Shown here: positions 1 to 59,121 of the stretch, one piece after another
Position numbering within the stretch: position 1 is the first letter of the stretch
How the letters are laid out: every line of letters begins with the position of its first letter
The notes under the pieces: generated by a model
The model's input: the letters and a program-made list of their open reading frames with translations, nothing else
What the model was told of the DNA's origin: nothing
Database searches by the model: none
Virus record (IMG/VR): IMGVR_UViG_3300040816_000387
Coordinates: 1-59,121 of that record
DNA length: 59,121 nucleotides
From: a virus
Strand: one strand, 5' to 3'
Made by a program: the position numbers and the translations under genes

Positions 1-479
1 AAAGATCCAGAAAAACAATCTACCTTATTGAGAATTGTATCACATATTGGACTATACTCTATAATACAAATACCTTCAGAATTGATACAAGACATCCACT
101 CATCTAAACATTCTGCTGGTTTATAAGAATGGTCAAAAGAATTAGAATATACTATGTCATAATAGGAACGCCAAGATTCTTGTGACTTATGGAAATCCCA
201 TTGAATAGTGTTGGGGTAATCTTTAGCATTGTCGCTTATCTCTGTACCAAGTATATCTATATCTTTACCTAAAAACTTCTTAAAGTATTCCTGCTCTAAA
301 CCTCTCCTTGTACCATGACAAAGAATCTTATTAGCTCTCCTACCAAACCTATTACTATAATAATCTATTAAATATTTTATAGAGTTCTTATCTACATAAG
401 AATTTTTTATCTTTTTCTTATTTGCTTCTATTTGAGAATCTCTATAGTGATCGTAATCTTTGTATTCGTATATCTTCAT
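1..479 (-). CDS. SAM-dependent methyltransferase-like protein, C-terminus cut by window edge
   Basis: The visible 159 residues begin at an ATG and run off the left edge without a stop. They resemble the start of a class I Rossmann-fold methyltransferase. After a basic lead of about 50 residues comes a strand-glycine loop 'ILCHGTRRGLE', then 'IDILGTEIS', where an acidic residue after strand 2 would hold the cosubstrate ribose, and 'DIVYSNSFDHS' near the motif IV position. The substrate cannot be read from sequence. The gene starts three bases after the stop of a DUF616-type glycosyltransferase gene and is the last visible member of a co-oriented run of sugar- and methyl-transferases. A glycan or small-molecule substrate therefore seems likelier than DNA, and no DPPY/NPPY motif is seen. 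Confidence 0.55.
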   Translation of the reverse strand, partial: MKIYEYKDYDHYRDSQIEANKKKIKNSYVDKNSIKYLIDYYSNRFGRRANKILCHGTRRGLEQEYFKKFLGKDIDILGTEISDNAKDYPNTIQWDFHKSQESWRSYYDIVYSNSFDHSYKPAECLDEWMSCINSEGICIIEYSPICDTILNKVDCFSGS

Positions 480-482
480 TGT

Positions 483-1187
483 TTACTTTTTACCTGTATG
501 TTTACCCATAGATTTAAAAAATTCATTATCTCTAGAATCTCCTAATAATAAAGAATACTTAAAATTCTTCTTCCAACATATATAATCAAAACTTAACTGA
601 TCTCTCTTAGAATTGTACTTTATTTCTTCCCACCAACTTTCCATAACATCAACCACCTCCTTTTCTTTATGCCGCCTTAATATTATAGGATTAGTAGCAA
701 GACCGTTATTGCTAGGATACCCTTCTTTTAAGTACCTGGATACTTGTTGTGTTATTAATTTAGGATTATCTTTATAGTTTAACTTACCTCTATGAGGAGT
801 TATTCTCATATTCTCTTGCCCTTTCTGTAGTATAGCGTTAGCTTCCTCGTATAAACAGTTTCTAGCATCTAGGATAGTTTGATTATGATCGAAGACTTTA
901 TGTAAAGAATCATCTATCAGTTCTCTTACATCTCCGACAACTTTTATGTTACCGTCTATCCATATACTATACTGATAGTCTTTTAAGTACCTATGAGGAA
1001 GTACCTTATACTTTTTTGCATTCCTATTAGCATCATTATATATAGGCAAAGATTTGACTACTCTCCAAGTTCTTGATTTAATATCAGCATCAGTAAAACA
1101 AATATAATCAACGCCATCTAACTGTAATTGATCTTCTATTAAATTGTCGTAATTTCCGAATATGGACGTATATATAGCTACTTTCAT
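483..1187 (-). CDS. DUF616-type glycosyltransferase-like protein
   Basis: 234 residues. The N-terminus 'KVAIYTSIFGNYDNL', the strand 'DYICFTDAD' and the block 'AKKYKVLPHRYLKDYQYS' followed by 'IWIDGNIKV' match the pattern I know from the DUF616 (TOD1/MUCI70-like) glycosyltransferase-fold family, with the IDGN taking the place of the usual DxD-type metal/nucleotide-sugar site. The length suits a single catalytic domain, and no membrane segment or signal peptide is seen. The ATG overlaps the stop of the upstream methyltransferase gene as ATGA, which suggests translational coupling. Donor and acceptor sugars cannot be told from sequence. Neighbouring glycosyltransferases suggest a shared glycan-building task. 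Confidence 0.7.
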   Translation of the reverse strand: MKVAIYTSIFGNYDNLIEDQLQLDGVDYICFTDADIKSRTWRVVKSLPIYNDANRNAKKYKVLPHRYLKDYQYSIWIDGNIKVVGDVRELIDDSLHKVFDHNQTILDARNCLYEEANAILQKGQENMRITPHRGKLNYKDNPKLITQQVSRYLKEGYPSNNGLATNPIILRRHKEKEVVDVMESWWEEIKYNSKRDQLSFDYICWKKNFKYSLLLGDSRDNEFFKSMGKHTGKK

Positions 1188-1768
1188 AATACTTTACATA
1201 TTATACCCTCAGAGTCTGCTAACCTTTTATCTTTAGTAATATTTTCTGACTTACACATATAGAACTCTGTAGACATAGGATGACCTACTTTTAACTCTAC
1301 CTGTAAAATAGATCTGTCAACATACTCATCTACTGCTCTTTTAACTTCTGGTATTAAACCATAATCGTCAAAAACTAAGTAGATAGGCTTAAGTTTAAGA
1401 GCATTCTCTATATCACTTTTAACATGCTTATAATAATGAACACAGTCTATTATAATCATATCATGATACTTAAAACCCCAAGCATCTCTATAAACATCTT
1501 TTCTATAACATACGACACTATCTAAGTTTTCACATAACTTATTTATTCTATCAACTCTAGACCTATCAAGCTCCACACAAGAAAACGTATCTACAAAGTG
1601 ACCTAAAAAATAAGCTGTATGCCCTACTGAAGATCCTATCTCTAATATGCTTTTGACACCATTCTTCACTATAAAGTTATACAAGTCTGTCTTAAATCTC
1701 TTAGAAGTAGTCGTCTTTGAATCAAATTTATCTGGAATAGTATCCAAGATAGTTTTAGGATTGTACAT
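1184..1768 (-). CDS. class I SAM-dependent methyltransferase (Methyltransf_24-like)
   Basis: 194 residues. Motif I is clear at residues 41-50 ('ILEIGSSVGH'). The acidic end of strand 2 is 'CVELDRSRV' (about 68-76), and near residue 105 is 'IIIDCVHYYKHVKSDI', which has the ID-x-x-H-x-Y-x-x-V-x-x-D signature of Methyltransf_24/CmcI-type enzymes, often small-molecule or sugar O-methyltransferases. The start overlaps the upstream stop as TAATG, and the stop overlaps the downstream start as ATGA, so it is embedded in a tightly packed operon. A role in methylating a glycan made by the neighbouring glycosyltransferases is plausible but inferred. It shows little similarity to the truncated methyltransferase at the left edge. 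Confidence 0.75.
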   Translation of the reverse strand: MYNPKTILDTIPDKFDSKTTTSKRFKTDLYNFIVKNGVKSILEIGSSVGHTAYFLGHFVDTFSCVELDRSRVDRINKLCENLDSVVCYRKDVYRDAWGFKYHDMIIIDCVHYYKHVKSDIENALKLKPIYLVFDDYGLIPEVKRAVDEYVDRSILQVELKVGHPMSTEFYMCKSENITKDKRLADSEGIICKVL

Positions 1769-2625
1769 TAAAAATATATTTGAGAATTTATAATATTGGA
1801 ACCTAGATCACCTCTAGGAATAGTATAGGTAGGAGCGTAACGTGCTATAGTATCGTGTACTCCTGTTTGATTTCCTATGTTAAACTTAGCTTTAGACTTT
1901 ATATACATCTGTACTCTTATATCCACATGCCTTAAATCTAAAGCTTTTTTAAAGTTTAAATTAATATTAGGATTAGAAAACCAGTAATAAGCAGGATAGT
2001 TAAATGTGTTTAACTCATTTATCTTATTTTGTATTATAGGCAGCTCCTCTTCCTTATACCTATTAGATATTAATACTGTAAAGAAGTCATTAGTTCCAGT
2101 GTGTTGGTTTATTATAGCATCCCCCAAACTTTTTTCTTCGTCTGTCCAGTAAATCTCTGGATCTAAATCTTGCATCTCATCTTCTCGAAACTGCCAGAAC
2201 CTAAGAATCTGCTTTAGTAAAGGCTCCTCTTCTTCAGTATAAATTCTATAATGGTCATTAAATACCTCTTCAGAAAAGTAATCTATAAAGTCGTCAACGT
2301 ATGGATTATTCTTAAAGACTACTTCAGATACGTTAAAAGGGTTATCCCAAGAATCCCAATTATCTTTTAAGTGTACAAATAGATGAGAAAGAAGATCCTT
2401 ATTAGGAATAAAAACTTTACAATTAGGATATTTTTCTTTGAGCTTTCTAGGCATTGCAGAAATAATGCCCCAATCCCCAACTCCCATACAGGTCCTTAAT
2501 ACAATAAAATACTGCTCTTCTAAATAAAAATTTGGTATATAAAATGGATCTTTTATAGAAAATCCTAACTTATCCACATGTTTAATAGGATGTAAAGCAT
2601 TACCAAAAGTTCTCCAAAAAACCAT
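1768..2625 (-). CDS. putative GT9/heptosyltransferase-like protein
   Basis: 285 residues. The stretch 'TCMGVGDWGIISAMPRKLK' followed by 'YPNCKVFIPNKDLL' and 'NNPYVDDFIDYF' has the order seen in GT-B heptosyltransferase-like (GT9) proteins: a GxGD loop near the start, a strand for the donor domain, then a 'P.VD' strand. Near the C-terminus 'NIGNQTGVHDTIARYAP' resembles the GT9 donor-site segment that contains 'D.G..H.A'. The match is by pattern only and is weaker than for the two GT9-like paralogues elsewhere in the window. It lies one base from the GT2 gene upstream and overlaps the methyltransferase downstream by one base. No signal peptide. Confidence 0.45.
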   Translation of the reverse strand: MVFWRTFGNALHPIKHVDKLGFSIKDPFYIPNFYLEEQYFIVLRTCMGVGDWGIISAMPRKLKEKYPNCKVFIPNKDLLSHLFVHLKDNWDSWDNPFNVSEVVFKNNPYVDDFIDYFSEEVFNDHYRIYTEEEEPLLKQILRFWQFREDEMQDLDPEIYWTDEEKSLGDAIINQHTGTNDFFTVLISNRYKEEELPIIQNKINELNTFNYPAYYWFSNPNINLNFKKALDLRHVDIRVQMYIKSKAKFNIGNQTGVHDTIARYAPTYTIPRGDLGSNIINSQIYF

Positions 2626-2626
2626 A

Positions 2627-3391
2627 TTATAATGTATTATAGTAATTATTCTGCCTTTCTTGTCTATCTATATCTTTAAAGTGAAGTATATCTAAATCAT
2701 TATCTACAGGTATTCTGGCAAAGTTGTTAGAGCCTACAACTCTTTCATGAAGTTTGCCATCCCATTTTATCCCTTCTTTATTCTTGTAAAGTCTAGTCTG
2801 ATAGTCAGGATAGTTTATTATAGGACAGTAATACCTAACTACATTAATATTATCAGCGTGATTATGCTCAGATATTATAAAGCCGTTATCCTTAAGAAAC
2901 TTATAAGACTCTGAAGAAGTATCGTACTCATCTGAGTCTGCGTAGTTCTCGTCTCTACCTATAAACCATCCCCAAGAGTCTATATGCTTTTGTGTTATAC
3001 CTTTAACTATATTAACTCTAGGTATAGCTATAAGATCTATATTAGAAGGCTCATTTACATTTATAATATTGTGAAGATTAGTATATAAGTGTAAGGACAG
3101 GTACTCGTCTGCATCTATTTGGAATATCCAATCATTCTTACATAAACTATTTCCGAAGTTCTTATAATCTGAAAAGTTTCCTTTAAAGTCAAAAGGAAGA
3201 TAGGAATACTTATCTATCTTATTATCAAAATTAACAAGAATTTCTTTTACATCGTCTGTTACTTTATTAGAATCGTAGACTACTACTATTTCATCTCCCG
3301 CACTTTTTCCAGTAGAAAGCTGCTTTAGTAGTCGATCTAACTCCCTAAACTCGTCACAAACTGTAACTAGGAAACTTATAGTACTACTCAT
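2627..3391 (-). CDS. family 2 glycosyltransferase (GT-A fold)
   Basis: 254 residues. The N-terminus 'TISFLVTVCDEFRELDRLL' and 'DEIVVVYDSNK' (residues 33-43) are the first strands of a GT2 nucleotide-sugar domain. 'WIFQIDADEYL' places the metal-binding DxD at residues 93-95. The C-terminal part ('YQTRLYKNKEGIKWDGKLHE') is the region that in WaaE/SunS-like GT2 enzymes closes the active site. It would act in the host cytoplasm on an unknown acceptor. The start overlaps the upstream gene's end by eight bases, consistent with one operon. A copy of the dispersed 17-bp motif lies within it at 3292-3308. Confidence 0.85.
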   Translation of the reverse strand: MSSTISFLVTVCDEFRELDRLLKQLSTGKSAGDEIVVVYDSNKVTDDVKEILVNFDNKIDKYSYLPFDFKGNFSDYKNFGNSLCKNDWIFQIDADEYLSLHLYTNLHNIINVNEPSNIDLIAIPRVNIVKGITQKHIDSWGWFIGRDENYADSDEYDTSSESYKFLKDNGFIISEHNHADNINVVRYYCPIINYPDYQTRLYKNKEGIKWDGKLHERVVGSNNFARIPVDNDLDILHFKDIDRQERQNNYYNTL

Positions 3392-3860
3392 CTTCTTTAG
3401 ATATTAACATAAACTGATCAAAAGCTTCCAGAAACTTATCTTTATCAAAAGTAGAAGCATTCTCAAAATCGACTACAGTATTGTAAAACTCTCCTGGCTT
3501 ATCTGGATTAGGATAGTTTTTAGACTCCTCCTCATTAAGCATCTTAAAAGGAACTACTTGCCATTTATAATCTGAAGTGTTCGTGTCTAATATAGGGAAC
3601 ATACTAGCCTTACTAGTAGAGTTCATAGATAATACCCAGGCATACCCTTTATCATATTTGATTAATTCGTACACAAACTTAGGTATCTTTTCCTTTAACT
3701 CTTCTAAAGTCTTTGAGCCTTCTACTAAAAAAGAGTTAGTAGTATAACCAGACTCTGTACATAGTTTTGACCATAATCCAGTAGACGAATCCTTATCTAC
3801 TAGAACACATAAATTATTAGTTATAGGAGATATTTCATCAAAAGTAAATCTATTTTCCAT
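3384..3860 (-). CDS. hypothetical protein in glycosyltransferase operon
   Basis: 158 residues, no family recognised. The protein is acidic at its end ('DKFLEAFDQFMLISKEDE') and appears soluble, with an alternating strand/helix pattern and no signal peptide, metal cluster or nucleotide-binding loop. The gene lies exactly between a GT4 and a GT2 gene, abutting the first and overlapping the second by eight bases, so it is almost certainly co-translated with them. An accessory or binding-protein role in the same glycan pathway is a guess from position only. Confidence 0.6.
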   Translation of the reverse strand: MENRFTFDEISPITNNLCVLVDKDSSTGLWSKLCTESGYTTNSFLVEGSKTLEELKEKIPKFVYELIKYDKGYAWVLSMNSTSKASMFPILDTNTSDYKWQVVPFKMLNEEESKNYPNPDKPGEFYNTVVDFENASTFDKDKFLEAFDQFMLISKEDE

Positions 3861-5132
3861 TTATATCTTTTTTAATTTAGGAAGTGTTAAAGGAACTTCT
3901 TTAGTAACAGGAATACTGTCAAGTATATGATGCAGTTTACTTGACATTTTATCAAAAGTAAAGTTAGATAGCGTGTGCTTTCTCTGTTCTTCAGACCTCT
4001 TTAAAACCTCAGAGTAATTCTTTTCTATAGACTGTAATATTTTAATAGCATAGGCATAGTTAACAGTAAACCATCGTGCCTCTTGCATAAACCACTTATT
4101 GACTACAGACTTGTGTACTTGAGTTAAATCTCCTGGAAGTAAGTAGGACATATTACTGTCTAAGAAATCCATTTGTCCTGACCATCCAGAAGCAATAACA
4201 GGCTTACCAGTAGCTGTAAACTCCAATAAAGGTCTACCAAATCCTTCACCTTTAGTAAAACTAACCATCGCTTTTACTTTATGATGGTTATACAAACCAT
4301 TCATTTGTTGGTCTGATAACTGTCCATGAATCAGATACACAGACGGACAGTTATCTACAGTATCTCTTATAGCTTGTATTTTTTTATTTATTTCGTACCT
4401 ATCGCTAACTGAGAATCCAGATCCGCTAGTTTTTAATATAAGAGCAGGTCTTGTTCTAGAAGGTTTATTTTTAAAAGCTTCACAGAAAGTTTTTACTAGC
4501 ATCCCGACATCTTTTCTATCTTGGCCTAAATCCCCTTCTAACCAATGTCCTACGAATAAAAAACAAAAATCTTCTTTTATAGAAGATAGCTTATCTTTTA
4601 CTTCCTGGTCTATTTTAGAAGTCTTTTTAAATATATCAGTGTCTATACCTTCAAAAAGAACTTCCGTTCTAAGACTTTCTTTTAAGGCTACTGACCCTAT
4701 TATCTGATTAGTAGTCTTATCTTGTTTATCGTATTTCGAGTTCTTTAAAACAGATACAGAGTGTTCACTGACTCCTATAAGCATATCCATATTATTAGCT
4801 CCCTCAATCCATTCTGGCTTACATAGATCAGTCTCTATACCAGCTGTCATACCTATATTATACTTACCTAATCTAGAAAACTCATTAGGTATAGTCAATT
4901 GTATAAAGATATCAGGATTGGGTGTAGGTCTTTTAGTAATACGAGACTCAATAGCTCTACCAACTTCAGTAGTAGTGTCTAAACCATTCCAAGAAGTATT
5001 TCCCCAATTAGTAGGAAATATTTCTAAATCATAATCTGAATAGGATATAATACATCTTGCAATGTCTCTAGCGTGGTCTCCGTAACCAGACCTTGTCTTA
5101 ACAGGTGCGTACAATAAAACTCTCTTACTCAT
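3861..5132 (-). CDS. family 4-type (GT-B) glycosyltransferase
   Basis: 423 residues from the ATG at 5132. A longer reading from a TTG at 5141 would add three residues and overlap the upstream stop, so I prefer the ATG two bases after that stop. 'VLLYAPVKTRSGYGDHARDI' is the acceptor-domain start typical of GT4 enzymes. 'LFVGHWLEGDLGQDRKD' opens the donor domain, and 'EGFGRPLLE' at residues 296-304 is the EX7E motif that binds the nucleotide sugar, followed by 'GKPVIASGWSGQMDFL'. A retaining transferase acting in the cytoplasm is expected. It sits directly downstream of a two-gene GT4 (6605-5135) that it resembles in fold. Confidence 0.85.
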   Translation of the reverse strand: MSKRVLLYAPVKTRSGYGDHARDIARCIISYSDYDLEIFPTNWGNTSWNGLDTTTEVGRAIESRITKRPTPNPDIFIQLTIPNEFSRLGKYNIGMTAGIETDLCKPEWIEGANNMDMLIGVSEHSVSVLKNSKYDKQDKTTNQIIGSVALKESLRTEVLFEGIDTDIFKKTSKIDQEVKDKLSSIKEDFCFLFVGHWLEGDLGQDRKDVGMLVKTFCEAFKNKPSRTRPALILKTSGSGFSVSDRYEINKKIQAIRDTVDNCPSVYLIHGQLSDQQMNGLYNHHKVKAMVSFTKGEGFGRPLLEFTATGKPVIASGWSGQMDFLDSNMSYLLPGDLTQVHKSVVNKWFMQEARWFTVNYAYAIKILQSIEKNYSEVLKRSEEQRKHTLSNFTFDKMSSKLHHILDSIPVTKEVPLTLPKLKKI

Positions 5133-5134
5133 AT

Positions 5135-6064
5135 TTACCAAGTTATACCTATATTTTCTGAAAAAGAACTCTCAAATTTATCTACCTTAGTAACCGTAAA
5201 GTTCTCAGTAGGAGTCCAGTTCTCTAATAAAAAATTAATATGTTTTACAAATCTATTACACATCTCTTTAGATGACATACCAGATTCTTCACTTACCGCC
5301 CACTTTCTTCCTTCAAGGCCTAGCTGTTTTCTTTTTTCAGGTTTTATATAATACCAATACCCTATAGCTTTTGACACATCCTCAAACTTACATCTATCAT
5401 CAAATATATAAGGAGTAGGTACAGAACCTTGCAAAGATCTGTTGCTAGGGTACACAGGCTTTACCCAAGTCCCGTGATTTGTATAGTGTCCTGTATGATT
5501 AGAAGTTATAGTAGAATCAAAGTTTATCCAGTTACCTTCACTGTCCTCAAACCTACACTGGTCTTGTAGTCCTCCTGTAACATTATTTATGATAGGAGTC
5601 CCTGCCATAATAGACTCAGCCCCACTTAAACCGAACCCTTCATTCGATGCTATATTTAAAGTAACATCTGATAGGTTATAAAAAAAGTTTAACTCTTTAG
5701 AGGAAATCTTTGCATCAGAAAAAATAATATTACAGTCAGGGCAGACTGCTTCTTTAACTGCTTTTAAATTAGTTCCATTCTCATCAGAGACCTGAGTGTG
5801 CATAAACAGACCGACATGCTTTGCCTGTTCCTCACTCAGAGTGTTTGTAAAGTGCCTGAAAGATAAGATAACGTCTCCAGGCTGCTTTCTTCTTATGTTC
5901 CTATTATTCCAGAATACAATAAAGTTCAAATCATGTTTAGAAAGGAACTCATTCTTAAACTTAATAAAATCTTCGTAATCTTTGTCCCCTTCTACGATAG
6001 GCCTAAAAGCATTTTCGTTTATACCATGTGGGACATAGGCTGTGTAAATAGTTCTATTGTTCAT
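5135..6064 (-). CDS. C-terminal (donor) half of a split GT4 glycosyltransferase
   Basis: 309 residues that correspond to the second half of a GT-B enzyme. It opens with 'YTAYVPHGINENAFRPI', normally the hinge between the two domains, then 'IVFWNNRNIRRKQ', and has the EX7E motif 'EGFGLSGAE' at residues 142-150 followed by 'MAGTPIINNVTGG'. There is no acceptor domain in this frame. The preceding gene (6054-6605) supplies exactly that half. The ATG overlaps the end of the upstream frame by 11 bases. In-frame stops lie immediately upstream of the ATG, so simple read-back of a single base error would have to fall within that short overlap. Likely works as a heterodimer or reflects a recent frameshift. 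Confidence 0.75.
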   Translation of the reverse strand: MNNRTIYTAYVPHGINENAFRPIVEGDKDYEDFIKFKNEFLSKHDLNFIVFWNNRNIRRKQPGDVILSFRHFTNTLSEEQAKHVGLFMHTQVSDENGTNLKAVKEAVCPDCNIIFSDAKISSKELNFFYNLSDVTLNIASNEGFGLSGAESIMAGTPIINNVTGGLQDQCRFEDSEGNWINFDSTITSNHTGHYTNHGTWVKPVYPSNRSLQGSVPTPYIFDDRCKFEDVSKAIGYWYYIKPEKRKQLGLEGRKWAVSEESGMSSKEMCNRFVKHINFLLENWTPTENFTVTKVDKFESSFSENIGITW

Positions 6065-6605
6065 CTAAGTCTATTACTTTTTGGTTATTGTTTCTTAAAA
6101 CATTATTATGAATATTGTGGGATTGCTTACTAATCCCCAATATCATGTCACAAGATGCGTAAGATAACCAATTGTAATTAGGGAACGGAGTATCATCCCA
6201 TATAGCATAATATACTATAGGACATTGCTGTCTAATCTCATGTTCCATGTGATATAACCACTGCCAAAATCTTGGATCAGTAAAATGAAGTATAGCATCT
6301 GGTTTTACAGTCTCTAACAAATATCTTAGTATTTGCGGGTCTCCATATCCAGACCAAGGCATTACTTTAACGTCTGCATGGTCGATGCCTAACTCTTTAT
6401 TAACATCTTCAGATACATCAATTATCTTACCTTGGTCAGGATGTTTTATAGCTGCACCTAACTGAAACCAATCAAATTGTTCAGCAGTGCCTAAAACAAA
6501 CTCTCGACTCATAGTACCTACACCAGAATGTAGTCTTAAGTCATCTGATAATAGAAGTATCTTCTTTTTAGTGGGTCTAGGTTTTACTAACTTAGGTAAC
6601 TCCAT
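6054..6605 (-). CDS. N-terminal (acceptor) half of a split GT4 glycosyltransferase
   Basis: 183 residues with the acceptor-domain hallmarks of a GT4 enzyme: 'KILLLSDDLRLHSGVGTMSR' near the start (glycine loop), 'KPDAILHFTDPRFWQWLYHM' and a final 'ASCDMILGISKQSHNI', which in intact relatives is followed by a hinge and the donor domain. The frame stops at 6054 after 'QKVIDLDEQ', and the donor half is in the next gene, shifted by +1. It is the first gene of the glycosylation operon. A promoter-like box lies 23 bases upstream. No signal peptide is seen; a cytoplasmic enzyme is expected. Confidence 0.75.
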   Translation of the reverse strand: MELPKLVKPRPTKKKILLLSDDLRLHSGVGTMSREFVLGTAEQFDWFQLGAAIKHPDQGKIIDVSEDVNKELGIDHADVKVMPWSGYGDPQILRYLLETVKPDAILHFTDPRFWQWLYHMEHEIRQQCPIVYYAIWDDTPFPNYNWLSYASCDMILGISKQSHNIHNNVLRNNNQKVIDLDEQ

Positions 6606-6628
6606 TATATTATATTTAGAACTCTATG

Positions 6629-6638
6629 TATAAATATA
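6629..6638 (-). promoter_or_regulatory. late-type promoter-like box TATATTTATA
   Basis: Coding-strand TATATTTATA, 23 bases before the ATG of the first glycosylation-operon gene. It lies in the 37-base gap before that start, with a T-rich tract upstream. The same ten-base box heads many other units in the window. Confidence 0.5.
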
Positions 6639-6642
6639 TTTT

Positions 6643-7617
6643 TTATTGTTTATTATTCTCTAAATACTTTCTGTACTTAGCAGGAGTCAGTCTTTGCTCT
6701 TTAGGACACAAGTCATAATTATCTTTGAACTCACAGAATTTACAGTTTTTAGACCTCTCCCCAGGAATTGCTATAAACTCATTATCTAAGTTATAAGATC
6801 CGTCATCATTAAAACAGTAGTCTATAAAACTCTGAATGTTATCTAACGCACTCTGTTGAGCTTCTTCAGAAATAGGAGGAGTAAATATTTGTACTCTATT
6901 ATCCAGTTTTCTGATAACTATAAAAAATTCAACATCAATCTTATCTATAGGGTATCCGTATTGTTTAGAAAAGTAATGTCGGTATAAGTATACTTGAGAT
7001 ACTTTTATCTCATCTTCTACCGCCCATTTCCCCCAACCTCTAGTAGATGTCTTTATGTCAACTATTTTAACTCTGTCTAACTTCTTATCGTACAGAACTA
7101 TATCTACAAATGATAACATATTTACTTTATCATTAGTTTCGATAGCTTGCAGAAATAAAGGAGCCTCGATCCCTAACATACTATATCTTTCTGGATCAAA
7201 GTATAAATCCCTTCTATAGTTAAGAAAGTTTATTATATCACAACCATCTTTATAAAATTCAGCTAATTCTTCTGGAGTAGAGAAGTGCTTTCCGTCTACA
7301 TTATTAAGCTCAGAAGTGTATACTTCAAGCATCTTATTTTTAAGATAATCTTTTAAATCTATAGACAAAGCTTCAGATTTTTTATCTTCTAAATATAGTT
7401 GTAGAAAGTTCTGTAACGTTTCATGAAACGCTGTACCGAAGGCGGTGTGTATACTAGGTAAATAAGTTCGTAATCCTTTTCCGTAAGCTAACTCCCAACT
7501 CTTAGGACACTTAGCAAATAGACTGTATTGTGAGAAGGAAATTCTGCCATAACCTTCTTTAGTAGTTTCTTCTTGAAATGATTTGTCTATACTTTCCTTA
7601 AGTTCTTTTATGTTCAT
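6643..7617 (-). CDS. Cas4/RecB-like PD-(D/E)XK nuclease with predicted Fe-S cluster
   Basis: 324 residues. The PD-(D/E)XK core shows H65 ('GTAFHETL'), D172 ('SFVDIVLYDKK') and 'IVDIKTS' with D187 and K189. Cysteines C37 ('FAKCPKSW'), C292, C295 and C304 ('NCKFCEFKDNYDLCPK') are spaced as in Cas4 and AddB, where one N-terminal and three C-terminal cysteines hold a 4Fe-4S cluster. Known relatives are exonucleases for DNA end processing, so a role in phage recombination or host DNA degradation is likely. It overlaps the small gene upstream by 20 bases. It follows the DNA polymerase block but is separated from the glycosylation operon by a promoter-like box. Confidence 0.8.
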   Translation of the reverse strand: MNIKELKESIDKSFQEETTKEGYGRISFSQYSLFAKCPKSWELAYGKGLRTYLPSIHTAFGTAFHETLQNFLQLYLEDKKSEALSIDLKDYLKNKMLEVYTSELNNVDGKHFSTPEELAEFYKDGCDIINFLNYRRDLYFDPERYSMLGIEAPLFLQAIETNDKVNMLSFVDIVLYDKKLDRVKIVDIKTSTRGWGKWAVEDEIKVSQVYLYRHYFSKQYGYPIDKIDVEFFIVIRKLDNRVQIFTPPISEEAQQSALDNIQSFIDYCFNDDGSYNLDNEFIAIPGERSKNCKFCEFKDNYDLCPKEQRLTPAKYRKYLENNKQ

Positions 7618-7801
7618 TATTTTTTAATTCTTGTAACACTTTTTCTATATATACAGAAGCATCTAGTAACTCTTCTTGTAGATGATTTATCCACTGTAGT
7701 AAAGTTAAATCATTTCTTTCCATAGTTACTCCATACTTCTTTTCTCCTGTCTCTGCTCTGCTTCTTATCTTATTAATAACAGATTCCTCTATCTTACTCA
7801 T
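7598..7801 (-). CDS. small helical protein, possibly MazG-like
   Basis: 67 residues. The pattern 'KKYGVTMERNDLTLLQWINH' followed by 'LQEELLDASVYIEKVLQEL' is common in small phage proteins annotated as MazG-like or unknown. The EELLD could be half of a metal-binding ExxE/D motif of an all-alpha NTP pyrophosphohydrolase, but the protein is too short to supply the second half, so function remains open. It overlaps both neighbours (8 bases with the zinc-ribbon gene upstream, 20 with the nuclease downstream), which points to translational coupling. Confidence 0.65.
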   Translation of the reverse strand: MSKIEESVINKIRSRAETGEKKYGVTMERNDLTLLQWINHLQEELLDASVYIEKVLQELKNNEHKRT

Positions 7802-8063
7802 CTCCTAAAAGTTTTGGATCTGGTAAAGACTCCTTCAATATCTCTCCACAGCTAGCACACCTAAATATCTGAATAGGCATCATCTGGTCTGTGCTAGCCC
7901 CAATGACTACCTTACTTATTTTCTTAATAATGAAAGAAACATCAAAACACTTATCTCCACAAGAAGAACAAGTTACGGTAGGATGTTCTAATGGGTTGAT
8001 CTGCATTTGAACTTGTTGAGGTTGATTAGACTGTTTTCCGTCTAAACCTAAAATTTTACTCAT
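7794..8063 (-). CDS. small zinc-ribbon protein
   Basis: 89 residues. Two CxxC knuckles ('CSSCGDKC' at about residues 32-39 and 'CASCGE' at about 69-74) predict a zinc ribbon, and the flanks are a flexible Q/N-rich N-terminus and a DPKLLGDE tail. Small phage zinc-ribbon proteins can bind DNA or RNA polymerase, but nothing here identifies the partner. It is the first gene after a 100-base gap containing a TATATTTG box 21 bases before the ATG. Start chosen at the only ATG of the frame in the region. Confidence 0.65.
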   Translation of the reverse strand: MSKILGLDGKQSNQPQQVQMQINPLEHPTVTCSSCGDKCFDVSFIIKKISKVVIGASTDQMMPIQIFRCASCGEILKESLPDPKLLGDE

Positions 8064-8084
8064 AATATAATTATTTTAATTAAG

Positions 8085-8092
8085 CAAATATA
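8085..8092 (-). promoter_or_regulatory. TATATTTG box, Bacteroidetes -7-like
   Basis: Coding-strand TATATTTG, 21 bases before the zinc-ribbon gene ATG, in the only 100-base gap of the replication block. It fits the Bacteroidetes -7 consensus TAnnTTTG. I do not see a convincing -33 TTG at the usual spacing. Confidence 0.4.
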
Positions 8093-8163
8093 ATAAATTA
8101 TTTGTCTATTTCATAATCTACAATGTATATAATTAAACATATTATAAAAAAAATATAAATCAT

Positions 8164-10497
8164 CTAGTGTCCTTCTAAAAAGTTTGAAGATATTTCTGGA
8201 GGAGACTTTAAGGTAACACCCTCTAACTTAACGGTATTTTCCATTATATGTTGAACAGTAGGCATAACTTGCTCTACTACATCTTCTCTTACTTCTATTA
8301 TTAATTGGTCATGAATCTGAGCTACTACTTGCCCATCTATGCCTAAACGTTTTAACTCTAAATTTATTTTTAAAGCAGCCCTATTAACTATAGAAGCTGC
8401 TAAAGATTGTATCTGAAAATTAAGAGATGCGTTATAGGAGTTTTTTAAATCTCTATATAAGTTTAGTACTGCTTCTTCTCCCAAATTTTTTGCTAGTTCT
8501 TTTCTAAAACCAAAATCTAAAATCTGACTTCCATACTTATCAAAAACCTCCTTACCTCTAACTAAATGTCTTGCTCTACCTACTTTATTCTTTATTACCC
8601 CAGTTCTTTCAAACTCCTCCTTTGAGTCCTCTATCCACTCAGCAACTCCTGGAAATCCTTCTAAGTAAGCTTCTCTTAACTCTTCTCCTTCTTTAGTAGG
8701 TATGCCTAGAGACTTGGCCAGAGCAAACCCAGACATACCGTAAGCAATACCTAAAGCATACGCCTTTGCTTTCTGTCTCTTTGAAGGATTTACTTTTTTA
8801 AGATAGTTATCTGCTTTTTTATCAGGAGACACTCCCTCTAACTTTTCTGTTCGTATAGCTACCGTACTATAAAAATCATGACCTTTATTAAATATCTCTT
8901 GTAGATTAATATCATTAGATATACTAGCAAAGATATGAGGCTCTAATGACTCGTAATCAGAGTCTATAAACTTATACCCAGGCCTAGAAATAAAGAATGC
9001 TCTAATCCTATTATTATACTTAATAACTATTGGATCATCTTCCCCGTCTTCTTTAGGCTTAGGCAACTGTTGTAAATCACTTCCGTATCTTCCAGTCACT
9101 GTACCGTGTTGTTTGAAGTACGGATAAAAAACTCCATCATCACTCTTCTCTAAGAGTCTATCAACATAAGTAGACTTTATCTTTAGAAGCCTATTATATA
9201 TTCTTAACTTATTAGCCCACTCAGCATCTTCTGCAATCTTTTCTATAACAGCATCATTAACTTGTTTAGCTCCTTTATCAGTGACTGATATAGCCTCGTA
9301 TTCTAAGCAGTCAAAAAATATATCAGATAAATGTTTTTTAGAACTTATGTTTATATACTCTCCTTTATTAAACTCTTTCCACAACTGTAAACTTATATTA
9401 GTTAAATCAGAATCTATAGAAGAGTCCACATCATTAACATCTAATAGAAAGTTTTTATAAGGAGAATCTTCTAAGGCTTCTATGTTCTTTTTAGAAAAAG
9501 AGTAGTTACCTGATTTATTCTTATCTAAAGGTATGTTCTTATACTCTACTAGTTTTTTAGCAAAAGATCCTTTATTTTTATAAGGGAACTTAGTTTTAGC
9601 TTGTTGTATTACCCAATGTTTTACTTTATTGAACTTTAGTAAATCATTAACTACCTGCTCTCTATAAGACTCTATGTGTAAAGATATTTCATCTCCCGTA
9701 CTTTTTATGAAGTCTATATCCAGTAAAACCCCTCTTCTTTCCATAGGGACAGTTACTTCCTTATATACAGGCATAACTTCTTCATTAAAAAAGAAATCCC
9801 TCATACCCTCCTTGTCTATCCTAAACACAAAGTAGGCGGCTAATCTAAGAGTTAAGTCGGTATCAGCACAAGCATATTTTGAAAGTAAATCAAAATCAGC
9901 CTTGTATAATTCAAAGTCAGTAGAAGACACTTTACCTCCATTCTTTACTATACTTTCTTTTAAGTCTATCTGTTCTTGATTAGCTTCATCATCCTCATCT
10001 AATTGCAAATCCTTCTTAAGCATTTGTGCCAAAGACTTCAAAGCAAAAGGTTTACCAAAACCTATCGCACCTTCCTCCATAATAGTATGCGCAGCTAAAG
10101 TAGTCTCACAATAAAGATAAGGAAGTAAGTCTACTCCATATTGGTAAAATATTATAGAAGTATCAAAAGAACCGTTATGTGTGATTATCTTTTTATTATT
10201 CTCTACCAGACATAAGAAAACTTTTTTTAAAAAGTCAGAACCTTTTACTCTCCCTATATAAAAATCATCGAAAGAATCAGTTTCTAAATTGTATATTAAA
10301 GTAGGGATATAAAAAGATATACCCGCTTTAGTACAAAAAGATGCTCCAATTATTCTATCTTTTCTAACATTCAAGCCAGTGGTTTCTGTATCCACTGCTA
10401 CTGCATTGGCCTCTTTTAATAAAGATATACATCTAATAACATCTTCCTTATTCTTTACAGTAAAATAATCTTTATGTACTCTTCTTTGTTCAGACAT
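8164..10497 (-). CDS. family A DNA polymerase with 3'-5' exonuclease
   Basis: 777 residues. The N-terminal DnaQ-like exonuclease is intact: D36/E38 ('VAVDTETTGL'), D112 ('THNGSFDTS') and Y208/D212 ('YACADTD'). The polymerase half has 'TVTGRYGSDLQQLP', motif A 'DSDYESLEPH' with catalytic D514 and steric-gate E519, motif B 'RQKAKAYALGIAYG' with R574, K578 and Y586, and motif C 'QIHDQLIIEV' with D730. The position equivalent to E. coli F762 is Leu582, a variant known from viral PolA surveys. No 5'-3' exonuclease domain; that function is separate at 18176-19198. It appears to be the main replicase, in place of the family B gp43 of T4. It overlaps the upstream gene by eight bases, and a copy of the dispersed motif lies at 9690-9706. 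Confidence 0.95.
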   Translation of the reverse strand: MSEQRRVHKDYFTVKNKEDVIRCISLLKEANAVAVDTETTGLNVRKDRIIGASFCTKAGISFYIPTLIYNLETDSFDDFYIGRVKGSDFLKKVFLCLVENNKKIITHNGSFDTSIIFYQYGVDLLPYLYCETTLAAHTIMEEGAIGFGKPFALKSLAQMLKKDLQLDEDDEANQEQIDLKESIVKNGGKVSSTDFELYKADFDLLSKYACADTDLTLRLAAYFVFRIDKEGMRDFFFNEEVMPVYKEVTVPMERRGVLLDIDFIKSTGDEISLHIESYREQVVNDLLKFNKVKHWVIQQAKTKFPYKNKGSFAKKLVEYKNIPLDKNKSGNYSFSKKNIEALEDSPYKNFLLDVNDVDSSIDSDLTNISLQLWKEFNKGEYINISSKKHLSDIFFDCLEYEAISVTDKGAKQVNDAVIEKIAEDAEWANKLRIYNRLLKIKSTYVDRLLEKSDDGVFYPYFKQHGTVTGRYGSDLQQLPKPKEDGEDDPIVIKYNNRIRAFFISRPGYKFIDSDYESLEPHIFASISNDINLQEIFNKGHDFYSTVAIRTEKLEGVSPDKKADNYLKKVNPSKRQKAKAYALGIAYGMSGFALAKSLGIPTKEGEELREAYLEGFPGVAEWIEDSKEEFERTGVIKNKVGRARHLVRGKEVFDKYGSQILDFGFRKELAKNLGEEAVLNLYRDLKNSYNASLNFQIQSLAASIVNRAALKINLELKRLGIDGQVVAQIHDQLIIEVREDVVEQVMPTVQHIMENTVKLEGVTLKSPPEISSNFLEGH

Positions 10498-10762
10498 GTT
10501 TTCTTCTATATCTAGGATTTCCGAATACTTTTATAGCTATTATTTTTCCTATACCAGAAGACACTACATAAACAGCCATCATAATAGTATCTCCAGATAA
10601 AACAGCATTCACACCTATTGTCGTAGCTATTAGCCACAAAGTAGACATAAAGATAGTGATAATAGTTAAATATACTACTTTATTTTCATAACTATATTTT
10701 ATATCAAAAACTTTTAAAATAGACTGTATTATCTGCAATACAGCCACTATTATATAATCCAT
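10490..10762 (-). CDS. small membrane protein
   Basis: 90 residues with hydrophobic segments at about 2-18, 29-52 ('VVYLTIITIFMSTLWLIATT') and 56-78 ('TIMMAVYVVSSGIGKIIAI'), ending in a basic 'NPRYRRKHV' tail that should stay in the cytoplasm. Two or three inner-membrane helices are predicted. I recognise no family. The gene is wedged between the polymerase (8-base overlap) and a small unknown gene (four bases away), so it is expressed with the replication genes. A role in anchoring replication or in superinfection exclusion would be speculation. Confidence 0.65.
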   Translation of the reverse strand: MDYIIVAVLQIIQSILKVFDIKYSYENKVVYLTIITIFMSTLWLIATTIGVNAVLSGDTIMMAVYVVSSGIGKIIAIKVFGNPRYRRKHV

Positions 10763-10766
10763 ATAC

Positions 10767-11018
10767 CTACGCTCTATTAGCTTCCAACAATTCTATGAGT
10801 TTTTCTAAATCTTCTCTATCAGTAAATCTAAAATCTTCATACTCAAATATTTCTACATACCAAGAATTATCATCTAATATTTCATCGTTGGATGCTGTAA
10901 TAAGAGAAAAATTCTTGAAGTCATATGTGTAGTAATAGAATGCATCATTACATCCCGACTCTTCTTGGGATACTTCTATTTTATCGAAGTTTAAATCAAT
11001 TAAATCTTGTTCTTTCAT
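10767..11018 (-). CDS. hypothetical acidic protein
   Basis: 83 residues, strongly acidic, rich in aromatic residues ('AFYYYTYDFKNF', 'WYVEIFEYEDFRF') and ending in a helix 'DREDLEKLIELLEANR'. No known domain is recognised. The mix of strands and one terminal helix suggests a compact alpha/beta fold. It is part of the small-gene cluster between the UvsW-like helicase and the polymerase, with only a few bases to each neighbour, and it starts at an ATG preceded by an AT-rich tract. Confidence 0.6.
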   Translation of the reverse strand: MKEQDLIDLNFDKIEVSQEESGCNDAFYYYTYDFKNFSLITASNDEILDDNSWYVEIFEYEDFRFTDREDLEKLIELLEANRA

Positions 11019-11031
11019 AACATTATTTTAT

Positions 11032-11301
11032 TTAAAATTCACCATATAAATCATACTTTTTAGGCTTCGGCTTCTCTACCTGTATTACATCGTGCTTAAT
11101 AACGAAGAGTTCTCCATTTAAAGGAGACAGTCTGTAGTCCCCTTTGTAATCATTGTTCCTCATATACTCACTCATAACCTCTATAATGCCTTCTATAACT
11201 TCTCCATTTACAGGTTTATTATTCTCATCCACTAACATCCATCTATCTCCTGGAGGCACTCTATTTGCTATGAGTATATTTGTTTCCTGTATTTGCTCCA
11301 T
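11032..11301 (-). CDS. hypothetical protein
   Basis: 89 residues, no family recognised. It has a proline-containing N-terminal part ('NRVPPGDRWMLVDENNKPV'), a central helix and a C-terminal 'VEKPKPKKYDLYGEF'. It overlaps the end of the preceding small gene by 41 bases in another frame. Both frames have plausible ATG starts and protein-like composition, so I keep both, but a later start cannot be excluded. Confidence 0.5.
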   Translation of the reverse strand: MEQIQETNILIANRVPPGDRWMLVDENNKPVNGEVIEGIIEVMSEYMRNNDYKGDYRLSPLNGELFVIKHDVIQVEKPKPKKYDLYGEF

Positions 11302-11479
11302 TATTATAAATGTTTTGAGTTTTTACAATTAAGTAAGCATCAAAAAAAGAATCAAAAAAATCTACATTATGTTCTCTATTAAGTTCATAAGCTAGATCTA
11401 TTACTTGTTTCCTTATTCCTTTCTTTTCAGCTTTAAACAATAAGTCTTCTAAAGATTTACTGTTGTAATGTCTTCTCAT
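11261..11479 (-). CDS. hypothetical small protein
   Basis: 72 residues. The first 55 look like a folded helical protein ('LEDLLFKAEKKGIRKQVIDL' then 'FFDSFFDAYLIVKT'), while the last 15 are low in complexity and coincide with the overlap into the next gene. It begins four bases inside the end of the UvsW-like gene (stop of that gene at 11476, start here at 11479). No function is suggested by the sequence. Confidence 0.5.
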   Translation of the reverse strand: MRRHYNSKSLEDLLFKAEKKGIRKQVIDLAYELNREHNVDFFDSFFDAYLIVKTQNIYNNGANTGNKYTHSK

Positions 11480-12813
11480 TCTATTATATTAATTAGGTTA
11501 TTTCTAAGCTCCATCTGTTCTTCTGACCAACTAACATTCTCTAATAACCAATTAATATATCTCTTAGGCATCCTACTAATAGGTATACCTTTATATTTTC
11601 CAAAAGTCATAATAACTTCATCAGATGTAGATTCCATACTAAACTCGTGTATAGGTACTGAAGTAAGTTTTTGTTCTTTCTTTCCGTACAGCTCCCATCT
11701 TCCTTTATCATCTTGTTTATATACCAGATCCTCAACCTTACCAAATCTTTCTAAAGAACCCACCAAATCTATAACCAGTACATCTTTTTTGTCAGGGTGT
11801 ATTCTTGTTCCTCTCCCCACAAATTGATACCACCAAGAAAGAGAAGACGTAGGTCTTGCACATATAAGACAATCTAATTCTGGATAATCAAACCCTACTG
11901 TAAGTATATTAACTTGAACAACAACTTTTATGTTCCCAGATTTAAAGTTATCTACTATATAATCTCTATCTACTTTATTAAGTTTGCTGTGCAGTACAGC
12001 AGAACCTGGTATCTTTTTTGACAAAGACTCGGCTTCTTGTATACTAGGTACAGCTATAAGTATAGATTTTCTGTCAGTCAAAGAGCTAACTTTATCTATT
12101 ATAGTTTGCTCTACATTAGATACTCTATAGGCATAGTTTATAGAGTCTTCAGTATAATCAGACTTTGAAGTATTAAATAGTAAGAAATCAGTATCGAACT
12201 TAACAGACTCATAAACTATAGGAGTCCAGTATTTAAGTTCTAGTATTTCTTTTATCTGAGCTACATAGATTATATCTTTAAAAAAATTACCCTTACTTGA
12301 TCTGTTAGTAAGCATTACTAGTTTAGAAAAGTTATTACCATCTAAATCTCTATTAGTCTGTAACTTTAAAGGAGTAGCAGTAAGGCCTAAGATATGAGAT
12401 GCGTTTATAGCGTTTAAGAATTTCCTCAACATACCTGAAGGCTCTCTTGGGAATCTATCACACTCATCTATTATTATTTTTTTTATCCCTAGTTCTTTTA
12501 CTTTTTTAGATGCTTTTACTATAGAGCCTATAGTTGCGTAAGTGACGTTCCCTATCTCTTTAGTATTCATTGATGCAGAAAATATATTAGCCTCTCCGCC
12601 CAAATTTATATACTTGTTGTAGTTCTGTTCTAGTAATTCTTTTGATGGTTGCAGAACGATAACCTTGTCTTGTATCCTGTCAGCTATACTCGCTATTACC
12701 ACAGACTTCCCAAAAGCAGTAGGAGCCACTATAATAGAAGGCTTTGCGTCCTTACTATTAAAAAACTCTACACCTTTATTTACAGGTTCTATTTGATTTG
12801 ATCGTAACTTCAT
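11476..12813 (-). CDS. uvsW: UvsW-like superfamily 2 DNA helicase
   Basis: 445 residues. Helicase motifs in order: Walker A 'APTAFGKS' (30-37), DECD box (116-119), 'GLTATP' (about 144-149) and motif VI 'QFVGRGTRIH' (about 325-334). This is the T4 UvsW/RecG-like set used for fork regression and for clearing R-loops before late replication. After the motor comes a short module with 'FGKYKGIPISRMPKRYINWL', the pattern of DUF3820-type domains, which T4 UvsW lacks as far as I know. The start coincides with the stop of the next upstream gene (one shared base). The symbol is by analogy. Confidence 0.85.
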   Translation of the reverse strand: MKLRSNQIEPVNKGVEFFNSKDAKPSIIVAPTAFGKSVVIASIADRIQDKVIVLQPSKELLEQNYNKYINLGGEANIFSASMNTKEIGNVTYATIGSIVKASKKVKELGIKKIIIDECDRFPREPSGMLRKFLNAINASHILGLTATPLKLQTNRDLDGNNFSKLVMLTNRSSKGNFFKDIIYVAQIKEILELKYWTPIVYESVKFDTDFLLFNTSKSDYTEDSINYAYRVSNVEQTIIDKVSSLTDRKSILIAVPSIQEAESLSKKIPGSAVLHSKLNKVDRDYIVDNFKSGNIKVVVQVNILTVGFDYPELDCLICARPTSSLSWWYQFVGRGTRIHPDKKDVLVIDLVGSLERFGKVEDLVYKQDDKGRWELYGKKEQKLTSVPIHEFSMESTSDEVIMTFGKYKGIPISRMPKRYINWLLENVSWSEEQMELRNNLINIIE

Positions 12814-13025
12814 TATTTATCTTTTTCTTTATAACTAATACCGTACTCCTGTATAAATCTATCCTTAAAAGCCTCTCCCACACCTATGTATACTATCTCG
12901 TACTCATAGGGAAGAAGAGGCTTTTTTTTGGATATACTTAACAAATCGTCTAAAGTATTTTCTGTAAATATACTAATTTTTTCTTTACTTTTTTTTGACT
13001 CCTTATAAACAACAACTAAAAACAT
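12813..13025 (-). CDS. hypothetical small protein
   Basis: 70 residues, basic and lysine-rich ('YKESKKSKEKISIF'), with two short strand-like stretches ('MFLVVVYKE', 'YEIVYIGVGE') and a terminal 'YGISYKEKDK'. No family recognised. It shares one base with both the NrdA gene upstream and the helicase gene downstream, so it is translationally coupled. The phrase 'YIGVGEAFKDRF' could be a nucleotide-pocket turn, but this is not enough for a call. Confidence 0.55.
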   Translation of the reverse strand: MFLVVVYKESKKSKEKISIFTENTLDDLLSISKKKPLLPYEYEIVYIGVGEAFKDRFIQEYGISYKEKDK

Positions 13026-15778
13026 TACTCACAACTTACACATTCTAAAATATTTCTTGAAAACATTTGTGCAGAGTTTTGACTAAACTGGTAGTACAGA
13101 GTTTTGATACCTTCCTCCCAAGCATATAAATATAGTTGATTAATATCTTTAGCAGGTATTGAAGGGTGTATTTGTAAATTTAAACTCTGAGACTGGTCTA
13201 TATACTTCTGCCTCTGTGCTGCTTGTAAAATTATTTCCTTTGGAGAAATCTCTACAAAAGTTTTGAACACTTCTTTTGTAGGAAAATCTAAGTGCTGTAC
13301 GGATCCATCTTTTTTAAGAATGCTATCCCAAACTTCTTCGGTATCTAAACTATACTTTTCTAACTCTGCTTTTAAGAAAGGATTCTTATATACAGTCTTT
13401 ATCTTTGCTAAATCTTTTACGAAGTAATTAGACTTAATAGGCTCAATACCCATAGATACTTGACCTAAAATAAAAGAACTTGATTTTGTAGGAGCAATAG
13501 CCATTAAAGTAGAGTTAGCATATCCATCTCTAACACATTGATACTTTGTAGGCATAGACATATATAAATCTTGAGAAGCCTTATCTGTACGCTCTTTTAA
13601 TGTACTAAAAATCTTATGATTGTATTGCTTTGCTTGTAAGGACTCAAAAGCTATATTTTTAGACTGAAGTAAAGAGTGATACCCTAAAACTCCTACACCT
13701 ATTGCCCTATGTTCTCTTGCGAATCTATGAGCTTTCTTCATTCCTGGTAAATCCCAAGCCTTTTGTATGAACTCATCCATTACTGCATTTAAAAAATAAA
13801 CATAGGTTTCTACAGCATCTGTTTTCTCTATCTCATCCCAATGTAGTAAGTTTATAGATCCTATGCAACAAACAAAAGATACATCATCATCTGAAGGGAG
13901 CATTATCTCCGAACAATTAAAAGTTTTCAACCCATTTGAAACAAAAATATGCTCATCAGTATAAACAGTCGGACAGTATACTGGTTCATTTTCTAATTTT
14001 TCTATGGATATTACCTTTGCTCTTTTTTTAGAATTATCTCTGTAATCTCTTGACTCTATAACCACACCTTTTCTTGTTAGGAAAGATGTTTTTTCTTCTA
14101 TTTTTAAAGCATCATTTTTATTTGAAAATATTAATCGCCAACAATCTTGAGTATTATAATATTTATGACCACCTTTACCATCAGGCAATAAAGTTTCTCC
14201 TGCATGTCTTAATATTTTTATAGAAGAAGAGAGTCCTAAATTTGTAAATAATACTTGTAATTCTTCCAAAAAGCCTCTGTTGATACAAGCATAACTTATT
14301 TGTAATGGATTACCGTTAGAAGTTCCTAAATTTGCTGTACCATCTGCATATAAAAGACCTCTTAAATATGACCATACAGTCTCTTCATTAGCCTCCCATA
14401 CCCAAGATGGAACATACCCTTTTTCAAAGTTTAATGCTTTTTTTAAAGTTCTTGAAGTTAATCGTTTCTTTCTAACTGTAGATTGGTTAGTACAGCACTC
14501 AACGAACTCAGCTGGTTTTCTTTTTCTTACAGAATTAGTTTTGCCCGTTTGATTAACTACTTGATAAGTATCACAACCATATTCATAATGTATTTTATTA
14601 AATTTTTCTTGGATTTCATCTACTAAATCAAAATCATTTTCCCATATATCAATCATAATCGAATCTTTATGCTGTGTTCCATCTGCTTGATATAATCCTA
14701 ATAAAAATGCTTCATCTTTCATATCTACTGTTCCGAAGATACCTTTATTAGTTTGAGTAGCAACATAATCTCCTATTCTTAAATCTTTAGCCTCTACTCT
14801 TACTATATCTTTTTTAGTATCATTTAACACAGCTATTCCGTGATTAGGACTTACTTTTTGAGACATTCCATTTGAATAAGTTATTTTAAGAACTTCTGAA
14901 TTATCATCCCTTAATAACATTTTTGATGCTTTAACTTCTTTCTCTCCATCAAACAAAATTAGCTCCTCCTCACTTTCATAGAGTTCTTGTACTGTTAAAT
15001 ACCCTTTTGAGGTAACAACCCTTTGATCAGAAGTTAAACATAGATTAGACGCTTTTATAGTATAAGGTAAATACTTGTAAGGAGTATTAAGGTTAGCTGT
15101 AGTTCTGAACATAATATAAGGAAGTCCAATCTCTCCTCTTCTTTGTATAATCTTCGCCCAAACTTTTCTCTTATAGGAATCCCCATCTTTCATATGTTGT
15201 AACCACTCATCTCCAACAGTAACTCCATACTGTAAATTTTGAATAGGATTACCTTCTGTGGCAATATCTAAAAATTCCAAAATATCATCGTGTTCTACGG
15301 GTAAGTATACAGCACAAGCACCTCGTCTTGCTTCAGCTTGTTTACACACATCTATAACAGTATCATAAAGTTTAGCATAATGTACTGGTCCATCAGCCTT
15401 ACCGCCAGTTCTTATAGAAGCACCTCTTGGCCGTATATCACCTAAATAAGCAGAAGTTCCTCCTCCATATTTTGACATCATTCCAATCTCTTTTGTAACA
15501 TCTAACATAGAATCCATACTATCATCAACATAGGAGCCATAACAACTTATAGGCAGTCCTTTATCTTTAGCGAAATTAACCCACACAGGAGTAGAAAGAC
15601 TATAAAAACCTCTTGACATATAGTCTTCAAACTTTTCAGAGAACCCTTGGATACCTAATAATCTTTCAGCAGCATCTGCTATTTCCTTAATTCTTTCTTC
15701 GGCAGATTCTTGTATATACCCTCTTGATAAGAAAGTTCTTGCATCATCATTAAGCCAATAATATTTATCGTACGACAT
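13025..15778 (-). CDS. nrdA: class I ribonucleotide reductase large subunit, intein-containing
   Basis: 917 residues as translated; removal of the 375-residue intein (C247-N621) leaves 542. The extein has 'LPISCYGSYVDDSMDSM', the substrate-side 'IKASNL/CSEIMLP' active-site segment (split by the intein exactly before its cysteine), 'VCCIGSINLL' where the thiyl-radical cysteine is expected, 'RAIGVGVLG', 'APTKSSSFILGQVSMGIEP' and the C-terminal redox pair 'CVSC'. There is no N-terminal ATP cone, so dATP overall-activity control is probably absent. It reduces ribonucleotides with NrdB, encoded 17 bases upstream. The mature protein is shorter than T4 NrdA. Confidence 0.95.
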   Translation of the reverse strand: MSYDKYYWLNDDARTFLSRGYIQESAEERIKEIADAAERLLGIQGFSEKFEDYMSRGFYSLSTPVWVNFAKDKGLPISCYGSYVDDSMDSMLDVTKEIGMMSKYGGGTSAYLGDIRPRGASIRTGGKADGPVHYAKLYDTVIDVCKQAEARRGACAVYLPVEHDDILEFLDIATEGNPIQNLQYGVTVGDEWLQHMKDGDSYKRKVWAKIIQRRGEIGLPYIMFRTTANLNTPYKYLPYTIKASNLCLTSDQRVVTSKGYLTVQELYESEEELILFDGEKEVKASKMLLRDDNSEVLKITYSNGMSQKVSPNHGIAVLNDTKKDIVRVEAKDLRIGDYVATQTNKGIFGTVDMKDEAFLLGLYQADGTQHKDSIMIDIWENDFDLVDEIQEKFNKIHYEYGCDTYQVVNQTGKTNSVRKRKPAEFVECCTNQSTVRKKRLTSRTLKKALNFEKGYVPSWVWEANEETVWSYLRGLLYADGTANLGTSNGNPLQISYACINRGFLEELQVLFTNLGLSSSIKILRHAGETLLPDGKGGHKYYNTQDCWRLIFSNKNDALKIEEKTSFLTRKGVVIESRDYRDNSKKRAKVISIEKLENEPVYCPTVYTDEHIFVSNGLKTFNCSEIMLPSDDDVSFVCCIGSINLLHWDEIEKTDAVETYVYFLNAVMDEFIQKAWDLPGMKKAHRFAREHRAIGVGVLGYHSLLQSKNIAFESLQAKQYNHKIFSTLKERTDKASQDLYMSMPTKYQCVRDGYANSTLMAIAPTKSSSFILGQVSMGIEPIKSNYFVKDLAKIKTVYKNPFLKAELEKYSLDTEEVWDSILKKDGSVQHLDFPTKEVFKTFVEISPKEIILQAAQRQKYIDQSQSLNLQIHPSIPAKDINQLYLYAWEEGIKTLYYQFSQNSAQMFSRNILECVSCE
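13916..15040 (-). other. intein with LAGLIDADG-type endonuclease in NrdA
   Basis: Encodes C247-N621 of the precursor. Block A starts 'CLTSDQRVVTSKGYLTVQEL', block B has 'SPNHGIAVL' (H313), two endonuclease motifs are 'LLGLYQADGT' (359-368) and 'LRGLLYADGT' (472-481), and the C-terminal blocks are 'VYCPTVYTDEHIFVSNG' and a final 'KTFN' before the +1 cysteine. The penultimate residue is Phe instead of the usual His. The residues before and after join into the conserved SNLCSEI of NrdA. Both catalytic Asp of the endonuclease motifs are present, so homing may still be active. Confidence 0.93.
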
Positions 15779-15795
15779 TTCTTTAATCTTTTAAT

Positions 15796-16779
15796 TTAAA
15801 ATAAATCATCTTCAGTAATAGACTTCTGTTTTTTAGAATAGTCTATTTGTCTCTTATAGAAAAAGTCTCCTTCCTTAGTAGAAGTTACCTCTACATCAAA
15901 CCACTTAGTTTTTTCTAATTCAGTCGCATCTACAGCAAATAAAGGTTTTATTCCAATCTTCTCCAAAGAATTATTAAATCTATTCATAATAAAATGTTGA
16001 ATAGTCTTCTTTGATAAAAATTCTAATTCTCCATTTTCGAATATCCAATCTAAAATCTTACACTCTGCTTTATAGGCTTTATTACATGCAGAATAAATTA
16101 AAGAAGTAAAGTCATCATCAAACCACTCTGGATACTCTTTTCTTATTATATTAATTATCTCCGCACCAAAATTACCATGTATATCTTCTTCTTTAGAAGT
16201 AGCTTCTACAACATTAGATATGCCTTTGAATATGTTCTTTTCTTTATTAAAAGACATCATAATAAGGAACTGGCTAAACAAAGAAACATGCTCAATGAAT
16301 AGAGAAAATAATAATACAGATTTAGTATACATTTTATCGTCTCTACTTCTAGTACCATCTAAATATTTAGACAAATAGGCAATACGATCTTTAATAGCAG
16401 GAATATCCACAACAGTCCTAAACTCATCTTCTAATCCTAAAATTCTAAGTAAACGTGCATAGGCATCTTTATGCCTTACCTCACTCTCGGCAAAAGTCAT
16501 ACCCACATCACCTATCTCAGTAATAGGCATGCGTTTGTACATATCTGCCCAAAAGGTTTTTACATTAACCTCTATCTGAGATATTGCCAGCATAGTCTTT
16601 TTTATGATACTCCGCTCTAACTCAGATACATTCACTTTAAAATCGTTAATGTCTGTAGTAAAGTTATACTCTGTATCAATCCAATAGGAGTGTCTAATAG
16701 CGTCTTTATATTCAAGTAAAGACGGGTAGTCGTATGGTAGAATGTTAGTTCTACCATCGAAAATTCTTCTCTTTTCCAT
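15796..16779 (-). CDS. nrdB: class I ribonucleotide reductase small subunit
   Basis: 327 residues. The di-iron ligands follow the family pattern: probably E70 ('ISQIEVNVK'), E100 and H103 ('AESEVRHKDAY'), E163 ('FIEHVSLF'), and E198/H201 ('EEDIHGNFG'). Tyr107 lies four residues after H103, the place of the stable radical tyrosine of class Ia enzymes. The C-terminus is acidic and ends 'TEDDLF', as expected for the tail that docks into NrdA. It precedes nrdA by 17 bases and has its own promoter-like box 26 bases upstream of the ATG, so the nrd genes may be induced as a unit. Confidence 0.95.
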   Translation of the reverse strand: MEKRRIFDGRTNILPYDYPSLLEYKDAIRHSYWIDTEYNFTTDINDFKVNVSELERSIIKKTMLAISQIEVNVKTFWADMYKRMPITEIGDVGMTFAESEVRHKDAYARLLRILGLEDEFRTVVDIPAIKDRIAYLSKYLDGTRSRDDKMYTKSVLLFSLFIEHVSLFSQFLIMMSFNKEKNIFKGISNVVEATSKEEDIHGNFGAEIINIIRKEYPEWFDDDFTSLIYSACNKAYKAECKILDWIFENGELEFLSKKTIQHFIMNRFNNSLEKIGIKPLFAVDATELEKTKWFDVEVTSTKEGDFFYKRQIDYSKKQKSITEDDLF

Positions 16780-16805
16780 AGCAGTTATTTTAAAATGAAT
16801 GCAAC

Positions 16806-16815
16806 TATAAATATA
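16806..16815 (-). promoter_or_regulatory. late-type promoter-like box TATATTTATA upstream of nrdB
   Basis: Coding-strand TATATTTATA, 26 bases before the nrdB ATG, in the 74-base gap after the helicase gene. It is the only copy of the ten-base box inside the replication block. Confidence 0.45.
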
Positions 16816-16853
16816 AAACTATAACCTAAAAACAAGACTAAAATAATAAAAAA

Positions 16854-18173
16854 TTAATCAAAACTAAAATTAGAAACATCAAAACTACCACTCACAGCAG
16901 GACGTGATACAGCATTATCTATAGGATTCTCCAGAACTTCTATATCTCCTATAGAAGCGTTGAACCTACAAGGAAAGGTCATACCATCAGGACCAAACCT
17001 ATTTTTTATTATATGCATGTTAGCGATACCAGAAGTCTTATCCTCTGTCCTTCTAGCCAAAGATATTATAAAATCACCAGTAGCTATCTTAGAATAATCT
17101 TCTGCTATCCTATTGGCTTGTATTACTTCCTCATCAATAGAAGACCTATTACTTTGAGAAGCAGTCCATACAGGACAGTTGTACTCACTAGACAGCTCCC
17201 TAAGACTCATATAAATTTGGTTTAACTCTGTTCTTAACTCCTTATGTCCTCCTTTCAACAAATCAGCATAATCAACTATAATAAGATCAGGAACTATTTC
17301 ATTAGCAATACACCTATCTAAATGTCCTCTTATAGTATTAATAGAAGCTCCTTTAGAAGGATAATCTTGTACAACAATATTACCTTTAAGAGATTCTACT
17401 ATCTTCCTAACCTCTTCTTTATTTACTTCTAGTTCTGAGTTTTGAAACTTACTAAAAATACTATCATATCTTTTAGAAGTGTAGATCTTATTTAACTCTA
17501 AAGTATAGTGTACTACTGTCTTTCCTTCTTTTGCGGCGGATGCTCCTAAAGAACTAAGTACCCAAGACTTACCTGCTCCAGAAGGAGCCACTACTATACC
17601 TAACTCTCCTGGACCTAAGCCTCCTTGACTTATCCTATTAATAGGACTCCAGGGAGTTTTTACTGCATACCTACTCTCTTCCGAATACCTAAGATCAAAG
17701 GAATCTTTATAAACATGTCCGATATCTTTAGACATGCCTATTTTATGTGCCTTATCTATCAGTACCTTAACTGAATCAAAATCGTTCTTTTCTAGTAAAG
17801 GAATAGAATCTTTTATAGCTATTCTCAAAGCATTGTTCTTACAGAACTGTAATACTTTATCTTTTACATAAGATAGATCTGAGGACTTTAACTGTTCATT
17901 AGCATCTTTAAGAAACAAGAAAGCTTCAGTTTTGAAGTTATCATCTCGCCCAGAATTTACTATCTCAGTCTTTATAACTGTAGAAGATGGTGACTTTTTG
18001 TATTCCTCATAGTAGCTCAATATAGAAGATACTACCCAAGAATATGAAGGATTAACAAAGTACTCTGGCTTGAGTATGTCTGATGCCTGTGCCAAAAAAG
18101 AACTATCTTCTAATATGGAAGCGACTACTTTTGTCTCAAAGTCCCTTCCATAAACATTAAAACTATCTGTCAT
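16854..18173 (-). CDS. replicative DNA helicase, DnaB/T4 gp41-like
   Basis: 439 residues. An N-terminal helical domain (1-150) is followed by the RecA-like motor: 'GGLGPGELGIVVAPSGAGKS' holds Walker A at 196-203, 'LIIVDYADLL' (about 297-306) is Walker B, and 'TASQSNRSSIDEE' and 'FIISLARRTEDK' match the DnaB motifs that sense nucleotide and bind DNA. T4 gp41 is of similar length (475). It should unwind the fork 5'-3' ahead of the family-A polymerase. The stop of the flap nuclease gene upstream lies only two bases before its ATG. Confidence 0.9.
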   Translation of the reverse strand: MTDSFNVYGRDFETKVVASILEDSSFLAQASDILKPEYFVNPSYSWVVSSILSYYEEYKKSPSSTVIKTEIVNSGRDDNFKTEAFLFLKDANEQLKSSDLSYVKDKVLQFCKNNALRIAIKDSIPLLEKNDFDSVKVLIDKAHKIGMSKDIGHVYKDSFDLRYSEESRYAVKTPWSPINRISQGGLGPGELGIVVAPSGAGKSWVLSSLGASAAKEGKTVVHYTLELNKIYTSKRYDSIFSKFQNSELEVNKEEVRKIVESLKGNIVVQDYPSKGASINTIRGHLDRCIANEIVPDLIIVDYADLLKGGHKELRTELNQIYMSLRELSSEYNCPVWTASQSNRSSIDEEVIQANRIAEDYSKIATGDFIISLARRTEDKTSGIANMHIIKNRFGPDGMTFPCRFNASIGDIEVLENPIDNAVSRPAVSGSFDVSNFSFD

Positions 18174-18175
18174 AT

Positions 18176-19198
18176 CTACTTTTTAAATATACGTAACCAA
18201 AAATTCATTTCATCTCTATCGACATTAAAACCGAAGTCGCTCAATTTACTAAAAAAAGATTTAGCATCAAAATCAAAAGGATCTTTTTCTATTATGTTGC
18301 TAATTAAAGTTTTGTTCATAGAAGATATAGAAGGTTCTAGTAACTGCATAAGATTATAGTTTCTGTCTATAGTAAGTTTATTATTTACTATATTCTCAAA
18401 TATTTTATCTTTCTTACCTGAGCTAAGAGCTTCTTCTGCTTTCTCTATAACAGTTTCTACATCTAGGACAGTATCTTTAGAGTCTAGGTCAAAATGTTTG
18501 TTTAAGCCCTTCTCGCCAACATATTTTACACCTTTAATATTATCAGATCTGTCGCCAGTAAAGCATCTTAAAGTTAAGTAGTTCAAAGGTAAATACCCAT
18601 ACTCAGAGACCATTCTATCTTTATCTATAAGTTGTTTTTTTACATGGCTATAGATAAAAGTATTATCATCTATTAAATGTAAAAAATCTTTATCTGTACT
18701 AACAATTATTTTAAGATACTCCTCAGAACTAAACACCTCTCTACATAAATAAGATATACAGTCATCAGCCTCTATATAATCTACAGATAATACCTTAATA
18801 GGCAAATAAGATAAAGTTTCAAATAATTGAGAGAACTGATAAGCTCTCTCATTATTTTCATCTACAGCACCTTTTGTATCTGGAAATCTATTATATTTTG
18901 AAGAAGGAGTTCTATAGGACTTATATTCTTTTAGCAACTTCTTTCTCCTAAGACTTCCTCCTTTGCCATCAAAGACAATAAATATCTCTTTAGGTATGTA
19001 ATCTTTACACACTTTCTTAAGATTCTGAAAAAAACCATAAACACCTCCTATAAGATATCCCGTAGAATCTATTCTAGGATTAACCTCATAGTGTCTTATA
19101 AACAAGTTAAAACCGTCTATAATTACTACGTTACTCTTATTAGAGGTGTATTGGTTTTCTCTAAACTTTTTATAGTGTTCTAAAATGCTATCGTCCAT
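18176..19198 (-). CDS. 5'-3' exonuclease/flap nuclease, T4 RNase H-like
   Basis: 340 residues from the ATG at 19198, which is four bases after the recombinase stop. A TTG at 19210 would overlap that gene and is less likely. Acidic residues of the FEN fold are visible in 'VVIIDGFNLF' (D28), 'EIFIVFDGKGG', 'DYIEADDCISYL' and 'IVSTDKDFLHL'. 'CFTGDRSDNIKGVKYVGEKG' is the H3TH region that holds potassium and duplex DNA. The enzyme would remove RNA primers and flaps, a function missing from the family-A polymerase of this phage. Confidence 0.9.
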   Translation of the reverse strand: MDDSILEHYKKFRENQYTSNKSNVVIIDGFNLFIRHYEVNPRIDSTGYLIGGVYGFFQNLKKVCKDYIPKEIFIVFDGKGGSLRRKKLLKEYKSYRTPSSKYNRFPDTKGAVDENNERAYQFSQLFETLSYLPIKVLSVDYIEADDCISYLCREVFSSEEYLKIIVSTDKDFLHLIDDNTFIYSHVKKQLIDKDRMVSEYGYLPLNYLTLRCFTGDRSDNIKGVKYVGEKGLNKHFDLDSKDTVLDVETVIEKAEEALSSGKKDKIFENIVNNKLTIDRNYNLMQLLEPSISSMNKTLISNIIEKDPFDFDAKSFFSKLSDFGFNVDRDEMNFWLRIFKK

Positions 19199-19202
19199 AC
19201 TA

Positions 19203-20381
19203 TTAGTCAAAGTCTAATATACTATCAGCATCTAAAGGCTTACTAGAATCTTCCTGGTAAGAGATCTTTTCAAAAGTACTATCTGGATCATAAGGGATGA
19301 CCATAGCTTTCTCAAGTTCATCTAAAAGATACTCGTTATATAAAGGATCGCTAAATACTAAATCTACAAAATCTTTATTTTGAAATTTAATAGTATCATG
19401 TTTCTCCCCAGTAACTTTGTCTTTATACGTAAAAGAGTTCCAAGCACCAGTCTTACTTATAATGTTATAGTCAACTAAAGCTTCTAAAATACTATCAATA
19501 TCATCCATACCTCTAGAAAAGTAGATACTGTAATTAACTTTTCTTTTGGGAGGTCCTAATCTATTTTTATCAATAGTAGCTTCTGTCTTATAACCTAAAA
19601 GCTCAGTGCCTTGTGTAGGTATCTTACCTACCCTCTTCAAACGTATACGAACAGAAGCGGCAAATGGAATAGCCTTACCCCCACTTGTAATATATTTATC
19701 AGGGCTAAAAGGACCTGCATTAAGATTAATTCTTAACTGATTAGTAAATACTAAAGTTACCTTCTTAATACCTACAAAGTTAGTCATCTTTCTCATAGCC
19801 TTACTGATTATAATAGACTTGTCAGTAGCATATCCGTCTTTTTGATAATCAGACTCAAACTCCTTTTTTGTAGTAGCCCCCATAATAGAGTCTACGATAA
19901 TAGTTAAAGGAATATCCTTACTCTTCTCTCTAAAAGAATGAATAACTTTTTCTATTGTTTCAAAAATATCCTCTATAGCCGATAAAGGTATTAGAATAAG
20001 TCGATCTAAATCTACACCTATAGCAGAGAAAAACTCCTTACTTACAGCACTTTCAGTATCTATGTAGACTACTTGACCGCCTTTTTGTTGTGTAGACTTA
20101 GTAAGGTGAGCGGCTAATAAAGATTTACCGCTACCTTCTAATCCGTATATCTCAGTAATCCTACCTACAGGTATACCACCATTCCTCCTATTTGCAATAG
20201 CATAATCTAAAGGAGTACATCCAGTGGACACAAAATCTGTAACACTAGAAACGGCTTCCTCCTCTTCTCCTAAAAAGTAAGCCTTGTTGTCTGAGTTCTT
20301 GTAGTGCTTATTCAGCTCATCAGTCAACATCCTACCTATATTCAGAAGGGCATCCCCCTCAACTTTATTTTTTTTAGACAT
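19203..20381 (-). CDS. uvsX: RecA/UvsX-type strand-exchange recombinase
   Basis: 392 residues. Walker A 'GLEGSGKS' lies at 80-87 after 'GGIPVGRITEIY', Walker B is in 'PLTIIVDSIMGAT', and 'LVFTNQLRINL' followed by 'SGGKAIPFAASVRIRLKR' are the DNA-binding loop 2 and core strands of RecA/UvsX. The acidic C-terminus 'SSKPLDADSILDFD' matches the regulatory tail of the family. It should form filaments on single-stranded DNA and drive recombination-dependent replication with the SSB encoded 18 bases upstream and the UvsW-like helicase. Confidence 0.93.
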   Translation of the reverse strand: MSKKNKVEGDALLNIGRMLTDELNKHYKNSDNKAYFLGEEEEAVSSVTDFVSTGCTPLDYAIANRRNGGIPVGRITEIYGLEGSGKSLLAAHLTKSTQQKGGQVVYIDTESAVSKEFFSAIGVDLDRLILIPLSAIEDIFETIEKVIHSFREKSKDIPLTIIVDSIMGATTKKEFESDYQKDGYATDKSIIISKAMRKMTNFVGIKKVTLVFTNQLRINLNAGPFSPDKYITSGGKAIPFAASVRIRLKRVGKIPTQGTELLGYKTEATIDKNRLGPPKRKVNYSIYFSRGMDDIDSILEALVDYNIISKTGAWNSFTYKDKVTGEKHDTIKFQNKDFVDLVFSDPLYNEYLLDELEKAMVIPYDPDSTFEKISYQEDSSKPLDADSILDFD

Positions 20382-20399
20382 TTTTACTATTTAAATTAT

Positions 20400-21173
20400 T
20401 TAAAAATCAAAATTTTTAACCAAATCATCAAAGCTAGAGGAGTTATCACTATTAGTAGAAATAGCAGAACTATCAAATTGTGGAGCGGTATCGGTAACAA
20501 AAACTTTACTAGGATCTGTGTATCCTAATTTTCTATCTAATAAAGTCTGAATCTCTTCAATAGAATACTTCTTATACAAATCTTGAATATTAGGAAAAGC
20601 TTTAAGTTTCTCTATAAAAGAAGGATCTGAAAAAGCCTGGCTTGGTTGCGAAGCAAACTGTACCTTATAAGCATAATTAGGACTTTTTGAGTAGCGAATA
20701 TTAATATCTCTACCCTCTTTCAAGTCTAAGAAATTACTGCCAACTAAACTAATCTGGTCAACAAGATCATTAAAAATACTACTGTGCAAAGCCCACAGCT
20801 TAATCCCTTTATCCTCCTGACCTCTAATCAATATAGGACAGTAAAACTTCTCTACTGAAGTGTACTCTCTATCTGCAAGTTCGATCTTACTAGGGTCTCC
20901 AGACTCTCGTAAAGAGTCTCCAAACCTATCAATAGGGTCATTATCCCCAAAAGTTCTAGGAGATAGAAGTACCCTAACATCTTTTAGAAAGTTAAAATGA
21001 AAAAACATCCTAACAAAAGGCATGTCCTTTTGGTGTACATAAGGAAGAATCCTAACAGTAGACGTACCTTCTGGAGGTGTCCATAGATAATCTCCAATAG
21101 AGTTAGTTCTTTTTTTAAAACCAATAGAAGAATTTCTCAATTTGTGCAATGCGGTCAAATTAATTTCTGACAT
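20400..21173 (-). CDS. single-stranded DNA-binding protein, T4 gp32-like
   Basis: 257 residues. The N-terminus ('INLTALHKLRNSSIGFKKR') fits the basic cooperativity arm, the middle has the OB-fold core with 'STVRILPYVHQKDMPFVRMF' and 'VEKFYCPILIRGQEDKGIKL', and the C-terminus is Ser/Asp-rich ('NSDNSSSFDDLVKNFDF'), as in gp32, where it recruits replication proteins. I do not see the full CCHC zinc site of T4 gp32, so it may be a zinc-free variant. It lies directly upstream of uvsX. A TATATTTG box is 31 bases before the ATG. Confidence 0.8.
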   Translation of the reverse strand: MSEINLTALHKLRNSSIGFKKRTNSIGDYLWTPPEGTSTVRILPYVHQKDMPFVRMFFHFNFLKDVRVLLSPRTFGDNDPIDRFGDSLRESGDPSKIELADREYTSVEKFYCPILIRGQEDKGIKLWALHSSIFNDLVDQISLVGSNFLDLKEGRDINIRYSKSPNYAYKVQFASQPSQAFSDPSFIEKLKAFPNIQDLYKKYSIEEIQTLLDRKLGYTDPSKVFVTDTAPQFDSSAISTNSDNSSSFDDLVKNFDF

Positions 21174-21201
21174 AACTTAAAATTTAATAATTAAAAAATA
21201 T

Positions 21202-21591
21202 CTACAAATATAAAGATTTTTCGAAAACTATGTTAACCATTTCTAAATTTCCTTCTTTTATTATCAATAAAGTGTTTGCGTAACTATTCCAATCTACTTG
21301 GTAGGACTTATCTAACACTCCATTATTAACTCTTTTTATTAAAGCATTCAAAGCGTTAATAGTATAGAAACTATTACTCTGTACTTTTCTATGTACTAGT
21401 ATAGTGTGCTTTGCTAGACCGCCTCTAATATTATCCTCAATGTTATAGAATAGTATGTAGTTGTCGTAAGCATCCTCCTCAGAGTACAGATATATTCTGT
21501 TGTTACTTATTTTGTAAAAAGTAGACACATAGTCCATAGTTAAACTCAAAGAAGCTTTTGGGCTAAATGTGCATAATAGTTGTTTTTTCAT
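21202..21591 (-). CDS. hypothetical protein beside the SSB gene
   Basis: 129 residues, no known family. The protein is rich in strands and aromatic residues ('NRIYLYSEEDAYDNYILFYN') with a helix 'YTINALNALIKRVNNGVLDK'. The position between SSB and the polymerase-like gene suggests a replication or expression-control role, but none of the residues of RegA, the T4 translational repressor of similar length, can be matched with confidence. The end of the gene overlaps the TATATTTG box of the SSB gene. Confidence 0.6.
   Translation of the reverse strand: MKKQLLCTFSPKASLSLTMDYVSTFYKISNNRIYLYSEEDAYDNYILFYNIEDNIRGGLAKHTILVHRKVQSNSFYTINALNALIKRVNNGVLDKSYQVDWNSYANTLLIIKEGNLEMVNIVFEKSLYL
21205..21212 (-). 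promoter_or_regulatory. TATATTTG box upstream of SSB gene
   Basis: Coding-strand TATATTTG, 31 bases before the SSB ATG, partly inside the last codons of the preceding gene. Same eight-base box as at 8085 and 22868. Confidence 0.35.
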
Positions 21592-21610
21592 AGTTTTTAA
21601 GTGTTTCTCC

Positions 21611-22846
21611 TCAAAAAGAATACGTCTCCATATCCTTGTAGTTTTTACCTATCTTTACTTTTGATTTAATAATTTTATCTTTTATTTCGGATATTACTTC
21701 TTTCTTATCGTTAACATTAAAGTCTATTAGTATAGAATCATACGTATACATTATTATCTTAGATCTTCTGTCTTTTAATATGTTATAGACTTTATATATA
21801 AATAGCATAGAAAATTCCGTTTCTATCATTTGTATGAAATAATTAAATAGTTTTGATTTTTTCATCTCGCCCAAATTTTCTTTGCTAAGTACCCTACCAG
21901 ACAAAGGACTGACTAAATAACCTAGTTCACTATACTCTTTCCATATACTATCTTTATACTCAGAAGCTTTAGCAAAAAAAGGAATGTCCATAGCCTGTAC
22001 ATCATCAGAGTAGAGATACTTAAACGTAATAGACTTACTCTTAATATACTCTTGCTCCGTTAAACTGTCTTTGTTAAAGTAATACCTGCCTAAATAATTA
22101 TGCACACTACCTTCTTTCGGCAATTCGTAACCCATCAAATGCGATATAAGCCTAATATGATAGGCATCGAAATCAAACTCCAATAAGTAACCTCCATCAA
22201 ATCTACTTATAAAACACCGTCTACTGTCATCTGTTTTATTTAAAGCACTAAAATTCACATTATCGAAAGTATTAGAAGGTCTCCCAGTAATATTGTGTAA
22301 GCTGTAAAAAGATTTTACTAAACTCTCAGAATAAGACTTATTAAAAACAGTATTAAATAAATCTAAATCTACTTTTAAACCATTACTTTCTATGTAAGTC
22401 ACGCACTTATAGACTACATTGGAGTAAAACTTATCAGCTTTACTTATAGTAAAATCAAAAACTAAAAACTTTTTAATTAAAGTTTCGCAAAACTCTTTTA
22501 CTCTCATAAAAGGAATGTACCTATAAAAATCATCTATATGAGAATAGAACTTTTTAAAAGTATTAAAAATACTAAAGTCTACAAAAGAGTCCAAGGGTTT
22601 ATTATACCTTAACCAGTAAAAGGTCTCTAAATCATAGGAATCGGCATCATAAAATCTATCGAAAAGTCTTTTATTAAGTACCACACAAGTGCCTTCTATC
22701 TTAGGAAGATCTACGTTTTTAATATCTGTTAAAGATATAGGATAGTGATTTGTAACACTGCTACCTGTATCGCATATCGCAATATGAGATATGTTCGATT
22801 CTAAATAATGAGAATTGCTTGTAGGCAAACAGATAACTAATTTCAT
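21611..22846 (-). CDS. divergent second family-A DNA polymerase-like protein, no exonuclease
   Basis: 411 residues from the ATG at 22846; a TTG at 22870 would add eight. The C-terminal two thirds follow the PolA palm/fingers order: 'ITGRPSNTFDNVNFSALN' (TGRxSSxxPNLQNIP-like), motif A 'FDFDAYHIRLISHL' with D225 in the catalytic place and His230 where PolA has the steric-gate Glu, motif B 'YIKSKSITFKYLYS' keeping K271, F275 and Y279 but lacking the first Arg, 'LGYLVSPLSGRVL', and motif C 'YTYDSILIDF' with D370 but no His and no Glu. The first 130 residues show no DnaQ motifs. Both metal-binding Asp persist, so activity is possible, perhaps with altered sugar selectivity. A TATATTTG box precedes it. 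Confidence 0.8.
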   Translation of the reverse strand: MKLVICLPTSNSHYLESNISHIAICDTGSSVTNHYPISLTDIKNVDLPKIEGTCVVLNKRLFDRFYDADSYDLETFYWLRYNKPLDSFVDFSIFNTFKKFYSHIDDFYRYIPFMRVKEFCETLIKKFLVFDFTISKADKFYSNVVYKCVTYIESNGLKVDLDLFNTVFNKSYSESLVKSFYSLHNITGRPSNTFDNVNFSALNKTDDSRRCFISRFDGGYLLEFDFDAYHIRLISHLMGYELPKEGSVHNYLGRYYFNKDSLTEQEYIKSKSITFKYLYSDDVQAMDIPFFAKASEYKDSIWKEYSELGYLVSPLSGRVLSKENLGEMKKSKLFNYFIQMIETEFSMLFIYKVYNILKDRRSKIIMYTYDSILIDFNVNDKKEVISEIKDKIIKSKVKIGKNYKDMETYSF

Positions 22847-22867
22847 TAAACATAACTTTATAACAAA

Positions 22868-22875
22868 CAAATATA
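22868..22875 (-). promoter_or_regulatory. TATATTTG box upstream of polymerase-like gene
   Basis: Coding-strand TATATTTG, 21 bases before the ATG at 22846, the same spacing as at the zinc-ribbon gene. It lies at the border between the tail genes and the replication genes, a sensible place for an earlier-class promoter. Confidence 0.4.
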
Positions 22876-22880
22876 CTTCT

Positions 22881-23399
22881 TTATTTATAAAATTCTAATA
22901 AATTTGATAGAAATTTTTTAATACCAGGAAATATTTTCTCAGACTTATCTAAAACTATCATATTAGCATTTGCCACATAACTCTTATTTCCTGTTATAGT
23001 CCAAAAAAGTTCTAAGCTGTTATAAGACTTCTCGTCAATTTTTGTAGAAGAAGGATTAGGAGATACTGCGTTATAATCATCCTCATTAACTTCTATTATA
23101 GAATTTTCGGGAGAAGTTCTCTTCTGTAAAAAGTATCTTATTACATACCCATACCTATAATCATAATCAGTAGGAGAAGGTTTATAGGAAGAAGGAGACT
23201 TATAGCCTCCTTTTATGTTAGTTCTCATCCTAACTGTTTCTGTATTATGTACATAATAAGGTACAAGTACTTTTCTTTTTTTAGTGTTAGGAGAGTAAGT
23301 GTACGCAATATTAGTACCTTTCTCTATATAATAAGATCCTTTGTACGGCTGTCCGTCTAATGTATAAAAATCGCCTAATTTAGATTGTAATATATCCAT
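22881..23399 (-). CDS. putative baseplate-associated protein
   Basis: 172 residues, no family recognised. It begins 'MDILQSKLGDFYTLDGQPYKG', with a motif 'DGQPYKGSYYIEKG' that in phage structural proteins often marks a small beta repeat, and has a central Ser/Pro/Tyr-rich stretch 'SPSSYKPSPTDYDYRYG'. Its place as the last gene of the tail run, three bases after the hub-like gene, suggests a baseplate or virion component. The end of the gene is followed by a TATATTTG-type box of the replication block. Confidence 0.5.
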   Translation of the reverse strand: MDILQSKLGDFYTLDGQPYKGSYYIEKGTNIAYTYSPNTKKRKVLVPYYVHNTETVRMRTNIKGGYKSPSSYKPSPTDYDYRYGYVIRYFLQKRTSPENSIIEVNEDDYNAVSPNPSSTKIDEKSYNSLELFWTITGNKSYVANANMIVLDKSEKIFPGIKKFLSNLLEFYK

Positions 23400-23402
23400 A
23401 AA

Positions 23403-25466
23403 TTAAACATAAGGTGTTAATCTTGCTTGTACTGTTGTGGTCCAAAATCCTGGAGCTTCTATCCTATCTTCTATGTCTAAAGCAACAAAACCTACTTTAT
23501 TATCAGGTCGTGCAAAAGAAGGTAAGTTTTTAGATGAAAATATGTTTCCAGCTATTATAGGAAATACACCTTCCATCTCTATATTCATAGAAATATCAAA
23601 ATACTCAACAAAATCAAATTTCTCGAAAGGAGAACCTTGTAGTAACTTTAAAGCCATAGAAACTTTTCTGTACTCTGCTAAAGTTGATACGGTATCTTGT
23701 ACTGTAGTAGGATCAAAGTTTTTACTAGCCATCTTAGCATAGCAACCATCATTAACTTGATCGCTTGTTAGTTTAGCTTTTAGCTCTATAAGTCTTATAA
23801 ACAACTCATTTAAGGCAGTATCGTCTTGAGAATATTTACCGCTAGTTCCAGAACCTTCCTCTAAACCAGGAATTAAAGATAGTGCCAATAAGTTGTCTGG
23901 TAGTTTACCGTCCAAAGAAACTCTAAAAGTACTGCCATCCCCCTTTACAGGGTCTAACATATTTAAAGGAGCATCGTCCCATATAGTATTAGTGTCCGTT
24001 ATTATAAGTTTCTGAGCCTCTCTGGGGTCTTTTACTTTACTAGGCTCATAGTTCTTCAAAGATAAATTAACGTAGCCTCCTGACGCTCTATTGATCTTAT
24101 CAAATAACACACTAAAAAAAGTATTAACTTTTAATATATTGTCTGACTCCCTATCCATTCTAAGACTATTCTTCTTCTTATCATCAGATTCTTTTTGTCT
24201 TTTTTCTATAACATCTAATAAAGGGCTTATAACAGAACGCCTGTCTATGAGTATCTTCTTGTGATTTAATTTAGCTTGTCCTAAGTCTACACACTCAGCA
24301 AAGTCAGATACACCTCCAGGAGTAATATTAAAGTCCTTTCCTGCTTCACAATCGCCATCTACACAATACTTACCACAAGCTCCTGTAAAGTCTAAGAATA
24401 GAACCTCTATAGGATTAGCTGATCTAAAATGTCCTAAGTCTTTAGTTATTTTTGAGTAATGCCTATCATTATCCTCGAACACTATCCTATAATCTAACTG
24501 TTGACCACATTTATCTACGACAGTTCTAAGTACTGTACTATTAATCAACCAGACAACATACTCTAAAGAAAGATACTCATGAGCATCACTCTCTATACCT
24601 GACTGCTCTCCTGTCTGATTAAACACTCTACCTAATAGATTTGGTGCTTTAGAACCTTTAAAAGGAGAAAAGATCTTCCCAACTTTATCAGGAGTCTCTA
24701 TACCTTCTCTAGAACCGTCTGTAAATAGTTCTGGTTCTTCTCCGTTCTTTTTATCTTGTGTTACTAACAGTTCATTATTTTTAGTATACTGAAGGTCGTG
24801 CATTATCTTCTCTATAATATTAGAGACTTCTGTATATCCGTCTTGACCTACTCTTTGAAACTTGAACTTTTGCCCTTTGAAGATGCCTTTTAAATCCCTC
24901 ATTCCAAAAATATCTAACTCACATATAGCATTAGCAGGGCCTATTGCTGTAAACTTACATTGGTAAGTATTTAATTCAGAATTAGTAAAACCTCCAGCTA
25001 ATACCATAGCACCGTTAAGTTCATGATTAGTAGCACCTCTTCCCCCATAAGTAGCACCATTACCCCACTCTATCTTCAAAGGTTTTCTTTCAGGATGTCT
25101 TCTTAAATAAGCTCTAGCATATCTTTCGAAATCCTCAAAAGTATACACTTCAAACTCTACCTCAACTTCTAAAGTTAAGTTTACTCTAGGAGCATATCCA
25201 GTAACTCTTCTAATAGTTATAGATTTTAAAGAAGCTTCTTTAGGTCTACCGTGACTTTGATCGTATTTTCCCTGAAAGCCTTCTCTGTTCATAACAATCT
25301 CAGGAGCATTAGTTCCTGGGATAGTTATCTTAGCCCAAGCAGGAAGTCTTCTAGAGTAATTTCCTGTTGTATCAATACCTCCATTAAGCATCCTCTGATG
25401 TTCTGCTTTTCTAGTATCTAATATAGACTTAACCTGACTATCAAAAGGCTGCCTTAATAAACTCAT
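23403..25466 (-). CDS. baseplate hub-like protein
   Basis: 687 residues. Position after tape measure, tube-like and LysM-like genes is that of the hub in contractile-tail phages. Strand-rich N-terminal part with 'NLTLEVEVEFEVYTFEDF' and 'RRHPERKPLKIEWGNGATYG' fits a gp27/gpD-like beta-barrel domain, and 'YLSLEYVVWLINSTVLR' lies in the following segment. A Cys cluster ('TGACGKYCVDGDCEAGKDF' plus 'DFAECVDL') at about 360-395 could bind metal or form disulfides. No lysozyme motif was seen. The exact T4 counterpart is uncertain. Confidence 0.6.
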   Translation of the reverse strand: MSLLRQPFDSQVKSILDTRKAEHQRMLNGGIDTTGNYSRRLPAWAKITIPGTNAPEIVMNREGFQGKYDQSHGRPKEASLKSITIRRVTGYAPRVNLTLEVEVEFEVYTFEDFERYARAYLRRHPERKPLKIEWGNGATYGGRGATNHELNGAMVLAGGFTNSELNTYQCKFTAIGPANAICELDIFGMRDLKGIFKGQKFKFQRVGQDGYTEVSNIIEKIMHDLQYTKNNELLVTQDKKNGEEPELFTDGSREGIETPDKVGKIFSPFKGSKAPNLLGRVFNQTGEQSGIESDAHEYLSLEYVVWLINSTVLRTVVDKCGQQLDYRIVFEDNDRHYSKITKDLGHFRSANPIEVLFLDFTGACGKYCVDGDCEAGKDFNITPGGVSDFAECVDLGQAKLNHKKILIDRRSVISPLLDVIEKRQKESDDKKKNSLRMDRESDNILKVNTFFSVLFDKINRASGGYVNLSLKNYEPSKVKDPREAQKLIITDTNTIWDDAPLNMLDPVKGDGSTFRVSLDGKLPDNLLALSLIPGLEEGSGTSGKYSQDDTALNELFIRLIELKAKLTSDQVNDGCYAKMASKNFDPTTVQDTVSTLAEYRKVSMALKLLQGSPFEKFDFVEYFDISMNIEMEGVFPIIAGNIFSSKNLPSFARPDNKVGFVALDIEDRIEAPGFWTTTVQARLTPYV

Positions 25467-25467
25467 A

Positions 25468-25764
25468 CTATTGCGATATTTCAGTTAAAAATAACTCGTC
25501 TACAGGAAAAGGTATTCTTAATCTTATACCTGGAGGTACATTAAATGTTCCTTTCCCTAAATTGTTTGCTCTAGCTATTACCCACCAAAAGGTCTGATTA
25601 TCATAATATTCATAAGCTAGTATATCTAGTCTATGGTTTGATTTACTATATATGTAAATATCAGACTCTCTATAAGGTATAGTAGGATAGTAAGTAGAAG
25701 ATATTCTTTGTTTGTTAGATAAGTTATCTCGTATAATATCTGAGTATAGTTGGTATCTTTTCAT
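25468..25764 (-). CDS. LysM-like baseplate wedge protein, gp53-type
   Basis: 98 residues. 'YIYSKSNHRLDILAYEYYDN' followed by 'FWWVIARANNLG' and 'VPPGIRLRIP' is the LysM-like pattern shared by T4 gp53 and P2 gpX-type tail proteins: two strands around two helices with a conserved aromatic pair. T4 gp53 is about twice as long, so this is the minimal form. It lies one base from the hub-like gene. The start ATG is part of a copy of the dispersed 17-bp motif (25762-25778), one of the few outside a reading frame. Confidence 0.75.
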   Translation of the reverse strand: MKRYQLYSDIIRDNLSNKQRISSTYYPTIPYRESDIYIYSKSNHRLDILAYEYYDNQTFWWVIARANNLGKGTFNVPPGIRLRIPFPVDELFLTEISQ

Positions 25765-25778
25765 CTCGGCAACTTTTT
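25762..25778 (-). repeat. dispersed 17-bp motif, copy across a start codon
   Basis: Coding strand AAAAAGTTGCCGAGATG, ending in the ATG of the gp53-like gene and lying mostly in the gap. Consensus of the family is AAAAAGTGYGGGAGAWG. Other good copies on the same strand: 3292, 9690, 28731, 36784, 37051, 39746, 43181, 48092, 55070 and 57143. Confidence 0.5.
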
Positions 25779-26289
25779 AGTAGTTATAAAGTTTGTTAGA
25801 AGATTGAGGCATCCGCTTACCTACCCACACGATAGTCATGTTTGCTCTAGTTAATAAAGGTAAATCATCTATCCAACTAGTTTTATCATTTTCCCATTGG
25901 TATTGTAAAGAGGTCACATACCCAATCTCATTCAAAAATAAGTTACCTATACTAAACTTTAAGAAATGTCCTTGATATGAGTTAGTAGAGCTAAAATATT
26001 GCGGAGCAGTAGATTTAGCTAAATTATCTAATTTTCTAAAAATAGCTTTAGTATCATTTGTTCCTCCAGTAGCAACAACATTAAAATCTAAGTCAACTTC
26101 TTTTACATACTGGCTATAAAGTATTTTAGGATCCGCTCTACCCACTTCCATAAACTGTTGCCAAGAAGGGCTAAATCTAGACCCTATACTGTTTATATCT
26201 GCCTCAAACTCTATAACACCTACTCCAGGGTCTGGTAAAAGTTCAAACTCAAAATTAAATCCCTGATATCTAGCTATAGTATATGCCAT
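25777..26289 (-). CDS. tail tube-/baseplate junction-like protein
   Basis: 170 residues. Strand-rich with 'SFSPSWQQF'-like patterning ('IGSRFSPSWQQFMEVGRADP'), a set of alternating beta strands ('LDFNVVATGG', 'ANMTIVWVGKR') and the phrase 'FLNEIGYVTSLQYQW'. Gene order directly after the tape measure is where tube-initiator or distal tube proteins (gp48/gp54 function in T4) are encoded, and the size suits a single tube-like domain. I cannot assign it to one T4 gene. Five bases separate it from the tape measure stop. Confidence 0.55.
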   Translation of the reverse strand: MAYTIARYQGFNFEFELLPDPGVGVIEFEADINSIGSRFSPSWQQFMEVGRADPKILYSQYVKEVDLDFNVVATGGTNDTKAIFRKLDNLAKSTAPQYFSSTNSYQGHFLKFSIGNLFLNEIGYVTSLQYQWENDKTSWIDDLPLLTRANMTIVWVGKRMPQSSNKLYNY

Positions 26290-26294
26290 AATAA

Positions 26295-29200
26295 TTATGC
26301 TGATGTTTGTCTTTGGATCTTAGAAACTTCTCTAACAGTGCCGTTATCAAACTGTATGTACATTTTCTTATCTTGAGCTACTGACATTCTATTTAAATTA
26401 ATTAGTTCTCTCATATTATTATTTAACATAGCCATATCGTTAGAAGTTTCTTTCTGCGCTGCTTCTTTCTTTACAGATGCTATACTAGATTGAACAACAG
26501 GATCAGAAGTAGGTACATTAGCTGTTATCTGAGAAGGTGTTGTTGGAATTTCTTTTTTATCAAACATACCTGCATCCTTAGCCATTAATGCTCCATCTAT
26601 AGCTAAAGAAGCTGCTGTACCTATGCCTGGTAAAGTACTTGCTATACCTGATAGTGCTTCTCCTACTCCACCTAAAATATCCCCTTCAGTAAACCTTTCT
26701 ATTGAAGATATAGCACCCATCACCAAACCTACTCCAGGAATCTTTTTAAGTGCAGTCTTACCCAACCCCTTAGCTAAACCTTTACCAGCCCCTCTACCTA
26801 AAATACCAGTAAGACCTCCTGTACCACCCATAAGACCCATACTTCCTTTACCTATTTTAGAAAATAAACCTTTTCCTGCATCGGCTACTTTAGAAAATAA
26901 ACCCTTACTAGCACCAGCTATCCTAGACAAAGATCCTTTAGGTATAATAGAAGATGCTGTAGAAGCAGCTCCTATTAGGCCTAAACCTCTTCCTCCTAAA
27001 CGTCTAGCACCTCTCATAGCTCCCCTATAAGCACTTCTAGCTCTTACTCTTGCTCTAGGAGCCGTTCTTCTTCTTCCTGTTGTGGGAGAATCTGCTATGT
27101 CCCTACCACTCGGTCTTGTTGGTCGTGTCCTTTCAGTAACCCCTTTTGAGTCTTTAGATATAGGCCTACCTTTATCATCCAGTAATTGGGTCATAGTTTC
27201 CTCTATACCAGATCCAATACTACCTGGACAACAATCCTTAATTAAATCTCTTATCTCTATTAGAACATCTAATTGAGACTTAGCACTGTCTGCTAAACCT
27301 CCAGAATCTATAGTATCCCCAACTAACTTCCCTATTTTAGTACCAGAAAATAATTTACCTAACTTAGTATTCGACAAAATACTAGATAAATAAGAACTTG
27401 ACCCACCAGTCTTTCCATCTTTTCCTTTTTTACCAAGCGTCCCTAAAAGACCTCCTAGTTTACTAAAACCCTTAACATATGTTTTAGGATTTAAGATACT
27501 AAATAGCATACTTCTAAGAGGTTTAAAAGCTACCATAACAAGACCAATCCCTCCCACAAGTCCTTTGATCCAATTATTTGTATTAGAAGATAAGTTTGAT
27601 ATAGTATTATCCCAACCTATAAGAGTTTGGTGTATACTACTGAAAAAAGATCCTATCGCACCTCCAGTTATTTCGTTTAAACTATCAGCTAAAAATCTGA
27701 CTACAAAACTCATAGACTCAAATACAAATTTCATAACCTTTAAAGGAAAGAGTAAAACACCTATAATTTTAGCTAACGTGCCAAATAAAGGAACTAAAGT
27801 TTCAGCTATAGGTAGTATACTTTCTACTAATGCCATCTTTATTTTCTGAATAGCATTATCAAACTCTTTAGTTTTATTTACCTGTTTACTAGCTATCTTT
27901 AACTGATCTGCACTCATATCAGTTATCCCCTCTACATCTTTTAAGTTATTTGCTATCTTCTCTCGCTCTTCTGTAGATAAGTGTCCTAGTTCTTTTTGTA
28001 TATATAAACTTCTTTGTAGTTCTGAGACCTCCATACCTGCTGCTTTAGCAAGAAGGATTCTCTGAGGTACAGTCATCTCAGTAAATTCAGCATAACTTCC
28101 TACTTGCTTAGAGACCTCCTCCATCATCTTACCAGTCTTGCCCTCTAAAGCATAACGCCTAGCAGCATTCATATCCACTAACCTACCTAAAGCAACAGAA
28201 GCTTCCATCTGAGAAGTTAAACTTCCTTGTATATCAAACAAATGCTCGGATACTTTAGCTGCTTGAGCAAGTGAATATCCTAACTTTCTTACCTCAACAG
28301 CAGCTCTCATAGCCCTTTCAGGCATACCAGCAAAGTTCCTTGCAACAAACTCTGAGTTATCTACTAAGTCTTTAGCAACTATTCCTGGAGCAATACCGTT
28401 AGCCTCAGCCATAGAACCTAACATATACTGCATCTTAGTAGACAACTCTTCAGCGTCTTTCATAGGCATAGCTCCAGCTAACTGTAAAAAAGTATTATGA
28501 AGTTTACCTGCTGTATCAGCACTATAGCCAAATACTACAGACATGTCTGATACTTTGCCTATTAAAGATTCAGTATAGTTTAACTGTTTACCAGTTTCTG
28601 AAACTAGTTGTGATTGTATAGATAATATATCTTCTAAAGAAGAGTACTGATTAGCATAAGCTGTTTGTGTTTGTAATGAGTTTTTGTATAGGATGTAAGA
28701 CTGATCTGCTGATAAACCTGTTCTTTCTGCAATCTCGCCAACTTTTTGGTCAATACCTTTAAATAGCTTATACACTCCTGCCATAATTAAAGCAAAAGCT
28801 GTAAAAGCTGTTCCTATACCTCCAAGACCTCTGGTTAAAACATTTAACCCTTGGTTAGCAGACTCAAAAATATTTCCTGTTTCTAAAAAAGTGTTATAGG
28901 CTGTATCTAATGCTTCTTCGGCAATAGCATTAGCTCTCATAAAAGCTTTAGATAGCCTCTGTCCTATTACAGGAATTAAGTTAGATATCATAGCATACTT
29001 AGTATACATGTCTCTAACGTCTCTCTTAGAATCCTCTAATATATCATTATATTTTAAATGTATATAGTATTGCTGTTTTTGAAGCATTAAAGAGAGTTTA
29101 GTGTTGTCCACTAACTGTTTTACTGCATCTACATTATCATCATATACATCACTTTGACTTGTTATAGTATCTAAAAGTTTACTAGCAGATTCCCCCATAC

Positions 29201-29777
29201 CTTCAAGATAACCTAATAGCTCAGAGTAACTCCCTTCAGATATTGCAATAGCATCTAATATTCTATCTTGTTCGCTTATCTGAATATTTAATATTCTGTT
29301 GGTCTGTTCTAGTATTCCTTTTGTTTTTATTAGTTTTTCAAAATTACCTTTTTTTGTTTTTTCTACCTTTTCTTCTATAGTCTGTTGTTCTTTCACTTCG
29401 TCTGTCTGCTCTTCTAATAACTTTAATATTTTCGCATAAACACCTTCTGACTGTTCTAACCCCTCTACAATAGCAGCAGATTGTTGTGCATAACTATTTA
29501 ATTTTCTAATTAGATCGGCTAAAGCTCTATTAGATCCTCTATTAGCGGTGTTAATATCATTAATTGCATCTTCTATCTGCTCATACCTACTTATCAGCTC
29601 TCCTAAGTCTTTTAACTGCTCTTTAGGTATGCCTGCCATCTGAGACATCTTTGTAACAATACCTTCTACTTCTCTTTTAACTCTATTAAAAGAAGTAGGA
29701 CCTTGTCTAGAATAGTTACGAAGATCTTCTAGCAGTTGTTTAAGTTCGTCTATAGGAGGTAAATTAGAATTTGCCAT
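26295..29777 (-). CDS. tail tape measure protein
   Basis: 1160 residues, the longest protein in the window. Long helical and coiled-coil stretches (for example 1-300) alternate with hydrophobic segments: about 318-340 ('FTAFALIMAGVYKLF'), about 645-690 ('LFGTLAKIIGVLLFPLKVM') and about 735-755 ('IGLVMVAFKPL'). A Gly/Lys/Arg-rich stretch follows (about 900-1050, 'GAGKGLAKGLGKTALKKIPG'). These are the hallmarks of tape measures. By the usual 0.15 nm per residue, a tail near 170 nm is implied. It would be wound inside the tube during assembly with chaperones from the gp26-like locus upstream. Confidence 0.9.
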   Translation of the reverse strand: MANSNLPPIDELKQLLEDLRNYSRQGPTSFNRVKREVEGIVTKMSQMAGIPKEQLKDLGELISRYEQIEDAINDINTANRGSNRALADLIRKLNSYAQQSAAIVEGLEQSEGVYAKILKLLEEQTDEVKEQQTIEEKVEKTKKGNFEKLIKTKGILEQTNRILNIQISEQDRILDAIAISEGSYSELLGYLEGMGESASKLLDTITSQSDVYDDNVDAVKQLVDNTKLSLMLQKQQYYIHLKYNDILEDSKRDVRDMYTKYAMISNLIPVIGQRLSKAFMRANAIAEEALDTAYNTFLETGNIFESANQGLNVLTRGLGGIGTAFTAFALIMAGVYKLFKGIDQKVGEIAERTGLSADQSYILYKNSLQTQTAYANQYSSLEDILSIQSQLVSETGKQLNYTESLIGKVSDMSVVFGYSADTAGKLHNTFLQLAGAMPMKDAEELSTKMQYMLGSMAEANGIAPGIVAKDLVDNSEFVARNFAGMPERAMRAAVEVRKLGYSLAQAAKVSEHLFDIQGSLTSQMEASVALGRLVDMNAARRYALEGKTGKMMEEVSKQVGSYAEFTEMTVPQRILLAKAAGMEVSELQRSLYIQKELGHLSTEEREKIANNLKDVEGITDMSADQLKIASKQVNKTKEFDNAIQKIKMALVESILPIAETLVPLFGTLAKIIGVLLFPLKVMKFVFESMSFVVRFLADSLNEITGGAIGSFFSSIHQTLIGWDNTISNLSSNTNNWIKGLVGGIGLVMVAFKPLRSMLFSILNPKTYVKGFSKLGGLLGTLGKKGKDGKTGGSSSYLSSILSNTKLGKLFSGTKIGKLVGDTIDSGGLADSAKSQLDVLIEIRDLIKDCCPGSIGSGIEETMTQLLDDKGRPISKDSKGVTERTRPTRPSGRDIADSPTTGRRRTAPRARVRARSAYRGAMRGARRLGGRGLGLIGAASTASSIIPKGSLSRIAGASKGLFSKVADAGKGLFSKIGKGSMGLMGGTGGLTGILGRGAGKGLAKGLGKTALKKIPGVGLVMGAISSIERFTEGDILGGVGEALSGIASTLPGIGTAASLAIDGALMAKDAGMFDKKEIPTTPSQITANVPTSDPVVQSSIASVKKEAAQKETSNDMAMLNNNMRELINLNRMSVAQDKKMYIQFDNGTVREVSKIQRQTSA

Positions 29778-29783
29778 CTACAC

Positions 29784-29999
29784 TTATTTTAGATTAGGAT
29801 ACTTCTTTCTTATTCTTTTTATTTGATCCTTATATCTATCTTGATTATATTTATAATCGTGTATCATGGCTTCTAATTCAGGATCTTTTGTTGCATTGTA
29901 CAATCTCCGCAACATTTTCACCTGCTTACCAAAAGACAACAAAGATAATAGAGACGCTAATAAACCTTCTTTTAAAACCTCAGATTTATCTTGCTTCAT
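29784..29999 (-). CDS. small helical protein upstream of tape measure
   Basis: 71 residues, basic and helical ('LLASLLSLLSFGKQVKMLRR', 'MIHDYKYNQDRYKDQIKRIR'). The N-terminal hydrophobic stretch LLASLLSLLSF could be a membrane or packing helix. No family recognised. It has its own promoter-like box 14 bases before the ATG and lies six bases before the tape measure gene, so the two probably share a transcript. A role in tail assembly is inferred from position. Confidence 0.6.
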   Translation of the reverse strand: MKQDKSEVLKEGLLASLLSLLSFGKQVKMLRRLYNATKDPELEAMIHDYKYNQDRYKDQIKRIRKKYPNLK

Positions 30000-30013
30000 A
30001 ATAGTACATTTAC

Positions 30014-30022
30014 TATAAATAG
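30014..30022 (-). promoter_or_regulatory. late-type promoter-like box CTATTTATA
   Basis: Coding-strand CTATTTATA followed by GTAAATG, 14 bases before the ATG of the gene at 29999. It would drive that gene and the tape measure separately from the gp26-like gene. Confidence 0.45.
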
Positions 30023-30038
30023 TATTTATTAGTATTTT

Positions 30039-30263
30039 TTAATAGCTACTCTTCTTAGGTTGGCTTTCTTTTATATACTTCTTTATCTGCTCTATATACA
30101 ACCTCCTTAAAGATATAGGCATATTATATACTTCAGTAAAAGATAAAGAACCTTTACTGTGATAAGCTAAATCTAAAATCTCTTTATAGAAGCTAAGTTT
30201 ATACTTTTGCGTCAGGCCAAAAAAACTGTACCCCGATGGGAACTTCAGCGGGAAATGTTTCAC
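30039..30263 (-). CDS. putative tail assembly chaperone extension, maybe made by frameshift
   Basis: 74 codons from a GTG, lying in the +1 frame of the gp26-like gene and overlapping its last 65 bases. The part beyond the overlap, 'GLTQKYKLSFYKEILDLAYH' followed by 'FTEVYNMPISLRRLYIEQI', is helical and protein-like, while the first 13 residues look like out-of-frame noise. The two frames meet at seven T's (30219-30225) where 'QFF' of the gp26-like frame lines up with 'SFF' of this one. A +1 or -2 slip there would give a 335-residue fusion. Independent GTG initiation is the alternative. The location before the tape measure is where G/GT-type chaperones are found. Confidence 0.6.
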   Translation of the reverse strand: MKHFPLKFPSGYSFFGLTQKYKLSFYKEILDLAYHSKGSLSFTEVYNMPISLRRLYIEQIKKYIKESQPKKSSY

Positions 30264-31047
30264 CAGTCTCTCTATCTGTCACCTCCACTGACAGGTCTAT
30301 CCCAGGCTGTACTTCATCAATATACCTTCTTAAGGCTCTAGCATCATAAGCCATAAGCCCTTCTTCAACAAACTGTCTAATAGCCCTCTCATCTCTATTA
30401 CCATCAACAGAAACGATTTGATAAACGAATTGAGTAGAAGCACTCTTTGTTTGACCGCTAAAAGCTTTTTTATTTTTTTCAACCTCAGCAGAGTACCTCT
30501 CTTGATCTGCTTTAGTTAGCATTTTAAAAGAAACTTTTACTCCAGATTTAGGAAGTTCAAAATCAAACTCATTCACATTTGCTTCTTTTAGAAACCTATC
30601 CTCTAAATAGTTTAGCTTTAATTGAGTTAAATCTATCTCAGTTCTTTGCTGTTTACCGCTAGGAGTCTCTATAAAAGCATCGTAATCATTACCATAACCG
30701 TAAATTCTGGCTGCTACTGTTAACGCATCTATATCTCCAATCAGCATATCAGATAAATTAACATTAGGAGTTACTATAAGAGACTGTAGAAATTTATCTA
30801 TTACAACTCCTTTTCTTATAAAAGACTCAGTAGTTAAGATATCTTCCTCTTTAGCAGTCATGTACTTTACCTCTATAGTCCCACTACTTAATGGGCTATC
30901 TTTTGAATAAAGCAGTCCTCTAGAAGGCAAATCAATAATTTCTGTAGGTACTTTGTAGGTAGTAACTTCTTGTGGCTGATTTTCTGCATTAGCAGAAGAA
31001 GGGATAGCACTGCCATCCCTTTTCGGTAATTCATTTTCTATTTTCAT
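30199..31047 (-). CDS. T4 gp26-like baseplate/tail assembly protein
   Basis: 282 residues. 'TEIIDLPSRGLLYSKDSPL', 'GTIEVKYMTAKEEDIL' and 'RKGVVIDKFLQSLIVTPNVN' form the pattern of the T4 gp26 family (baseplate hub assembly), in which related proteins of many phages bind the tape measure. The C-terminal half includes 'KMLTKADQERYSAEVEKNKK' and 'EEGLMAYDARALRRYID'. It lies downstream of the tube gene and upstream of the tape measure. The end of the gene carries a T7 run that may permit frameshifting into the next frame. Confidence 0.75.
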   Translation of the reverse strand: MKIENELPKRDGSAIPSSANAENQPQEVTTYKVPTEIIDLPSRGLLYSKDSPLSSGTIEVKYMTAKEEDILTTESFIRKGVVIDKFLQSLIVTPNVNLSDMLIGDIDALTVAARIYGYGNDYDAFIETPSGKQQRTEIDLTQLKLNYLEDRFLKEANVNEFDFELPKSGVKVSFKMLTKADQERYSAEVEKNKKAFSGQTKSASTQFVYQIVSVDGNRDERAIRQFVEEGLMAYDARALRRYIDEVQPGIDLSVEVTDRETGETFPAEVPIGVQFFWPDAKV

Positions 31048-31086
31048 AAATTAATTTAAAACTATTATAAAACTTTGAATAATATT

Positions 31087-31629
31087 TTAAGATAGAGGAT
31101 AATGATAAGCCCAATCATAAGATATAGTAGCCTCTAACAACACTAAATCATCAGAAGAAACGTCAACACTACCCCAATTAACACTAGCAAAAAAAGCTCC
31201 ATTTAATTGCCAAAACTCACCAGTATCGTTTCCTTGTGGATCAACATACTTAAGCTTTATTTGTTTTTTGTAGATAGTCATAAATTGATCTCTCTTTGAT
31301 AAAGCATTGTGATGTTCTCTATTTATCCATCCGTGAGCTTTAGTAGCCCCAGTAGGCCCAGCCAAACCAGGAGATGTATTTATAGGATCGTAAAAAGTTA
31401 CAGAAATATCCTGCCATCTTGATTTACCCTTTATTTTATATTCAGAGTTAATGGTATCTACTGTTACAGGATTATTCTCTAAACTAGGTAAATCCGCAGT
31501 TCTTATTAAGTAAGAACCAGCCGAACCATCCTGGAACCAATCTGGGATAGTCATTATAAACCTGTTTTGTTGCTTCATGTCAACAAACTGGAACCCGTTT
31601 CGGTATAAAGCTGGATCTGAGTATGCCAT
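31087..31629 (-). CDS. tail tube protein, T4 gp19-like
   Basis: 180 residues. 'NRFIMTIPDWFQDGSAGSYL' followed by 'IRTADLPSLENNPVTVDTIN' and 'KGKSRWQDISVTFYDP' are the standard first strands of gp19-family tube proteins, and the length is near the 163 residues of T4 gp19. The C-terminal 'LLEATISYDWAYHYPL' closes the fold. It follows the sheath gene, as in T4, and has its own promoter-like box, consistent with the high copy number needed for a tube. Confidence 0.9.
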   Translation of the reverse strand: MAYSDPALYRNGFQFVDMKQQNRFIMTIPDWFQDGSAGSYLIRTADLPSLENNPVTVDTINSEYKIKGKSRWQDISVTFYDPINTSPGLAGPTGATKAHGWINREHHNALSKRDQFMTIYKKQIKLKYVDPQGNDTGEFWQLNGAFFASVNWGSVDVSSDDLVLLEATISYDWAYHYPLS

Positions 31630-31649
31630 TTTTAATTAATTTTATTTAC

Positions 31650-31659
31650 TATAAATATA
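31650..31659 (-). promoter_or_regulatory. late-type promoter-like box upstream of tail tube
   Basis: Coding-strand TATATTTATA within CTATATTTATAG, 20 bases before the tube ATG; followed by an A/T-rich leader AATTAATTAAAA. Confidence 0.55.
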
Positions 31660-31674
31660 GTTTAATTTATTTTT

Positions 31675-33642
31675 TTACTCATTTGTATCAGTAGGGAAAA
31701 CTGCTCCCGTAGGTAATACAAAGAAATCAATAATTACAAATTCAGCAGTTCTAGTAGGCTTCAAGTAAATAGCACCTCTTAATTCATTTCTATCAATTAC
31801 TTCTGGTGTATTATTACTTTCATCCATTACTACCCTAAAGTCGTACAAACCTTCTTTTTGTCTAACATCGTTAAAGTACGGTGTTACTATGTCTATGAAT
31901 CTGTCTCTAGTCGCTACCGTATTCTGTTCAAATACTAAGTATCTAGAAGAAGATGCAACAAATTTCTTAGCTGCAATAAGTAATCTTCTTACGTTAATTC
32001 TATCTAAAGCAGAACGCTTCTTCTGTAGTGTTTTTTGTCCCCATACAACAACACCATCTCTTGGATAGGTTGCGATTGGGTTAATATTACTTGCATATAG
32101 GTCATCTCTGTCTGCGGTAGTTAATTTCTTCTCAGCTTGAACAGCTATCTCAATTCCACCTCTATTCAAACCTGCTGGCGCAAACCAAGGAAATTTAACA
32201 TAGTCGTTAAAAGTTAACACTCCAGCAACTACACAAGAAGGCGGAATCCAAACGTTTCTGTTTAAGTCTGGGTCGGATACTTGTATCCAAGGATAGTACA
32301 TAGCTGCGTAGTTAGAAGTTCTTCCTTCAGCAGTAGATCTTGCAGAACCTACAGAATCCCCATATCGAGTAGGGTCAACTACTATAAATACATCCCCTCT
32401 TTCCTCACAAGTTGCAATAGCATACGTTACAATATCACTATGCTGTCCTGCTGCATTGTCTACAATACCTGGCATAAACAACATGTTGATATCATATTCA
32501 TCTGCATGAGATAAAATGTCAATAGCATCATAATAGGCTGTAGATCCAGAGATACCAGCAGCACTTTCGTGTAAGTTAAATCCTTGAGTATTCTCTTTTA
32601 CAATATCCCCATAAAAGGCTCTTGGGTGGTGTACATACCCGTCACTACCAAAAGCAAATGTACCAGACACAGCAGCTGGTAATGAACCAGACAATGCTCC
32701 ATCTCTAACTCTACCTGCCTCATCAATATAATTCAAAGTATCATTTCCTAACATCTCTACTCTAATAAATCTAGATCGGTTAGGATAAGAGCCTGATAAT
32801 TGTAAATAAGGTCTTCCTGTCCCACTTCCTCTTAGAGTATAGAATTGATCCCCAATTACTCTTGGTACATACCCAGGATCATTAGGGTCTAACGACAAGT
32901 TATTATACTGTTCAATAATTACTTTCCTTCCTGTTCTATCATCACCTCTTCTAAGTATTAAATTAAATGTACCTCTTCTATGATTTACATTATTAATTTC
33001 CCATCTAAAGTTATGTCTACTTCCAGAAGTATTTAATAATCCTAAACTATCTTCGTCTGCTGGAGAGGCTATACCGTTAGTAGCAGCTAACCCAGCACCA
33101 CTATTTCCATACTCACCTTCAAACATCAAATGAACTCTAAAGGAAGGGTCAGATGATCCAGAGAATACAGATCCTGTAAGTGTGTTTCTAAAAGCTAAGG
33201 ACGCACTAGAATTAATACCTTCTACTGTAGAGGTAGGACTTGCCAAAGAAGCAGAAATTAATGCCCACTCATCTCCACCAGAAAGATACTCATTAAGATG
33301 CGTTTGGTAAGATCCAGATTTTACAATATTAGAATATCCAATAGTAGCATCACTATTTACAATTCTAAGTACAGTTAAATTCTCACCATACCTTAAATAC
33401 TCTTGTGCAGTATAGTTAGTAAGAAATTTATACTCTTTTGCTACTGCTCCAGATCCTGATATAAAAGAGTTACCAAAAGCTCTAATAAATTCAGCATAAT
33501 TAGATACTGTGGTAGGTCTAAATGCAGGTCCATAGAGAGTTGGTCCTATTACAGCACCACCTATAGCGGCAATCTCCTGTGGGAGAAAACTTAAGTCTTT
33601 TTCTCTTGTAAAAACACCTGGAGATACAAATCTATCAGCCAT
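31675..33642 (-). CDS. tail sheath protein, T4 gp18-like
   Basis: 655 residues, close to T4 gp18 (659). The N-terminus 'RFVSPGVFTREKDLSFLPQE' followed by 'GPAFRPTTVSNYAEFIRAFG' is the sheath signature. The C-terminal part ('GVVVWGQKTLQKKRSALDRI', 'NVRRLLIAAKKFV' and 'AEFVIIDFFVLPTGAVF') forms the conserved contractile core that joins neighbouring subunits, while the central part is more variable and outward-facing. It is preceded by neck genes and followed by the tube gene, as in T4. Confidence 0.95.
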   Translation of the reverse strand: MADRFVSPGVFTREKDLSFLPQEIAAIGGAVIGPTLYGPAFRPTTVSNYAEFIRAFGNSFISGSGAVAKEYKFLTNYTAQEYLRYGENLTVLRIVNSDATIGYSNIVKSGSYQTHLNEYLSGGDEWALISASLASPTSTVEGINSSASLAFRNTLTGSVFSGSSDPSFRVHLMFEGEYGNSGAGLAATNGIASPADEDSLGLLNTSGSRHNFRWEINNVNHRRGTFNLILRRGDDRTGRKVIIEQYNNLSLDPNDPGYVPRVIGDQFYTLRGSGTGRPYLQLSGSYPNRSRFIRVEMLGNDTLNYIDEAGRVRDGALSGSLPAAVSGTFAFGSDGYVHHPRAFYGDIVKENTQGFNLHESAAGISGSTAYYDAIDILSHADEYDINMLFMPGIVDNAAGQHSDIVTYAIATCEERGDVFIVVDPTRYGDSVGSARSTAEGRTSNYAAMYYPWIQVSDPDLNRNVWIPPSCVVAGVLTFNDYVKFPWFAPAGLNRGGIEIAVQAEKKLTTADRDDLYASNINPIATYPRDGVVVWGQKTLQKKRSALDRINVRRLLIAAKKFVASSSRYLVFEQNTVATRDRFIDIVTPYFNDVRQKEGLYDFRVVMDESNNTPEVIDRNELRGAIYLKPTRTAEFVIIDFFVLPTGAVFPTDTNE

Positions 33643-33681
33643 TTTATTTTTTGTTTATAGTTTATAATTCAAACATCTATC

Positions 33682-33691
33682 TATAAATATA
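33682..33691 (-). promoter_or_regulatory. late-type promoter-like box upstream of tail sheath
   Basis: Coding-strand TATATTTATA within ACTATATTTATAGATAG, 39 bases before the sheath ATG in a 66-base gap. The gap also contains A/T tracts just before the ATG. Confidence 0.5.
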
Positions 33692-33708
33692 GTATAAATT
33701 TTCCAAAA

Positions 33709-34533
33709 TTAAGTGTTAGGCTTCTCGCCAGGAAAATTAGTGACCGCATTTATATCAAAAGATGACTGGTCTGTTCTAAATACCAATCTCTTTATAGAGT
33801 GTGCTTTTTGTATAGTAGATTTTCTTAACTCAAACTCTTGCTGTAATCTTCCATCCACAGATAAAGGTATAGTAGCTTGAACAAGTCTTTCAGAGTCAGT
33901 AGGGTTTATAGTATCAAAAGAAATATCCCCTACTCTAGTCCTAAACTTCCAAGAATCTCCCCACACAAAATTACTAGTAGGTATTATAGTTTGAACTAAA
34001 TTGTTCATCTGCTCTACTAAATGTGTGTACAAAATTAACTCATACTCTACTACATAAAATTCAGGAACTACAGAAATATAAAACTCATTAGAAAAATTAC
34101 TATTCTGTAGCTCATTATGTCTATCTCTTATATTCTCAAAATTTCTTTCATTTATAGGTCTTATAATAATATTAGACTCATAAGGAGCCATATTTACGTC
34201 TAACTTCTTAAACCTCTCATCCTCAGACATAGAAAGTCTTCTTATAACTCCATAAGGAGCTAATGCTTTACCTTGCCTATCTCTCATATATCCTCTGCCC
34301 TGAATTTGTGACCATATCTCTCCAGAAGCATATACTATCGGAACATCTATCATAACCTCATTCTGATCTACTTGTAAGTCTATCTCATTTCTAAGAAAGT
34401 ACATTATTGCGTAGTCTATATCATATATTGTAATAGAAGGTGTTTTGAAGGTATCATTATCCCTTCTAGTTTCATAAGCTCTATTGATAGTTGCATTATT
34501 AGAAGAAAATGGTATGTTAGGATTTTCTGGCAT
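33709..34533 (-). CDS. proximal tail sheath stabilizer, gp15-like
   Basis: 274 residues, near the 272 of T4 gp15. 'EVMIDVPIVYASGEIWSQIQ', 'RDRQGKALAPYGVIRRLSMS' and 'VVEYELILYTHLVEQMNNLV' followed by 'ATIPLSVDGRL' follow the pattern of gp15-type neck proteins: an early 'VP..YA' strand, a lead 'IRR' and a late strand-helix. It sits next to gp14-like and before the sheath gene, the T4 order. The match is by pattern, not alignment. Confidence 0.65.
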   Translation of the reverse strand: MPENPNIPFSSNNATINRAYETRRDNDTFKTPSITIYDIDYAIMYFLRNEIDLQVDQNEVMIDVPIVYASGEIWSQIQGRGYMRDRQGKALAPYGVIRRLSMSEDERFKKLDVNMAPYESNIIIRPINERNFENIRDRHNELQNSNFSNEFYISVVPEFYVVEYELILYTHLVEQMNNLVQTIIPTSNFVWGDSWKFRTRVGDISFDTINPTDSERLVQATIPLSVDGRLQQEFELRKSTIQKAHSIKRLVFRTDQSSFDINAVTNFPGEKPNT

Positions 34534-35066
34534 TACATAGAATTTGGTAAGTCATAAATACTTGTTCTTGGTGTAGAAACGTTTTCTATATTTAGTCTAT
34601 CAGGTGTTGTTTTAAATCCTGTGGCTACTATAGATACATTATACCCAAATTCATCTGATCCATCATCTACTGTTATAGGTAAAGTTTCTGGATTTCTTCC
34701 TGTCCACAATTGATTAATTGTTATTAAGTTTAACTCATAGTACTCAGCATCCCACTTTACAATATCTCCTTCTTTTAGTACAAAGTTTTTTTCTTTTAGC
34801 TCATCTCTTAAGAAAGCAAATCTAATAGTTTTAGCAAATGTTGTATAGTCATCTCCCGCAAAATCTTTAGCATCCCTAGTTATTAGACAGTTAAACTTTA
34901 AAGGATTAAAGAATACTTTTTTAGAAGATTCTCCGTAAATATTTATTTTTGTATACTGTGTAGCAATCTTATACACGACAACTTGAGTGTTAATAATATC
35001 ATTTATTAACTCCTTATTTATTCTTCTAACTAAGCTAACATCTCTAGAGCCGCCAAATAGTGCCAT
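34533..35066 (-). CDS. neck protein, gp14-like
   Basis: 177 residues (T4 gp14 has 256). 'RINKELINDIINTQVVVYKI', 'KINIYGESSKKVFFNPLKFN', 'IRFAFLRDELKEKNFVLKEG' and 'DIVKWDAEYYELNLI' are in the order seen in gp14-type neck proteins, with a 'GES' near the middle and 'EGDxV' later. It overlaps the gp15-like gene by one base and follows the gp13-like gene by one. The family call rests on order and pattern. Confidence 0.65.
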   Translation of the reverse strand: MALFGGSRDVSLVRRINKELINDIINTQVVVYKIATQYTKINIYGESSKKVFFNPLKFNCLITRDAKDFAGDDYTTFAKTIRFAFLRDELKEKNFVLKEGDIVKWDAEYYELNLITINQLWTGRNPETLPITVDDGSDEFGYNVSIVATGFKTTPDRLNIENVSTPRTSIYDLPNSM

Positions 35067-35067
35067 A

Positions 35068-36225
35068 TTATCCTATATAAAATCTTAAAGGTACTTTGTT
35101 AATCTCATTTTGTAAAGCATCAGACTCAGCCTGCTTTCTCTCCAATAAACTCTGCCTAGAGAACTCATTGAGAATTTCTCTTAACTCTTCTATTAAAGCA
35201 GTCTTCTCAGATTCAGCAGCACTCAAAAGAGCATCTCCATTTAAAGTTATATCAGACTCAGGTATAGGTATAGAAGAGTACTTGCTTCTTACATACCCTA
35301 ACATCTCTTTAGCTATAGCCAAAGTATATCTTTTAATCCACTGCTTACCCATAGAGTTAATTCTAGAGTAAACCATATTACCGTAAGGTACATTGGAGTA
35401 GTCACTGACTCTACCCTTACCTCTCTTTAAAGGATTTCTCTCTAAATTATCTAGAGTATACTCGAAGTGTAGTGTGTAGTCTCTAGTAGGTATAGGGAAT
35501 AGTTTTAGTCTATTATTTATCAACTCAAAACTATAAGCACTCTTTCTAATTAAATCATTAAACTCTATACCCTGTATTCTGAGAAGATCGTGATTTAAAG
35601 GATACAATACAAAACTAACAGCAGGTGTATAACCTCCCCACTCGAAACCTTCTAACAAACCTTGCATACCTAAACCAGTCCCAGCATAAGGATCTTGATA
35701 CCTTATCAAGGCTGGCATAGGATAATGATGTACTTTTCTTATAGTAAATTTATCAGTCTGAAAAGATCCAGACTCTAGTTGTACTGTATTGTTTTTTGTA
35801 AAGTCATAAACTTGTACGTCCTTCTTTACCTCTATACTTCCTGTATAATAAGTTACATTACCTCCAACACCTACAGAAGTACCATAATGCTCAGATAAAT
35901 CAAAAACAGAAGCATTTGTAGGATCTACAAACTCCTGAGATAAACTTTCAGATCCAGTATTAGCACCTAATAAATACAGTAAGTTATCTCTACTTACATA
36001 AGTATTTACCTGATTACCGTACTCAGATATAGCCTCCTCAAAAGCAGCAAAGAAATTAGTCTGCTGTAATTCTACATCTACAATAGGATATCCCAATCTT
36101 CTAGCGCACCATACCGCTACTGTGTCAGCATCTTGCTGAAAAGAATAGTCATCATCATAATACCCAAAAGGAGTGTCTCCTGGGAAGAAAGATGCTGATC
36201 CTGGCCATATTGGTATGTCTGCCAT
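35068..36225 (-). CDS. neck/head completion protein, gp13-like
   Basis: 385 residues (T4 gp13: 309). The N-terminal region 'VAVWCARRLGYPIVDVELQQ' and 'FFAAFEEAISEYGNQV' and the C-terminal helical block ('YTLAIAKEMLGYVRSKYSSI' then 'SAAESEKTALIEELREILNE') are typical of gp13-like proteins, where a helical C-terminus packs on the portal. It heads the neck-tail run with its own promoter-like box just 10 bases before the ATG, and a strong terminator lies immediately upstream, so the block begins here. Confidence 0.75.
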   Translation of the reverse strand: MADIPIWPGSASFFPGDTPFGYYDDDYSFQQDADTVAVWCARRLGYPIVDVELQQTNFFAAFEEAISEYGNQVNTYVSRDNLLYLLGANTGSESLSQEFVDPTNASVFDLSEHYGTSVGVGGNVTYYTGSIEVKKDVQVYDFTKNNTVQLESGSFQTDKFTIRKVHHYPMPALIRYQDPYAGTGLGMQGLLEGFEWGGYTPAVSFVLYPLNHDLLRIQGIEFNDLIRKSAYSFELINNRLKLFPIPTRDYTLHFEYTLDNLERNPLKRGKGRVSDYSNVPYGNMVYSRINSMGKQWIKRYTLAIAKEMLGYVRSKYSSIPIPESDITLNGDALLSAAESEKTALIEELREILNEFSRQSLLERKQAESDALQNEINKVPLRFYIG

Positions 36226-36235
36226 AATCTTTTAT

Positions 36236-36245
36236 TATAAATATA
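36236..36245 (-). promoter_or_regulatory. late-type promoter-like box upstream of neck genes
   Basis: Coding-strand TATATTTATA, only 10 bases before the gp13-like ATG and directly downstream of the terminator at 36257-36285. Confidence 0.5.
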
Positions 36246-36256
36246 ATCTTTGTAAA

Positions 36257-36285
36257 CAAAAAAACCCCATCCGAAGACAGGGTTT
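36257..36285 (-). terminator. strong intrinsic terminator with UUCG loop
   Basis: Coding strand AAACCCTGTC-TTCG-GATGGGGTTT, a ten-base stem with two G-T wobbles closed by a C(TTCG)G tetraloop, followed by a T-run (36258-36264). It ends the EF-hand transcript, 30 bases after that stop codon, and isolates it from the neck promoter. Confidence 0.9.
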
Positions 36286-36315
36286 CAAAAAGCGGGGTTG
36301 GTCGGGGTTCAGTTC

Positions 36316-36681
36316 TTACGCTTGAGGTTCTGTTTTAAAGTGAGAAGCTGTCTTTAATCCTAAAGTTACTAATTGGTCAACAATGACCAACCATTCTTCG
36401 ATAAGACCTTCCAACACATCATTACTCAAGTCAAACTCTTCGTTAAATACCTTAACAAGTTCTTTTCTTTCGGTAGAATCAACATCCTTTAGTTCAGCAA
36501 GTGCAGCAGGTAGTGAGCCGTATACAGCAACAACCTTCATTACAAATACTTGTACGATTGCAAAGATTTCTGCTGTGTCGATGTTACCATCCTTATTAGC
36601 ATCAATTTTAGTTAATGCTGTGATAAGTTGTGCAACTGTTCTGATAGTAGGTGTTAATTTTTCGATACCAATAGTAGACAT
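36316..36681 (-). CDS. EF-hand calcium-binding protein
   Basis: 121 residues. Residues 27-38 'DANKDGNIDTAE' form a canonical EF-hand loop, with D27, N29, D31, N33, D35 and E38 at positions 1, 3, 5, 7, 9 and 12. The rest is helical ('VQVFVMKVVAVYGSLPAALA', 'LEGLIEEWLVIVDQLVTLG'). A second loop is not obvious. It stands alone between a promoter-like box and a strong terminator, suggesting high or separate expression. A virion or lysis-time role with calcium is possible; function unknown. Confidence 0.75.
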   Translation of the reverse strand: MSTIGIEKLTPTIRTVAQLITALTKIDANKDGNIDTAEIFAIVQVFVMKVVAVYGSLPAALAELKDVDSTERKELVKVFNEEFDLSNDVLEGLIEEWLVIVDQLVTLGLKTASHFKTEPQA

Positions 36682-36725
36682 AGTTTTATTTGTTTTGTTT
36701 TGTTATAATAATTAAGTTCCTTTAT

Positions 36726-36734
36726 TATAAATAG
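36726..36734 (-). promoter_or_regulatory. late-type promoter-like box for EF-hand gene
   Basis: Coding-strand CTATTTATA followed by ATAAAGG, 44 bases before the EF-hand ATG; the leader carries an AACAAAACAAAACAAA tract. Confidence 0.45.
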
Positions 36735-36774
36735 ATATGTTTTTTAGAAAAGAGTGTTAAGGGGGTATTAATTT

Positions 36775-36993
36775 TTAGGGTTGCTTCTCCCCAACTTTTT
36801 CTACGATAGTAACCGTAGGTTTTTTAGAGTTAGTTAATTGGTTAAAATACTCTTGTGCTATACTATACTGCTGTTTTGTACTCATAGGTAATCGTGAGTA
36901 ATAGTACATAGGTTCATAGTGATAAGCAGAACGATAAGTTGAACAAGAGGATAAAACTACTGTAACTACTAATAGTTTAAGTAGTGTTTTCAT
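36775..36993 (-). CDS. small predicted lipoprotein
   Basis: 72 residues. 'MKTLLKLLVVTVVLSSCSTY' is a lipoprotein signal: K-rich start, hydrophobic core and lipobox LSSC with Cys17 as lipidation site. The mature part is rich in Tyr ('YHYEPMYYYSRLP') and ends in a charged tail. After signal removal it would be anchored in the inner or outer membrane of a Gram-negative host. Candidates are an outer-membrane spanin or an exclusion lipoprotein, but no embedded partner gene is seen. It has its own promoter-like box. Confidence 0.7.
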   Translation of the reverse strand: MKTLLKLLVVTVVLSSCSTYRSAYHYEPMYYYSRLPMSTKQQYSIAQEYFNQLTNSKKPTVTIVEKVGEKQP

Positions 36994-37019
36994 AATAATT
37001 AATAGTTTGGTTATGTCTA

Positions 37020-37029
37020 TATAAGTATA
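37020..37029 (-). promoter_or_regulatory. late-type promoter-like box, TATACTTATA variant
   Basis: Coding-strand TATACTTATA, 26 bases before the lipoprotein ATG. A second partial box (TATTTATA, 37067-37074) lies further upstream in the same gap. Confidence 0.45.
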
Positions 37030-37050
37030 TAACTGTTTTAGTTTTTTAGG

Positions 37051-37067
37051 CTTCTCGCAAACTTTTT
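37051..37067 (-). repeat. dispersed 17-bp motif, non-coding copy
   Basis: Coding strand AAAAAGTTTGCGAGAAG in the 138-base gap between the lipoprotein and the GT9-like gene. It overlaps no reading frame, so it supports a nucleotide-level role for the motif. Confidence 0.5.
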
Positions 37068-37090
37068 ATAAATAATCCTAATATCCCATT

Positions 37091-37120
37091 CTATAAATTA
37101 GAAATTCTGTATTTTGTCAT
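37091..37120 (-). pseudogene. remnant start of an MTKYRI-type gene
   Basis: An ATG followed by codons for TKYRISNL and a stop. Its first 19 bases (37102-37120) are identical to the start of the 69-residue gene at 42832-43041, after which similarity ends. It looks like a truncated second copy left at the border of the fibre module, at the same position relative to an upstream stop codon (11 bases after the GT9-like stop). Confidence 0.5.
37102..37120 (-). repeat. 19-bp direct repeat, copy 1
   Basis: Coding strand ATGACAAAATACAGAATTT, identical to 43023-43041. The two copies bracket a 5.9 kb stretch of fibre genes. Confidence 0.75.
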
Positions 37121-37131
37121 CTTGACAAGTT

Positions 37132-38046
37132 TTATAATTTATCTACGAGTTCTGTAACTTCTTCAAAATCAAATATATCCTCATCTTCATAAGGACATTG
37201 TAAAGGGTTGCCATCTATTGCATACTCTTCGAAATAGGTTGTTCTATTTTTTGCTGTTAGTTTTTCTTTATTAGATAAAACATTCTTATGTATATCATAG
37301 CTATATACATTAGGTGATGTTGTATTCCATAAAACAACAGAAGGTAACTGATAAGCAGCTGCTGCATGTTGCAAAGAGCTGTCTATTAAAATTCTTTTAG
37401 TAGTCAATCTTAACAAAGTAAACAACTCTAATAAAGAGTGTGTTTGTACATACTCTGCACCCTGTACTAAGTTATTCTTATGCTTACAAACCTGCATAAT
37501 ATGATATGTATCTTTATATTTATCTACTAATTTCTGTACAAGACTTAAAGGCATATCTCTTGCCCAACTTTTAATGTTGTAAGGATTAACTTCATTATCA
37601 TTAGGTATCATACCACCATTACTGTGAATAAGCATAATAGGCTTGTTTCTTCTAAACTTCTGCAATACAATTTCTCTTATTCTATAAGAACTGTACAACT
37701 TAGGTAGTTGGTTATTATAGTCAAGATTTAAACATTCATACCAACTTTTAATCAAGTGCTGTTCCTGTTTTATATGTCCTGTAACATGATAAGGGTCGTG
37801 CATAAGTATTACAACATCTTTACCTTCAATATAATCTTGATAAAAGTAATCGGTATTACCTAACTGATAAACTCTATCTACTAATGGATGAAATTCAAAT
37901 ACTTCTGTCCAAGCACATACTACAATTAGTTTTCTGTCTGGGTATTTATCATTAATACCTTCTAACACAGCTGTTGCTGCAATATGTTTACCTACTCCAC
38001 CTGCAATGTGGAAAATTACAAACTTTTCTTGACTGTCAAAACTCAT
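37132..38046 (-). CDS. GT9-like glycosyltransferase, paralogue 1
   Basis: 304 residues. 'KFVIFHIAGGVGKHIAATAV' followed by 'KYPDRKLIVVCAWTEVF' and a 'HPLVDRVYQLG' strand matches the acceptor domain of ADP-heptose-type (GT9) transferases; 'IMLIHSNGG' opens the donor domain and 'LLRLTTKRILIDSSLQHAAA' the D-S-x-x-x-H-x-A-A sugar-nucleotide site, followed by 'PSVVLWNTTSP'. About half the residues are identical to the protein at 50531-51505. A phage adding sugars to its own fibres or to host surface glycans is the likely purpose. It closes the fibre module. Confidence 0.75.
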   Translation of the reverse strand: MSFDSQEKFVIFHIAGGVGKHIAATAVLEGINDKYPDRKLIVVCAWTEVFEFHPLVDRVYQLGNTDYFYQDYIEGKDVVILMHDPYHVTGHIKQEQHLIKSWYECLNLDYNNQLPKLYSSYRIREIVLQKFRRNKPIMLIHSNGGMIPNDNEVNPYNIKSWARDMPLSLVQKLVDKYKDTYHIMQVCKHKNNLVQGAEYVQTHSLLELFTLLRLTTKRILIDSSLQHAAAAYQLPSVVLWNTTSPNVYSYDIHKNVLSNKEKLTAKNRTTYFEEYAIDGNPLQCPYEDEDIFDFEEVTELVDKL

Positions 38047-38057
38047 ATTATATTAAT

Positions 38058-38390
38058 TTATAAATTACCAATATCCCAAGGCAAAGAATCTACTTCTTGT
38101 TCTGGGTTTAATTTTCTTTCTATTTCTCTAATTATTCTTGTCTGCATGTGTGTTGGGTCTACATTTGCTATTAACCACTCTATAACGTTTTGTTCTGTTA
38201 ATTGGTCAAATGGTATAAATCCTTCTTGTGTAGGTGTTGGTAAAGGACTTACTCCTTCAAACTTACCTTGCTCTCCACTAACACTATCAATTCCAACGTA
38301 ATGATATTTTACTCTAATGACTACATCTTGCAAACTATCTACTGTTTGCTTAAATAAACTAATTATTTTCCAACTATATGTAATATTCAT
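38058..38390 (-). CDS. conserved small fibre-module protein, function unknown
   Basis: 110 residues. It begins with strands ('ITYSWKIISLFKQTVDSLQD', 'VVIRVKYHYVGIDSVSG') and ends with 'IPFDQLTEQNVIEWLI' and a helix 'QTRIIREIERKLNPE'. I recognise this strand-then-helix layout from small proteins that neighbour tail-fibre genes in marine T4-like phages, without known function. Three bases separate it from the next upstream gene, so it belongs to the fibre operon. Confidence 0.65.
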   Translation of the reverse strand: MNITYSWKIISLFKQTVDSLQDVVIRVKYHYVGIDSVSGEQGKFEGVSPLPTPTQEGFIPFDQLTEQNVIEWLIANVDPTHMQTRIIREIERKLNPEQEVDSLPWDIGNL

Positions 38391-38392
38391 TT

Positions 38393-38788
38393 TTATATAT
38401 TTTGTGGTTTAATAGGCCAATCTTCATCTTGTAAAAAAGGATAATTAGCATGAGTAGTAATATCTCTTAAAGCCTGTCTGTATACTTGCCAATATACAGG
38501 CATAGGTGTACTGGTATCTACTGCTCTGATTACTATCCAATCAGTTTCTTGAAGTAGTATATTTCTCTTATTATTTACTTCTTCTATAGTATTATCATAT
38601 TCAGCTTGCTGTATTTGTTCAGCAGTAGAGGGTATTGATGAACTTCCAAAACCTATAGGTTTACCTTCATCCCATAACCCTACTGTCCACCCTACTTCTA
38701 ACATAACACCATCCTCAATAAAGTAGCTGTTTTCTACTTCTGTTTGATGTATTTCAGTTATTATATTATTTTCTATTTTTATATACAT
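38393..38788 (-). CDS. tail fibre assembly chaperone-like protein
   Basis: 131 residues. The C-terminal pattern 'NKRNILLQETDWIVIRAVD', 'YWQVYRQALRDITTHANYP' and 'DWPIKP' is that of the phage tail assembly chaperone family (Phage_tail_APC), in which an 'R..LL..TDW' helix is followed by 'YRQALRD'. The N-terminal part is a beta domain. In other phages such proteins are encoded beside tail-fibre genes, as here: three bases after the fibre gene upstream. It would help fold or attach that fibre and is probably not in the virion. Confidence 0.75.
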   Translation of the reverse strand: MYIKIENNIITEIHQTEVENSYFIEDGVMLEVGWTVGLWDEGKPIGFGSSSIPSTAEQIQQAEYDNTIEEVNNKRNILLQETDWIVIRAVDTSTPMPVYWQVYRQALRDITTHANYPFLQDEDWPIKPQNI

Positions 38789-38791
38789 AGT

Positions 38792-39649
38792 TTAATATTT
38801 TACATAAAACCAAGTATCACCAGCACATTGTCTACAAACAGTAATTGATGTAGATGTACTACTAATACAACGTAATCGTAAGTAATTGTAATTAGACCAA
38901 CCATTGTTGCTAACATATGTAGCCATATAATTATCTGCATTAACAAACCCCGTATCATAATTACTGTTATTAATGCTTACAAATAAACTTTTACCTGGAC
39001 TTACTGTACAGCTTGAAAAACCGTTTACAACAATGCAATATTGACATTGACCACCGCCACTTGCAGGTAATCCACAATAATTAGCAGCACATATTGTATT
39101 AAAGTTAGATGTACTTGCAGGGTCTACATAATACCCAGTGTTGTTTGAATCATAGAAGATAGGAGCATATAGGTTATAAGCTACTCTGACGTTGTTATCT
39201 CCGTTACCTACGCTGAACAACTCAGTTGCCATATTGTAGTCATTGTAAAACCTGGTGCCTTGGTAACTTGTATTCGCTCCTATTTTAATGCCAGTGTGGT
39301 ATGCGATTCTCAGGTCAGGGTAGGGGTATGACCAAGTTCCACCTTCCTGAAATATGGCGTAGGCGCAATCACCGTGACTTGTGTTATATCCAGCACCAAA
39401 CATTAGGACATGATTAGTTTGGCTGCAGTTATTTTTAACAAACCCTGTGCTGTCGATGCCATCTAAAGTATCTGCATCACTACTACCTACACCACTCCAA
39501 GATGTTCCATTATATACCTCTACACCACTTGATGTAGTATTCCATCTCATCATACCTGCTTGTGGTGTACCAGGTCTTTGTGCATCTGTACCTGCGGGTA
39601 ATTTTAAATATCCTGTATCATTTACAACGGTATTTTTAAGTGTTGCCAT
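38792..39649 (-). CDS. tail fibre/adhesin protein, cysteine-rich C-terminus
   Basis: 285 residues. N-terminal anchor 'QRPGTPQAGMMRWNTTSS' followed by 'EVYNGTSWSGVG', then 'DADTLDGIDSTGF' as in long fibres, and 'YDSNNTGYYVDPASTSN', a common fibre shaft repeat. The last 100 residues hold most of the cysteines (for example 'GGGQCQYCIVVNG', 'SSCTVSPG', 'LRLRCISS', 'VCRQCAG'), unusual for a cytoplasmically assembled fibre, and may bind metal. No S74 domain. It overlaps the 1049-residue fibre gene by 14 bases. Confidence 0.7.
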   Translation of the reverse strand: MATLKNTVVNDTGYLKLPAGTDAQRPGTPQAGMMRWNTTSSGVEVYNGTSWSGVGSSDADTLDGIDSTGFVKNNCSQTNHVLMFGAGYNTSHGDCAYAIFQEGGTWSYPYPDLRIAYHTGIKIGANTSYQGTRFYNDYNMATELFSVGNGDNNVRVAYNLYAPIFYDSNNTGYYVDPASTSNFNTICAANYCGLPASGGGQCQYCIVVNGFSSCTVSPGKSLFVSINNSNYDTGFVNADNYMATYVSNNGWSNYNYLRLRCISSTSTSITVCRQCAGDTWFYVKY

Positions 39650-42600
39650 TTAGTAAATCTTTTAGTTTATTTATTTGTTTGTCCTGCTCCTGCACTTTTT
39701 TAACAAGTAGAGGTATTAGTTTTGTGTACTTTACACCTTGTAGTTCATCTTCCCCACTTTTTGTAACAAGAGTAGTATCTAAATCATAAACTTCTTCTGC
39801 TATAAACCCATATTCTGTTTCTTTAGAGTCTTTCCAATCAAAAGAGACAGGTCTTAACTTATCTATAATAGATGTATCTTCTATAGTATTTATATTTTCC
39901 TTAAATCTTAATGCAGATGTTTCTACAATGGTAGTAACTGTAGCTGTACCGTTCACTTCAAGTTTGGTGGATGGAGACGTAGTACCTATACCTACGTTGT
40001 TAGAGTTTCCTTTAAGTACAATTCCTATGCCTTGCCTTGTCTGAAAAGCAAGGCCATAATAACCATACATTCCAAAAGAATTTTCACTTCCAAAGTCGGT
40101 AACTGAGAATTTTAGATATCCATGCACATTATAATTTTGGTCTAAACTAAGTATATTACCAGTATTTACTATTAAGCTACCGTTGAATCTACCACTCCCA
40201 TTTACATCCAAGTTCGCAGCAGGAGTAGTAGTACCTATCCCTACGTTGCCGTTTCCTAAAATAGTCATCTTAGTGGTATTTGTTCCGTTGGCTGCTTTTG
40301 TATTAAAATCCAAAACAGACTCACTTGCGTCTGCAGCTTGAGATATTATTACTCCGTGTCTTTTAAAAGGAGAATTATCATTGTAAAAATCAAATAAAAT
40401 AGCATCAGTAAGCCCAAGCGATAAAGCACTATTAGTTCCTCTTGTACCAACTTGCAATTTAGATAAAGGATTAGTCGTACCAATTCCTACGTTTGTACCA
40501 TTATCATAAATAACAGAATTAGTTTGAGATGTACTTCCATTCCACTTTGATATATATCCTGATGTTCCTGTGCCTGTTAGAGTTCCTGTACAAGTTGTGT
40601 ATCCACTTGGGTTTGTAGCTAAATAAAACGCACTTGCTTGATTACCATCCAACAAATCTGCATCAAGTCCACTACCTGCTCCATCCACAGTCTTAATGCA
40701 AGTAAGCATTTCATTTGCGGTATAAGTAGTATCTGTTGTACAGTACCCTGCCCCATTCGTAAGTTGGTTGTTATTGGTGGGTATTGTAGGTTTATTAGTA
40801 AAGTTATTATAATCTAAATAATAAGAACCTTGTTGTCCATCTAATAAGTCTGCATCAAGTCCATTTCCTGACCCTTCATCTGATGTTGTAAGCACTCTTT
40901 TATTTATTACACTCTGAGTTGTAATGCCTGATAGTGATGTCTCTTGGGTTATGTTCCATCCTGATGTAATATCCATCAGGCTACTATAGAAACTTGGATG
41001 AGACATTACATCTACGGTTACATGCCCATAAGACCAAGAAGATGATGTATCACCTACTATAATATAATCATAATTAGAATCATAACCTAAACTTATATCT
41101 TTGTTTCCATTACCGATTTTTATAACTCCATTATTATACCATCCTGATGTCCAATCATGTCCTGAAACATAGTAAATTGTAGCAGCTGTTGAGTTATATT
41201 CATATACAGTAATTCTCAATACTAACATACTATAATTGCCAATATGCAAACCAGGTATTTGTATTTTTATAGCACCTGTAGTTGTCGAAGGAGCTGACCA
41301 ATGTGCAACTGAAATAGCTGTTCTGTTATTAACAGATATTTGATTTGATGATTCAATATTACCCGATACAGATAGAGTTCCATTGAACGTATCAGAAGTA
41401 TCACTTCTCAAAAATTGAGAAGAATCTAAACCATCCAAAGTATCCGCATCAAGTCCACTACCTGCTCCATCCACAGTCTTAATGCAAGTAAGCATTTCAT
41501 TTGCGGTATAAGTGGTATTAGTGTCTGTAGTGCAATATGTTGCTGTTGTTACAGCCGTAACGTGACCTAAAGCATCTACTGTGATAGATGCTATACCTGC
41601 ACTACCTTGCGCACCTGTTAATGTAGACGTATCAGCGTGAGATACGGTTACTGTTCCACTTGTACCTCCTCCTGTGAGTCCTGTTCCTGCTGTTACTCCT
41701 GTTATATCACCTATGCAAGTTGTGTATCCTTCTAAAGAATGGTCTCCCCAACTGTAAGCAGTATCAGCATTAGTACCTTGAGCTGCCGTAGCATAAGCGG
41801 TAGAATTTGTTGTTGCAGCAGTACCTAATCCTAAGTTTGTCCTTGCTGTTACAACATTTGTTAAATCTGATAAGTTTGAAGATTTTGCTAATTTAGTACC
41901 TACCGTAGTGGTAAGTGAAACTAAAGCATCTTGGTCATTAGATAACGAAGCTGACAGTTCTCCTAACGTATCTAATGCAGAACCCGCAGTTCCTATTATA
42001 GTATCAATTCTACCCTGTACAAATGCAGTTGTTGCAATTTTAGTAGAATCGTCAGTTCCTGTTTGGGTAGGTGCTGTTGGATTTCCTGTCAAAGCAGCAT
42101 TTGTAAACATCGTTGCCTTAGACTCGTTTGTAACATTACCTAAACCAACATCAGATGCTGTAGTTCCTTGCGCTCTTAAATTAGCATAAGTTCCTGATTG
42201 TGAAAATGCATCTACATCTGTTATTTTAGCAGATGTAATAGAACCACTTAAAACAGACTCTGTATTCAGTTTTGCTTTAACTAAAGCATCTGTATAACCT
42301 ACTTTTGCTGTATTTGCAACTACAGAAGTATTATTAGAAACCTCTGTATCAAAATCTGATATTCTTACTGCTGTTAAATTACCTGTAGCAGAAGAAAGAG
42401 TTATTTGAGCAGAACCTGATACAACTCCTATACTATTAATATAAGATAAAGTATCGGAGTTAGTATAATGAGTTAAATCACTTATTTGGGATTCTGTTAT
42501 AGAAAGTTGGGCAGAAGAACTCACAATCCCATTAGGTATATCTGTAATACCTGTATAAGATATTTGTGCAGAAGAACTCACCAAGGTCTTACCCTCCAAG

Positions 42601-42785
42601 GTAGATAATCGTGTATCATTGTTCTGTATATCAGAAGCAAGTGAGGCAGAGGTAGACGTAAATGCTCCTGATATCTCTGTAGAAAGTTGGGCAGAAGAAC
42701 TCACAACTCCTATAAAGGTAGTTGCTCTTATAGAACCACTTGTATTTAATGAACCTGATATTGTTAGATTACCTATGGTACGCAT
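39636..42785 (-). CDS. large tail fibre with S74-type intramolecular chaperone
   Basis: 1049 residues. The N-terminal third repeats 'GxVSSSAQLS'-type modules, the middle repeats 'GAGSGLDADxLDG' and 'NVGIGTTxP', and the last 95 residues form a peptidase S74 domain: 'SALRFKENI' holds the nucleophilic Ser, 'YGFIAEEV' and a terminal helix 'KKVQEQDKQINKLKDLL' follow. In known fibres S74 directs trimer folding, then cuts itself off. DNA repeats (68-bp perfect pair, 40660 and 41446) make it prone to recombination. A promoter-like box lies 20 bases before its ATG. Probably a main receptor-binding fibre. Confidence 0.85.
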   Translation of the reverse strand: MRTIGNLTISGSLNTSGSIRATTFIGVVSSSAQLSTEISGAFTSTSASLASDIQNNDTRLSTLEGKTLVSSSAQISYTGITDIPNGIVSSSAQLSITESQISDLTHYTNSDTLSYINSIGVVSGSAQITLSSATGNLTAVRISDFDTEVSNNTSVVANTAKVGYTDALVKAKLNTESVLSGSITSAKITDVDAFSQSGTYANLRAQGTTASDVGLGNVTNESKATMFTNAALTGNPTAPTQTGTDDSTKIATTAFVQGRIDTIIGTAGSALDTLGELSASLSNDQDALVSLTTTVGTKLAKSSNLSDLTNVVTARTNLGLGTAATTNSTAYATAAQGTNADTAYSWGDHSLEGYTTCIGDITGVTAGTGLTGGGTSGTVTVSHADTSTLTGAQGSAGIASITVDALGHVTAVTTATYCTTDTNTTYTANEMLTCIKTVDGAGSGLDADTLDGLDSSQFLRSDTSDTFNGTLSVSGNIESSNQISVNNRTAISVAHWSAPSTTTGAIKIQIPGLHIGNYSMLVLRITVYEYNSTAATIYYVSGHDWTSGWYNNGVIKIGNGNKDISLGYDSNYDYIIVGDTSSSWSYGHVTVDVMSHPSFYSSLMDITSGWNITQETSLSGITTQSVINKRVLTTSDEGSGNGLDADLLDGQQGSYYLDYNNFTNKPTIPTNNNQLTNGAGYCTTDTTYTANEMLTCIKTVDGAGSGLDADLLDGNQASAFYLATNPSGYTTCTGTLTGTGTSGYISKWNGSTSQTNSVIYDNGTNVGIGTTNPLSKLQVGTRGTNSALSLGLTDAILFDFYNDNSPFKRHGVIISQAADASESVLDFNTKAANGTNTTKMTILGNGNVGIGTTTPAANLDVNGSGRFNGSLIVNTGNILSLDQNYNVHGYLKFSVTDFGSENSFGMYGYYGLAFQTRQGIGIVLKGNSNNVGIGTTSPSTKLEVNGTATVTTIVETSALRFKENINTIEDTSIIDKLRPVSFDWKDSKETEYGFIAEEVYDLDTTLVTKSGEDELQGVKYTKLIPLLVKKVQEQDKQINKLKDLLNGNT
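40660..40727 (-). repeat. 68-bp direct repeat, copy 1
   Basis: Identical to 41446-41513 by reading both copies, 786 bases apart, in the same frame of the large fibre gene. It encodes a 'TYTANEMLTCIKTVDGAGSG'-type module. Near copies with more changes lie at about 40850. Confidence 0.85.
41446..41513 (-). repeat. 68-bp direct repeat, copy 2
   Basis: Second identical copy; flanking bases differ at both ends (t/c on one side, a/g on the other). Recombination between the two would remove 786 bases, exactly 262 codons, and keep the frame. Confidence 0.85.
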
Positions 42786-42805
42786 ACGGTATAGTTTGTT
42801 TTATA

Positions 42806-42814
42806 TATAAATAG
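42806..42814 (-). promoter_or_regulatory. late-type promoter-like box for large fibre gene
   Basis: Coding-strand CTATTTATA followed by TATAAAAC, 20 bases before the fibre ATG. Confidence 0.5.
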
Positions 42815-42816
42815 AG

Positions 42817-42833
42817 CCTCTCCCGCACATTTT
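42817..42833 (-). repeat. dispersed 17-bp motif, variant in gap
   Basis: Coding strand AAAATGTGCGGGAGAGG, two to three changes from consensus, directly upstream of the promoter-like box and abutting the end of the 69-residue gene. Confidence 0.4.
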
Positions 42834-43041
42834 ACACTTGACGTATCTCATAAATACGAGAGGTCGGGTCTGCCTGTGTTAGTTCATCGGCATAGGCTTG
42901 TGCCTCTGCCTCTGTATCAAACTCATCTATCGTATCTGTACTATTTAGTTTCTGTACCCATACCTGTCTTTTTGCCCAATGAGGGTCATTAGCATTAAAT
43001 GGGGCAGGTATTAGTTGTTTGTAAATTCTGTATTTTGTCAT
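42832..43041 (-). CDS. hypothetical small fibre-module protein
   Basis: 69 residues. 'MTKYRIYKQLIPAPFNANDP' leads into a strand 'RQVWVQKL' and a helix 'DTEAEAQAYADELTQAD' before a final strand 'SRIYEIRQV', a beta-beta-helix-beta pattern seen in many small phage proteins without known role. Its first 19 bases recur at 37102-37120, where only a nine-codon remnant follows. It lies two bases from the signal-peptide gene upstream. Confidence 0.6.
   Translation of the reverse strand: MTKYRIYKQLIPAPFNANDPHWAKRQVWVQKLNSTDTIDEFDTEAEAQAYADELTQADPTSRIYEIRQV
43023..43041 (-). repeat. 19-bp direct repeat, copy 2
   Basis: Start of the 69-residue gene, identical to 37102-37120. Confidence 0.75.
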
Positions 43042-43043
43042 AG

Positions 43044-43739
43044 TTACAGTAATTTTTGTATTTTAATAGTTTTAGTTTCATTGTAGTAAAAACTACTATC
43101 TAAACTTTTTGTAAAGGTTATAGGGGTTGGTAAACCTTCTATATTAGTTAGTACAAATCTTCCTAAAGTTTTTATGAGGTACGCTCCCGCACTTTTTTGG
43201 GGGAGCGGAACAAAACTACTATCTACTTCAGTAACAACTCCTGTTTCAGTAAAATCTAAATAATAACTAACATCCCCTACATCTACCTGCCAAATTCCAT
43301 CAAAATTACTACCGTACTTATCAGCCATAACAGCATAATAACCACTACTACCCAAAGAATCTAATAATCTATTAACCGTTGGGTATATCTCATTCACATC
43401 TAAATTTTTTAAGACTGTGGCTTGGTTATACCAAATCCTACTCTCTACCGTTTCTATCAACTTAACTAAATAATCTACAGCCTGTTGTGTTGTAAACCTT
43501 CTATCAATAGGAGATATTACAGTCTGCTCTATATTTGGATAGTATGTACCTTCATACAAAATATAATAATCAGAAGATATAGTAGCATCAGATGTTCCCG
43601 ATGACTGTAATAAACCTAACACAACAGAACTTTCAGAGTTATAAGATTCTATATAAATTGTGTCAGGAATCTGTCCTTTTACAGTAGACGTAATAAGAAA
43701 AAGAACAGTAAAAATAACGATGTGAAATGCTGTTTTCAT
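43044..43739 (-). CDS. secreted protein with Bacteroidetes-type signal peptide
   Basis: 231 residues. 'MKTAFHIVIFTVLFLITSTV' followed by 'KGQ' is a signal peptide with the GQ end usual in Bacteroidetes exported proteins. The mature part is beta-rich ('IPDTIYIESYNSESSVV', 'VGDVSYYLDFTETGVVTEVD') with a helical middle ('AVDYLVKLIETVESRIW'). No family recognised. It follows the signal-peptide-bearing adhesin by 12 bases, so the two may act together on the host surface. It contains a dispersed-motif copy at 43181-43197. Confidence 0.65.
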   Translation of the reverse strand: MKTAFHIVIFTVLFLITSTVKGQIPDTIYIESYNSESSVVLGLLQSSGTSDATISSDYYILYEGTYYPNIEQTVISPIDRRFTTQQAVDYLVKLIETVESRIWYNQATVLKNLDVNEIYPTVNRLLDSLGSSGYYAVMADKYGSNFDGIWQVDVGDVSYYLDFTETGVVTEVDSSFVPLPQKSAGAYLIKTLGRFVLTNIEGLPTPITFTKSLDSSFYYNETKTIKIQKLL

Positions 43740-43751
43740 AAGTATATTAAT

Positions 43752-46421
43752 TTATTTATTTTCTAATGTTTCTATTCTACTTACTAAAGTTTGTAGTAGA
43801 GTTTCTAATTCTTGTATCTTTTGTTCTTGGGTTTCTATAATCGTTTGTTGTTCTTGAATAGCTTTAGTTAGTATTGGTATTAAATCTGTTGTAGCCATAG
43901 ATTTAACATTATCATCAGCTGTTGTTACTATGTTAGGTAATACAGATTCTACTTCTTGGGCAATAAAACCAATATTAGTTCTTGTACCATATTCTTCATT
44001 AATCCAATTATATGTTATCGGTCTTAACTGTTTAACTATATCTAATCCTAATTCTAAATCATTTATATTCTTTTTATAATTAACATCAGATAAGTTATTA
44101 TATGCTCCTACACCTGCAACAGAACCATTAACATGAAGTTTGTAGGATGGTGAAGTAGTACCAATTCCTACGTTGCCTCGAACATACATATTACCATTAT
44201 CGTACATAATGACATTATTGTATAAATTATCAACACTATTCCATCTAAATCCGTAATTAGGAGCGCCAACGAAATATGCGTCATCAGTTAGGGCAGATTT
44301 GCCGTTTAGTTTAATACCTCCGTTAACATCAAGCTTATAATCTGGGCTTGTTGTACCAATTCCTACGTTGCCGTTTGCATCAATGCGCATTGATTCATTA
44401 GAAGCAACACTAAACTTTATGGTATTAGGGTCTGTGGCGGCACCACCTCCTGCTACTGTTATTCTTGATTGATACCCTGATGTTGACCCAGCCTCTATGT
44501 ATGTTGTTGTTGCATCTGCCCCAGAACCTACTGTAGTAGTATAAGGATATCCTCTTCCACTTAAATTTCCACTTTCTGATAATCTAATACCACCATCTAC
44601 ATCAAGTTTGGCACTTGGCGAAGTCGTACCAATTCCTACGTTGCCAGATGAACCTTCAATGTACATCTTAGCTGTCGGTGTATTACCACTTACAAAAGCA
44701 AAACCACCACCATCCACATCACTTCTGGTTTGAAACATAAGGGTTTGGGGCGCCATGCCGCTAACTGATGAGGAAGCTTTGTAAACATATGCGTCTGCAC
44801 TATTTTGGTCTATAAATGAAGCAATAGCATAATTCCCAAACTGTAAGGTGTTTGCAATACCAGTTGCGTCATTGAGCGAGGAGTATGGACCGACAACAAA
44901 ATTACTTGCGATAGCCCGACCTACAACGTGTAATGGGGCATTTGGATTTAATTGGCCAATTCCTACGTTGTTGCTAAAGGTGGCTGCACCTGTGGAGGCT
45001 ATGGTGAGGGATGGAGTTGTGTAAGTAGTCCCTCCGTTAGTAGTTGATGGTGTAATCTGAAAAGCATTACCAACTGTATTGTCTTTCTCAATTTTCCAAT
45101 TTACTGAAGTGCCAGCAGTACCTCCTCTTAATTCAATACCATTAGAATTTTGTGCTCCTGTGTTTTGAAATATAGCGGAAGTACCACCTGCTGTGCTTGA
45201 TGCTGTTAATGTATTACTAAACCTACCCGTTCCGTTAACATCTAACTTATACCCATTATTTGTAGAATTACCTATTCTAACATTTCCTCTTAGGTAAGCT
45301 CCACCATCATCTTCAACATAAAAGTTGTAATTAGAACCTAAGTCCAGTACACTAAACCCTAATGTTCCTGATGTAGTTCCTCCACCCCATACATTAGTTC
45401 TTCCCCTTACATCTAACTTAGCTAACGGATTAGTCGTACCTATTCCTACGTTGCCATCTGTATGAATACGCATTTTCTCACCACCTCCTGCAAGAAACCT
45501 TAAATATCCCCAAGTAGAAGTAGTTCTATTGTAAGATTGCAACGCTGTACCGCTTGATTCTGAAAAAAGCTCTAAATCAGTGTTAGAGCCATCTTTAATG
45601 GCAAGTTTGGCATTTGGCGTACTCGTACCAATTCCTACGTTGCCGTTGGCTAATGTTGTAAGAATTGTGCCTACCCCACTTCTTGCACCTTGTAATTCAA
45701 ATATTCTTTGTGTTGTTTGTTGGTCACTTCTATCATCCCTAAATAAGAATATGGGTGAATTACTGGAGTACCCTGCAGCAACTGCTTGAAATAAACTTTC
45801 ATTAGTTAATGTTGCGCTGCTATTATTTGTGTATATAAATCCTCTATATTCAGGTCCAGGTGTATTGCCTACAATATGTAATTTTCCTGTTATTGCATCC
45901 GTACCAATTCCTACGTTGCCAGATGAAGTTATATTTAGAATATTATTACCACCAGCATAATTTACTCCCCAAAGAGTGGAACTTTGAGCATATACGCCCC
46001 AATAATCTCCACCAGTTACATCACCATCAGAACCATCCATCCAAAGAATCGAACCATTATTATATTCATCAAACAAAATTGATGAACTGCCTTTTTTTGC
46101 AAAAATATTTCCACCCTCGATGTGCAATTTTACAGATGGACTTACCGTACCAATTCCAACCCTATTATTAGTCGCATCGACATACAACGTATTATCATCA
46201 AAATTAGCATCTCCCACCACACTAAAGACATTGTTAAGATATCTAAGGTTGTTGGTAAACTCTAAGTTCTTCTGACTATTAGTTAGAAGTAAAGAACCAA
46301 TAGAATCCGATTGCGGTAGCTGAGTAAAGCGTAATCGTGGAGGTCCTTGTGAGTACACCGATATAGATAAGAATAGGAAGATTAAACCTATATATAATTT
46401 TTTTAATTGAAATTGTACCAT
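43752..46421 (-). CDS. S74-domain adhesin/fibre with bacterial signal peptide
   Basis: 889 residues. 'LKKLYIGLIFLFLSISVYSQ' is a signal peptide with a Bacteroidetes-style SQ end. The body has nine 'VGIGT.(S/N)P..KL.V.G' repeats between about residues 90 and 760, and the last 113 residues form an S74 chaperone ('SDVNYKKNINDLELG' with the Ser nucleophile, 'NIGFIAQEVESVLP', terminal coiled coil). Free-living Bacteroidetes encode similar secreted S74 proteins, so the gene may be of host origin. It overlaps the upstream structural gene by 19 bases, so it is translated with virion genes despite the signal peptide. Confidence 0.8.
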   Translation of the reverse strand: MVQFQLKKLYIGLIFLFLSISVYSQGPPRLRFTQLPQSDSIGSLLLTNSQKNLEFTNNLRYLNNVFSVVGDANFDDNTLYVDATNNRVGIGTVSPSVKLHIEGGNIFAKKGSSSILFDEYNNGSILWMDGSDGDVTGGDYWGVYAQSSTLWGVNYAGGNNILNITSSGNVGIGTDAITGKLHIVGNTPGPEYRGFIYTNNSSATLTNESLFQAVAAGYSSNSPIFLFRDDRSDQQTTQRIFELQGARSGVGTILTTLANGNVGIGTSTPNAKLAIKDGSNTDLELFSESSGTALQSYNRTTSTWGYLRFLAGGGEKMRIHTDGNVGIGTTNPLAKLDVRGRTNVWGGGTTSGTLGFSVLDLGSNYNFYVEDDGGAYLRGNVRIGNSTNNGYKLDVNGTGRFSNTLTASSTAGGTSAIFQNTGAQNSNGIELRGGTAGTSVNWKIEKDNTVGNAFQITPSTTNGGTTYTTPSLTIASTGAATFSNNVGIGQLNPNAPLHVVGRAIASNFVVGPYSSLNDATGIANTLQFGNYAIASFIDQNSADAYVYKASSSVSGMAPQTLMFQTRSDVDGGGFAFVSGNTPTAKMYIEGSSGNVGIGTTSPSAKLDVDGGIRLSESGNLSGRGYPYTTTVGSGADATTTYIEAGSTSGYQSRITVAGGGAATDPNTIKFSVASNESMRIDANGNVGIGTTSPDYKLDVNGGIKLNGKSALTDDAYFVGAPNYGFRWNSVDNLYNNVIMYDNGNMYVRGNVGIGTTSPSYKLHVNGSVAGVGAYNNLSDVNYKKNINDLELGLDIVKQLRPITYNWINEEYGTRTNIGFIAQEVESVLPNIVTTADDNVKSMATTDLIPILTKAIQEQQTIIETQEQKIQELETLLQTLVSRIETLENK
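44158..45920 (-). repeat. 20-bp NVGIGT-coding repeat array
   Basis: Coding strand GGCAACGTAGGAATTGGTAC occurs perfectly at 44158-44177, 44353-44372, 44626-44645, 45625-45644 and 45901-45920, with one change at 45436-45455; partial copies lie in the large fibre gene near 39970, 40229 and 40471. The identity at third codon positions suggests recent duplication or gene conversion. Confidence 0.8.
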
Positions 46422-47827
46422 ACGACATCAATTTGGTCTCCTAAAGATGCGGAGAAGGTTAAGTTAATTGTATCTGTTGTCTTAGAAGATATATATGTTT
46501 TATTTATAAACTGTCCGTTATAGTAGATAAGTATTTTATCATTACTGCTCGGCAAACTTCCCGAAGTTACCGTAATACTATTAGTAGAAGAACCTAACGT
46601 AAAGTTCTCCTGATGCATCGAAAGAACCGAGGTTATTTGTGAGCCATCTCCCACAAAATTTGAAGCTGATACTGTACCTATAAAATTATGCGTATCATCT
46701 AAAGAGTTTCCAAACTGTGTAGAACCACTCTGATAAATTATAGATGCTGATACGACCTCTGTATGAAACTCTTGAGCAGTTAAGATTCCTCCGACTGTGA
46801 AGTTTCCTGGTACTGTTTGATTAGAAAGTTGGGCAGAGGAACTAACAAGTCCACTCGGTTTATTTAAAACATTAGTCCAATCTATAGAACCACTTACAAT
46901 ATGACCCCCATTTGTTACAACAGCGTATCCTGTTGTTGGAGCAGAGAATCCTACCTGAACATTATTAGAGTCTAATATCTGTATAGAATCAGGTATAATA
47001 TAGTTTTTAGTATTGTCATATACAGATACTAATATATTTTCTGTTTCTAAGTTGTGTGTTATTGTAGTAGATGTAACAGATGTAAAAGAGCCTGTTATTG
47101 CTTGTGACCTTAATACTGCTATTCCTGTTAGACCACTTCCATCACCTTGAAAACTTCCACTAAAACTTCCACTATAGATGTAACTGCTCCCCGACAAAAT
47201 GTGGGCGAGAGGCTTCTTAATAGCTCTATTACCTTCCCCCCAAAAGACCTCTCCGTTAAGTAAATTAGGAACATCATTACTTCTACCTGCTCCTAAGACA
47301 ATACCCGCTCCATTGGAAGGATGTATCTTAGTCACAATACCTAAATTCTGTATAAGATTAGACCCTGTAGGCTTTACGTTTGTATATCCACTATTCTCCC
47401 CAACATATATAACCTGCCCACTCTCAAAAGTAGAGGTATCAACACCTTGTATTAAACCACTTATAATAGCATACCCTTCATCGCCATCTGCTAAATCCTC
47501 ATTTAAAACTAAGGTGGCAGGCATTGTGGCAGGATTAGATGCGGAAGCTGCTATAATACCGACAAGATTACCTGAAGTTCCTGACCCTGTGGCGTGAACA
47601 GGAGTCCCTTTGTATAAAGTAGTTCCTGATACATTTTTTACAACTTCATAAGTCGTATCTACAGAACCAAAAGATAGATTACCTAAACCATCGGTTTGTA
47701 TTACTTGATTTGCAGTACCATCTACGGTAGGATAAATTATACCACTCGCTGTTAGAGCAGTTGTTGCATTAACACTATTAAGTACAGCGTCAGAACCACT
47801 GACGATTACCTTTTTCCAATTAGGCAT
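46403..47827 (-). CDS. fibre-module structural protein with WKKV anchor
   Basis: 474 residues. It starts 'MPNWKKVIVSGSDAVLNSVN', nearly the same as the start of the 317-residue protein at 48198-49151, which suggests a shared virion attachment module. Further on are 'SGSFQGDGSGLTGIA' and 'LVSSSAQLSNQTVPGNFTVG' modules as in the large fibre. The C-terminus 'ILIYYNGQFINKTYISS' and 'FSASLGDQIDVVWYNF' forms a beta domain that may be a receptor-binding tip. It ends in a 19-base overlap with the next gene. Confidence 0.7.
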   Translation of the reverse strand: MPNWKKVIVSGSDAVLNSVNATTALTASGIIYPTVDGTANQVIQTDGLGNLSFGSVDTTYEVVKNVSGTTLYKGTPVHATGSGTSGNLVGIIAASASNPATMPATLVLNEDLADGDEGYAIISGLIQGVDTSTFESGQVIYVGENSGYTNVKPTGSNLIQNLGIVTKIHPSNGAGIVLGAGRSNDVPNLLNGEVFWGEGNRAIKKPLAHILSGSSYIYSGSFSGSFQGDGSGLTGIAVLRSQAITGSFTSVTSTTITHNLETENILVSVYDNTKNYIIPDSIQILDSNNVQVGFSAPTTGYAVVTNGGHIVSGSIDWTNVLNKPSGLVSSSAQLSNQTVPGNFTVGGILTAQEFHTEVVSASIIYQSGSTQFGNSLDDTHNFIGTVSASNFVGDGSQITSVLSMHQENFTLGSSTNSITVTSGSLPSSNDKILIYYNGQFINKTYISSKTTDTINLTFSASLGDQIDVVWYNFN

Positions 47828-47900
47828 TTAACTGTTTTTTACTATGGTTGGTTACGGTAATTTACCGCCCACTTCCCATAAGGGCCAATAATAAAATTAT

Positions 47901-47938
47901 ATAAAAAAATGTTTAACATAATCTATATGCTAAACATT
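47901..47938 (-). terminator. A/T-rich intrinsic terminator
   Basis: Coding strand has AATGTTTA, a 15-base loop, then TAAACATT and a T-run. The stem begins at the stop codon of the 83-residue gene. A second inverted repeat (CGGTAA-T-TTACCG) lies further on in the 109-base gap. Confidence 0.6.
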
Positions 47939-48188
47939 ATTTCTTTTTAGATTGTTGGAGATAGTCTTCTTGTAATTTAACTATTAAATTATAGATAAAC
48001 TCTATCTCTTTTATCTTAAATGTTTGTTCTCCTAATACCTTAATTACAAATTCTAATTCTTCAGGAGTATAAAATATTTCTCTTTTTGGTTCTTCTTCCA
48101 CACTTTTTGTAGTAACTGGTGTAACTACTTTTGTAGAACCTTTCTTAATTACTGTTGGCAAAACTCTTATAATTTTTGAAATGAACAA
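47937..48188 (-). CDS. small coiled protein or C-terminal readthrough extension
   Basis: 83 codons from a TTG; no ATG is available. It is in the same frame as the gene upstream, whose TAA lies only nine bases before the TTG, so either the TTG is used or some ribosomes read through. The C-terminal half 'YTPEELEFVIKVLGEQTFKI' followed by 'KEIEFIYNLIVKLQEDYLQQ' is a helical pattern I know from small proteins of T4-like phage fibre modules, which supports a genuine product. The N-terminal half is basic and hydroxylated. It is followed by a hairpin terminator. Confidence 0.6.
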   Translation of the reverse strand: MFISKIIRVLPTVIKKGSTKVVTPVTTKSVEEEPKREIFYTPEELEFVIKVLGEQTFKIKEIEFIYNLIVKLQEDYLQQSKKK

Positions 48189-48197
48189 TTTTATAAT

Positions 48198-49151
48198 TTA
48201 TGCAAAGATGTATATTTCTCCTCCTTCGACTTTTATGTTACCATTCTTTTGATACTCTGAAATGTCGGTGTGAGGTCCATCAACATCTACTACAGCAGCA
48301 GCATACGCAGTAGTGTCAGCAGTAGTTGCTGTACTGCTTACTGATTGGTTGAATCCCCATCTAACTCTGTCAGCCTCATAAAAGAATGCGTGTCCTAACC
48401 CTAACCCTTCATCAATGATAATACCACCTTCATCAGGGTTAGCAGAACCACTATTTAATAAAATAAACTTATCTTCTACAAATAAGTTAGCAGTATTGAT
48501 ATAAGTTAAATCACCATTAACTGCTAAATCTCCATCAACAAATAGATTTCCTGTAATAGATGCAGTAGGAACAGTAAGACTGTTTGTAATAGTTACATCA
48601 TCAGGCAATCCAACAGTTACTGTACCTAAAGTTCTAGAAACAGTAGTTTCATTTGTAGTTCCGTTAATCGCTAAAACAGCACCATCAAGAGAGTTTGCTA
48701 AAGTAATATTTCCAGAAGTAGCTACAAAATCTCCACTATCAAAAGATGCGATACCTTTATTATTATCAGTAGTAGCGTATTCACCAGAAAAAGTTATATT
48801 CTGATTTGATACAGTAATATCAATACCTTCCCCAGCAGTAACAGTTAAGTCTTGAGTAAGAAGATCCACAGATCCGTAAGTTTCACCGCCATCCGAACCT
48901 GTTATATTTAAAGTAGTAACAAGTCCTGTCAAACCAGACCCATCACCTACAAATGATCCAGAAAACAGTGATCCAGAAACAACAGACGCAGCAGTTATAT
49001 CTAAAATACTACCATCATAAGTTAATCCACTACTTTCTAAAGACCCGCCAGTTCCAATAAGAACTAAGTTGTCATTAGTAAGACTTGACGCTGTTATCTC
49101 GTTTACATGTATATTAGAACCACTAACGAGTACTTTTTTCCATTGAGCCAT
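48198..49151 (-). CDS. fibre-module structural protein with WKKV anchor
   Basis: 317 residues. 'MAQWKKVLVSGSNIHVNEIT' is paired with the start of the 474-residue protein. It has 'SGSFVGDGSGLTGLV', many short beta repeats and a C-terminal module 'FVEDKFILLNSGSANPDEGG' followed by 'IIIDEGLGLGHAFFYEADRV', often found in phage structural proteins of this sort. It has its own promoter-like box 22 bases before the ATG. A role as fibre subunit or collar protein is likely. Readthrough of its TAA would add the 83-codon frame. Confidence 0.65.
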   Translation of the reverse strand: MAQWKKVLVSGSNIHVNEITASSLTNDNLVLIGTGGSLESSGLTYDGSILDITAASVVSGSLFSGSFVGDGSGLTGLVTTLNITGSDGGETYGSVDLLTQDLTVTAGEGIDITVSNQNITFSGEYATTDNNKGIASFDSGDFVATSGNITLANSLDGAVLAINGTTNETTVSRTLGTVTVGLPDDVTITNSLTVPTASITGNLFVDGDLAVNGDLTYINTANLFVEDKFILLNSGSANPDEGGIIIDEGLGLGHAFFYEADRVRWGFNQSVSSTATTADTTAYAAAVVDVDGPHTDISEYQKNGNIKVEGGEIYIFA

Positions 49152-49173
49152 TATGCTATAGTTTTATCTTTAC

Positions 49174-49183
49174 TATAAATATA
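49174..49183 (-). promoter_or_regulatory. late-type promoter-like box
   Basis: Coding-strand TATATTTATA followed by GTAAAG, 22 bases before the ATG of the 317-residue structural gene. Confidence 0.5.
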
Positions 49184-49201
49184 TAAGAATTAAATAAAAA
49201 T

Positions 49202-49738
49202 CTAATCTTCTGTACCTACCCAAAAATTTGCTTGACTATACGCCAAACCTCCTGCTACTGGGGGAGGTAATTCATCAAACTCTCCTAATTTTAAAACACC
49301 ATCAGATGTTACAGTTACTGCATTAAAAGACCCTGACCTTATTATAAAAAAATCTAGACCTGCAATTACACTAGGTCTTTGTAGCTCTATAGAACCTGTT
49401 ATCTCAGCCTTACCGTAAAAAGGAAACAAAGACTGGGATACTGCTTGATTAAAGTTAACAATAGAAGATGTAGGTATATTATATATAGCGTTACCGTCTC
49501 CTATTAGAGTTGTTGCAGATAATGATCCAGTTATTTGTACATTGTTAGTAGTAGATATAAAACTACCTGTAGGTCTAAATAAAGTACCACCATCATATCC
49601 TCTAGGTCCTCTCTTACCTTGAGAAGCTACAGTTACAACCTTAGTATCTGGTTTTACTATTACTACATTGTTAGGAGTCTTACCAGACTTTATGTTTACC
49701 TGCTCATCATCTTTTGATACTATAATTCTCTTAGACAT
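49202..49738 (-). CDS. fibre-module structural protein with collagen-like stretch
   Basis: 178 residues. After a basic N-terminal segment comes 'GKRGPRGYDGG', a short G-x-y stretch like those in phage fibres, then 'NVQITGSLSATTLIGDGNAI' and 'GSIELQRPSVIAGLDFFI', modules shared in style with the large fibre. It overlaps the upstream gene by one base. It may link the baseplate-proximal protein at 49738 to the fibres. Function by context only. Confidence 0.6.
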   Translation of the reverse strand: MSKRIIVSKDDEQVNIKSGKTPNNVVIVKPDTKVVTVASQGKRGPRGYDGGTLFRPTGSFISTTNNVQITGSLSATTLIGDGNAIYNIPTSSIVNFNQAVSQSLFPFYGKAEITGSIELQRPSVIAGLDFFIIRSGSFNAVTVTSDGVLKLGEFDELPPPVAGGLAYSQANFWVGTED

Positions 49739-50136
49739 CAGTAAGTTACTTCTTTACTAAGTTTAATTTTTCCTTGTAGTACTCTATTAACTACTTCACA
49801 AGTACCACTCCCGCTCACAATCTCTAAATCATAGTAAGCCTGATCAAATGTAAACGCAGAAGAAGATAAGGCACTAATACTAATGCCTATACTACCAGAA
49901 CTAGCAGGCTGTATTTCTCCGTTAACTTCTGGAGTTAAGTCTAATCCTGTTCCGCAAGGTGTTAATGTAGATGTTAAAGATGCATACAAAACACTTCCTT
50001 TAGGAGAGTCTCTTATCTGCATCCTTGCTGTATATTCAGTTAAGTCAAAAGGAGTTCCGTCAGAATCTTTATAGTCTATTCTAAAGTCAACAGTAGTGCC
50101 TTGTTCAATAATAAAGTTATATATGCCAGCAGCCAT
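49738..50136 (-). CDS. small beta-rich virion protein, baseplate/fibre connector-like
   Basis: 132 residues. 'IIEQGTTVDFRIDYKDSDGT' followed by 'PFDLTEYTARMQIRDSPKGS' is a pattern common in phage structural proteins resembling upper baseplate (BppU-type) N-terminal domains, in which a 'G..f.l...y' Ig-like sheet binds the tail. The last part ends with 'NRVLQGKIKLSKEVTY'. It has its own promoter-like box 13 bases before the ATG and is the first gene of the fibre module proper. Confidence 0.65.
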   Translation of the reverse strand: MAAGIYNFIIEQGTTVDFRIDYKDSDGTPFDLTEYTARMQIRDSPKGSVLYASLTSTLTPCGTGLDLTPEVNGEIQPASSGSIGISISALSSSAFTFDQAYYDLEIVSGSGTCEVVNRVLQGKIKLSKEVTY

Positions 50137-50149
50137 ACTATTCTTTATA

Positions 50150-50158
50150 TATAAATAG
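50150..50158 (-). promoter_or_regulatory. late-type promoter-like box at head of fibre module
   Basis: Coding-strand CTATTTATA followed by TATAAAG, 13 bases before the ATG of the beta-rich connector gene. Confidence 0.5.
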
Positions 50159-50175
50159 TATGAAAACTTTTATTA

Positions 50176-50529
50176 TTATACCTCTATACTAATAACTTCA
50201 CCTTTCCAGAACTCTTGTAGATCGTCTTTTTTAGTTTTTAACTTCTCCCACACAATTTTCTCATATTCTTGATCCACTTTACCAAGTAAATGAGTATCTT
50301 TTACCAAGGTTATTGGTAAAACCCTTCTTCTAAAAGAATCTTCATCTGGATACACCTCAAATATAGAAACTAATCTTATTTTGTGTTTCCAAGATATACG
50401 TTCTTCCCCATCTTCTCCGTTAATAATATGCTCAAAATCCTCCCTAGTAATAGAGTAAGTTTTTAGAACAAGAATAACAGACTCCAAATTTACTGTCTCT
50501 TGCTTCCAAGGCATTTTAAAAACTAGCAT
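50176..50529 (-). CDS. hypothetical protein next to GT9-like gene
   Basis: 117 residues, basic and helical, rich in Trp, Lys and Glu ('MPWKQETVNLESVILVLKTY', 'YEKIVWEKLKTKKDDLQEFW'). No family recognised. Start at the first ATG (50529), one base after the GT9-like stop; an ATG five codons on ('MPWKQ') is the alternative. The dispersed 17-bp motif is present in a variant form at 50242. Being coupled to a glycosyltransferase gene, it may be part of the same modification unit. Confidence 0.55.
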   Translation of the reverse strand: MLVFKMPWKQETVNLESVILVLKTYSITREDFEHIINGEDGEERISWKHKIRLVSIFEVYPDEDSFRRRVLPITLVKDTHLLGKVDQEYEKIVWEKLKTKKDDLQEFWKGEVISIEV

Positions 50530-50530
50530 T

Positions 50531-51505
50531 TTAAGTTGTTTTTACTATTGTTTCTAAATCATAAATGTCATTAGTATCATAAGGACACTGAATTGGGTCT
50601 CCCCAAAGCTCATAGTCATATAAGTAAGCTTTTATATTCTTAAATCCTTCCATATACTCCCTTTTAGGAGTGATATTATTGTGTAGGCTATATCCAAAAA
50701 CCGTAGGAGATGTTCCATTCCACAATACTGTAGAAGGAAGTCTAAAGGCAGCTGCTGCATGCTGTAGACATGAGTCTATTAAAATCCTCTTATCAGCTAT
50801 CCTAAGTAAAGATATTAGCTCTAAATTGTATTGAGGACCTACTATATGCTCTACTCCAGGAATCCTATTCTCTTTACTCTTACAAATTTGAATAATGTGA
50901 TGTGTTTTAGAGAAATGTTTAACTATACCTTCAGCTATAGGCAAAGGCATATCTCTAGACCAACTTACTAGTTGATTAACGTCATAGTTATTATCAGCGT
51001 TGTAAGGACCTCCATTTGTATGTAAAAGAAGAATAGGCTTATTTCTATTAGAGTATTTTTGTATAACTAACTCTGCCATTCTATAAGGAGTATATAAGTT
51101 AGGAAGTTCATTATCATACTCTAATCCAAAGGCCTCGCACCAACTTTCTATAAGATGTCTCCTTTGATGAATATGGTCAGTAGTAGCATAAGGATCATTT
51201 TTTAAGATAATAGTATCCTTACCTCTTACATAATCATCATAAAAATAGGGGGTATTTCCTAAGCCATACACCCTCCAACAATCAGGGTTCCATAGGAACA
51301 CCTCTGGATAACCACATACTACAATAATTTTTCTATCGCTATACTTCTTTTTTACAGCCTTTAAAACTGCCGTAGCTGCTATGTGTTTCCCTAAACCTCC
51401 CTCTATATGTACAATTACATATTTTTCGGTATATGCAAAATCAGTAAAAACTGTATCCACTTCTTCATGCTCCTCTAAAAATAATGGATCTCCTGGTAAC
51501 TCCAT
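50531..51505 (-). CDS. GT9-like glycosyltransferase, paralogue 2
   Basis: 324 residues. It shares its core with 37132-38046: 'KYVIVHIEGGLGKHIAATAV', 'KYSDRKIIVVCGYPEVF', 'KPILLLHTNGG', 'LLRIADKRILIDSCLQHAAA' and 'LPSTVLWNGTSPTVFGYS'. An N-terminal extension of some 25 residues ('GDPLFLEEHEEVDTVF') is special to this copy. The GT9 donor-site pattern D-S-x-x-Q-H-x-A-A is present in both. It lies 15 bases after phoH and before the fibre genes, so the two paralogues bracket that module. Confidence 0.75.
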   Translation of the reverse strand: MELPGDPLFLEEHEEVDTVFTDFAYTEKYVIVHIEGGLGKHIAATAVLKAVKKKYSDRKIIVVCGYPEVFLWNPDCWRVYGLGNTPYFYDDYVRGKDTIILKNDPYATTDHIHQRRHLIESWCEAFGLEYDNELPNLYTPYRMAELVIQKYSNRNKPILLLHTNGGPYNADNNYDVNQLVSWSRDMPLPIAEGIVKHFSKTHHIIQICKSKENRIPGVEHIVGPQYNLELISLLRIADKRILIDSCLQHAAAAFRLPSTVLWNGTSPTVFGYSLHNNITPKREYMEGFKNIKAYLYDYELWGDPIQCPYDTNDIYDLETIVKTT

Positions 51506-51520
51506 AATAACGAATTTAAT

Positions 51521-52177
51521 TTATGAATAATATAATCTTAAAACTTCTTTTAAAGCTGGGTGTCTATGGTTTTCTAATAATTCTACAATATAAACATAAG
51601 AACTATTCTCTAAGTTCTTTATTTTTGATAGTCCACTATCTTCATTATACTTTAAATCCACCTGTCTATAATCTCCGCAAAACATCATTTGACTGTCTTT
51701 ACCTAATCTACCTATACACATAGCAGTTTGCTCTACAGTAAGGTTTTGACACTCATCAACAATACAAACAGCATTGTCAAAAGTAAGACCTCTAAAGTGA
51801 GACAAAGATACTATCTCTATAGCACCATCTTCAAACATTTTCTCTATTATGTTATCTTTTGAATAAACCTTTCTTATGTTGTCCATTATAGGTATTAACC
51901 AAGGCTCCATTTTCTCCTGAATACTTCCAGGTAAAAACCCAATATTCTCAGAAGATACTGTAGGTCTAGTAATGACTATCCTATTTATCTCCCTTTTAAA
52001 GTACTTATCCAAAGCAATCTGTATACTCAGTAGAGTCTTACCAGTTCCTGCTTCTCCAAAGATAAAATTATAAGGGTGTTTTAGTATCTGTTCCTTCGCT
52101 AACTTCTGCTCTTCAGATAAAGATATTGAAAACTTTACACTACTCTTAGGTGCTTTCTTCTCGATGTTTTCTGCCAT
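51521..52177 (-). CDS. phoH: PhoH-like P-loop ATPase
   Basis: 218 residues. 'FIFGEAGTGKTLLSIQIALD' has Walker A at 41-48, 'ITRPTVSSENIGFLPG' is the PhoH signature after strand 2, 'CIVDECQNLTVEQ' is Walker B and 'MMFCGDYRQVDL' the sensor motif. Phage PhoH proteins are common in marine tailed phages. Their role is still debated (RNA-related ATPase or RNase). Located between a strong terminator and the GT9-like gene, with its own promoter-like box 24 bases upstream. Confidence 0.9.
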   Translation of the reverse strand: MAENIEKKAPKSSVKFSISLSEEQKLAKEQILKHPYNFIFGEAGTGKTLLSIQIALDKYFKREINRIVITRPTVSSENIGFLPGSIQEKMEPWLIPIMDNIRKVYSKDNIIEKMFEDGAIEIVSLSHFRGLTFDNAVCIVDECQNLTVEQTAMCIGRLGKDSQMMFCGDYRQVDLKYNEDSGLSKIKNLENSSYVYIVELLENHRHPALKEVLRLYYS

Positions 52178-52201
52178 CTATTTTATAGGTTTTGTGTCAT
52201 A

Positions 52202-52211
52202 TATAAATATA
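52202..52211 (-). promoter_or_regulatory. late-type promoter-like box upstream of phoH
   Basis: Coding-strand TATATTTATA, 24 bases before the phoH ATG and 10 bases after the terminator T-run. Confidence 0.55.
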
Positions 52212-52221
52212 CACCTAAAAC

Positions 52222-52250
52222 AAAAAAACCCTGGCAAAAAGCCAGGGTTT
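52222..52250 (-). terminator. strong intrinsic terminator after major capsid gene
   Basis: Coding strand AAACCCTGGC-TTTTT-GCCAGGGTTT, a perfect ten-base stem followed by a T-run, 28 bases after the gp23 stop. It shares the AAACCCTG start with the terminator at 36257. Confidence 0.93.
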
Positions 52251-52278
52251 AAAAAATATCTATAAGCGACAGAAAACC

Positions 52279-53901
52279 TTAAATAGTCTCTAGACCTCCT
52301 ACATAAATCTTTCCATAAAATTCAGGTCTCACAATCTTCTTAGCATAGCGAGTCTGGATTCCTTTTCTTGGAGTGAAGTTTTCAGGGTCTAATACTGTAG
52401 GTGTCATCATAATTGGAATATAAGGAGCATAAACAGCACCAGTTTCCAAGAATTGAGATCCTCTATATCCCATCAAAATAGTATTCTCAGTCATATAAGG
52501 ATTCTTATAAACTGTATATCTGCTATTAAGAGTACCTACTTTCTGAACACCCATTGCATACTGATCTTTAGTTCCATCAGTATTAGCAGCGTATCCAGGG
52601 ATTGACTCAAGAACAGTAGATACAGTTGGAGAAACTACCATAAAGTTAGCTCCACCACCCTTCAATACTAATCTGTGAATCTCGTTAGATACTTTCTGTA
52701 GTTTAGTTCCTAAAGTCTGGAACCATTCTCCTTGAGAGTTGTAGTATCCACCAGTTCCTGCTGACTGCTGAGTAAATCCGTTTCCATTCCATACTTCATT
52801 GTTTCTAGCAGACCAGTACTCAACAGTTTGAGCATTCTTAATAAGCATATCAAGAATTTCCAAATCAATTTCGTGAGAAATATACTCAGAAATCATAGCA
52901 GTTAATTCTGCCTCAGCATCCAAAGAATGATATGCGTTCAAATCCTGAGCAAATTCATCAGTCCACTTAGTCTTTAACTTACGAGTCTTAGCCGTAATCT
53001 CTTCAGATCTAAGTTCTAAATTAATTTCTGGAATATCTAACTGAGAGTCAAATGTTGCAGAAGCTTGTCCTGCTTCAAAATCACCTCTTTCAATAAACGT
53101 AGGCTGCTTAGTATAAGTTACTACAGCGTTAGCAATATCTCCAGCATCAGTAGTCACTGCTACAATAAATTCGATATTGTTTGATGCATCAACTTTTGTA
53201 AATGCAGGGTAGTAAGATAAAATACCGCTACCACTAATTGCAAATGCTCTAACAGCCTCCATATCAGGCGCACTAAGAGATGATGTAGCAACAGTTACTT
53301 TAGCAATATTAGTTCCTGCACTTGCAAGAGAAGAAGATACTACAGCATCATAGTTCAAAGCAGCATCCCAAGCAGCAGTTGTAGAAATAGATGCACTTGT
53401 ATAAGATACAGATGCAGACACATCATTAGATGTATAAGAGAATCTACCTGCTCCGTAGAAACCTCCAGTACCTGGAGTTCCTCTTCTAGAATCAGTTACA
53501 CCGAATACAGAATCTTCTTGAGAAGTTCTTCCAGATCCAGTCTGGAACCCACCTTGGTTTGTTCCATATTTGAAATCAAGGAAGAATACAAGACCTGTAG
53601 GCATGTTCATAGGTTGTACAGAAACCATATCTTTAGCAGAGATCTCTGTAAATACACGTCTAACAAGTGGAAGTGCTACACCTGCCCACTCCTCAGAGTT
53701 GGCTTCAGTACCAGTTCTGTTGGCTTCAACAACTAATTGTCTAGCTTGATTCTCTAACAAGATAGCCATATTAGACCTTTCCTGTTTTCTATCATCAAGA
53801 CCTTCCAACAAACCTAGCTTTTCCCACTTCTTAGTAAGACCAGCGACCTCAGCCTTTCTAGTCTTATTAAAATCGGTTGGCAAAAAGGATTGAATGTTCA
53901 T
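52279..53901 (-). CDS. major capsid protein, T4 gp23-like
   Basis: 540 residues (T4 gp23: 521). 'RSNMAILLENQARQLVVEAN', 'EEWAGVALPLVRRVFTEIS', 'MPTGLVFFLDFKYGTNQGGF' and, later, 'MVVSPTVSTVLESIPGYA' and 'VGTLNSRYTVYKNPYM' are HK97-fold gp23 features. Near the N-terminus 'LLEG' (L31-G34) fits the prohead protease rule (I/L)xE|(G/A), so a delta domain of 33 residues may be cut off by gp21. The middle carries an insertion rich in Ser/Ala. It is the last head gene, 24 bases after the scaffold, ended by a strong terminator. Confidence 0.95.
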   Translation of the reverse strand: MNIQSFLPTDFNKTRKAEVAGLTKKWEKLGLLEGLDDRKQERSNMAILLENQARQLVVEANRTGTEANSEEWAGVALPLVRRVFTEISAKDMVSVQPMNMPTGLVFFLDFKYGTNQGGFQTGSGRTSQEDSVFGVTDSRRGTPGTGGFYGAGRFSYTSNDVSASVSYTSASISTTAAWDAALNYDAVVSSSLASAGTNIAKVTVATSSLSAPDMEAVRAFAISGSGILSYYPAFTKVDASNNIEFIVAVTTDAGDIANAVVTYTKQPTFIERGDFEAGQASATFDSQLDIPEINLELRSEEITAKTRKLKTKWTDEFAQDLNAYHSLDAEAELTAMISEYISHEIDLEILDMLIKNAQTVEYWSARNNEVWNGNGFTQQSAGTGGYYNSQGEWFQTLGTKLQKVSNEIHRLVLKGGGANFMVVSPTVSTVLESIPGYAANTDGTKDQYAMGVQKVGTLNSRYTVYKNPYMTENTILMGYRGSQFLETGAVYAPYIPIMMTPTVLDPENFTPRKGIQTRYAKKIVRPEFYGKIYVGGLETI

Positions 53902-53925
53902 TTTTTCTTAATTAAATTTTTTAAA

Positions 53926-54846
53926 TTAAATAATTCCTGCAAGTTGTTGTAATCTGCTAACTACCTTATTCTCCTCTAAAACCTTTTCTTTAGCAGGCTT
54001 CGTGTTGCTTAATGTAGCTTTAGAAGCTCTAGACTCCTTAAGTCTAGCAACTTTCTTGTTAGGATTAGACTTAATTTCTTTGAGAGTAGTACTTAAAGAA
54101 GCGTAGAGTAATTTTGTCTCTCTAATAGTAGTCGCTCTGTCAAAAGTTTCTAAAATAGAAACCTTCTGGCTCTCATTAAGATTATAAGATCTAAAAATCT
54201 TTCCTGAATAAAGGAGCTTGGAGTTGATTAACATTGCCTCATTCATTTTTCCTTTAAGGAAAGAAATTGTTTTGTAAGCTTCTTTTAACTCGTCTTCTAG
54301 TTCTTCCACCTGTTCTTTTGTAGGTGCAGGCTCTCCATCTTCCATTTCCTCTTCTCCACCTTCCATCTCAGCAATCAATTCATTGATATACTCTTCGATG
54401 TCTTTGTCTTTCTTGCCGTAGCCCTCACCTTTCATCTCAGGCTCTTCTTCTTCCATATCCTCGCCTTCCATCATCTCATCTTCGCCTTCTACTTCTTTTT
54501 CTAACTCAGCAATAATTTCATCTAAGTCATCTCCATACATACTGTCTGGATCTTCCTCTTCGTCTATTGCCTCGCCTTCCATATCTTCTCCCTCTGCTTC
54601 ATCCATAGTCTCTTCTTTACCTTCTAAGTCTTCTTCATCAACTTCAAAGATAGTTTCATCCATTGTCTCTTCCGCATCTTCTAACTCCTCTTCTTCAAAT
54701 AAGTCATCTCCCTCAGCAAGTCTGTTGGAGATCATATTTTTAATTTGAGGAGCAAATGTTTCTGCTAGACTAGCCTTAGCATTCTCAATAGCGATATCTC
54801 TGAGAGCTTTAGCTTCTGCGATTGATTCTTTAATTAAATCGGCCAT
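53926..54846 (-). CDS. prohead core scaffold, gp22-like
   Basis: 306 residues. The middle (about 45-175) is a very acidic stretch of Glu, Asp, Met and Gly repeats ('EEEELEDAEETMDETIFEVD'), the rest helical. A conserved core follows: 'LINSKLLYSGKIFRSYNLNE' then 'QKVSILETFDRATTIRETKL'. T4 gp22 (269) is likewise acidic, Glu-rich and digested by gp21 on maturation. Several LxE/IxE sites followed by A or G could be cut. Two promoter-like boxes and several inverted repeats lie in the gap before it. Confidence 0.85.
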   Translation of the reverse strand: MADLIKESIAEAKALRDIAIENAKASLAETFAPQIKNMISNRLAEGDDLFEEEELEDAEETMDETIFEVDEEDLEGKEETMDEAEGEDMEGEAIDEEEDPDSMYGDDLDEIIAELEKEVEGEDEMMEGEDMEEEEPEMKGEGYGKKDKDIEEYINELIAEMEGGEEEMEDGEPAPTKEQVEELEDELKEAYKTISFLKGKMNEAMLINSKLLYSGKIFRSYNLNESQKVSILETFDRATTIRETKLLYASLSTTLKEIKSNPNKKVARLKESRASKATLSNTKPAKEKVLEENKVVSRLQQLAGII

Positions 54847-54876
54847 TTGTTATAATTTTTTTGTAAATTAAGATAT

Positions 54877-54884
54877 TATAAATC
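54877..54884 (-). promoter_or_regulatory. weak promoter-like box before scaffold gene
   Basis: Coding-strand GATTTATA, 30 bases before the gp22 ATG, inside an inverted repeat AAGAT/ATCTT. Confidence 0.3.
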
Positions 54885-54940
54885 TTAAAAAAATATTCTA
54901 ATTCTTATTTAGGTATATATTATAGATATACCATCTACTA

Positions 54941-54950
54941 TATAAGTATA
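54941..54950 (-). promoter_or_regulatory. late-type promoter-like box in gp21-gp22 gap
   Basis: Coding-strand TATACTTATA, 94 bases before the gp22 ATG, within the palindrome CTATATA-CT-TATATAG. The 143-base gap also has GGTATAT/ATATACC and GTAAT/ATTAC inverted repeats. Confidence 0.4.
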
Positions 54951-54989
54951 TAGTAATTACAAAAAAATTACAAAAAATAAGATTTTTTT

Positions 54990-56708
54990 TTAGTTACAGG
55001 GACAATATTCCCCTATATCACATATTATATCAGTGATTAGTTTATTTATTTTTGCTGTCTTGTTGTTTGCATCTCCCACACTTTCTCTAACAGGATTCAT
55101 AAATGCTCCATGAGTCGAAGGGTTAGAAACAAAGTCAAAACATACTAATTCGAAATCTTCTTGTACTTGCAAATACTTCTGCCTATCTTCTGTAAATACT
55201 TCTTTTACAGAACCTACTCCTCTAGAACTAATACCCAAAGTAACTCCAGACTCTAGTAATGATTTTAGAATATTACCAGAAGGTGTAGGGAGTACCTCTA
55301 CCTTACCCATAAGATCATCTCCTTCCCACCACATTTTTATAACATTATGGGAAGCATTTGCTAAATTAACTACAGATGAATTACCACTCCAAAAACTTTT
55401 TTTATTATCTCTACAGTAAAAAGTTTCATTATCTGTATTTATGCAATAAACATTACCCTCGTAATCTACTTCTTCAACATCTATAAATCTAAAATCTAAA
55501 TGAATGTATTTAGACTTCTCAAACCAAAGCCTATATAGCGTCTTTTTATTTTTATGTTGTATCACTCTTCCAGCAAAATTATAATCTTTTTTAGACACTT
55601 GCTCTTTTATAACCCCAGAAGATCCTACTTTAATTAATATCTCATTTAAGTCTTCTATCATACCTTTTGAAACAGTAAAAACAGAACACCTATCATACCC
55701 ATTACTCCTAACTATAGTACCATCTCCTTTTATATACCACTCTAAGAAAATATCTAATAATTCTGGATGGCTATCTTTTATAAATTCAGGTATTCTTTTA
55801 GTATACACATTCCCAAAATCTTTTAAAAAAGTATGCAATCTCTGATCAGATACTTTTAACATAACGCTTTTCAAAGACTTGGGATACTCTTTCCAATGTA
55901 GTTCATCACTTAATTCTTTTAGTATAGACTTAAACTCATCTAAAACTTCTCCTTTGTTTTGAGTAAAAGTTATAGAATTAGATCTCCCTGATTTATCCAC
56001 ACCTCCTTCAGCAAAATAGAATCCCAAAAAGGCGAAAAAAGCTTTAGTGTTCAGAACTAAAGGTTTAGATTGCTCTTCAGATCTTTTCTTAGAAGACCTT
56101 TTATTAGTTTCTACAGGATCTATAGTAAAAGAATCTTCATAAGCATCTTTTCTCCAAATACCTGTTTTAGGTATAGCTAAATGAGATACCTTTATTTTTT
56201 TAGATAAATCTAATATTTCTTGTGCAGTAATAAAAGTGTTCACACCATTTCTATCTGTGACTATAAATTTATGATTAGGAGTTACAGTCGTATTAATGTT
56301 TTTACCTTTTATTACCACCATCTTACCTTTATACGGCTCATTTATTACTTTATTTATAGACTTTACTTCTATTTCATTAGTAAATCTATTTAAAGTAAAA
56401 ACTTTTTCAGAACCAGACAAATCTTTAAGATACTTCCATCCATCTGTTGTCATTAATTCAGCTGAAGATGTTAGGCACTCTGGGTGGTCCAATTCACCCA
56501 ATGCTCTATTTTGAGCTACAAACTCCTGATTGTACTTTTCAGCTTCTCTTTGTAAAACATCTTTAGGGTAAACTCTACCATTCTGATTCTTTGCTCCAGC
56601 TCTTTGTAATACTCCAGAGACTAGTATCTTGCCATTAATAGAAATACTCTCCTGTATTATACTAGGAGAAATATTAAATGGTATATATTCTACTAATAAA
56701 TCTTTCAT
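54990..56708 (-). CDS. prohead protease gp21, intein-containing
   Basis: 572 residues; after removal of the 366-residue intein (C78-N443) 206 remain, close to T4 gp21 (212). The extein has 'INGKILVSGVLQRAGAKNQN' and 'GELDHPE', with the catalytic His75, which would be rejoined to 'SSVVNLANASHNV' carrying the catalytic Ser. The last part, 'GVTLGISSRGVGSVKE' and 'VCFDFVSNPSTHGAF', is the rest of the S78-type fold. The intein lies between the catalytic His and Ser, so the protease should be inactive until splicing. Located before gp22 and gp23 as in T4. Confidence 0.93.
   Translation of the reverse strand: MKDLLVEYIPFNISPSIIQESISINGKILVSGVLQRAGAKNQNGRVYPKDVLQREAEKYNQEFVAQNRALGELDHPECLTSSAELMTTDGWKYLKDLSGSEKVFTLNRFTNEIEVKSINKVINEPYKGKMVVIKGKNINTTVTPNHKFIVTDRNGVNTFITAQEILDLSKKIKVSHLAIPKTGIWRKDAYEDSFTIDPVETNKRSSKKRSEEQSKPLVLNTKAFFAFLGFYFAEGGVDKSGRSNSITFTQNKGEVLDEFKSILKELSDELHWKEYPKSLKSVMLKVSDQRLHTFLKDFGNVYTKRIPEFIKDSHPELLDIFLEWYIKGDGTIVRSNGYDRCSVFTVSKGMIEDLNEILIKVGSSGVIKEQVSKKDYNFAGRVIQHKNKKTLYRLWFEKSKYIHLDFRFIDVEEVDYEGNVYCINTDNETFYCRDNKKSFWSGNSSVVNLANASHNVIKMWWEGDDLMGKVEVLPTPSGNILKSLLESGVTLGISSRGVGSVKEVFTEDRQKYLQVQEDFELVCFDFVSNPSTHGAFMNPVRESVGDANNKTAKINKLITDIICDIGEYCPCN
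55380..56477 (-). other. intein with LAGLIDADG-type endonuclease in gp21
   Basis: Encodes C78-N443. Block A 'CLTSSAELMTTDGWKYLKDL', block B 'TVTPNHKFIV' (H146), endonuclease motifs 'FLGFYFAEGG' (227-236) and 'LEWYIKGDGT' (322-331), C-terminal blocks 'VYCINTDNETFYCRDNK' and 'FWSGN' before +1 Ser444. The penultimate residue is Gly, not His. First endonuclease motif has Glu, second Asp, both acceptable metal ligands. It shares CLTS with the NrdA intein but little else, so the two were likely gained separately. Confidence 0.93.
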
Positions 56709-56710
56709 CT

Positions 56711-57337
56711 TTATTTATTTTTTTTACTGCTATAAGCTTTGATTGTATTTTTATAAGATTTTTTAGCTTTCTTAAAAGGGAGTTGATAAATTATATCATC
56801 TTGTTTCTTCTTATCTGATTTTCTTGCAGGCTTAGACATAAATATATTAGGAGATTGATATCCAGCTACATTTGCAGAAACATTCTCTTCAACTAATTCT
56901 GTAGGCAATTCTGCTATAATAACTTTAGGAGTAAAACCCATAGCAGCTGCTGTAGATAATCTAGTATTACCAGCAACTAAATGATACCTATCTCCAAACT
57001 TTAAAATAAGAGGTCTTTCGTATGTATCATTCTCAAATTTACGTTTTAGTTTATCAGGATTGGTCTTATTATATGTATTAGCAACTTTATATGCTGCATC
57101 CATATCACCCTTCTTAATATCGTTTGATTCTGTATTTTCTAGCTTCTCCCACACTTTTTTATCTAAAGTAACCTCATCAGCATCATAAAACAACTTCTTT
57201 AAACTATCAACACTTATCTCTATGCCCTCATTTCTTTTTAAGTCCTGAGCCACTCTCTGTAATTCGCCTAACTCTCTATCTATAGAGGTATTCTCTAGTA
57301 GAACATTAAGTTGATACACTAAAGAGTTTCTATTCAT
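56711..57337 (-). CDS. ParB/Srx-fold-like protein in head module
   Basis: 208 residues. 'RPLILKFGDRYHLVAGNTRL' followed by 'STAAAMGFTPKVIIAELP' is the ParB N-terminal box (compare the G-E/N-x-R-x-x-A motif), known to bind CTP in ParB or act as a nuclease/kinase-type site in relatives. The first 60 residues are helical ('TSIDRELGELQRVAQDL'); the last 45 are Lys-rich ('KKAKKSYKNTIKAYSSKKNK'). It lies three bases upstream of the protease gene. A function in head assembly or DNA packaging is inferred from position. Confidence 0.7.
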   Translation of the reverse strand: MNRNSLVYQLNVLLENTSIDRELGELQRVAQDLKRNEGIEISVDSLKKLFYDADEVTLDKKVWEKLENTESNDIKKGDMDAAYKVANTYNKTNPDKLKRKFENDTYERPLILKFGDRYHLVAGNTRLSTAAAMGFTPKVIIAELPTELVEENVSANVAGYQSPNIFMSKPARKSDKKKQDDIIYQLPFKKAKKSYKNTIKAYSSKKNK

Positions 57338-57342
57338 AAAAA

Positions 57343-58179
57343 TTACTTAAGCTCCTCTACTAATTGATGATATCTTATTAAAGAAAGGTACTGAGATTCT
57401 GTTACAAAGTTTACATTCTTTATCTCAGGAAGTAGGTTCAGTATTTCTTTTAGTTTTATAATAAGAACTGTATCTTTTGTATTAGCTATAGACTTTTTAA
57501 TAGATTCGCTAATATAATCTACTTGTTCTGCTATAAACTTCTTTGTGTCTAAACTATCAACTGAGTTGAATATAAAGTGTCTTAGTATAGCTTTTTGGTT
57601 TTCGTTTAAACTACTAAACTTGTTATTAAACTTCTCCACCAAAAGTTTAAAGGTCAGAGCCTTCATCTCAGGATCTAGACCTTCCAATAACTCACTCTTC
57701 TCTTGGCTATGCTCTTTTCTCTCACTTATAATAAAGTTAGCTACATATAGTTTATTCTTAAGATATAAGTTAGGATTTTCAGAATCTTTATACTCAAACA
57801 AATTAAATAAAGATGCATATACTTTATAATTATCTACTTGAGTTTTTAAGAATAAATCTCTATCAAAATTCTCGTTTATTTCTTTTATTAGATTATATTT
57901 ATCTTTTTGTAGCTTATCGTCATCTATAAACTTTCTACTGCTTATAGCTGATTCTACTATTTGTAAAGCAAAGTTAGAATCTTTTTCCTTAGCTTCTAAT
58001 ATAGAATTATATAGTTTTAACTCCTCCATTAAAGGAGAATCTTTTCTAAAATATTTCTTTATAATAGAAACACTAGTAGGTTTTTTTCCTTGAAGTACAT
58101 CACTGGTCATTTGTCTTATGAGCAACTCATACAACAGACCAGTATTCTTTAACTTCTTATGCTTAAATTTTTTAGTCAT
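57343..58179 (-). CDS. prohead core-associated protein, function unknown
   Basis: 278 residues, almost wholly helical. 'KFKHKKLKNTGLLYELLIRQ' starts with a basic segment, and long helices follow ('ENFDRDLFLKTQVDNYKVYA', 'LTFKLLVEKFNNKFSSLNEN'). I know similar unnamed proteins between portal and protease genes of T4-like marine phages, where T4 itself has the small core proteins gp67 and gp68. An internal scaffold role is the most plausible. It has a promoter-like box of the TATACTTATA type 20 bases before its ATG. Confidence 0.6.
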   Translation of the reverse strand: MTKKFKHKKLKNTGLLYELLIRQMTSDVLQGKKPTSVSIIKKYFRKDSPLMEELKLYNSILEAKEKDSNFALQIVESAISSRKFIDDDKLQKDKYNLIKEINENFDRDLFLKTQVDNYKVYASLFNLFEYKDSENPNLYLKNKLYVANFIISERKEHSQEKSELLEGLDPEMKALTFKLLVEKFNNKFSSLNENQKAILRHFIFNSVDSLDTKKFIAEQVDYISESIKKSIANTKDTVLIIKLKEILNLLPEIKNVNFVTESQYLSLIRYHQLVEELK

Positions 58180-58199
58180 ATTTATGACATTTGTTTATA

Positions 58200-58209
58200 T
58201 ATAAGTATA
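58200..58209 (-). promoter_or_regulatory. late-type promoter-like box, TATACTTATA variant
   Basis: Coding-strand TATACTTATA followed by TATAAAC, 20 bases before the ATG at 58179, touching the end of the portal gene. Confidence 0.45.
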
Positions 58210-59121
58210 TCAATCTTCTCCTAACATTTCATTTAAAGGCTCTTTTTTAAATTTCTTATTCAAAGAGTCTATTAAATCTTTTGTTTCATTAAAACCTCTT
58301 GTAGAAAATCCAGTATCAGACATTGTTCTTTGGAAACCTAAAGGGTCTCTGCCATTGGCTTTATCCCTATCTGTACCAAACTTTCTTAAAGATTTAGGTC
58401 TACCTCCCTTATCCACATACTTATCATCCTTTTCTAAATCAAATGCAGTTATCTTATCATCCTCTTTTCCTATCTGCATCTGTGCTATAGAATGCGGAGT
58501 TCCTTTTACTTCTCCCGACTTTTTAGGGTCATTACCTTCACTCTCCATTTGAGTAAGTCTCCAGTTAGTAGCTTGATCTTGAAGTATCAAATCTTCTTCA
58601 TCCTTCCATTCGTCAGTAGATAAATTAAGAACATTCTCAAATATAGCTTTCCTAGAAACCATCTTAGAATCCTTCATAGCATTAACAAGATTCATCTTCT
58701 CGGTCATTATCTCAACCCTCTGTCTTTCATATACAATAGAAGGATTATTTAGTTTAAGTTCAAAGTCAATTAAAGAAGCATCAGTATATCCTTGTAAGAA
58801 TAAATGTATAACTGCAATCTTATTTAATTCAGACTCAAATATACTTTGTATCCTTTCTATAGTTCTAGCAAATCTAACATCTTCAGCAGCTAATAAAGCT
58901 TTGCCATCCAGGTTCTCATCGAATCCTAAGAAAGCTCTTGGTATTTTTAGAGCAGCCATCATCTTCTGCTTAATATAGTCAACATCCTCGATAAACCCTT
59001 CATTTCCAAGACCTTCTAAAGTCTCTATCTCTGTACCAGCATCTCCACCCCTAACAGGAATGTAAATATCCTCAACCATATTTTGAAGATTAAACTTCAA
59101 ATTATACTGCCCTGTCTTCTC
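58210..59121 (-). CDS. portal vertex protein, gp20-like, N-terminus cut by window edge
   Basis: The frame is open to the right edge, so about 303 codons of a longer gene are seen (T4 gp20: 524). 'NMVEDIYIPVRGGDAGTEIE' followed by 'TLEGLGNEGFIEDVDYIKQK' and 'MMAALKIPRAFLGFDENLDG' are gp20 clip/stem landmarks, and 'ARTIERIQSIFESELNKIAV' is the following helix. A TTG at 59100 is not a real start, since the portal pattern continues upstream of it. The C-terminal part is charged and disordered ('GDPLGFQRT'-type loops). It forms the 12-mer through which DNA is packed. Confidence 0.9.
   Translation of the reverse strand, partial: EKTGQYNLKFNLQNMVEDIYIPVRGGDAGTEIETLEGLGNEGFIEDVDYIKQKMMAALKIPRAFLGFDENLDGKALLAAEDVRFARTIERIQSIFESELNKIAVIHLFLQGYTDASLIDFELKLNNPSIVYERQRVEIMTEKMNLVNAMKDSKMVSRKAIFENVLNLSTDEWKDEEDLILQDQATNWRLTQMESEGNDPKKSGEVKGTPHSIAQMQIGKEDDKITAFDLEKDDKYVDKGGRPKSLRKFGTDRDKANGRDPLGFQRTMSDTGFSTRGFNETKDLIDSLNKKFKKEPLNEMLGED

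Follow-up and report, generated by a model that had tools for sequence, protein, structure and literature searches.

A divergent, non-proofreading family-A DNA polymerase-like protein encoded in the replication operon of aquatic T4-like phages

A minus-strand gene in a 59,121-nucleotide phage sequence (the window, which belongs to a 102-kb IMG/VR contig) encodes a protein, here named PolA2, that on the evidence of its sequence and predicted structure is a real, deeply diverged family-A DNA polymerase. A second family-A polymerase of this kind, divergent, non-proofreading and with an altered nucleotide site, had been proposed from a sequence-only reading of the window, and the proposal was supported by the predicted fold, by conservation and by the absence of exonuclease motifs. 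PolA2 is carried by a large group of aquatic T4-like phages and is not their replicase. With roughly even confidence, we regard it as a putative catalytically active accessory polymerase without proofreading, which would serve gap filling or recombination synthesis. The relevant features are listed in Table 1.

Table 1. PolA2, its active-site residues and the replication genes of the window (E. coli Pol I numbering in brackets)
Feature	Position in window	Strand	Evidence
PolA2, divergent non-proofreading family-A DNA polymerase-like protein, 411 aa	21611..22846	-	Pfam, PHROG, fold, conservation
PolA2 N-terminal domain, residues 1-110, probable shrunken 3'-5' exonuclease relic	22517..22846	-	conservation, fold-match position
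R189 of TGR (R668)	22280..22282	-	invariant, 193 sequences
Motif A catalytic D225 (D705)	22172..22174	-	invariant, 193 sequences
H230, steric-gate position (E710)	22157..22159	-	His in 193/193
Y267, in place of motif B Arg (R754)	22046..22048	-	Tyr in 192/193
Motif B K271, F275, Y279 (K758, F762, Y766)	22010..22036	-	invariant
Q339 (Q849) and family-specific E342	21821..21832	-	both invariant
Motif C Y369-D370-S371 (H881-D882-E883)	21734..21742	-	Y and D in 191/191 sequences with a letter
Companion ORF, 129 aa	21202..21591	-	downstream of PolA2 in 181/183 loci
gp32-like ssDNA-binding protein	20400..21173	-	PF08804 3.9e-7; synteny
UvsX/RecA recombinase	19203..20381	-	PF00154 3e-43, PHROG 97 1.2e-65
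5'-3' exonuclease (FEN / Pol I 5'-nuclease family)	18176..19210	-	PF02739 1.7e-28
DnaB/gp41-like replicative helicase	16854..18173	-	PHROG 19 1.2e-73
Full-length PolA replicase, separate from PolA2	8164..10497	-	Pfam polymerase 3.4e-66, exonuclease 1.4e-11

Family assignment and predicted structure

The PolA2 reading frame starts with an ATG at 22846 and ends with a stop codon at 21611-21613; a TTG-started frame of 419 aa was not needed, since the homologues align from the ATG. The protein matched DNA_pol_A in Pfam at 3.9e-5, under the gathering cut-off of that family, and PHROG 17 ('DNA polymerase') at 1.1e-6. A profile of the PolA2 family was aligned with Klenow (E 3.5e-5) with TGR, motif A, motif B, Q849 and motif C all in register, confirming the PolA motif order read from the letters, and the numbers then assigned to D225, H230, K271, F275, Y279 and Y369-D370-S371 were correct. 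This alignment supplied the residue equivalences E710 to H230, R754 to Y267, H881 to Y369 and E883 to S371.

An AlphaFold model built with 47 family sequences (pLDDT 92.2, pTM 0.89) predicted a polymerase palm, and all of its PDB matches were family-A enzymes (apicoplast Pol, Klenow, Pol nu, Pol theta, Taq and Bst; best E 3.5e-15), with a TM score of 0.71 to Klenow by query length, while its matches among viral structures were phage PolAs. A predicted Klenow-type palm-fingers-thumb fold, together with key motif residues invariant in 191-193 sequences, places PolA2 within family A.

Residues 1-110 were modelled as a small beta-alpha domain, which takes the place of the exonuclease domain in a full-length match spanning nearly all of Klenow. 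This domain contains neither DxE nor a YxxxD / Exo III motif, and no conserved acidic set for a 3'-5' exonuclease (DxE, D, YxxxD) was found in residues 1-130, in agreement with the claim that PolA2 has no exonuclease; the only conserved positions of the domain are D72, D/E41, H13 and the K59-K60 pair. The model of the domain alone retrieved nothing significant from the PDB (best E 0.19, the top hits being polymerase exonuclease domains and DnaQ), and its HMM did not retrieve reference exonuclease domains. These domain-only results led us to reject the description of a proven relic, although the position of the domain in the model suggests that it is probably a dead exonuclease.

The nucleotide-binding site

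Conservation was assessed on 193 distinct PolA2 sequences, 191 of which have a letter at motif C Y369/D370; pairwise identity among the first 66 relatives fell as low as 22%. Neither D225 nor H230 was replaced in any of the 193 sequences and D370 was present wherever the position could be read, so free replacement of a catalytic Asp was not observed. The retention of both Asp residues and of K271, F275 and Y279, first read in the window protein, extends to its relatives, and the same is true of the His at the steric gate and of the loss of the motif B Arg, which are family-wide traits. Positions P190, N192, N198, Y336 and T343 likewise never varied, and the third residue of motif C was Ala or Ser, never Glu. 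The most conserved regions include both catalytic Asp, the motif B Lys and Tyr and the motif A region, and dN/dS values of 0.06-0.23 (12 pairs) indicated purifying selection.

The PolA2 representatives were aligned jointly with ten canonical PolAs (E. coli, T7, T5-like, P23-45, SPO1-like and others). Glu710, Arg754 and His881 were shared by every canonical enzyme (10/10 each), whereas all PolA2 representatives had His, Tyr and Tyr, respectively, at these positions. Position 883 was occupied by Glu, Ser (4) or Gln (3) in these references and, since Ser or Gln is common there in phage PolAs, the PolA2 Ser is not special; thus, of the contrast drawn earlier between YDS and HDE, the change from His to Tyr stood as unusual and the Ser proved ordinary. 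In the tree, PolA2 formed a single clade separate from the ten references (support 100/100), with a branch 2.7 changes per column long.

PolA2 shares with the Klenow-type enzymes (E. coli Pol I, Taq, Bst) the fold, the motif order and R668, D705, K758, F762, Y766, Q849 and D882; it differs from them in E710 to H, R754 to Y, H881 to Y, E883 to S/A and A852 to E, in the lack of an active proofreading motif and in a polymerase part of about 300 aa, shortened relative to Klenow ahead of TGR and in the stretch from motif B to motif C. Several phage replicative PolAs (from the group T7 gp5, T5-like, SPO1-like, P23-45, vB_Tt72 and the window replicase) have, as PolA2 does, Ser at the E883 position, but PolA2 stands apart from this group in its own long-branched clade, never substitutes for the replicase and has no intact exonuclease motifs.

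The residues altered in PolA2 have long been invoked to explain how family-A enzymes discriminate between sugars and bind the triphosphate, and PolA2 therefore represents a natural experiment on these rules. The sugar/phosphate site for the incoming nucleotide (H230, Y267, Y369 and perhaps E342) appears to differ from that of every canonical PolA compared, and a site built in this way would probably confer an altered nucleotide or lesion selectivity. These residues are the most interesting part of the protein because they are invariant rather than decayed.

Loss of the Glu and the Arg could alternatively mean weak or no dNTP incorporation. The PolA of phage vB_Tt72, which has Ser at the E883 position, is active; in its mutants, replacement of either catalytic Asp by Ala left about 4% of activity, whereas Glu to Ala at the gate left 35% and Ser to Ala 76% (PMC9324360), indicating that loss of the gate Glu in PolA2 is compatible with activity. 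The absence of these two normally conserved active-site residues would also suit a non-catalytic replication factor in which the polymerase fold merely holds the primer-template, a structural role raised by the sequence-only reading. We consider this very improbable: few parts of PolA2 are as well conserved as the catalytic Asp, the motif B Lys and Tyr and the motif A region, and the invariance of the catalytic Asp and the primer-template contacts weakens a purely structural role.

The invariant changes fall exactly at the sugar gate and the triphosphate contact, as would be expected if PolA2 used ribonucleotides or modified nucleotides for primers or special tracts, with E710 to H opening the gate and R754 to Y changing the triphosphate site. 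However, in E. coli Pol III alpha the modelled steric gate is itself a His, H760 (PMC8485763), so the change to His need not admit rNTPs and the gate of PolA2 may be closed. Moreover, a DnaG-type primase homologue was found in 11 PolA2 records, including all those of at least 150 kb, both replicase types and the 102-kb contig of the window; with such a primase already present, primer synthesis by PolA2, as suggested earlier, is unlikely, and ribonucleotide or modified-nucleotide use as a whole seems to us quite improbable.

Relatives, replicases and gene neighbourhood

With three different PolA2 members as queries, scans of IMG/VR yielded 400, 109 and 312 related stretches, sets that may overlap. 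Confident matches among 50,697 phage records were limited to four immuto phages (Flavobacterium), Microcystis phage Mel-JY01 and one 484-kb uncultured phage, the remaining nine hits being distant ordinary PolAs. Immuto gp001 (annotated 'DNA polymerase family A') and Mel-JY01 WWT39333 (annotated as hypothetical) are direct PolA2 members with the same neighbours, 28% and 25% identical to the window protein, respectively. The annotations and papers searched gave no function for either, and a search of the non-subscription literature found no discussion of PolA2, of Mel-JY01 or of the immuto polymerases. Immuto also encodes a full PolA (gp199, 49% identical to the window replicase) and, as a cultured phage, makes PolA2 experimentally accessible. 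PolA2 was also found on six MAG contigs, which are probably phage sequence binned with hosts; a cellular origin was considered unlikely.

The separate family-A replicase read earlier in the window is real, both its polymerase and its exonuclease domain being matched in Pfam, with all exonuclease residues intact. This replicase and its orthologues are themselves unusual, with Leu in place of F762, Tyr in place of H734 and an HDQ motif C. Sequence comparison of PolA2 with the window replicase yielded nothing usable, and the profile-profile match was weak (E 0.13) yet in register; a recent duplication of the replicase was rejected on these grounds.

Each of 17 long records carried exactly one PolA2, together with a full PolA (n = 9) or a PolB (n = 8), one of the latter also having a Pol III alpha-like gene; PolA2 was thus never the sole replicative polymerase, and its occurrence beyond one phage is that of a single-copy gene kept alongside either replicase type. 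In the 484-kb phage (LR756508.1, 47415-48068 and 260623-266900), PolA2 occurs beside a Pol III alpha-like gene and a PolB that is apparently split between two reading frames. A further 25 PolA2 records included seven with PolA and five with PolB, the remainder being fragments with neither, and PolA and PolB did not occur together in any of the 17 long or 25 further records. The replicase type required just one or two changes on the PolA2 tree, possibly one, and scattered replicase swapping was rejected. T4 itself has one DNA polymerase. That PolA2 was strictly kept while the main replicase was swapped between unrelated families argues that it does something the replicase does not.

Where over 8 kb of downstream sequence was available, the SSB, UvsX, FEN and helicase genes followed PolA2 on the same strand in 82 of 84 loci. 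The reverse search, starting from the helicase or FEN, found PolA2 in 39/39 loci that had over 8 kb of upstream sequence, a result limited to fairly close kin and including some contigs already found through PolA2. The companion ORF (~130 aa), which is gp002 in immuto, was strongly conserved, with the signature HRKxxxNxxYTINALNxLI...NxGxLD...W..Y.N, and matched no family beyond chance in Pfam, PHROGs or the PDB. It was present in exactly the six of the 50,697 phage records with confident PolA2 matches. Shared ancestry alone could explain this co-distribution; its adjacency to PolA2 and the shared distribution nevertheless make it the first candidate partner.

Possible roles of PolA2

Conservation and the fixed neighbourhood suggest that PolA2 has a dedicated, putative DNA-synthesis job. 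One candidate is a translesion or damage-tolerance polymerase comparable to Pol theta and Pol nu, with a remodelled pocket that would accept lesions when the replicase stalls. The absence of an intact exonuclease motif, a nucleotide site that is altered yet fixed, the presence of PolA2 whichever replicase the phage uses, and Pol theta and Pol nu among its top fold matches are consistent with this. Such fold matches are common to family A as a whole, however, and a place in the core replication operon at nearly every examinable locus would be unusual for an optional damage-response gene; we therefore think a translesion role unlikely.

As an accessory polymerase, PolA2 would instead extend 3' ends left unserved by the replicase. 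Since it is paired with a Pol I-family 5'-nuclease, the two genes together may amount to a divided Pol I, in which the nuclease would take out primers, leaving gaps that PolA2 would fill. Bacterial Pol I is likewise a non-replicative polymerase encoded with a Pol I-family 5'-nuclease; PolA2 differs in being one of two separate genes and in its remodelled nucleotide site. Gap filling after primer removal is the likeliest use, put forward tentatively from the gene neighbours; against it, T4-like phage operons mix functions, and in half of these phages the full PolA replicase could itself fill gaps. The next-likeliest use would be the extension of recombination joints made by UvsX.

It is possible, although we hold it doubtful, that PolA2 constitutes a functionally new class within family A, defined by the His gate, a Tyr for the triphosphate Arg and a Tyr before the motif C Asp. 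With a new small subunit, such an enzyme would carry out a replicase-independent synthesis step common to T4-like phages whose replicases are unrelated, and its selectivity for sugar or base may be altered.

Other genes were observed in the window and in immuto. The minus strand of the window encodes the large subunit of a ribonucleotide reductase, with an intein bearing a LAGLIDADG endonuclease domain (13025-15778), and a cluster of glycosyltransferase and methyltransferase genes (483-6064), similar to one in immuto. The immuto genome (NC_055915.1, 18607-37015) carries a 7-deazaguanine pathway with DpdA, suggesting that immuto DNA is probably modified.

Follow-up and report, generated by a model that had tools for sequence, protein, structure and literature searches.

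The locus lies on the minus strand of a 59,121-nucleotide viral sequence (IMG/VR record IMGVR_UViG_3300040816_000387, analyzed over its full length and here called the window), in a block of genes for a contractile tail (Table 1). The initial annotation had called one of these genes gp26-like and had placed it between tail tube and tape measure. The label is backed by a match of the gene product to phrog_150 ("baseplate hub," E = 3.4e-13) among the PHROG families, and the placement is borne out by the phrog_4542 gene upstream and a gene of tape-measure size downstream. The same order of tube, chaperone, and tape measure is annotated in immuto, SP-15, and LIS04. The 1160-aa gene itself retrieved no tape-measure family from Pfam or PHROG and owes its name to its size, its place, and the annotation of that place as tape measure in immuto and SP-15. 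Its C-terminal part matches PHROGs named peptidase or endolysin (phrog_23178, 1.4e-15), which may reflect low complexity or a stretch common to tape measure proteins and not an enzyme. The 71-aa ORF that precedes it shows a weak, below-cutoff match to the Pfam family Stirrup (1.9e-4), and Mel-JY01 has a 216-base gene in its place.

Table 1. Tail genes of the window and features of the predicted frameshift region
Feature	Position	Strand	Basis or remark
Sheath gene	33642-31675	minus	Pfam sheath, 1.7e-17
Tail tube-like gene, 180 aa	31087-31629	minus	phrog_4542 tail tube, 1.6e-20; upstream of the gp26-like gene
Frame-0 gp26-like gene, predicted short chaperone form (TAC-N), 282 aa	30199-31047	minus	phrog_150; relatives
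Predicted shift site, CAG TTT TTT TGG	30217-30228	minus	T7 at 30219-30225
+1-frame extension TAC-C (gp51-like module), GLTQKYKL...SSY, 59 codons from GGC at 30218-30216	30039-30218	minus	Stop codon at 30041-30039
Predicted TAC-NC (long form), 335 aa, upon skipping of one T in the run	30039-31047	minus	
GTG, sole listed start of the second frame	30261-30263	minus	Judged not needed; 22 of 59 representatives lack ATG/GTG/TTG there
71-aa ORF between chaperone and tape measure	29784-29999	minus	
Probable tape measure gene, 1160 aa	26295-29777	minus	Size and place

Rereading of the minus strand upheld the sequence and coordinates of the initial annotation, including the run of seven T's, the end of frame 0, the 59-residue second frame, the overlap of 65 bases between the two ORFs (30199-30263), and the lone GTG start. 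The strand reads GGG GTA CAG TTT TTT TGG CCT GAC GCA AAA GTA TAA, with the T run (30225-30219) aligned to codons in frame 0. This frame ends at 30199 with GVQFFWPDAKV; the +1 frame, which is equivalent to the -2 frame, yields FFGLTQKYKL... and continues for 59 codons past the T run. Pfam holds no family for either product, and the second-frame ORF (P0002) on its own retrieves no PHROG. When the two are fused, the match to phrog_150 grows from profile positions 10-233 (50.6 bits), as obtained with the short form, to positions 10-264 (52.8 bits). Nothing marks out the T run when this genome is considered by itself: 12 of the 13 Phe codons of the gp26-like gene are TTT, seven T's arise in 85% of cases when its codons are shuffled synonymously, so that a single-genome chance test lends no support, and the window (33% GC) holds 40 runs of at least seven T's on both strands together. 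The evidence for the site is therefore comparative.

As relatives we took the best 80 of at least 600 matches among viral contigs, with 41 to 62% amino acid identity to the gp26-like gene. In all 80, the +1 frame holds the extension (three of these extensions run off the end of the contig), so that the window and its relatives share a +1 relation and not a canonical X XXY YYZ heptamer with a -1-frame extension. A parse of the site covers 80 of the 81 sequences (79 relatives and the window) and finds it conserved at the 3' end of the first frame, as exactly TTTTTTTGG in 75, TTTCTTTGG in three, TTTTTATGG in one, and TTTCTATGG in one, with frame 0 ending 18 to 30 bases past the start of the site. 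The remaining sequence (L054) lies outside the parse pattern and was recovered in the codon analysis below, with CTT as its first codon. The check on relatives proposed in the initial annotation thus came out in favor of the shift, with the frame relation and extension kept throughout and the exact T-run site in nearly all parsed cases. The same observations bear on a mundane explanation, namely, an assembly or sequencing error, to which homopolymers are prone: the frame relation is shared by 80 other contigs and by the deposited sequences of Mel-JY01, immuto, and SP-15, which leaves such an error a negligible chance.

Codon usage at the site was examined in 85 genes (window, L002 to L081, L082, L084, L199, and L200), which include those of the cultured Mel-JY01 and Flavobacterium phage immuto and of two further contigs and which greedy dereplication at below 80% amino acid identity reduced to 59 representatives. 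The slip-site Phe codons are TTT without exception, in 58/58 cases in the first column and 54/54 in the second (112/112 together). The six other alignment columns in which at least half of the residues are Phe have TTT in 62, 88, 86, 72, 83, and 89% of the cases. Where the site codons do not specify Phe, they are CTT in the first column and CTT (three times), TTA, or CTA in the second. Ten loci from genome bins were also inspected, and the nine that reach the end of the gene, read by eye, keep the +1 relation; the tenth (L229) is a partial match. Seven of these nine have TTT TTT TGG, and L223 has TTT TGG (preceding codon not printed); L222 has TTT TTT TTC, which indicates that TGG is not needed at the site. 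Six of the ten bins bear names from the Bacteroidota (Flavobacteriales twice, Winogradskyella, Flavobacteriaceae, Saprospiraceae, and Sphingobacteriales), binned phage contigs being weak evidence for the host.

We then asked where the +1 frame is entered. Among the 59 representatives, it contains no stop from codon -3 to codon +30 relative to the start of the extension, yet stops are frequent just upstream, with 5 genes having one at -4, 12 at -6, and 13 at -10, suggesting that the frame is entered near the site. Past this point, the extension evolves as a protein, as indicated by substitutions per site of 0.233, 0.167, and 0.461 at the first, second, and third codon positions of the +1 frame (467 nonindependent pairs). 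In tblastn searches, it retrieves Mel-JY01 (2e-11) and immuto (2e-3), with gp51 of S-SRM01 reached just at an E value of 1. This conserved extension often lacks a start of its own: 22 of the 59 representatives have no ATG, GTG, or TTG from the last +1 stop up to the site, and 16 of these 22 have none over the next 20 codons as well; the window itself retains its one GTG. Predicted RNA structure downstream of the site does not clearly exceed the control (mean z, -0.89 versus -0.57).

These data weigh on the possibility that the second frame represents an overlapping gene in its own right, translated from its own GTG, ATG, TTG, or rarer start inside the gp26-like gene. It can draw on the GTG at 30263 in the window, on the 37 of 59 representatives with some candidate start upstream of the site, on the ATG-started second parts of three divergent relatives discussed below, and, for initiation at rare starts, on the presence of at least one CTG, ATT, ATC, or ATA in the relevant stretch of each of the 22 start-less genes. 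CTG is frequent as the second codon of the extension; L015, L051, L065, L067, and L072 have no CTG in the stretch. The candidate starts vary in both codon and place from one gene to the next, however, and the 22 genes without an upstream start, 16 of them without one over a longer distance, speak against a separate gene, as does the exclusive use of TTT at the site, which it leaves unexplained where the +1 stop lies a few codons upstream. We regard a separate gene as decidedly unlikely.

More distant relatives separate the features of the site that are essential from those that are not. The T run is broken while the frame relation is kept in LR756508 (TTT CTA TTC) and its relatives (TTC TTT TGG), BRock-like sites read CT(A/G) TTT followed by CGN or CAG, and others read TTT TTT CAC (SP-15), TTT TTT AGT (LIS04), and TTC TTT CGT (SagM-GXN1). 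All 118 loci of the +1 groups, and 74/74 after dereplication, have a TTT in frame 0 with C or T as the next base inside the stretch that permits a shift. The set of 118 counts BRock (L090) as L203 and includes L185, L186, and L189, which are not among the 30 distant loci with printed site codons; it excludes L193, L198, and LR756511 (L088), where the second part lies in another frame, as well as the partial matches L201, L202, and L218, L182 (SP-15 again), and the genome-bin loci. Where the stretch spans 12 codons or fewer, 26 of 26 genes have the site against 1.6 expected from stretches of the same length in the same genes, a control that keeps protein-level conservation of the FF pair in, which the test of TTT codon columns (112/112) removes. 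We use the 26-gene figure because the expected value for all 74 omits genes too short for a control stretch. In the BRock-like group, with the site located via the last TTT and read alongside the codons printed for 15/15 loci, all 10 distinct genes have TTT at a fixed place four codons ahead of the stop, against a TTT share of 37% among the Phe codons of the loci, and all 10 have a +1 stop 18 bases upstream. Judged from these alignments, the essential element is UUU with C or U as the next base and not seven T's, a pattern that fits +1 re-pairing of tRNA-Phe. The seven-T site of the initial annotation accordingly holds as the prevalent form among close relatives, while the run as such appears dispensable, UUU with a following C or U being present in 118/118 loci.

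The variant sites also discriminate among mechanisms. A -2 ribosomal shift of the kind known from Mu, adding one extra Phe, would reach the same frame, and the seven T's of the window permit it; by codon reasoning, however, TTC TTT TGG, CTG TTT CGN, TTT CTA TGG, and TTT CTA TTC allow tRNA-Phe to re-pair at +1 and not at -2. A +1 shift is thus likelier, and we give the -2 shift very little credence. The initial annotation had left the direction as +1 or -2, as in Mu, and not -1: the exclusion of -1 stands, with all 80 extensions in the +1 frame, and the likeness to Mu does not. Transcriptional slippage at the T run, yielding mixed mRNAs, has the seven T's and the AT-rich genome in its favor; in relatives with TTT CTT TGG, TTC TTT TGG, or CTG TTT CGN the run is cut to three or four T's with the frame relation kept, making slippage of the polymerase equally improbable. 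On the evidence of the relatives, we rejected the -2 shift, transcript slippage, internal initiation as a general mechanism, and assembly error.

Three relatives depart from this pattern, and the chaperone family is accordingly not uniform. L193 and L198 have TTC TTG TAT and TTC CTT TGG in place of the site, neither with a TTT codon, and in both the second module is an ATG-started gene past the stop of the first gene and in another frame, the loss of the site coinciding with the loss of the +1 relation. The two loci represent a natural uncoupling of the two chaperone parts. LR756511 (L088, from a 595-kb uncultured phage) carries the module in the -1 frame, where its ATG overlaps the stop of the first gene (TAATG). 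The initial annotation had named relatives with separate genes, or with a broken T run and both frames intact, as speaking against a frameshift; such an arrangement does occur in L193 and L198, two distant relatives, but both also show an altered frame relation and an ATG belonging to the second part itself.

Taken together, these analyses make it very probable that a programmed +1 ribosomal frameshift produces a short and a long form of a tail-assembly chaperone, as the initial annotation had proposed, a reading sustained by the +1 relation in 80/80 relatives, the TTT codons in 112/112 site positions, and the 22 of 59 representatives devoid of an upstream start. Its sequence basis is supported for the gene arrangement, the +1 relation, the site codons, the conservation of the extension as a protein, the missing starts, and the gp26/gp51 homology described below; we infer the ribosomal shifting itself, its frequency, the slipping tRNA, and the chaperone function. 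Under this model, most ribosomes would stay in frame 0 and make the 282-aa TAC-N. A minority would pause at TTT TTT TGG with tRNA-Phe in the P site, which would re-pair one base forward, from UUU to UUU, and reading would resume at GGC CUG to give the 335-aa TAC-NC with its C-terminal gp51-like module. By analogy with gpG and gpGT of lambda, many short and few long copies would then cover the tape measure protein and bring in subunits of the tube.

A confident AlphaFold model of the frame-0 product (pLDDT, 87.9; pTM, 0.81) matches SP-15 proteins and those named "T4-like baseplate hub assembly" among viral models. A Foldseek search of the PDB with this model gave nothing significant. The HK97 chaperone 2ob9 is the sole PDB entry above a probability of 0.1 among the 50 matches listed (probability, 0.66; E, 0.28), and its comparison with the model (VIA; Z, 4.5; rmsd, 5.7; 92 aligned) ties with unrelated Cren7 entries; we take this match to a predicted structure as a hint. 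A profile of the short form retrieved no relative among solved structures, just a de novo design at an E value of 0.13.

The extension can be placed more precisely by way of the Kyanoviridae and some other T4-like phages, in which gp26 is followed by a short gene annotated as gp51 or "baseplate hub assembly catalyst." Among the cyanophages (80 loci with 56 distinct genes, one of them truncated), a single codon separates T TTT TTC from the stop of gp26 in 56/56 distinct genes. Together with an upstream GGAGG in 39 of the 56, this end of the cyanophage gene (L083, L091, L092, and L100 to L181) resembles a Shine-Dalgarno-stimulated -1 site, and the annotated records list gp51 separately. In 11 annotated records of the -1 group, the module is in the -1 frame throughout; T TTT TTC is found in eight, T TTT TTT in two (HTVC008M and phiN3), and neither in Vibrio phage K351. 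For Aeromonas phage 65, HTVC008M, and Sf-CH8, there is no ATG, GTG, or TTG for the module from the last stop of its frame to 50 bases past the gp26 stop; the remaining records have one near the gp26 stop.

We built fusions for the +1 and -1 groups on paper, omitting Vibrio phage K351 from the latter (no site), and compared them with hhalign. The +1 and -1 fusions align end to end (global, 98.1, E = 9e-13; local, 95.9). The -1 fusion matches T4 gp26 with the module outside the match (global, 99.2; local, 98.6) and T4 gp51 with the C-terminal module included (global, 96.1; local, 94.9); gp26 and gp51 of T4 compared with each other give 63.7 (global) and 59.2 (local). The +1 profile compared directly with the single T4 gp26 and gp51 sequences gave no match, and the link runs through the -1 group. 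By phrog_150 and by this route, both parts of the predicted long form are homologous to T4 gp26 and gp51. What the initial annotation had termed a chaperone-like extension is thus indeed a conserved extension, and its description can be refined to a module related to the gp51 annotated in cyanophages. Because the -1 fusion matches gp26 without the module and gp51 with it, T4 gp26 looks like a short form, whereas T4 gp51 has the look of a long form encoded outright, and genes 26 and 51 of T4 (L099, positions 115802-117228 of the record) may be duplicated genes that replaced one frameshifted gene. Vladimirov, Gautam, and Davidson (2022) reportedly described frameshifting in several T4-like groups and took T4 genes 26 and 51 to be the short and long forms. 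A 2010 review of T4 counts gp26 and gp51 among the hub assembly chaperones and describes gp51 as required yet missing from the particle; it also notes genetic evidence that places gp26 in the hub (PMC3004832).

Our joint reading, which we favor with moderate confidence as a whole, is that a homologous chaperone gene has switched recoding direction, with +1 shifting at UUU_Y in the lineage of the window and among phages infecting Bacillus, Listeria, Streptococcus, and Streptomyces, -1 shifting at U UUU UUC in cyanophages as well as some other T4-like phages, a second part with its own ATG in a few relatives, and two wholly separate genes in T4, and that the +1 class would be a large natural bacterial family of sense-codon sites with no stop codon, mostly no Shine-Dalgarno-like element, and no clear RNA structure. 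Homologous sites that shift by +1, by -1, or not at all to give the same products would offer a direct test of what sets the direction and rate of shifting. The reading also corrects annotation, the extension being missed or given as short ORFs in deposited genomes: immuto gp038, SP-15 SP15_046, and BRock gp135 lie in the extension frame by coordinate arithmetic. Deposited short "hypothetical" ORFs in that frame, at 3839-3949 in L084, 3755-3874 in L087, and 3692-3874 in L090, are probably fragments of long forms.

Tail-assembly chaperones are a classic and conserved phage use of frameshifting, to which a 2016 review calls T4 the exception (PMC5009743). Frameshifted chaperones and -1 shifting in T4-like phages are already published, and the widespread +1 version appears to be new, while other relatives seem, from their sequences, to slip backward or use separate genes. 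Our literature search found no description of +1 shifting in gp26-type genes; Vladimirov et al. (2022), outside its coverage, may mention one. With the T4-like chaperones the window family shares membership of one family by profile, a gp26-like short form with a gp51-like module, and poly-T at the 3' end of gp26, and poly-T -1 signals are described in T4-like TAC-N genes in section 3.8.3 of PMC12846349. The window family differs from the -1 group in that its second frame is +1 rather than -1 and its site consists of UUU plus a following C or U, with no heptamer required. Furthermore, GGAGG stands upstream of the site in 39 of 56 cyanophage genes, whereas 46 of the 59 +1 representatives have no Shine-Dalgarno-like motif in the 20 bases upstream. 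The gpG/gpGT pair of lambda, as outlined in the same 2016 review, is a tape measure chaperone with a short form and a long form extended by a -1 frameshift (PMC5009743); the predicted forms of the window would be alike in this division and differ in using +1. That tail-assembly chaperones can shift by +1 is already known from the tail gene of HSTV-2, for which that review calls the shift "very likely +1" (PMC5009743), and from the PRFect training set, given as containing 350 forward sites, mostly in chaperone genes (PMC10885494); the passages of these sources on such sites describe neither a gp26-type gene nor a UUU_Y family. Plant amalgaviruses, with unrelated genes and hosts, have the proposed +1 motif UUU_CGN (PMC5052127); the BRock-like and SagM-GXN1 sites read UUU_CGN or UUU_CAG, most members of the window family having UUU_UGG. 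A bacterial parallel is release factor 2, with a +1 shift at CUU_UGA (PMC5009743, PMC10885494) and UUU_U in a minority of species (PMC5009743): both would involve a peptidyl-tRNA slipping by +1 on a U-rich codon, and the window family differs in having no stop after the slip codon and, for the most part, no upstream Shine-Dalgarno-like motif.
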